Below are positions 1 to 24,065 of a stretch of DNA of 24,065 bases, one piece after another. The translations under genes and the position numbers were made by a program. Origin of the DNA: a virus; IMG/VR virus record IMGVR_UViG_3300044615_000248, positions 1 to 24,065 of that record. One strand, given 5' to 3'. The stretch's first letter is position 1. Every line of letters starts with the position of its first letter. The notes under the pieces are model-generated. The model was not told the origin of the DNA and did not search any database. It saw only the letters and a list, made by a program, of their open reading frames with translations.

Positions 1-203
1 TGTACATCATTGGGTGCGAACCCAAAGACATACCTGCCATGCCGATCCGGCTGGATGAACCGACGCATGTCATTGGCGATGTTGGTCGGGCAGGTAATGG
101 AAAGCGCCCGGAAGTAAGCAAGGCAGAACGCGAACATACACCGCCTGCGTTTGCTCATTGGTTGGTCGAGCTTACGCGGCGGTGTCAGGCGGTGGCGGCA
201 TGA
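1..203 (+). CDS. C-terminal fragment of an unidentified early phage protein (5' end outside window)
   Basis: An open frame entering from the left edge (first full codon at 3) runs about 66 codons to TGA at 201-203. The stop overlaps the ATG at 200 of the next gene as ATGA, the junction style used throughout this cluster, which supports it being a genuine gene end. The visible tail is mixed and charged, ending HWLVELTRRCQAVAA. No family is recognised and no catalytic motif is visible. Its place directly before replication-type genes suggests an early-region protein, but that is position only. The same bases are open in other frames, but those openings are shorter or lack a sensible junction. 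Confidence 0.5.
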   Translation, partial: YIIGCEPKDIPAMPIRLDEPTHVIGDVGRAGNGKRPEVSKAEREHTPPAFAHWLVELTRRCQAVAA

Positions 204-1186
204 ACTACTACGAGCATCACATCGGCGACTACGCAGAGGCGACAGCGCACCTGTCATTCGTCGAGGACGCCGCCTATTCGCGACTGATCCGAAAGTATTA
301 CTCGACCGAGAAACCACTGCCAGCAGACATCAAAGCCGTGCAGCGATTGGTCGGAGCACGCACAAAAGAAGAAAAAAATTCTGTCGAGGTCGTGTTGTCA
401 GAATTTTTTTTCCTCAGTGACGACGGGTGGCACAACTCACGCTGCGATGCGGAAATTTCAGCATATCGCGATGGAGAACCCGAGCGCGAAGTGAAGAAAG
501 CGAACGAAGAAAACCGCCTCAAGCGGCATCGCGCAGAACGGGCTGAACTCTTCAAACGCTTGACTGGTGCAGGGCATCACGCTCCGTGGAATATCGGCAT
601 GCAGGAATTGCGCGATCTGGTTAAGCGAATTTGTGACTCTGGTGCACCGCAACCTGAAACGCCAACTGAAACGCCAACTGAAACGCCAACTGAAACGGCA
701 CCTGCAACGCCTGCAACGGCTACCCAGTCGCCAGTCGCCAGACACCAGACACCAGATGTAAACCCACTACCTCAAAGCGTGTCGTGTACCCAACCGGAGT
801 TACGCGAGCAACCGCCAACCAGCACGCGCAAAGGCCAGGTCTGCGGACTGCTCCGAAAGGCCGGCATGGCCGACGCCGCACCGCACTACCTCGACGACGC
901 GACATGGGAAGCGATCCTCGGCAAGCGAACGAACGAGGAAATCGTCGAAGTCGCCCTGGCGAAGATGGCCGCAAGGCCGAACCAGCGTACCGGGCTGAAG
1001 TACATCGCCCCGGCACTGCTCGAAGACCCGGCGCCGATGGCCATCAACGGGCAGCAACCGCGGATGACGCAGCACCAGCTCAACCAGGCTGCAATCGCCG
1101 AATCGCTGTTCGGTCAGCAGTCCCGAGGACAGGCAGCAAACACCGAAAAATTGATTGAAGGGGAGGTTGTCCATGAACGCGCCTGA
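200..1186 (+). CDS. DUF1376-domain (YdaU-like) phage replication-region protein
   Basis: This 328-residue protein opens MNYYEHHIGDYAEAT and continues with a winged-helix-like block to about residue 80 (DAAYSRLIRKYYSTEKPL, then LSEFFFLSDDGWHN). That is the characteristic DUF1376 signature, found at the N-terminus of phage replication-initiation proteins. A charged helical stretch follows, then a Pro/Thr linker with the PTET unit repeated near residues 152-166, then a C-terminal domain (about 210-300) with LRKAGMADAAPHYL. The ATG at 200 is chosen over an upstream in-frame start because it matches the DUF1376 N-terminus and gives an ATGA overlap with the preceding gene; its RBS is weak, so translational coupling is likely. 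Family knowledge suggests origin binding or helicase recruitment. No helicase or primase motif is visible, so the exact role is inference. Confidence 0.8.
   Translation: MNYYEHHIGDYAEATAHLSFVEDAAYSRLIRKYYSTEKPLPADIKAVQRLVGARTKEEKNSVEVVLSEFFFLSDDGWHNSRCDAEISAYRDGEPEREVKKANEENRLKRHRAERAELFKRLTGAGHHAPWNIGMQELRDLVKRICDSGAPQPETPTETPTETPTETAPATPATATQSPVARHQTPDVNPLPQSVSCTQPELREQPPTSTRKGQVCGLLRKAGMADAAPHYLDDATWEAILGKRTNEEIVEVALAKMAARPNQRTGLKYIAPALLEDPAPMAINGQQPRMTQHQLNQAAIAESLFGQQSRGQAANTEKLIEGEVVHERA
372..410 (+). repeat. AT-rich perfect inverted repeat (12-bp arms) inside the DUF1376 gene
   Basis: The left arm at 372-383 (seven A then TTCTG) is perfectly complementary to the right arm at 399-410 (CAGAA then seven T). 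The arms are separated by 15 nt. An eighth T at 411 lengthens the T run. Both runs are read in frame, as KN and FFF codons. The arms are strikingly AT-rich against GC-rich surroundings. The structure could act as a weak hairpin or slippage-prone site, or simply reflect the conserved EFFFL protein motif. Confidence 0.6.
654..697 (+). repeat. 12-bp tandem repeat encoding a Pro-Thr-Glu-Thr linker
   Basis: The unit CTGAAACGCCAA occurs three times back to back (654-665, 666-677, 678-689), followed by a partial fourth copy at 690-697. It encodes repeated PTET in the DUF1376 protein. The unit is a multiple of three, so copy-number change would keep the frame. It forms a flexible linker between the N-terminal DUF1376 domain and the C-terminal domain. 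Confidence 0.85.
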
Positions 1187-1730
1187 CCGCATGGAGGTTG
1201 TCGTCACCAAGCTTTTCGCCCGACTGCAGGGCATCTACGGGACGAGCTTCACGTCGAAGTTCTCGACCGGATTCAACCAGAAAACCCAGCGTGACGACGG
1301 GTGGGAAAACGCCAAGGCTGTCTGGGCCGAAGACCTTGCCGGATTCGATCTCGATGCCATCGCCTACGGCATTCGAAACGTTGATCCGGAGCGCGCACCG
1401 AGCAGCAGGATGTTCGTCGAGTTGTGCCGCAAGGCGCCGCGCAAGGCTACGCAGCAGGCACTCCCGTACCGCCCGACCGATGAAGATCGCGCCAGGCTTC
1501 GCGCAGTGGCTTCCGAGGCCGCAAAAGCTGTCACCTTGACCGACTACGACCCGCTTACATGGGCGAGAAAGCCGAAGTCGCAGAAGGCGCTCGACATGGT
1601 TCTCGACGGCGCGAAACGCAACATGGCGCTGGCCCAGATCGTGGTCGAGCATGTCGCGAACGGCATCTGCAACGAGGCCGGAAAGCTGCTCAAGCGCTAC
1701 AAGGGGCAAGGGCAATGGGTGAAGGCATGA
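1173..1730 (+). CDS. Putative phage replication protein (lambda P-like helicase loader type)
   Basis: This 185-residue protein starts at an ATG preceded by a strong RBS (GGGGAGG ending about 6 nt upstream). It overlaps the end of the DUF1376 gene by 14 nt. An upstream in-frame start at 1155 precedes that RBS and is less likely. The N-terminal half, with LFARLQGIYGTSF, then WAEDLAGFDLDAIAYGI and MFVELCRKAP, follows the layout of lambda P-type replication proteins: a helical block where a DnaB loader counts plant growth per gene and ends in an LC motif. The C-terminal half is charged and helical. Pairing with a DUF1376 protein is common in lambdoid replication modules. The helicase-loader role is inferred from pattern and context, since there is no enzymatic motif to confirm it. 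Confidence 0.5.
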   Translation: MNAPDRMEVVVTKLFARLQGIYGTSFTSKFSTGFNQKTQRDDGWENAKAVWAEDLAGFDLDAIAYGIRNVDPERAPSSRMFVELCRKAPRKATQQALPYRPTDEDRARLRAVASEAAKAVTLTDYDPLTWARKPKSQKALDMVLDGAKRNMALAQIVVEHVANGICNEAGKLLKRYKGQGQWVKA

Positions 1731-1915
1731 AGTGGGTCCGCATCAGCGATTACGCCCTGCGCTGCGATCCCTGGACGATCTGCGCGATTACCCACGGCGA
1801 GGGCTACAGCTTCGAATTCTGGCACGACAAGCAGCCGGCCTGTGTGGGCCGCTTCGCTTCGCCGGCACTGGCCAAGGCCGAGGCTTTGAAACTCGAATTG
1901 GAGCAGCGGGCATGA
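1727..1915 (+). CDS. Small hypothetical protein in the replication module
   Basis: A 62-residue protein linked by ATGA overlaps to both neighbours (start inside the stop at 1728-1730, end overlapping the ATG at 1912). It begins MKWVRISDYALRCDPWTIC and has a beta-strand-like core with aromatic residues (YSFEFWHD), then an alanine/glutamate-rich helix. This resembles the many small accessory proteins of phage nin-like regions. No family or active site is recognised. Tight coupling supports it being translated, but its function is unknown. Confidence 0.65.
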   Translation: MKWVRISDYALRCDPWTICAITHGEGYSFEFWHDKQPACVGRFASPALAKAEALKLELEQRA

Positions 1916-2334
1916 GCGAAATCGTTTCCCTGGTCATCGCCGGCGAACCGGCGAGCAAGGCCAACAGCCGGAAGATCGTCACCTTCGGCAATCGACCTGC
2001 CTCGATCAAGTCGGACAAGGCCCGCAACTTCGAGAAGTTGGCCATGCTGCAGATCCCGAACGAAGCCAAGCGGATGCTGACCGGAAAGTTGCGCGCCACC
2101 ATCCGGATTTTCTACGCCAGCGAGCGGCCAGACCTCGATGAATCGGTGGTCCTCGATGTGCTGCAGGCGAAGTTCTCGGGCTCCGGAAAGGATCGCGTCT
2201 GCGTTCGCAAAGGGGTGTATCTCAACGACCGCCAGGTGCGCGAGAAGCATGTGTTTCACGGGATCGACAAGGCCAACCCGAGGGCCGAGATCGTGATCGA
2301 AGCGCTTGATCCACAGCAGGGGATGATGCTTTGA
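1912..2334 (+). CDS. rusA: RusA-family Holliday junction resolvase
   Basis: A 140-residue protein of RusA size. It has the N-terminal GEPASKANSRK segment, equivalent to the start of RusA where basic residues follow a Gly-Pro/Ala turn. The acidic motif RPDLDE places D74 and D76 at the metal-binding positions, and YLNDRQVREK around 103-112 supplies the third acid (D106). RusA enzymes are dimeric endonucleases that resolve four-way junctions in phage DNA after recombination or replication. The usual PDxDN motif reads PDLDE here, a substitution of the Asn. The ATG overlaps the previous stop (ATGA). Position in a replication module matches its normal location in lambdoid phages. Confidence 0.82.
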   Translation: MSEIVSLVIAGEPASKANSRKIVTFGNRPASIKSDKARNFEKLAMLQIPNEAKRMLTGKLRATIRIFYASERPDLDESVVLDVLQAKFSGSGKDRVCVRKGVYLNDRQVREKHVFHGIDKANPRAEIVIEALDPQQGMML

Positions 2335-2603
2335 CGCTTGGCCAGGCTCCAACGCGCGCGCATTTGGCGCCCGACGAGAAGGTCGATTGGTTCCGCGTCA
2401 TCGTCGAAGTTTGCCGGTACAGCCACACGCATTCGACCATTGCCATGGCCTGCGGGACAGCGAAAAGCACGGTGCAGGGCTGGAAGCAGGGGGCGACACC
2501 GCGCTGGGACGAGGGGGAAAAGCTGATCGAGCTGTGGTGCCAGGTGACCGGCAACGGTCGGGAAACCGTCCATCGGGTCGGCCGATACTCCTACCGCGCT
2601 TGA
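2331..2603 (+). CDS. Small helix-turn-helix protein (TTG start)
   Basis: A 90-residue protein. A TTG at 2331 overlaps the RusA stop (TTGA) and is preceded by AGGGGA about 7 nt upstream. No ATG lies near, so TTG is the best start. Residues about 35-58 (HSTIAMACGTAKSTVQGWK) form a plausible Cro-like helix-turn-helix, followed by DEGEKLIELWCQVTG, a typical third-helix region. It is probably a DNA-binding regulator or late-gene switch, since it sits at the junction between replication and structural modules. Its operator is not identified. Its stop codon lies in the first base triplet of an 81-bp tandem repeat. Confidence 0.7.
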   Translation: MTLGQAPTRAHLAPDEKVDWFRVIVEVCRYSHTHSTIAMACGTAKSTVQGWKQGATPRWDEGEKLIELWCQVTGNGRETVHRVGRYSYRA

Positions 2604-2782
2604 AGCCAACCAACCCGAAGGAGATCAACCCATGCCCCGTCCCGCTGCACAACCGAAAGTCCCCGGCGAAGTCGCCCAGCCTGAAGCCAACCAACCCGAA
2701 GGAGATCAACCCATGCCCCGTCCCGCTGCACAACCGAAAGTCCCCGGCGAAGTCGCCCAGCCTGAAGCCAACCAACCCGAAG
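2601..2782 (+). repeat. 81-bp tandem duplication carrying an RBS and start codon
   Basis: Two copies with an 81-bp period (2601-2681 and 2682-2762) appear identical by eye. They are followed by a third partial copy of 20 bp at 2763-2782 (TGAAGCCAACCAACCCGAAG). Each full unit contains the stop triplet TGA of the upstream gene, an AAGGAG RBS and an ATG (2632 and 2713). The period is 27 codons, so the duplicated segment is read in frame within the following gene. The 20-bp element at both borders suggests unequal recombination or slippage between pre-existing short direct repeats. Confidence 0.95.
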
Positions 2783-3042
2783 CCGTTGTCGATCAGCCGG
2801 CCGCTGCTGCCGACGAGCAGGTGAGCGTTTCGAAGGCATCGCTCGATGCGTTGCTGGCCCGCGTTGCTGCGCTGGAAGCTGCGCCGTCGCAAGCCGCTCG
2901 CAAGGTCGCCAACCCGACCGCAAACCTGCCCGATGCCGATTCGCTCGACGTTGCCACCCTGAAGAATCCGGTGCTGACCAAGCAAGGCTGGCTGGTCCCC
3001 GAGACCTACGGCAGCAACCCGAACGCACCGAAGGCGCTCTGA
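2632..3042 (+). CDS. Hypothetical portal-upstream protein with duplicated N-terminus
   Basis: A 136-residue protein. The first 27 residues (beginning MPRPAAQPKVPGEVA) are repeated as residues 28-54 because of the 81-bp duplication, so both M1 (2632) and M28 (2713) have an identical AAGGAG RBS 8 nt upstream. A Pro/Ala/Gln-rich region is followed by a short coiled-coil-like helix (SLDALLARVAALEA, about 66-80). A conserved-looking tail follows, with NPVLTKQGWLVPETYG, which suggests a small folded or binding segment. Its position just before the portal suggests a minor morphogenesis role; the family is not recognised. Without the duplication the protein would be about 109 residues. Confidence 0.7.
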   Translation: MPRPAAQPKVPGEVAQPEANQPEGDQPMPRPAAQPKVPGEVAQPEANQPEAVVDQPAAAADEQVSVSKASLDALLARVAALEAAPSQAARKVANPTANLPDADSLDVATLKNPVLTKQGWLVPETYGSNPNAPKAL

Positions 3043-3044
3043 CC

Positions 3045-3239
3045 ATGTGCGGCGGAGGTCCTAGCGTCAAGCGCGTGGATGCCGAGGCTGAACGCCGCAA
3101 GGCCGAGGCTGAAGCGACTGCCCGCGCCAACGAGCAACTGCTTTCCGATGCACGCCGCAAGCGCCAGCAGAAGGGCGTACTCGCCACGGGCGCCGATGTT
3201 GGCGGTGGTGTGCTTGCCTCTGGAGCCGGCCAGCAATGA
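3045..3239 (+). CDS. Small portal-adjacent conserved phage protein
   Basis: A 64-residue protein that begins MCGGGPSVKRVDAEAER and continues with a charged, Ala-rich helix, then a short basic block (RRKRQQKGVLATGAD) and a Gly-rich tail. Small MC-initial proteins with a helix followed by RQ..LLATG occur next to portal genes in podoviruses with T7-like heads; I recognise the pattern but not an experimentally defined role. Its ATG is 2 nt after the preceding stop and its TGA overlaps the portal ATG, so it is co-translated with the portal. The early Cys could suggest a lipobox, but there is no signal sequence before it. Confidence 0.65.
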   Translation: MCGGGPSVKRVDAEAERRKAEAEATARANEQLLSDARRKRQQKGVLATGADVGGGVLASGAGQQ

Positions 3240-4834
3240 GCGCCAACGCGCAGGCCATCATTCGCCGCTTGGCGGCCCTGCGCAGCATGCGCCAGCCGCA
3301 TGAGCAAGGCTGGTCGGAGTGCTTCGATTTTTCGTTCCCGGAGCGCTCGCACGGCCTGAACAGTTCCGTCCTGTTGCCGCAGGATGCCCAGGCGAAGAAA
3401 AACCGCATCCTCGATGACACGGCCGCCGACTCGGCCCGCATCCTGAGTTCGGCGATTGTCAGCGGCACCACGCCGGCCAACTCGCTGTGGTTCGGGCTTG
3501 ATGCCGGGCAGGAATCCGACGAGGAAAACCGCTGGCTGGACGAAGCGTCCCGCGTCGTCTTCGAGAACATTCACGGCGCGAACTTCGACAGCGCGGCGTT
3601 CGAATGCTGCGTCGATATCGTCGGCGCCGGATGGTTCGTGCTGTACATCGACGAGGCCAAGGACGGCGGTTACCACTTCGAGCAGTGGCCGCTTGGTCAG
3701 TGCTTTGTCTCGGCATCGCGTGCTGGCGGCCCGGTCGATACGATCTACCGCGAACTGGAACTGACCGCCGAGCAGATGGTCGCCGAATACGGGCTCGACA
3801 AGGTTTCGAAGAAGGTTTCCGACGCCTACCAGAACGAGAAGTACGACGAGAAGTTCGGCGTTGTGCATGCGATCTATCCGCGAGCGATCCATGCGGTGAA
3901 TGGCCGGATGGCGAAGAATCTGCCGTTCGCGTCCTGCCACATCGAGGTCGGCGAAAAGCACACGCTGCGCGAATCCGGGTATCACGAATTCCCCTGCGTC
4001 GTGCCGCGTTGGATGTTGGTTCCTGGATCGCCCTACGCTACCGGCCCGATGGCCCAGGCGCTTGGCTCGATCCGCACGATCAACGACATCAAGGCGATGG
4101 AGTTGATGAACCTGGACATGGCCGCCGCCGGCATGTACGTGGCCGAGGACGACGGTGTTCTAAACCCGCGCGCCGTGAAGATCGGGCCGCGCAAGGTGAT
4201 CGTCGCCAACTCGGTCGACTCGATCAAGCCGCTGGCCCCGGCCGGCGACTTCAATGTCGTTTTCTCAGCCGAGGACAGGCTGCAGGCCGCGATCCGCAAG
4301 GCATTGCTGGCCGACCAACTTCAGCCGCAGGATGGCCCGGCGATGACCGCGACCGAGGTGCACGTCCGCGTGCAACTGATCCGCCAGCTGCTTGGCCCGA
4401 TCTATGGCCGACTGCAAGCCGAATACTTGCAGCCGCTGGTCACCCGCTGCTTCGGCATCGCCTACCGCGCCGGCATCCTCGGCATGGCGCCGGAATCTCT
4501 GCAGGATCGCGTCTTCACCGTGAAGTATCTCGGCCCGCTGGCCCGCGCCCAGCGCCTGGAGGATGTGACCGCCATGGATCGCATGGAGACCACGCTGATG
4601 CAGGAAGCGCAGGCCGACCCGACCGTGCTTGACCTGTACGACTTCGAAGAGGCCGCCCGCGAGCGCTCAAACTTCCTCGGCGTCCCGCAGCGCCTGATGC
4701 GCAGTGCTGAGAGCGTGCAGAAGATTCGCGACGAGCGCGCCAAGGCTCAGAAGAACCAGCAGCAGCAACAGGCCGGCATGCAGATGCAACAGGCGGCCGG
4801 CGAGGAAATGCTGAAGCGCGTTGCTGTGGCGTAA
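3236..4834 (+). CDS. Portal (head-to-tail connector) protein, T7 gp8-like
   Basis: At 532 residues this matches the usual size of T7-type connectors (about 536). The N-terminus has the family layout: an initial helix (AIIRRLAALRSMRQPHEQGW), then FDFSFPER, the NRILDDTAADSARILSSAI region and GTTPANSLWFGL. The C-terminal part holds LGPIYGRLQAEYLQPLV and ends in a long Gln-rich tail. Twelve copies would form the ring at the unique head vertex, through which DNA is packaged by the terminase and to which the tail adaptor binds. Start ATG at 3236 overlaps the previous stop. The Gln-rich end (KNQQQQQAGMQMQQ) is a low-complexity tail. Confidence 0.93.
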   Translation: MSANAQAIIRRLAALRSMRQPHEQGWSECFDFSFPERSHGLNSSVLLPQDAQAKKNRILDDTAADSARILSSAIVSGTTPANSLWFGLDAGQESDEENRWLDEASRVVFENIHGANFDSAAFECCVDIVGAGWFVLYIDEAKDGGYHFEQWPLGQCFVSASRAGGPVDTIYRELELTAEQMVAEYGLDKVSKKVSDAYQNEKYDEKFGVVHAIYPRAIHAVNGRMAKNLPFASCHIEVGEKHTLRESGYHEFPCVVPRWMLVPGSPYATGPMAQALGSIRTINDIKAMELMNLDMAAAGMYVAEDDGVLNPRAVKIGPRKVIVANSVDSIKPLAPAGDFNVVFSAEDRLQAAIRKALLADQLQPQDGPAMTATEVHVRVQLIRQLLGPIYGRLQAEYLQPLVTRCFGIAYRAGILGMAPESLQDRVFTVKYLGPLARAQRLEDVTAMDRMETTLMQEAQADPTVLDLYDFEEAARERSNFLGVPQRLMRSAESVQKIRDERAKAQKNQQQQQAGMQMQQAAGEEMLKRVAVA

Positions 4835-4837
4835 TCC

Positions 4838-7800
4838 ATGGCAACAGTCCATTCGCTGATCTGCTTCGGTGGCCTGAACGGCAAGACCGTCACGTTCACA
4901 GATGCCGGTGATATCGTCAATCTGACGGCACATGGCCTGCGCAATGGCTCGGCGGTGTTCTTCGAAACAACCGGCTCGCTGCCAACGGGGATATCAGCCA
5001 GCACGCTCTACTATGCTCGCCAGGGCGCAGACGTCAATAAATTCACCCTGCACACGTCGGCAGCAGGGGCCATCGCCAATACAGGCCAAGTCACATTCAC
5101 CAGCACAGGCAGTGGCACGCACACCGTCAAGTCGTCGCTGATATTCACCGGGGCCGATCTTTCCAGATACGACAGCACGCGGGTTTATGAAGGCCTTGGC
5201 TCGTGGAACACCAATCGCGCCGGGGCTGGTCAGTTCGATATCGAGGTTGCGGAGATTGGCGAAGCATTCACGGAAACTGTGTCTGCTCAGTTGCAGATCA
5301 CAATCCAGAGTGCGCAGAATCTGATTGTTTCCAAGGTGAATGACATTCGGTCGGCGGCTTGGCACAACGGGAATCACCCGGAAGGCGCCGTTCTGAGCCT
5401 CTCGCTGGACGCCGGGTACGTCTTGTTCGCTTCGGCTGGTGTTGGTGGTGCCGCCATGATCAAGCTGGCACGATACCGCGACACCATCGACGGCATCACG
5501 GTCATGAACACCTCGGGTGGCTCGGTCGGCTATGGCGTCGACCTGGACGTTCTCTGCACGCTGCGGAACTCGTTCATCTATTGCACTCGGACGCTGGCAA
5601 CCGGCGTCAATCTGCGATCAGCCTTCGCCAAGGCTGAAAACAACGTCTTCAACGGGTGGAATACGGGAGCAGCAGCAGGTTCTTCGCAGTCCGGCATCGT
5701 GTTCCAGAACAACATTGTCACGAAATGCAACAACGGTTTCTCGGCGGCATCGACAGTCAAGGGGTTCTGGTACAACAATATTTCAGTCGGCAATACAACC
5801 AATTGGCCGACTCAGCCGACCGCGCTTGAGGGTGCCAGTAACAACGCAGGGCTGACAGGCGAGGCGTGGGTTACTGGCTCAGGATCGCGGATCACCATCG
5901 CAACAACCGACTTCGCCGACTACGCGAACAACGATTTTTACCCGGCTAGCGCATCATCGCCACAGGTTGAAGCGGGTGTGACCCCGTATGGCTATGTCAC
6001 CGATGACGTTGCAGACCGCTTCCGCCCTGACTACATGAATGGCGGTGCTGCTGTGGTCGATGTTGGGCCGTTCGAATTCGATCATGGATACGGCCCATGG
6101 CCATCCACTGACGAGCGCGGCATCGCTTTCACTGGCCTGCTGTCCGGGTCGAAGGTCAAGGTTTTCGAGACTGGCACCGACACCGAGAAATTCAGCACCG
6201 CAAGCTCCGGCACGTCGGAGACTTGGAGCGAGGCAGTATCCGGTTCGATCACTGTCGATTACACGATCCAGAAAGCCGGATACCTGCCGATCCGCGTGAC
6301 TGGAATCACGGTGACAGCCGGGCCTTCAGGCGTGCAGCCGATCCCCGTGTCGCAGGTTGTCGCCCGTTGGTATCAGGCGTCTTCAGGCTTGACGATCAAC
6401 AGCAACTGCTACGCCAACGCCACGACTAAGAAATGGGGATTGACCACAACCTCGACGCTTCAGAACCTCGCCTCGTATCTGCTTGAACAGTGGATTGCGC
6501 TCGGGGATTCTGGCGAGGCGTTCGCCAATAAGGCATATCCCATTGAGGCCAATGGCCCGAATAGTTTTACCTGGCTCGACGGCTGGGAAGCCGACCTGAC
6601 GACCTACGCCGATTCGATCACCAACCTTTCCCGCGACGGCATGCGCTACCTGTCGTCTGCTGGCGCGGTCACTGCCTCATGGGCTGCGCTGTTGTCCGGT
6701 GGTGTTCCGGCTGGCAAAACTGTCCGCTACCAACAAACCGATGGCGGAACGCAGTCGAACGCCGAGAACACCGGCAATATCGACCAACTGATCCAGATTT
6801 ACGGCGATGCGACGCACGGCAACTTCGACCGTACCGGCTGGCTTGTGCTCAAGTTGCAGAGCGATGGTTACGACCAATCCGAGGCCGATGCTGTCGCTAC
6901 CTACGGCACGCTTGAGGATCAACTGTACGTGGTCGGCTTGACCCCGACTGCCAACGGCATCGCAGCAGGAACAGTCACTGGCATCACGATCACCGATCAT
7001 GGCGCATCGCCGGTGACGTGGAACAGCAAGGTTTTCTCGATCACCATCACCGATACCGGCAGTCATTCCGGCGAAGAGATCGTGCAGTACGTGCGCGGCC
7101 TGAACAGCTTCAACTATCACGACCTGGTTCAGACCAACGGCACCGAGTTCAAGACGGTGCGCGGGGTTGTCTATGGCGATACCGGCGCAACGCTGAAGGG
7201 CGTTCGCGTGGTGCAGTCGGATGGCACAACGTCGCATGCCGACTTCAACTTGCACACCGCCGACGATGGAACGACCTACGTCCCGCCGCTTCCTCCTGCT
7301 GCTGCTGAAGCAACGGTGCTGGCAGATTCACGAGTTCAGCTTTACAACGTGACGACCGATACCGAGATCGACAACGTGTTCGTCACTGGCACCAGCTACA
7401 GCTACGTCATCACGACCGAAGCCAGCGACGGCGACACGCTGCGGCTGCGGGCTTGCAAGCTTGGCCGCGAGGAAGCGCAGGCCTTCGCGGTATGGGGTGC
7501 TGCTGGCGCAACGTTCTTGATCGACCAGCCGGCCAGTGCAGAATATGCAACATGGGGCATCGATGGCTCGACAGTGACCGAATTCACCCTGGATGTGACC
7601 GGCACGGTCGAGATTGACGCCGATGATGCGGACGGCGCGACGACCAAGACCCGGTTGGGGGCATGGTACTCGCACGTCCTGACGACCGAAGACGGCATCC
7701 GCAATGCGTTCGGCGCCGTGTCCTATGTCTCGTCGGCGGCAATCCGGGTGAATGTCGATGTGGCCGACGTGCTGCTCGAAAACATCAACCCGACCACGGC

Positions 7801-8191
7801 GTTACGCTTCACCGATCTGAGTGTTCGACTGTATCGCTCGGACGGTTCCAGCATCATCGCTCCGACCTCGTACAGCATCCACAACGACTATTCCGGCGTT
7901 CCGGATGTGGTCGAAACCGGCGTGTCTGGATTGACCGGAGCCGAGTCGGCGCAACTGATGGGGCTGCCGAGTTCGACAACTACAGCCGCTGCCGTCTGGT
8001 CGCATGATGACGGCCATTTCGTGGCGCGGGCCAATCGCAACAAGATGATCACTGATCCGGTATCTGGCACGGCCACGCTCTACGAAGACGATGGCACCAC
8101 CGTACTGGCGCAGGGCCAGCTCTACGAAGACGCCGCAGGCCTGCAAACCTACCGCGGCAAGGGCGCCGAGCGCCGGGAGCGCCTGGCATGA
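4838..8191 (+). CDS. Large fibre-like / beta-helix virion structural protein
   Basis: A 1117-residue protein. Residues about 10-92 form a small beta domain of the kind repeated in phage tail proteins (VNLTAHGLRNGSAVFF, then LYYARQG). Residues about 110-420 are Asn/Gly-rich with spaced NN motifs (FQNNIVTKCNNGF, WYNNISVGNT), consistent with a right-handed beta-helix. Beta-sandwich-like segments follow (about 427-500 and 776-815). The C-terminal 200 residues include LRFTDLSVRLYRSDGS and IHNDYSGVPDVVE, then ANRNKMITDP, typical of fibre-end regions. The role is inferred as receptor binding or tail appendage. Unusually it lies between portal and scaffold. The RBS is poor, and its ATG is 3 nt after the portal stop, so coupling is likely. 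Confidence 0.7.
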   Translation: MATVHSLICFGGLNGKTVTFTDAGDIVNLTAHGLRNGSAVFFETTGSLPTGISASTLYYARQGADVNKFTLHTSAAGAIANTGQVTFTSTGSGTHTVKSSLIFTGADLSRYDSTRVYEGLGSWNTNRAGAGQFDIEVAEIGEAFTETVSAQLQITIQSAQNLIVSKVNDIRSAAWHNGNHPEGAVLSLSLDAGYVLFASAGVGGAAMIKLARYRDTIDGITVMNTSGGSVGYGVDLDVLCTLRNSFIYCTRTLATGVNLRSAFAKAENNVFNGWNTGAAAGSSQSGIVFQNNIVTKCNNGFSAASTVKGFWYNNISVGNTTNWPTQPTALEGASNNAGLTGEAWVTGSGSRITIATTDFADYANNDFYPASASSPQVEAGVTPYGYVTDDVADRFRPDYMNGGAAVVDVGPFEFDHGYGPWPSTDERGIAFTGLLSGSKVKVFETGTDTEKFSTASSGTSETWSEAVSGSITVDYTIQKAGYLPIRVTGITVTAGPSGVQPIPVSQVVARWYQASSGLTINSNCYANATTKKWGLTTTSTLQNLASYLLEQWIALGDSGEAFANKAYPIEANGPNSFTWLDGWEADLTTYADSITNLSRDGMRYLSSAGAVTASWAALLSGGVPAGKTVRYQQTDGGTQSNAENTGNIDQLIQIYGDATHGNFDRTGWLVLKLQSDGYDQSEADAVATYGTLEDQLYVVGLTPTANGIAAGTVTGITITDHGASPVTWNSKVFSITITDTGSHSGEEIVQYVRGLNSFNYHDLVQTNGTEFKTVRGVVYGDTGATLKGVRVVQSDGTTSHADFNLHTADDGTTYVPPLPPAAAEATVLADSRVQLYNVTTDTEIDNVFVTGTSYSYVITTEASDGDTLRLRACKLGREEAQAFAVWGAAGATFLIDQPASAEYATWGIDGSTVTEFTLDVTGTVEIDADDADGATTKTRLGAWYSHVLTTEDGIRNAFGAVSYVSSAAIRVNVDVADVLLENINPTTALRFTDLSVRLYRSDGSSIIAPTSYSIHNDYSGVPDVVETGVSGLTGAESAQLMGLPSSTTTAAAVWSHDDGHFVARANRNKMITDPVSGTATLYEDDGTTVLAQGQLYEDAAGLQTYRGKGAERRERLA

Positions 8192-8502
8192 GCATCGTCC
8201 TGCACGGCCTTGGCGTTGGCGAGATCGACAGCGGTTCGTCGATTGTCGCCTTCGGATTGGCCAGGGATCTGGACGAGGGCGAGACCGTCGAGCAGGCCGT
8301 CGCTTCGACCGGGATCGAAAACCTCTTTGTGGTGGATTTTGGGGGCGGCCAGCGTCAGGCCAATGCCGCCGAGTTCCGCCGCTTCAAGCGCATGGTCGCC
8401 GCAATGCAGCTCGGCAGCCTGCAATTCCGCGAACGCAAGGGCAAGAAGGGCGGCATCGAATACTGGGCCGTCCGTGACCCGATGATCAAGAAGGCCGCAT
8501 GA
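8188..8502 (+). CDS. Small hypothetical protein downstream of the fibre gene
   Basis: A 104-residue protein beginning MSIVLHGLGVGEIDSG. It starts in an ATGA overlap with the fibre gene and ends in an ATGA overlap with the Bbp19-like gene. A GGGAG RBS-like run lies about 7 nt before the ATG. It has an early beta-strand region and a charged C-terminal half (AEFRRFKRMVAAMQLG, then RERKGKKGGIEYW). No catalytic or binding motif is recognised. Its strict coupling between fibre and head genes suggests a virion-assembly accessory, for instance a chaperone of the fibre; that is only inference. Confidence 0.6.
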   Translation: MSIVLHGLGVGEIDSGSSIVAFGLARDLDEGETVEQAVASTGIENLFVVDFGGGQRQANAAEFRRFKRMVAAMQLGSLQFRERKGKKGGIEYWAVRDPMIKKAA

Positions 8503-8741
8503 ACCAAGACCAACGACCGACCGCCCAGGACTACGCCGACCTGTTCGAAGTCGACAAGCGCGGGCAGCGCATCCTCGATGACTTGATCCGCCGCTTCGTT
8601 CGCCCGCCGGTCAGCGTTGGCGGCATCGATGCCGTACTGCAGACCTATGACCGGGCAGGCCAGCGCAAGCCGCTGGATTTCATCATGCAGCAGATCAACC
8701 GGGCCAACGGTGCGCCCGATGACAACCAAGAAGGAGATTGA
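8499..8741 (+). CDS. Bbp19-like small phage head-region protein
   Basis: An 80-residue protein with TAQDYADLFEVDKRGQRIL near the N-terminus, then RRFVRPP, then an internal GGIDAVLQTYDRAGQRK and a closing helix (FIMQQINRANGA). This arrangement matches the small protein family named for Bbp19 of Bordetella phage BPP-1, which is encoded just before the scaffold and capsid. Its function is not established. Start overlaps the previous stop (ATGA). An AAGGAG near its end serves as the RBS of the downstream scaffold gene. The family assignment rests on my recognition of the sequence pattern and location. Confidence 0.65.
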   Translation: MNQDQRPTAQDYADLFEVDKRGQRILDDLIRRFVRPPVSVGGIDAVLQTYDRAGQRKPLDFIMQQINRANGAPDDNQEGD

Positions 8742-8744
8742 CCC

Positions 8745-9668
8745 ATGAACCAATTTTGGAGGCTCTTTTATGTTCGGATGGCTGAAGCGGATGCTGGCGA
8801 AGGTGGCGGGGCGGGGGGCGGTACAGCAGGATCGGAGAATTCCGGAACTGTTGCAGGTAATAGCCAAAGCCAAGCCGGGGCAGGCGGTACTGGTGACGCA
8901 CAGGGAAATGGCGCTGCTCAATCTGCTTCAGTCCTCGCCAACGCAGGCGGCGAAGGCCAGCAAAGCCAAGCCGTGGCGATCCCCGAAAAATACCAAGTCA
9001 AGAAAGAAGACGGCACGGTCGACATCGAAGCCAGTAGCCTGAAGCTGGCCGAGGCCTACGGTCATCTTGAAAAGCGGCTCGGCTCTGGCGATGCACCGCC
9101 GAAGACCCCGGAGGAATACCAGATCATCGTACCGGACGCGCTGAAGGATGCGCTCGACCCGAAGACCGACCCGCTGCTCGGTGCCTTCCTCAAGGATGCC
9201 CACGCCGCCGGACTGTCGCAGAAGCAAGTTGACCTGGTCATGGGAAAATACTTCGATCTGGCGCCCAAGCTGATTGAAGGCTCGCGGCAGTTGTCCGAAG
9301 CGGAATGCATCGCTGACCTGAAGAACGAATGGAAGGACGACGCGACGTTCAAGGCCGAAGTCGGCAAGGCCTACAAGGCCGTGCAGGCCTACGGCGACAA
9401 GGACGCCCAAGCCATCCTCGCCGAGTACGGCAACGACCCGCGCGTGATCCGCTTGATGGCCCGCGTTGGTGCCGAGCTTGGCGAGGACCGATCGATCAAC
9501 CCGGGCGGCACGCTGCCTGGCGGCCAGAGCGTCGAAAGCCTGATGCAGTCTGAGGCCTACACCAATCCGAAGCATGCCGACCATGCCCGCGTCAGCGCCC
9601 AGGTGCAGGGCTACTTCAACAAGCAAGCCGAGGCACAGGCCAAGGCAGGGAACGTGCCGATTCTCTGA
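8745..9668 (+). CDS. Capsid scaffolding protein
   Basis: A 307-residue protein immediately before the capsid gene. The first ~75 residues are Gly/Ala/Gln-rich and low complexity (AGEGGGAGG-like). A charged helical body follows, with IPEKYQVKKEDG, then TPEEYQIIVPDALKDAL and LSQKQVDLVMGKYFDLAPK, the usual composition of podoviral scaffolds. Scaffolds line the procapsid and are lost on maturation. The start at 8745 has AAGGAG 9 nt upstream; the in-frame ATG at 8778 (MAEADAGEGG) looks more like a scaffold N-terminus but lacks its own well-spaced RBS. The low-complexity segment overlaps a second open frame with a better codon signature (see 8770-9042). Stop precedes an intrinsic terminator. Confidence 0.82.
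   Translation: MNQFWRLFYVRMAEADAGEGGGAGGGTAGSENSGTVAGNSQSQAGAGGTGDAQGNGAAQSASVLANAGGEGQQSQAVAIPEKYQVKKEDGTVDIEASSLKLAEAYGHLEKRLGSGDAPPKTPEEYQIIVPDALKDALDPKTDPLLGAFLKDAHAAGLSQKQVDLVMGKYFDLAPKLIEGSRQLSEAECIADLKNEWKDDATFKAEVGKAYKAVQAYGDKDAQAILAEYGNDPRVIRLMARVGAELGEDRSINPGGTLPGGQSVESLMQSEAYTNPKHADHARVSAQVQGYFNKQAEAQAKAGNVPIL
8770..9042 (+). CDS. Candidate overlapping gene inside the scaffold N-terminus (+1 frame)
   Basis: A 90-codon frame with ATG at 8770 and an excellent RBS (GGAGG at 8758-8762, 7 nt spacing). The product begins MFGWLKRMLAKVAGRG and continues RRIPELLQVIAKAKPGQ, then VLVTHREMALLNLLQ. It has ordinary composition with amphipathic helices, unlike the Gly/Ala-rich scaffold segment read from the same DNA. 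By hand count, 46 of its first 60 third positions are G or C (77%), against 26 of 60 (43%) for the scaffold frame from 8778. A window-typical bias is strong GC3, so this frame looks like the older or more constrained one. The last ~30 residues are basic and low-complexity and probably of little value. Function is unknown; translation is not proven. Confidence 0.55.
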   Translation: MFGWLKRMLAKVAGRGAVQQDRRIPELLQVIAKAKPGQAVLVTHREMALLNLLQSSPTQAAKASKAKPWRSPKNTKSRKKTARSTSKPVA

Positions 9669-9698
9669 CCATTTCGGTACGTTCAGCAAAATGGTTCC

Positions 9699-9722
9699 AA
9701 GCCCGCCAAGTGCGGGCTTTTT
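9699..9722 (+). terminator. Intrinsic terminator after the scaffold gene
   Basis: AAGCCCGC (9699-9706) pairs with GCGGGCTT (9712-9719) around a 5-nt loop CAAGT, followed by a T run at 9718-9722. It lies about 30 nt after the scaffold stop and would separate the upstream head genes from the capsid unit. Confidence 0.9.
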
Positions 9723-9907
9723 CTTTGGTCGGGAAACCGTCCGCACCCCAGTTCGACAATCTGCGCCATCACAGGCCCGGCGTGGCAGCCGGATACCCTG
9801 AATTCCCGCAGGTCTGAATGCAAGCCGATTCCGACACCGTAGCAGGCCCGGATGACCGGACACCCTGAAGGCTGATTACTGAATTCAACCTTTTGGAGAT
9901 TCCGAAA
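9723..9907 (+). promoter_or_regulatory. Leader region upstream of the major capsid gene
   Basis: About 185 bp without a convincing gene between a terminator and the capsid RBS. As a terminator precedes it and a very abundant protein follows, a promoter is expected here, but I see no good sigma-70 -35/-10 pair. The region carries related segments: CAGGCCCGG at 9772-9780 and 9843-9851, each followed by CCGGA-x-ACCCTGAA (from 9789 and 9856), plus GAATTC at 9800-9805 and 9881-9886. A 16-codon frame (ATG 9818 to TGA 9866-9868) has only a weak RBS. The capsid RBS GGAG is at 9895-9898. Confidence 0.45.
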
Positions 9908-10894
9908 ATGAAAGACTACCTCAGCAGTAACCGATTCAACCTCATGCTTGTTGCCGCGCTGGTAATTGGCACGTCGTTTGGCATCCTTCCGGCCGAAGCC
10001 ATGGCCGGCGCCTCCGTCATGTTCGTTGGCTCGACTTCCATCACCGCAGCATTCGTGCAGCAGTGGGATACCTCGATCCGCCTGCAAGCGCAGCAATCCG
10101 AATCTCGTCTGATGAAGGCCGTTACTGATCGCGGCACTATTTCCGGCGACGGCTTCACCATCAACAACCTGGCCGCCGTCGAAATGGACGAAAACACCGT
10201 CCGTCACGGCGATACCGAGTGGGGCGATGCCGATCACACCAATCGCCTGGCCTCCATGAAGGACTTTTACAAGGCCCTTCCGCTCGACCGCAACGACATC
10301 CCGAAAATGCTGGTCAATCCGGTAACCGGTGGCGACTACATGCGCACGCTGATGAACGCCAAGAACCGCAAGATCGACAAGCTGATTTACAACGCCATGC
10401 GCGGCGCGATCACCAGCAAGGACGGCGTTACCAGCTACACCATCCCGGCCGGCCAGAAGATTGCCCACGGTTCCACCGGTTTGACCAAGGCCAAGCTGAT
10501 CCAGGCCCGCGCCATGTTCCGCGCCAACGAGTGCGACGAAGAGGCCGGCGAAGAGTTGTACATCATGTACAACGACAAGGTGGTGCAGACCATTTTGGCC
10601 GATACCACGCTGACCAGCGCCGACTACATGGCGGTTGGAATGCTGCAATCCGGTCGCCTTCAGGGGTCTTGGATGGGCTTCAACTGGATTCCGTATCAGG
10701 GCCTGGACTTCATTTCCAGCACCTATTACGCCATGGCCTGGGCCAAGTCCGGCGTCCATTTCGGCAAGGGTTACGAAGAAGGCAAGGTCTCTCCGCGCCC
10801 GGACAAAAAGGACACGTGGCAGGTGTCGATGGCCGCCTCCTACGGGGCCGGTCGCCAGGCCGAAGAGAAGATCATCGAGATCGCATTCCAGTAA
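9908..10894 (+). CDS. Major capsid protein (BPP-1-like) with N-terminal hydrophobic extension
   Basis: A 328-residue protein at the expected place between scaffold and cement. The core from about residue 45 (SITAAFVQQWDTSIRLQAQQ), then RHGDTEWGDADHTNR and GRLQGSWMGFNWIPY, is the pattern of major capsid proteins in BPP-1-type podoviruses, a family known to have an HK97-like fold with rearranged topology. The ATG at 9908 has GGAG 9 nt upstream; a TTG at 9893 lies before this RBS and is rejected. Before the core is an unusual extension: charged MKDYLSSNRF, hydrophobic residues 11-28, then AEAMAGAS, closely resembling a signal peptide with a cleavage site after A33. It may be removed, buried or act in assembly. 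Confidence 0.87.
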   Translation: MKDYLSSNRFNLMLVAALVIGTSFGILPAEAMAGASVMFVGSTSITAAFVQQWDTSIRLQAQQSESRLMKAVTDRGTISGDGFTINNLAAVEMDENTVRHGDTEWGDADHTNRLASMKDFYKALPLDRNDIPKMLVNPVTGGDYMRTLMNAKNRKIDKLIYNAMRGAITSKDGVTSYTIPAGQKIAHGSTGLTKAKLIQARAMFRANECDEEAGEELYIMYNDKVVQTILADTTLTSADYMAVGMLQSGRLQGSWMGFNWIPYQGLDFISSTYYAMAWAKSGVHFGKGYEEGKVSPRPDKKDTWQVSMAASYGAGRQAEEKIIEIAFQ

Positions 10895-10900
10895 TTTGGC

Positions 10901-10914
10901 GGGGCTTCGGCCCC
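10901..10914 (+). other. Stable C(UUCG)G hairpin between capsid and cement genes
   Basis: GGGGC (10901-10905) pairs with GCCCC (10910-10914) around a TTCG loop, giving the highly stable cUUCGg tetraloop, with TCCTTTG after it. The T run is too poor for a strong terminator. It could protect the capsid mRNA 3' end or partly reduce read-through into the cement gene. Confidence 0.65.
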
Positions 10915-10943
10915 TCCTTTGAATAGTTTCAAGGAGAAACGAA

Positions 10944-11402
10944 ATGGCAGAAACCAACTCCCGCCAGGCAGCAAAGATTGCTCTTGGTCAAAAGCTGAAG
11001 AACTCGGAAGCAGGCCGCCTGCGCACCGTCGTTGTTCAGACCCCGGCAACCTTCGCGCAACTGGCTATCGACGACACGCTGGCCGGCGGCGTCTTTATCC
11101 CGAAAGGCGCGCGCATCGTCGGCTGCCGCATCAACAACGGCACCGGCACCGCTTCCAGCACGATCAACGTCGGTCTGCGCAAGCGTTCCGATGGCACCGT
11201 GTTGAGCGCGACCGCAATCTCTTCGCTGATCGCCATAACCACCGCAACCACCACCCCGACCAACGGGGCGAATGGTGCCTACGTGGCCGGCGGTGTTGAT
11301 CAGGAAGTTTCCGATGACGCCGAAGTTTATGTGACCGCCAAGGGCGCCGTGCTGGCTGCAAACCAGTTGCTGCGCATCGAAGTCGATTACATCGGCGCCT
11401 GA
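10944..11402 (+). CDS. Capsid cement / decoration protein
   Basis: A 152-residue protein beginning MAETNSRQAAKIALGQKLKN with strong RBS AAGGAG 7 nt upstream. After the N-terminal helix comes a beta-rich body (RTVVVQTPATFAQLA, GGVFIPKGARIVGCRI, INVGLRKRSDGT) and a closing LLRIEVDYIGA strand. The composition and position, directly after the capsid gene, match the jelly-roll-like cement protein of BPP-1-type heads, which stabilises the shell by binding between capsid subunits. The Thr/Ala-rich stretch (AITTATTTPTNGANG) is probably a surface loop. The high expression signals and flanking terminators suggest stoichiometric production with the capsid. Confidence 0.78.
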   Translation: MAETNSRQAAKIALGQKLKNSEAGRLRTVVVQTPATFAQLAIDDTLAGGVFIPKGARIVGCRINNGTGTASSTINVGLRKRSDGTVLSATAISSLIAITTATTTPTNGANGAYVAGGVDQEVSDDAEVYVTAKGAVLAANQLLRIEVDYIGA

Positions 11403-11436
11403 TTCAAGTTTCCACCTCCACCGTGAAAACGGGTTG

Positions 11437-11466
11437 GCCCGGCGTCGTAAGGCTCCGGGCTTTTTT
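11437..11466 (+). terminator. Intrinsic terminator after the cement gene
   Basis: GCCCGG (11437-11442) pairs with CCGGGC (11455-11460) around a 12-nt loop, followed immediately by six T at 11461-11466. With the terminator at 9699-9722 it brackets the capsid-cement pair. Confidence 0.88.
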
Positions 11467-11483
11467 ACTTCCAAGGCCTGAAA

Positions 11484-12056
11484 ATGTCCGGAAATAGCGC
11501 CGTATCAATCTGCTCGAATGCGTTGCTCCTGCTCGGCGACAGGCCGATCAGCAGCTTCGCCGAGAACAACGACCGAACCCGCCTGGTCGCCAACCTCTAC
11601 GAATACAAGCGCGAGCGGGTGTTGCGGGCGCACCCATGGAACTGCGCGACGAAGCGGGTGATCCTGTCGCCGGATACAGCATCCCCGGAGTTCGGATGGG
11701 CCTATCAGTTCCAGCTTCCGAACGACTGGCTGCGTACCTTGTCGGTCGGCGAGAATGGCAACGAGGACGACTACGCCATCGAGGGCCGTAAAATCCTGAT
11801 GAATTCGAACGCCTGCCTGCTCCGGTACATCTGGCGCAACGAGGTTGAATCGACGTGGGATTCATTGCTGGTCGAAGTGATGACGCAGGTCATGGTCGCG
11901 GCGCTGACCTACCCGATTACCAAGTCGACCACCAAGCAGGCGACCGAGGAAGAGATCGTCAAGCGCGTGCTGAAAGAGGCCCGCACCATCGATGGCCAGG
12001 AAGTGACACCCGAGACAATCGGCGACTTCCCGCTGTTGGCGAACAGGATGCGCTGA
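11484..12056 (+). CDS. Tail tube adaptor protein, T7 gp11-like (tubular protein A)
   Basis: A 190-residue protein, close to T7 gp11 (about 196). The N-terminus SAVSICSNALLLLGDRPISSF is the typical adaptor signature, followed by LYEYKRERVLRAHPWNCAT and FGWAYQFQLPNDWLR. It should form a dodecameric ring attaching to the portal and carrying the nozzle. RBS AAGG lies 7 nt upstream of ATG 11484, just after a terminator; thus transcription must reach it by read-through or from a promoter I cannot see in the 80-bp gap. The C-terminal part has a helical region with TKSTTKQATEEEIVKRVL. Confidence 0.88.
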   Translation: MSGNSAVSICSNALLLLGDRPISSFAENNDRTRLVANLYEYKRERVLRAHPWNCATKRVILSPDTASPEFGWAYQFQLPNDWLRTLSVGENGNEDDYAIEGRKILMNSNACLLRYIWRNEVESTWDSLLVEVMTQVMVAALTYPITKSTTKQATEEEIVKRVLKEARTIDGQEVTPETIGDFPLLANRMR

Positions 12057-12057
12057 C

Positions 12058-14604
12058 ATGCCCAAGGTCAAAGTCCTTCAGACAAACTTTTCGAGTGGTG
12101 AGCTTTCGCCACGGGCATCCGGCCGGGTGGATATTGCCCGCTATCCGAATGCCGCGAAGACCCTGCGCAACGTGATTTCACGCACGCTGGGCGGCGCCGA
12201 GAAGCGGCCAGGAACTCAGTACATCCTGCCGACCAAGCACGCCGACAAGCGCGCCCGGCTGATCCCCTACATCGTCAGCCGCGACAAGGCTTTCATGTTG
12301 GAAATGGGCGACAACTACATGCGCGTGTTCAAGCCTGATGGCTCGGTGGTGATGAACGGCGGCAGCCCCTACGAGATCGTGACGCCCTACGACGAAGCCG
12401 CGGCGCTCGAACTGGATTACACCCAGGGCGAGGAAACTATGTACCTGTTCCATGGCGACGTGTATCCAAACCGCCTGCGCTACTTCGCGGACGACTATTG
12501 GAACTGTGCCAATGCGCCGTTCACCACGACCCCGTTCGGCGAACTCGGCCACAAGCCGGCCGCCAATCTGACGCTATCGGCCAACACCATCGGCACCGGT
12601 CGCACGATGACGGCCGATGCTTCGGTGTTCCTGGCCGGCGACGTGGGCCGGGCGATCATCCAGAAAGCCGGGATTGCGGTGATCACTGCCTACACCTCGG
12701 GAACTGTCGTGACTGTCGAGGTGAAATCGGTCTTCGTTTCGACGTCGATTGCTACCGGCACATGGGAACTCGACGCCTCGCCGATGGTGACGCTTGTCCC
12801 GCAGGACTTGAAGGACGACAAGGAAGCCGACCCGATTGGCTCGGAAATCACGCTGACCGTGGCGGCGACCGTGCAGAACAACCTGGCCGCCGCGAAGGAT
12901 ATCGAGGAACTTGAACAGGGTGGCATCGGTTCGACCATCGCAACAGCCAAGGTGACGGGCCATGGCTATAGCACCGGCAATAAGACTGTCATCGCCGGTT
13001 GCTCGCCAACCGCCTACAACGGAACGTTCACCATCACCGTGATCGACGCCGACCATTTCACCTACCCGCTGGCCTATGCCGCGACGGTCGTGTCGCTCGG
13101 CACGGTCGCCAAGATCAATTCCACGTCGACGCCCGATGTCGATGCCTTCAGAACCGAGGATGTCGGCAAGTTCGTTCGCATCGACGGCGGCCTGGTCAAG
13201 ATCACCTCGTTCGTTTCGGCAAAGCAGGTGGTCGGCGAAATTCTGCAGGAAATGACCTCGCCAGTCGCCGCGCCGCCGCTGGCCTGGACGCTTGAGTCGT
13301 CGGTATGGGGCGGTGACAGCGGGTATCCAAGGACCGGCACGCTGCACGAGCAGCGCCTGATTGCCGCAGCCACCGAGCGCAACCCGCAAACCGTCTGGGG
13401 CAGCCGTACCGGCGAACCGCTCGACTTCACGCTCGGGGTTAATGACGACGAGGCGTTTTCCTTCACCATCGGCTCCGACGAATCGACGCAGATCAGCTTC
13501 GTGTCATCTGGCCGGGATCTGATGGTGCTGGCCTACAACGGCGAGTACTCGATGCAGGGCGGTATCGAGAAGCCGATCACCCCGACCAATGTGCAGATCA
13601 AGCCGCAGACGCCCCACGGTTGCGGCACGGTTCGCCCGGTGCAGGTCGGCAAGGAACTGCTCTTTGCCCAGCGTGCCGGCCGCAAGGTGCGCGCCTATGG
13701 CTACAAGTACGACGAGGACGGCTACAAGGCGCCGGACGTTACCACACTGGCCGAACACATCACCGCCACCGGAGTCGTCGAGATGGCCCTGCAGCAAGAG
13801 CCTGACCCGGTGGTCTGGGTGGTGCTCGGCAATGGCCGGCTGGTCAGCGTGACGCTCGACCGCGAACTCGACGTGATCGCCTGGAACTCGCATGAAATCG
13901 ATGGCGCTGTCGAATCGGTGGCGACCATCCCGAGCGGCGACAGCGAGCAGGTCTGGATGATCGTTCGCCGCCTGGTCGACGGCAACATCGTGCGCTACGT
14001 CGAGCGCTTTCAACCGGACTGGTATCCGATCTACGGAACAACCATGCCGGGCGCCGATGACTTCCCGCCCGAAGACGCGCCATTCAACTGGGGGTTCATG
14101 CTTGATTGCGCGGTCACCCAGGACGACGCCACCGGCAAAGCAACATGGGGCGGCCTTGGTCACCTTGAAGGGCGCACAGTTCGCGTGCTGGCCGATGGTC
14201 TCGACATGGGCGAATTCACGGTAATGGCCGGCGAGATCACCTTGCCGCGCAACGCCAAGCGCGTATTGGCCGGCCGGTTCTTCGCGCCAACCATCGAAAT
14301 GCTGACGCCGGAAGTGCAACTCGGCACCGGTTCCAGCCAGGCCGACGCGATCAGCGTCAATGAGATCGGGCTGCGCGTGGTCAATACGCTGGGCGCCACG
14401 GTGAACGGGGCGCTGATGATTCCCGGCCGTGCATTCGGGCCCGATCTGCTCGACCAGCCGCCCGAGCTTTTCACCGGCACGAAGTTCGAGACGGCAATCG
14501 GATGGGACAATGGCGAGGCACCGCCGATGGTGATCAGCCAGGACTCGCCGTTCCCGTTCCATCTGCTTTCTGTCATTCGCTCGATCACCATCAATGGAGG
14601 CTGA
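12058..14604 (+). CDS. Tail nozzle protein, T7 gp12-like (tubular protein B)
   Basis: An 848-residue protein, comparable to T7 gp12 (about 794). It opens VLQTNFSSGELSPRASGRVD and continues with TLRNVISRTLGGAEKRPGTQYI, a strong signature of podoviral nozzle proteins. The middle carries a beta insertion (about 297-350; KVTGHGYSTGNKTVIAG, then ITVIDADHFTYPL) like the small repeated domains in fibre proteins. HEQRLIAAATERNPQTVWGS and FVSSGRDLMVLAYNGEY (about 440-500) are further typical segments. Six copies would form the tail nozzle below the adaptor. ATG is 1 nt after the adaptor stop, with CAGGA as RBS. Confidence 0.86.
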   Translation: MPKVKVLQTNFSSGELSPRASGRVDIARYPNAAKTLRNVISRTLGGAEKRPGTQYILPTKHADKRARLIPYIVSRDKAFMLEMGDNYMRVFKPDGSVVMNGGSPYEIVTPYDEAAALELDYTQGEETMYLFHGDVYPNRLRYFADDYWNCANAPFTTTPFGELGHKPAANLTLSANTIGTGRTMTADASVFLAGDVGRAIIQKAGIAVITAYTSGTVVTVEVKSVFVSTSIATGTWELDASPMVTLVPQDLKDDKEADPIGSEITLTVAATVQNNLAAAKDIEELEQGGIGSTIATAKVTGHGYSTGNKTVIAGCSPTAYNGTFTITVIDADHFTYPLAYAATVVSLGTVAKINSTSTPDVDAFRTEDVGKFVRIDGGLVKITSFVSAKQVVGEILQEMTSPVAAPPLAWTLESSVWGGDSGYPRTGTLHEQRLIAAATERNPQTVWGSRTGEPLDFTLGVNDDEAFSFTIGSDESTQISFVSSGRDLMVLAYNGEYSMQGGIEKPITPTNVQIKPQTPHGCGTVRPVQVGKELLFAQRAGRKVRAYGYKYDEDGYKAPDVTTLAEHITATGVVEMALQQEPDPVVWVVLGNGRLVSVTLDRELDVIAWNSHEIDGAVESVATIPSGDSEQVWMIVRRLVDGNIVRYVERFQPDWYPIYGTTMPGADDFPPEDAPFNWGFMLDCAVTQDDATGKATWGGLGHLEGRTVRVLADGLDMGEFTVMAGEITLPRNAKRVLAGRFFAPTIEMLTPEVQLGTGSSQADAISVNEIGLRVVNTLGATVNGALMIPGRAFGPDLLDQPPELFTGTKFETAIGWDNGEAPPMVISQDSPFPFHLLSVIRSITINGG

Positions 14605-14608
14605 CCCC

Positions 14609-15064
14609 ATGGGGAAAACAACGATTCGCCCGGCCACGCTCGACGACCTCGATGTCTTGATGGACATCGGCGAAGCCATGCACAAGGAATCTCCGCGCTT
14701 CTCGCGCATGACCTATTCGCACGCCAAGGTGCTGCAGACCTTCATCGATCTGATCAACGCCGATTGCGGCCTGATCGTGGTCGCCGAGCAGGATGGGGAA
14801 ATCATCGGCGGAATCGCGGCCATGGCGACACCGCACTGGTTCTCGCACGACTTGATGGCCAGCGACCTGGCGCTGTTCATCCTCCCCGAGCACCGGGGCG
14901 GCATGACTGCCGTTCGGCTGATCAAGCACTACATCGCTTGGGCCGGCGAGAAAGGCGCAGTCATCACGCAGATGGGAATCTCGACCGGCGTGCATGCCGA
15001 GGAAACGGCCGCCATGTTCTCGGCGGTTGGTCTGAAACAGTTTGGCTATCTTTTCGAGGTGTAA
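14609..15064 (+). CDS. GNAT-family N-acetyltransferase
   Basis: A 151-residue protein. It opens TTIRPATLDDLDVLMDIGEA, the usual beta1-alpha1 of GNAT enzymes. LIVVAEQDGEIIGGIAAM is the beta3-beta4 hairpin, and LFILPEHRGGMTAVRLIKH contains the acetyl-CoA pyrophosphate loop (R/Q-x-x-G-x-x pattern in HRGGMTA). The ATG at 14609 follows GGAGG by 8 nt; an ATG at 14594 precedes the RBS and is rejected. GNAT-like proteins occur in structural regions of several podoviruses, where substrates are unknown. It could modify a virion or host protein. The C-terminus ends FGYLFEV. Confidence 0.82.
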   Translation: MGKTTIRPATLDDLDVLMDIGEAMHKESPRFSRMTYSHAKVLQTFIDLINADCGLIVVAEQDGEIIGGIAAMATPHWFSHDLMASDLALFILPEHRGGMTAVRLIKHYIAWAGEKGAVITQMGISTGVHAEETAAMFSAVGLKQFGYLFEV

Positions 15065-15066
15065 CG

Positions 15067-15546
15067 ATGTGTGATCCAGCAACCATTGCAATTATGAGTA
15101 TCGCGTCGGGCGTAATCGGCGCCGGAGCCCAGATAATCAGTGGCCAGCAACAGGCAGCCGCCGCCGAGGCGCAGGCCATTTCTGTGCAGAACCAGGCAGA
15201 CGCCGAAGCCGACGCTGCACGCGCCCAGGCTGAAAAGATTCGCAAGGCTGGCCGGGCGCAGAAAGGCGAAGCCAGTGCCGCGCTGGCGAAATCCGGCGTG
15301 AAGCTCGGCGAAGGCACCGCCCTTGAGGTGCAGAAAGAGATTACCCAGAACGTCGAGCAGGATGCGTTCTCAGCCTTGCTGTCCGGGTCGCGTGCCAAGC
15401 GTACAGGCGATGATCAGGCAAGCATGATCCGGGCGAGCGGAGATGCTGCGGCGATGTCCGGGTACATGGGGGCGGCTGGCACCGTGCTTTCGACCGGGGC
15501 AAAGGCCTACGGCAACTGGAAAACCTCAGTTCGGGGGCAAAGCTGA
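15067..15546 (+). CDS. Internal virion protein, T7 gp14-like
   Basis: A 159-residue protein beginning MCDPATIAIMSIASGVIGAG, the common start of gp14-like internal virion proteins, with a short hydrophobic segment (8-25). A long Ala/Gln-rich helix follows (QQQAAAAEAQAISVQNQADAE is spread over about 30-60). ASAALAKSGVKLGEGTALE-like residues complete the helical body. In T7, gp14 is ejected first and forms the outer-membrane pore of the ejectosome. The open frame extends upstream, but ATG 15067 has GAGGT 7 nt before it and the family N-terminus. It is shorter than T7 gp14 (196). Confidence 0.82.
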   Translation: MCDPATIAIMSIASGVIGAGAQIISGQQQAAAAEAQAISVQNQADAEADAARAQAEKIRKAGRAQKGEASAALAKSGVKLGEGTALEVQKEITQNVEQDAFSALLSGSRAKRTGDDQASMIRASGDAAAMSGYMGAAGTVLSTGAKAYGNWKTSVRGQS

Positions 15547-17564
15547 TGGCCCGCATTCCTCTCGGCAATTTCGGCAACCAGATCGCCCAGCCGGGTGGCC
15601 GGGTCAATGTCAATCCGGCTGCATTCACCGCAGGTGCCGAGGCAGTACAGCGGGCGGCCGGCCAGGTCATGAATGTTCTCGAGCAACAGCAGGCCGAAGA
15701 ACAGCGCCAACAGCAATTGCTTGACCGGGCCAAGGCCGCCAACTCGGTGCTTGATCGCGAGATGCAGGTTGATGCCATTCACGGCGAGATCAGCCAGCAG
15801 GTCGCCGACGGAACAATCCATTACTCCGACGCCAAGAACGCCTACAGCCAGCGCATTCAGGAACTCGGGGCGCCGGATGTCAAAGGCCTCGATCCGGTCA
15901 CCGCCGAGAATCTGACCAAGGGGTTCAAGCGCGTCGAGTTCAAAGGCGAGAACGCCATCGAAGGGCTGGTTATCAAGTCCAAGACGGCCGACTTCCGGGC
16001 GCAGACAGACGGCATTCTCGACAAGCTCGGCAAGCAGGCCGGGCTACCTGGCTCCGACATGGCCACCCTCGGCAAGCAGCTTGACGCCATGGACGAGATC
16101 GGCCGCCAGGCCTACGGCGCCGCATGGGACAAGCGCAAGCAGGACTGGAAAGACAATAGCTGGGATGCAAAGCTGAATCAGCAGGCCATGGTCGCGCGGG
16201 ACAACCTGCAAGGCATTACCACCCTGCAAAAGCAGATCACCGAAGGCGACTATGCCGACAAGTTGGACTCGAACCGGCGCAATGTGCTGGTCGCCAAGCT
16301 GGACGGCTACAAGACGTCATTGATTCAGCGGCAGGAAGCGGCCGCCGCGCGTGCCGAGCGCATCGCCGAGCGCCAACTGAAGAAGGCCGAGGCCGAGTTC
16401 AACACCTTCCAAGGGCTGGCCGACAAGGGAACGATCCTTTCCCCGGAGTACATCGACCGTGCTGTCGCCGCTACCAAAGGCACGCCGTATCAGGCCGGCA
16501 TTGTGGCGCTGGCTCGGCAGGCACAGGAAACCGGAGGCATTGCCGCGCAGCCGATCCGCAATCAGGAAGCGACCCTGACCCAGCTTGATACGCTGATCGC
16601 CAAGAACGGGCGCACGCCGGAACTGGACAAGCGCCGCGAGCAGGTTTCTCGGGTGCTGGAAGCCAGCCGGCGCGACCTGAACGAGAACGGGCTGCGCGCA
16701 GGCCTGGAACGCGGCGTGATCACCGAAATGGCCCCGCTGGATACATCCACCCCGGAATCATTCGCCGCGTCGATTTCCAAGCGATTGGAGCAGGCCGATC
16801 AGGTCGGCATGTGGGCCGGCCGTGCTGTGTCACCGCTGGATGCCAATGAGGCGGCATCGGTACGCAACATGCTGGACGCCCTGCCGCCCAAGCAGAAATC
16901 GCAGGCCGTCGCCACGCTGGCGCAATCGGTCGGGCCGCGTGCAGCCGGTGCGATCGCACTGCAACTCGACAAGCAGGACAAGCCGCTTGCGCTGGCCTTT
17001 GCCCATGCTGGCGACAAGACGACCGCCGGGCGGTACACCTCCGAATTACTGCTGAAAGGTGCCACCGCCATCAAGGACGGGGCCGTCATGAAGGACGACA
17101 AGAAGGTGACCGGCTGGAAGGCCACCATTGCCCAGCAGATCGATGGCGCCCTGCCGGATGAGCGCGCCGCGTCTGCGGTGAAAGAATCGGCCTACTACAT
17201 CGCCGCCGGCATCGCCGCTGAGAAAGGCGGTAGCGTTGGGGGTGATGACATCGCCCGGGCCGTTCGCCTGGCTGTCGGCGGCAGCATCATTGAGCGCAAC
17301 GGCAAGAAGCTGCCGATTCCGGCCGGAATGGATGACAGCGAATTCGAGAACCGGCTGAAGAACGTACCGGCATCGGACATCCTGAAGCAAGCGCCGGAAG
17401 GCAAGGTGCGCGTCGGTGGAACAGAAATGAACGTCGCCGATTTCGCGACCACCGTGCCCGGCCAAGAACTGATCTATGCCGGGCCCGGCCGATACGCCGT
17501 CATCGTCAAGGGCCGCCCGGTGACCAACGCCGCCGGCAAGCCGATCATCATTGGGGTGCAGTGA
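15546..17564 (+). CDS. Internal virion protein, T7 gp15-like
   Basis: A 672-residue protein, near the size of T7 gp15 (about 747). It starts MARIPLGNFGNQIAQPGGRV, typical of the second core protein in such clusters, then is almost wholly helical with Gln/Glu/Lys-rich coiled-coil-like stretches (EQQQAEEQRQQQLLDRAKA; RIAERQLKKAEAEFN). It has no enzymatic motif. In T7, gp15 forms the periplasmic tube of the ejection channel. Its ATG overlaps the gp14-like stop (TGATG) and its TGA overlaps the next start in the same manner, so the three are translationally coupled. Assignment rests on order, size and composition. Confidence 0.72.
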   Translation: MARIPLGNFGNQIAQPGGRVNVNPAAFTAGAEAVQRAAGQVMNVLEQQQAEEQRQQQLLDRAKAANSVLDREMQVDAIHGEISQQVADGTIHYSDAKNAYSQRIQELGAPDVKGLDPVTAENLTKGFKRVEFKGENAIEGLVIKSKTADFRAQTDGILDKLGKQAGLPGSDMATLGKQLDAMDEIGRQAYGAAWDKRKQDWKDNSWDAKLNQQAMVARDNLQGITTLQKQITEGDYADKLDSNRRNVLVAKLDGYKTSLIQRQEAAAARAERIAERQLKKAEAEFNTFQGLADKGTILSPEYIDRAVAATKGTPYQAGIVALARQAQETGGIAAQPIRNQEATLTQLDTLIAKNGRTPELDKRREQVSRVLEASRRDLNENGLRAGLERGVITEMAPLDTSTPESFAASISKRLEQADQVGMWAGRAVSPLDANEAASVRNMLDALPPKQKSQAVATLAQSVGPRAAGAIALQLDKQDKPLALAFAHAGDKTTAGRYTSELLLKGATAIKDGAVMKDDKKVTGWKATIAQQIDGALPDERAASAVKESAYYIAAGIAAEKGGSVGGDDIARAVRLAVGGSIIERNGKKLPIPAGMDDSEFENRLKNVPASDILKQAPEGKVRVGGTEMNVADFATTVPGQELIYAGPGRYAVIVKGRPVTNAAGKPIIIGVQ

Positions 17565-19186
17565 TGGGACTGCTCGACGCCTACCAGGACAGCACCGACG
17601 CCGCCTTGCGGGTCATGACCTCGCGCCCGATTGAAGCCGAGCCGCCGAAGCCGAAGCATTCCGCATGGTCGCTTCCATACAAGTCGGTCGGCGACTATAT
17701 CGAAAACCAACTGACCATCCCGCGTGCAATGGCGGCCGGTGCTGCTGAGGTAGCCGGCAACATCATGGACAAGGCCGGCGCATTCGGCCAGGTTGCGGCA
17801 GCATCCGGCGGCATTACCCCAGGCTTTGATCCGTCGTACTCCCAAACAACGCCGACGCTATCCTCCCTCATTACTGGCCAGCCAGGCGTGAGCAGCGAAC
17901 GCCGCCAATCGATTGAGGCCATGGAAACGCTGAAGCGTGACGGTATCAACTGGCGCACCGACGAAGCGCGGCAGGCCTACCGATTCGGCGCCGATCTTCG
18001 CCCCGACCCGCTGACCGCAGGCACTGCCGAAAACCTCGTCTTCTCGCTAACCAAGGGGCTGACCAAAGCCATCGGCGCAGCGGTAACGCTCGGGCCGGTT
18101 GGCGGTGCTGTGGCGTTCGGTGGATCGGAAGGCATGACTGCTGCCGAAGACCTCGCCAATCAGGGCGTTGATCAGACGACCCGCACGAAGGTTGGCGCGG
18201 TGGCAGGCGTGATGAACGCGGCCGGCGTGCTGCTCCCGGTGGCAGGCAAGACGCTGGCCCAGACGGCGGCGCTTGTCGTAGCTGGCGGCCCCGCATCGTT
18301 CATGGCCCAGCAGTACGCCACGCGCGAAATCCTCCGCAATGCAGACTATGGAAAGATCGCCGAGCAGTACGACCCGCTGGACCCGGTAGGGCTGGCCGTT
18401 GCCACGTTGCTGCCGGCCGGGTTCGCGGCGTATGCGAAGCGGGGCGGGTTTGCGTCTCAAAAACCGGCGAATGTTAGAGACAACGCGGATAGCGTCTCAC
18501 CGGTTACAGACAACAGCCCGATAGCGGCCACGCCCGATGCCATCGACGCGGCCATGGTGCAGAACCTGACGATTGCGCGGGATGTTCATGAGAGCGTGAA
18601 GATTCCCGACATTGCTCCGGTTCAGTCAAAGCCCGCCAGCCTTGATGAATTTGTGGCGTGGGCAAAGGGGCAGGCAGAATCCGGAATTGCTACGGAAGAG
18701 GCTGAAATGCGCCGCATCGCTTCTGGCGAACTTACCGAAACGCAGGCCATGCGTCCGGAGAATTTCCGCGTTACGGCCGATGAGGCAAAAGACCGGCTTT
18801 CAAGCCTGGCCGTGATGCGATCCGAGCTTGACCAAAAATACAGCGTTTCGAATCCGCTGATGAAGATGGCCTACGAGCTGAATCCCGGTACGCCAGCTGT
18901 CAAGGAATCCTTGACAGTTCAATCCGATCCTGCAGTTGTTAAGGATTCTTCAACAACTGAAACGCCAGATGCCTACCGCGCCCGCGTCGAAGCGCTGACC
19001 AAAGAGCAGCCCGATCTAGTCGCCCGCCTGGACGACGCCGGCCAGCCGGTGAAGTTGTCAGACGAACTCGCCGCCATCAAGAAGGAAGCACAGGACGGCA
19101 CGGAAACGGATTTCGGGGCGCTCGATGCGCCGCTGCTCAAGATCGCCGCCGAGTGTGCCTTGTCTCTAGGAACAGCAGGATTATGA
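17564..19186 (+). CDS. Internal virion protein, possible N-terminal part of a gp16-like function
   Basis: A 540-residue protein starting MGLLDAYQDSTDAALRVM. ATG 17564 overlaps the previous stop; a GTG at 17561 is an alternative. Residues about 150-300 contain Gly/Ala-rich hydrophobic stretches (AAVTLGPVGGAVAFGG; AGVLLPVAGKTLAQTAALVV; PVGLAVATLLPAGFAAYA), suggesting membrane insertion, as expected for an ejection protein acting at the cell envelope. The linker (about 300-465) has repeats and palindromes. The C-terminus (ALDAPLLKIAAECALSLG) looks like a natural family end. No lytic transglycosylase motif is seen. Together with the next 848-residue protein the total (1388) approaches T7 gp16 (about 1318), so the two may share its role. 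Confidence 0.62.
   Translation: MGLLDAYQDSTDAALRVMTSRPIEAEPPKPKHSAWSLPYKSVGDYIENQLTIPRAMAAGAAEVAGNIMDKAGAFGQVAAASGGITPGFDPSYSQTTPTLSSLITGQPGVSSERRQSIEAMETLKRDGINWRTDEARQAYRFGADLRPDPLTAGTAENLVFSLTKGLTKAIGAAVTLGPVGGAVAFGGSEGMTAAEDLANQGVDQTTRTKVGAVAGVMNAAGVLLPVAGKTLAQTAALVVAGGPASFMAQQYATREILRNADYGKIAEQYDPLDPVGLAVATLLPAGFAAYAKRGGFASQKPANVRDNADSVSPVTDNSPIAATPDAIDAAMVQNLTIARDVHESVKIPDIAPVQSKPASLDEFVAWAKGQAESGIATEEAEMRRIASGELTETQAMRPENFRVTADEAKDRLSSLAVMRSELDQKYSVSNPLMKMAYELNPGTPAVKESLTVQSDPAVVKDSSTTETPDAYRARVEALTKEQPDLVARLDDAGQPVKLSDELAAIKKEAQDGTETDFGALDAPLLKIAAECALSLGTAGL
18474..18533 (+). repeat. Degenerate tandem duplication in the linker of the internal virion protein
   Basis: GTTAGAGACAAC (18474-18485) recurs as GTTACAGACAAC (18503-18514), each followed by a GATAGCG element. 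Read in frame it gives VRDN and VTDN segments. GCGTCTCA also occurs at 18452-18459 and 18492-18499. This suggests an expanded, fast-changing linker. Confidence 0.55.
18897..18959 (+). repeat. Pair of related palindromes within the internal virion gene
   Basis: The first palindrome, 18897-18917, has arms CTGTCAAGGA and TCCTTGACAG around a single A. The second, 18933-18959, has arms CAGTTGTT and AACAACTG with a partly paired AAGGATTCTTC centre. The two share the core TGTYAAGGAWTC and look like diverged copies. The region is AT-richer than its surroundings and encodes AVKESL and AVVKDS segments. Confidence 0.75.
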
Positions 19187-19247
19187 AGCAGCCAAGGATG
19201 GCCATGTCAAAAGCAAGGAACAATTGCAGGATTTTCGCAGCGCACAT
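19137..19247 (-). CDS. Candidate tiny single-span membrane protein, reverse strand
   Basis: A 36-codon frame on the minus strand starting with ATG at 19247-19245. Its RBS AGGAG (19258-19254, 6 nt spacing) overlaps the TAG stop of the upstream minus gene, a classic coupled arrangement. The product, MCAAKILQLFLAFDMAILG followed by a hydrophobic run ending LLFLETRHTRRRS, would span a membrane once with a basic tail. The run CFIILLF resembles the end GFIALLF of the upstream gene, and the DNA there is an imperfect 22-bp direct repeat. It is antisense to the last 50 nt of the plus-strand internal virion gene. Both minus genes are in the same frame, separated by a stop, so it could also be a broken extension. 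Confidence 0.42.
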   Translation of the reverse strand: MCAAKILQLFLAFDMAILGCFIILLFLETRHTRRRS

Positions 19248-19283
19248 TCCTATCTCCTATTGGAACAGCAGGGCTATGAAGCC
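19169..19283 (+). repeat. Imperfect 22-bp direct repeat, 93 bp apart
   Basis: GGAACAGCAGGATTATGAAGCA at 19169-19190 is matched by the segment at 19262-19283, with GC in place of AT at the two central bases and one change at the end. The offset of 93 bp is 31 codons. On the minus strand it encodes the similar ends of two hydrophobic segments. Confidence 0.8.
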
Positions 19284-19439
19284 GGCCAGCGCGATCATGC
19301 TGCCGACAACTATGCCCCACTGCTTGGAATATGCCCATGCCTGCCGCCAGTTGCCGAAGGTGGCAAGGCCGGCGAGCGGAATCACGGCGAGCAGTGCGCC
19401 GAAGATCAGAACCACTTTCAGGAAGTAAGGGATATCCAT
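19257..19439 (-). CDS. Small two-span membrane protein on the reverse strand
   Basis: A 60-residue protein from ATG 19439-19437 to TAG 19259-19257, beginning MDIPYFLKVVLIFGALLAV. Two hydrophobic segments (about 7-28 and 41-59) flank a short polar loop, NWRQAWAYSKQ. By hand count 46 of 60 third positions are G or C (77%), the bias of genuine genes here, and it fills a 250-bp stretch with no sensible plus-strand gene. The frame is open further upstream, but that part lies antisense to the next plus gene. The RBS before this ATG is poor, which lowers certainty about the start. It may be a holin-like protein, an exclusion protein or a moron; no family is recognised. Confidence 0.6.
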   Translation of the reverse strand: MDIPYFLKVVLIFGALLAVIPLAGLATFGNWRQAWAYSKQWGIVVGSMIALAGFIALLFQ

Positions 19440-21984
19440 GAGACCGGAGTGTATCGAAAAAGTACAAGCGGCGGCGGGTGGCCGCAAGTTGTCGGAGTCC
19501 AAGATCAAGGCGATTGACGACGCGATCAGCGGCAAGATGCGCGAACTAGCCAGAGTCGATTCTGAATGGTCCGCAAAATCTTACGACCAGCGCATGACAG
19601 AGGCAGCACAGGCCGCCGCGCTGGACATCGAGGCGGCGGCCAGCCGGAAGGAAATGCTCGCCGGGATGCAGGCGGTCAAGGTGGCCGAGACCCAGAGCCG
19701 CATTGCCGACATGAAGAAGACGTCGGCCATGAAGCTGACGCAATCGCAGGCGGTGATCCGCGATATTCAGAACTCGCAGAACTACGTGCATGCGGTGCAC
19801 GACGATGCGGTTTCCGGGCTGGGCGACATGCTCGACGCCGCCAGCAACAAGGACGGCACCGGCCTGCTGCGCAATCTCGGCATGCGCATTTTCAACCTGG
19901 ACAATCCGGCGATGACTGCCGACGTGGTGCGCGAAGTTTTCAAGGGGGCAGATGGCCACACCGGGAACAAGGTGGCGAAAGCCGGCGCTCAGGCATGGCT
20001 CGACACCATCGAGAAGCTGCGCCTACGCTTCAACGCGGCCGGCGGTGATGTCGGAAAGCTGGATTATGGCTACTTGACGCCGCTGTGGTCGTCAGAGCGT
20101 ATCGCGAAGGTTTCGCCAGATCAATTCGCCGCCGATCTATTGCCGCACATCGACCGGCGCCGCTACCTGAACGAAGACGGCTCGCTAATGAACAATCAGC
20201 AGATCGCAGAAATTCTCAAGGCATCGCAGCCAACGCTTGCCAGAGAAGGGGCGAACAAGACAGAGCCGGGCCAGTTCAAGGGAACCGGCGCGCGGGCCAA
20301 TGCCGGAAGCCAGCACCGCGTGATTCATTTCAAGGACGGAGATGGCTATATGGCTGCCATGGAAAAGTACGGCGAAGGGTCGCTCTATGATTCGATGCTC
20401 GGCCACATCGGCGCCATGGCCCGCAATATCGGCCTGGTCGAGCGCTACGGTCCGAACCCGGAGCAGACATTCCGCGTGCAGGCGGACATTGCCAAGCGCG
20501 CCGACAATCCAAACAATAAGACATTGAAGGAGGTGAAAGACTCTCGAAGTTTTGGCAATACCCCGCAGGCCTACTGGGACATCCTGAGCGGCAAGACCAG
20601 CAGCCCGGAGAATCTTGCGATTGCCAACTTCGGCGCCAATGTCCGCAACGTGCAGACAGCGGCCAAGCTCGGCGGGGCGGTGATCACTTCATTGACCGAC
20701 GTCGGCACCATCGCCGCCACGCTGCACTATGACCGGCTGTCGTACTTCGACATGCTGAAGAATCTCGGCAAGCAGTTGGACAAGGATCACCGGGAATTCC
20801 TGCAGGCGCATGGCGTTATTGCCGAATCACTGACCAGCACCATGAACCGATGGACCGGCGACCACATGACCAACTCGCTGACCGGCAAGGTGGCCAACTC
20901 GGTGATGAAGCTGTCCTTCATGAACGCCTGGACCGATGGCCTGCGCGGTGCGTTCTCGGCCACGATGATGCAGGGCTTCGCCAAGAAGCTCGGGAAGACG
21001 TGGGCCAAGCTCGACGAGTGGGACCAATGGCTGATGGCGCGCAAGGGGATCACCGAGGAAGATTGGAACATCATCAGCCAGGCCACACCGACCGAGCGCG
21101 GCGGGGCCAAGTATCTGACCCGCGATTCCATCCTCGCCACCAAGGCAGACGGTGCCGAGCAGGCCGCCACCAAGTGGATGGCCTTCGTTTCCGACGAGGC
21201 GCAGGTCGCGATCATCAATCCGGACATGGCGACCCGGGCCGCAGCAACTTGGGGCGGTATGCCAGCTGGAACGCTTAAAGGTGAAGCTGCTCGTTGTTTC
21301 ATGCAGTTCAAGAGTTTCCCGACCGCGATGATCACCCGGCACTTGGGGCGCCTGTTCGACACGCCGCAGGGCCTGGAAGGGGCGCCGGCTGGCTTTGGTG
21401 CGCAGACCGAGACCGGAGCGGCCATCAATCGCATGGCGGTGCTGGCTGGCCTGAATGTCTCGCTGATGATGCTCGGGGCCATTGTGCTGCAGGAGAAATC
21501 AATCCTCGCCGGCAAAGACCCCTACGACATGACAGAGCCGAAGTTCTGGGCCAAGGCCTTGGGGCAGGGTGGCGGCCTTGGCTACGTCGGCGACTTCCTG
21601 ACCAAAGACCCGACCGAGCAACGCGGCAACAACTTCGAGCAGGCGGGTGGGGTATTGCTCGGCCCGGCCGGCGGTGCGGTAGCTGGCCTTGCCGGCGATC
21701 TGATGCTGACCAATATGTGGGAAGCGGCCAAGGGCAAGGACACGCACGCGGGCGCCGAGGCGCTGCGCTGGGGTAACTCGCAGGTGCCTTACGTTGGGCT
21801 GTGGCAGGTGCGCGGCGCATGGGACCATTGGTTCATGCACAACGCACAGGAAGCGCTCAACCCGGGCTATCTGGCCCGGATGCGCTCGCGGGCGATGAAG
21901 GACTGGAATCAGGATTACTATTGGCAACCAGGTGAGGCGCTTCCCGGCCGGGCGCCGGATATGGGAAGAATCATAGGAGATTAA
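19438..21984 (+). CDS. Large internal virion protein, possible C-terminal gp16-like function
   Basis: An 848-residue protein starting MRPECIEKVQAAAGGRK at ATG 19438, with TAAGGG about 7 nt upstream. Its ATG interlocks with the reverse-strand start in the palindrome CATG. The first 200 residues are helical and charged. The body has SRSFGNTPQAYWDILSG, then AAKLGGAVITSLTDVGTIA and KLSFMNAWTDGLRGAFSA, and later CFMQFKSFPTAMITRHLG. This set is familiar from the largest internal virion proteins of podoviruses with T7-like tails. Hydrophobic Gly-rich segments near 650-760 could contact membranes. It is likely stored in the head and ejected with the DNA. Confidence 0.72.
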   Translation: MRPECIEKVQAAAGGRKLSESKIKAIDDAISGKMRELARVDSEWSAKSYDQRMTEAAQAAALDIEAAASRKEMLAGMQAVKVAETQSRIADMKKTSAMKLTQSQAVIRDIQNSQNYVHAVHDDAVSGLGDMLDAASNKDGTGLLRNLGMRIFNLDNPAMTADVVREVFKGADGHTGNKVAKAGAQAWLDTIEKLRLRFNAAGGDVGKLDYGYLTPLWSSERIAKVSPDQFAADLLPHIDRRRYLNEDGSLMNNQQIAEILKASQPTLAREGANKTEPGQFKGTGARANAGSQHRVIHFKDGDGYMAAMEKYGEGSLYDSMLGHIGAMARNIGLVERYGPNPEQTFRVQADIAKRADNPNNKTLKEVKDSRSFGNTPQAYWDILSGKTSSPENLAIANFGANVRNVQTAAKLGGAVITSLTDVGTIAATLHYDRLSYFDMLKNLGKQLDKDHREFLQAHGVIAESLTSTMNRWTGDHMTNSLTGKVANSVMKLSFMNAWTDGLRGAFSATMMQGFAKKLGKTWAKLDEWDQWLMARKGITEEDWNIISQATPTERGGAKYLTRDSILATKADGAEQAATKWMAFVSDEAQVAIINPDMATRAAATWGGMPAGTLKGEAARCFMQFKSFPTAMITRHLGRLFDTPQGLEGAPAGFGAQTETGAAINRMAVLAGLNVSLMMLGAIVLQEKSILAGKDPYDMTEPKFWAKALGQGGGLGYVGDFLTKDPTEQRGNNFEQAGGVLLGPAGGAVAGLAGDLMLTNMWEAAKGKDTHAGAEALRWGNSQVPYVGLWQVRGAWDHWFMHNAQEALNPGYLARMRSRAMKDWNQDYYWQPGEALPGRAPDMGRIIGD

Positions 21985-21987
21985 GTA

Positions 21988-22098
21988 GTGTCCCGCTACA
22001 GAAGAAGGTCATTCCGCGGAAGCGTAAAGTGTGAGAAGGCCTATTCCAAAGCGCCCACACAAAGACACTTGCTGCATTATAGAAGGGATATTTTATGA
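21988..22098 (+). CDS. Tiny Arg-rich protein, GTG start, before the terminase genes
   Basis: A 36-codon frame from GTG 21988 to TGA 22096-22098. AGGAGA at 21975-21980 precedes it with about 8 nt spacing. Its stop overlaps the ATG of the next gene as ATGA, exactly the junction used elsewhere in the cluster, and it fills the whole gap between flanking genes. The product begins MSRYRRRSFRGSVKCEKAY and is strongly basic with no acidic cluster, suggesting nucleic-acid binding. No family is recognised. Codons are less GC-biased than in neighbours, so it may be young or simply short. A TTCCGCGGAA palindrome lies in it (22012-22021). Confidence 0.6.
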   Translation: MSRYRRRSFRGSVKCEKAYSKAPTQRHLLHYRRDIL

Positions 22099-22484
22099 GG
22101 CAAGACCAATACGAAAAGCTGCAAGCCATGTCCGAAAAGCTGACGGACGTTATCCTCGCCGAAGCCGACCCCGACCAATGGCCGGGCGCCGGCATCGCGC
22201 CTGGTGCAATGGATCAGCAGACCCGGGGTGACCGCTACTGGTGCAAGAAAAACGCGGTCGCCACCATCTCGCTTGTCGATCGCGTCAATCGCCTGACCGG
22301 CCAGATTCAGGCAGCCAGCAGCAACGGCGCCGGCGCGGCAGCGGTGCCGGAAGGCGAGACCGATGAGGAAGGCCTTGACGCCGATGTCCGCAAGGCCGAG
22401 AAGGAGGCCGCCAAGCTGCTCGACCAGATGACGCGTGCCGCCGCCAAGAAGAACTTCGACCAGCGCGTGCATGGCAAAAACTGA
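22095..22484 (+). CDS. Putative terminase small subunit
   Basis: A 129-residue protein directly before the large terminase. It opens MRQDQYEKLQAMSEKLTDV and continues AEADPDQWPGAGIAP, then RGDRYWCKKNAVATISLVDRV, a conserved-looking block. An Ala/Gly-rich linker (GAGAAAVPEGE) and a Glu/Lys-rich C-terminal helix follow. Size and position suit a small terminase that recognises phage DNA and regulates the motor, but there is no clear helix-turn-helix, so a terminase-associated protein is possible. RBS GAAGGG is 7 nt before ATG 22095. The end overlaps the terminase large-subunit start by 14 nt. Confidence 0.65.
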   Translation: MRQDQYEKLQAMSEKLTDVILAEADPDQWPGAGIAPGAMDQQTRGDRYWCKKNAVATISLVDRVNRLTGQIQAASSNGAGAAAVPEGETDEEGLDADVRKAEKEAAKLLDQMTRAAAKKNFDQRVHGKN

Positions 22485-24065
22485 CGCCGGGTTCGTCGCT
22501 TTCTTCCTGATGTGGGCGAAGGTCATGGGCTGGACCGTGCCCATGCTGCACGTTCGCATTTGCCACTGGCTGGAAACCTGCGACGACCCTATCCGCGTCC
22601 TGATGATTTTCCGGGGCGCGGCGAAATCCACCATCTACGCCGTGTACAAGGCCTGGAAGTTGTACCGCGACCGGAACAGGCGCTCGCTGATCTGGGCGGC
22701 CGACGGCGACCTGGCCAAGAAGCTGACGCGCGACACGCTGAACGTCCTGCGCCGGCATCCGCTGTGCGCCGGCATGCTTCCACCGAAGCCGGGCGCCCAG
22801 ACGTTTTGGGTGAATGGGGCAGCAGACGCCCGCAACGCCAGCATGAACGCCGTGGGCGTGAATCAGAACGCCACCGGAAGCCGGGCCGACGACATCGACT
22901 ACGACGACGTGGAGGTGCCGAAGAACATCAAGACGGCCGAGGCGCGGGCAAACCTGCGGATGAAGATCGAAGAATCAACCTTCATCGCCGTGCCAGGCGC
23001 TCAGGAGACCTACATCGGCACGCCGCACACGCACGATTCAATCTACCCGGAGTTGGTGTCAGGCGGAGCCGCCCTGCTGAAAATCCCGCTGTTCGAAGAC
23101 TCCATCCGCTACGAGCAGACCGATCGGGCGCTGCGCTACCGCATCCCGTTCGAGATCGGCGAGGATGGCCTGTACGTGATGACCGGGATTCACAAGTTCT
23201 CCAGGCTGCTGGAAGAGGGGATCGATTACCGCGTCGAGGGTGGTGAGGTGGTTTTCACGGCGCCGCCGAATGCTGTGCTCGACCTCTACGCGCACTGTGC
23301 CTGGCCGGAACGCTTCACCCGCGAGGACGTGATCAAGCGCCGGAAGAAGACCCGCACGCTGAACTATTGGGATAGCCAGTACATGCTCGAAGCCAAACCG
23401 ATTACCGAGACACGCCTCGATCCCGCGAAAATCATTCCCTATGCCGTCGAGCCGGTCATCAAGTACGCCAACAAGACGGCCACCATGTGGCTCGGTGCAG
23501 TGCGTATTGCCGGAATGTCGGTTCGTTGGGATCCATCATCCGCCAAGCTGGGCAGCGACGTGTCGGCCATTGCGCTGGTACTGCAAGACGATCACGGCCG
23601 TCGCTACCTGCACCGTGTCAAGGCGCTGACCGGCGAGATCGCCGAGTTTGCCGAAGACGGAAAGCGCATCCTCGGCGGCCAGGTGTTCCAGATTTGCGAT
23701 CTGGTCGAGAAGTTCAACGTCCCGCGCGTCACCGTGGAAACCAACGGCATCGGCGGCTTTGCCCCGGCGGTGCTGAAAGCTGCGCTGAAACAGCGGAAGC
23801 TTGTCTGCGGTGTGGCTGAAGAGCATGCCGTGGTGAACAAGAACAAGCGCATCCTTGAGGCCTACGAGGGGCCTCTGTCGGCCGGCATGTTGTGGGCGCA
23901 TACCGAAGTTCTCGACGGCGAGTTCTGGGACCAGATGAAGGATTTCAACCCTGGAACGCAAGCGCAGGAAGACGACTTGATCGACGCCGGGGCGGGCGCC
24001 ATCACCGACACGCCGGAACGTATCAAGGTCAATGTCCGCGATGAAGATGGAACGCCGCGGCATCA
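22471..24065 (+). CDS. Terminase large subunit (3' end beyond window)
   Basis: 531 codons are visible from ATG 22471, still open at the right edge. The ATPase domain has a P-loop MIFRGAAKST (45-54) and a Walker-B-like block IDYDDVE (142-148) preceded by NATGSRAD, and an IGTPHTHDS coupling motif (182-190). The nuclease domain shows WDPSSAKLGSDVSAI (D354), VETNGIGGF (E423) and DDLIDA (D502), the three acid positions expected for an RNase-H-like cleavage site. This is the packaging motor that cuts concatemeric DNA and pumps it through the portal. The P-loop second Gly is Ala here (RGAAKS). Closest in style to T7 gp19-type terminases. Confidence 0.92.
   Translation, partial: MAKTDAGFVAFFLMWAKVMGWTVPMLHVRICHWLETCDDPIRVLMIFRGAAKSTIYAVYKAWKLYRDRNRRSLIWAADGDLAKKLTRDTLNVLRRHPLCAGMLPPKPGAQTFWVNGAADARNASMNAVGVNQNATGSRADDIDYDDVEVPKNIKTAEARANLRMKIEESTFIAVPGAQETYIGTPHTHDSIYPELVSGGAALLKIPLFEDSIRYEQTDRALRYRIPFEIGEDGLYVMTGIHKFSRLLEEGIDYRVEGGEVVFTAPPNAVLDLYAHCAWPERFTREDVIKRRKKTRTLNYWDSQYMLEAKPITETRLDPAKIIPYAVEPVIKYANKTATMWLGAVRIAGMSVRWDPSSAKLGSDVSAIALVLQDDHGRRYLHRVKALTGEIAEFAEDGKRILGGQVFQICDLVEKFNVPRVTVETNGIGGFAPAVLKAALKQRKLVCGVAEEHAVVNKNKRILEAYEGPLSAGMLWAHTEVLDGEFWDQMKDFNPGTQAQEDDLIDAGAGAITDTPERIKVNVRDEDGTPRH

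Follow-up and report, generated by a model that had tools for sequence, protein, structure and literature searches.

The 5′ end of the scaffold gene in the window (the whole 24,065-nt stretch of viral DNA analyzed here) contains a second start codon, ATG2, that opens a 90-residue frame in the +1 register, and both ATG2 and the SD-like stretch before it (SD2) are conserved among diverged relatives, as are residues 1-16 of the +1 frame, which are constrained at the amino-acid level. Judged from these patterns, the overlapping starts probably yield two products, the scaffold and a small basic protein whose N-terminal helix is conserved. The features concerned are as follows.

8499..8741, + strand: gene for a Bbp19-like phage protein, upstream of the scaffold (PF25181, phrog_5977)
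8731..8736, + strand: SD1, AAGGAG, 8 nt before the scaffold start
8745..9668, + strand: scaffold / capsid assembly gene, 307 aa, with ATG1 at 8745 (phrog_3742, E 7e-53; phrog_458)
8758..8762, + strand: SD2, GGAGG, 7 nt before ATG2; codes for Trp-Arg in the scaffold
8770..8772, + strand: ATG2, start codon of the +1 ORF
8770..9042, + strand: +1 ORF, 90 aa, basic, starting MFGWLKRMLAK
8770..8817, + strand: +1 codons 1-16, MFGWLKRMLAKVAGRG, the constrained part and predicted N-terminal helix
8778..8780, + strand: ATG3, in-frame Met 12 of the scaffold (MAEADAGEG), from sequence and alignment
8982..9042, + strand: last part of the +1 ORF, whose residues shadow the conserved motif PEKYQVKKEDGTVDIEASS of the scaffold
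9893..10894, + strand: major capsid protein gene (PF19821, phrog_3437)

The window, a podovirus-like contig, contains a BPP-1-like head module and shares with BPP-1-like podoviruses both the family matches and the order of the head genes (PF25181, scaffold, PF19821). As in those phages, the scaffold belongs to phrog_3742 and phrog_458 and directly precedes the major capsid gene; its match to Pfam Phage_T7_Capsid is sub-threshold. The scaffold's SD sits in the end of the Bbp19-like gene, and an SD1-like SD also precedes ATG1 in most relatives. The phage records examined annotate no nested gene, however, and the YeP5 scaffold is without an equivalent start. We note elsewhere in the window a 1117-aa protein (4838-8191) that matches no PHROG and is encoded between the portal and the head genes, a 104-aa ORF (8188-8502) directly upstream of the Bbp19-like gene with no PHROG or Pfam match, and an ORF (2632-3042) that carries an in-frame repeat (PRPAAQPKVPGEVAQPEANQPEG) close to its N-terminus.

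The initial annotation was right that a 90-residue +1 ORF beginning MFGWLKRMLAK stands behind GGAGG at 7 nt, and that the scaffold has a low-complexity N-terminal part, residues about 13-75 being rich in Gly, Ala, Gln and Ser. There is thus an open frame with its own start and ribosome site inside another gene, and ATG2 is unique among the 155 out-of-frame ATGs in the window's sense genes in combining GGAGG, good spacing and an ORF of at least 50 aa. The ribosome site of the +1 frame, which had been called the better one, is not clearly better than the scaffold's own, since the anti-SD duplex energy is -9.3 kcal/mol for SD2 versus -8.8 kcal/mol for the scaffold SD, which pairs 6 bases. The description of the small protein as ordinary-looking fails for most of its length: it has 20 K+R versus 3 D+E, and in an AlphaFold2 model (pTM 0.19) residues 3-18 form a helix, the first ten residues have a pLDDT of 83 and the rest is not confident.

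The higher GC3 of the +1 frame had also been put forward as a sign of a gene. Although the counts themselves hold (46/60 in the +1 frame, 25/60 in the scaffold frame), we reject them as gene evidence because the contrast is an arithmetic identity: every +1 codon ends on the base with which a scaffold codon begins, which makes GC3 of the +1 frame equal to GC1 of the scaffold (46/60 for both), and codons for Gly, Ala, Glu, Asp and Val all start with G. The low GC3 of the scaffold is, moreover, family-wide, and in scaffolds without the +1 start the linker is likewise low, at 0.54 versus 0.80 in the body among mixed relatives and 0.46 versus 0.66 in YeP5-type scaffolds. ORF length and openness were rejected as evidence too. 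Synonymous resampling of the scaffold yields equally long +1 ORFs (P 0.51 for the window), with long +1 frames arising in half of the resamplings because Gly and Ala codons cannot spell +1 stops; by this measure the new frame is no longer than chance. Openness and GC3 contrasts are therefore poor evidence for overlapping genes in Gly/Ala-rich DNA.

Conservation of the start provides a different kind of evidence. Scans of IMG/VR yielded 148 distinct scaffold genes, and comparisons were centered on 15 diverged window-type representatives with a median shared-residue codon identity of 0.49 in the scaffold body; L211, L214, L215, L219 and L220, which were found only through a DNA pattern derived from the +1 start, were excluded from tests and are illustrative. 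ATG2 is kept in all 15 of the unbiased window-type representatives, versus 4.4 expected from each gene's codon use (joint P 5e-10 if lineages are independent): the Tyr, His or Asn codon that contains it always ends in T, whereas C-ending codons for these three residues dominate the genes. Counting the control-clade scaffolds with the same residues, the start is present in 15 of 20, being absent from L014, L092, L175, L054 and L089. The start is thus kept beyond what the scaffold frame needs. Upstream of ATG2, at 5-10 nt, nearly all diverged relatives have an SD-like stretch (weakest in L039) that is stronger than in synonymous resamplings of the scaffold (Fisher P 1e-5), with the signal individually clear in only a few (L016, L005, L006 and L041); the Arg codon at SD2 is AGG or AGA in 10/16 cases versus 10/125 in gene bodies. 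We note that GRLGH-type scaffolds (L014, L067-L097) have a different +1 ATG, formed by His-Gly CAT GGC and lacking an SD, in 14/14 members, and that the ORF it opens is short or broken in L071, L083, L088 and L097.

Constraint extends from the start into the first residues of the +1 protein. Within the gene, synonymous variation in the scaffold frame reaches its minimum over the 15 codons that follow ATG2 (ratio 0.62), versus a ratio of 1.27 at the same place in the GRLGH control clade, where there is no suppression, and 1.05-1.28 in the middle of the overlap, where variation is not reduced. Indeed, the window shows no scaffold-synonymous change in these 15 codons when compared with L005, L006 and L012, phages that differ at 23-45% of shared-residue codons in the upstream gene and have scaffold bodies just as diverged. 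Local recombination was rejected as the source of this N-terminal identity: in L006, L007, L010 and L012 the upstream gene and the scaffold body have diverged to about the same extent, so that a large recombined block is not the cause there, though it could be in L005.

Prolines, too, are missing from the start of the +1 protein. Residues 1-16 contain none in 11 lineages, versus 17.5 expected, and residues 9-24 contain 4 versus 23.5, while three scaffold sets without the start have 24/33.6, 5/7.4 and 22/29.8 (0.68-0.74 of expectation). Part of this avoidance is unspecific, because third positions low in C near the gene start are general in the scaffold family; with six lineage clusters and an expectation scaled to the controls, the zero-proline result has a P of about 0.001. 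These tests treat lineages as independent although they are related, so that the P values are optimistic. Identity among +1 residues 3-16 is higher than in all 400 resamplings, and the window-type N-terminus follows the amphipathic pattern MF[GSAT]W[LM][KR][RQ]xxAKVA. The hydrophobic moment of residues 1-16 is 0.35 versus 0.22, a signal that comes from the window-type phages and is individually weak or absent in L036, L166, L098 and L100. In L039 the scaffold reads HVELLEA where others read HVFMAEA, and the +1 frame still gives MLNFWKQVLER, beside MFSWLKQVMER in L220. In L166/L220-type phages the +1 frame runs for about 50 residues with no proline, and the helix may be longer there.

Beyond the N-terminal 16-24 residues, to which amino-acid-level constraint is confined, the +1 protein appears to follow the scaffold. 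Pairwise substitution simulations of the middle and C-terminal parts in window-type phages found no +1 constraint from about residue 25, so that constraint does not run across the whole new frame, and the +1 C-terminus, RNTKSRKKTARSTSKP, is the shadow of the scaffold motif PEKYQVKKEDGTVDIEASS (PEKYQVKKEDG). Conserved RNA structure was considered and rejected (two consensus pairs, none compensatory, in a region less structured than shuffles, z +2.1), as was a return by frameshifting from +1 to the scaffold frame, there being no conserved slippery run on reading the sequences. Between the window (8823-8940) and L002 (3079-3192) the Gly/Ala linker differs almost wholly while the rest of the gene is about 97% identical, which points to a linker that was replaced locally or turns over very quickly; in L215 (108-1074) the N-terminal third of the scaffold resembles L220 and L211 and the body is strongly diverged, with a recombination breakpoint about 30 codons beyond the +1 stop.

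That the small gene is real, as was first proposed, therefore draws its support from the conserved start, the SD-like stretch and the first 16-24 residues, and not from the arguments originally offered for it. We infer that translation can start at two overlapping sites at the 5′ end of the scaffold gene, separated by 25 nt and read in different frames, with SD1/ATG1 (8731/8745) initiating the scaffold and SD2/ATG2 (8758/8770) initiating the small, strongly basic +1 protein. Because SD1-ATG1 and SD2-ATG2 share one ribosome footprint (13-34 nt apart among the relatives), the starts would be expected to compete, a 30S subunit on one site covering the other, and such competition would couple the level of the small protein to the scaffold level. 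The parts under selection would be the start site and a proline-free N-terminal helix of about 16-24 residues; the remaining residues, being the +1 reading of the Gly/Ala linker and the PEKYQVKKEDG motif, would be tolerated and not selected. While the head is being assembled, the helix might act at a membrane or engage a protein or nucleic acid.

Several other readings deserve consideration. SD2-ATG2 could be a regulatory out-of-frame start that diverts or positions ribosomes and thereby tunes scaffold synthesis, the peptide itself having no function. This would suit the fact that the initiation signals are the best conserved element and the protein body is not, and that L030, L041 and L039 retain SD2-ATG2 with other peptides (L030 and L041 have ATG2 without MFxW). 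In L034 (1502-1516), SD2-ATG2 is kept in front of the sequence ATG TTT TAA TGG, which encodes MF-stop; the stop overlaps the scaffold ATG3, a layout that looks like a termination-reinitiation arrangement and whose geometry suits reinitiation. The loss of the product with retention of the start keeps the regulatory reading alive. We nevertheless regard it as unlikely, since proline avoidance and residue conservation to codon 16 exceed the needs of a start site, and the third bases at codons 0-4 (T, T, C, -, T) do not reflect simple AT-richness. It could also be supposed that the +1 ORF is only a shadow, ATG2 and SD2 arising incidentally from the N-terminal residues of the scaffold, its AT-rich early codons and its purine-rich Arg, Lys and Gly codons. 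The chance-like length and openness of the frame and the family-wide low GC3 would be expected in that case, and control clades share both the GCT GAA that commonly follows ATG3 and some avoidance of Pro. However, ATG2 in 15/15 representatives, a C-ending codon 2 inside the same T-ending run, and no proline where controls have about 70% of expectation make a pure shadow distinctly unlikely. Alternatively, SD2 might serve ATG3 (8778), whose product would be a second, shorter scaffold isoform that lacks the basic N-terminal peptide, and ATG2 would be incidental. ATG3 is present in nearly all window-type relatives and always 8 nt from ATG2, so that variation in spacing cannot separate the two, but SD2 lies 15 nt from ATG3, beyond the usual range, and 5-10 nt from ATG2, and the fixed T that creates ATG2 would be left unexplained; we consider such an isoform very improbable.

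The initial annotation had further suggested that the small gene is perhaps the older of the two, the scaffold having been extended back across it. Scaffolds without the +1 ORF contradict this, as they have a comparable N-terminus: in those of the MWKLKHLFMNADAG (YeP5-type), MNWFIHGRLGHFFMAEAGEGGD and MKLKRFPFLNAEPG kinds, which have no such +1 start, a short basic/hydrophobic N-terminus occupies the same position. In these clades the start is missing from the +1 frame or, in some members, the frame is broken, and no stand-alone small gene was found, which partly matches the outcome that the initial annotation had itself named as speaking against its proposal. As no point in favor of an older small gene survives, the GC3 argument being an identity, we find this order of events scarcely credible. 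The scaffold N-terminus is presumably older than the small gene and, given its wider spread, it is most likely that the +1 frame arose by overprinting of a scaffold gene already present, and not the reverse. In a quick scaffold tree that leaves many branches without support, and with possession of ATG2 and an SD assigned by a loose automatic rule, this state is clustered yet requires several changes (8 counted versus a shuffled mean of 20).

Phage records, 35 pattern hits and the records of seven relatives yielded no stand-alone homologue of the small protein; family libraries gave no significant match for it and solved structures no convincing one, and genome_contigs gave one weak scaffold relative. 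Overlapping phage genes are a known kind, and this member is a new one among the records searched. In phiX174, the lysis gene E is nested in the external scaffolding gene D, and its product, which blocks cell-wall synthesis, has a transmembrane segment at its N-terminus. Like E, the candidate described here would be a protein of some 90 aa whose shifted frame lies entirely within a phage scaffolding gene and has a start of its own. In contrast to E, it has a short basic helix and no convincing membrane span: on reading the sequence, MFGWLKRMLAKVAGRGAVQQDRR, with K6, R7, K11 and R15, shows no E-like N-terminal transmembrane segment. D and the window scaffold are unrelated. Overprinted viral genes (PMC8227390, PMC3744397) likewise place a new frame over an older gene, although in the window only the start and the first 16-24 residues are constrained; the out-of-frame initiation described in E. 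coli, at overlapping start codons in AUGUG and GUGUG (PMC9841429), likewise involves two close overlapping start sites in different frames, whereas window-type phages have separate SDs and starts 13-34 nt apart. The open-access text available contained no published report of the scaffold/+1 overlap.

It is possible, if somewhat short of probable, that these phages represent a widespread unannotated class in which small basic helical proteins are overprinted on the scaffold N-termini of podovirus-like phages behind a second, competing ribosome site, with only the first 16-24 residues selected (up to about 50 in L166/L220-type phages) and the rest borrowed from the linker. If translated, the +1 frame would encode an unannotated protein common to diverged phages, one that gene callers would have missed because it is nested inside another gene. 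It would also be an overprinted gene in which only the start and one helix are selected and the tail comes free from the linker of the host gene, and as such would bear on how nested genes begin.
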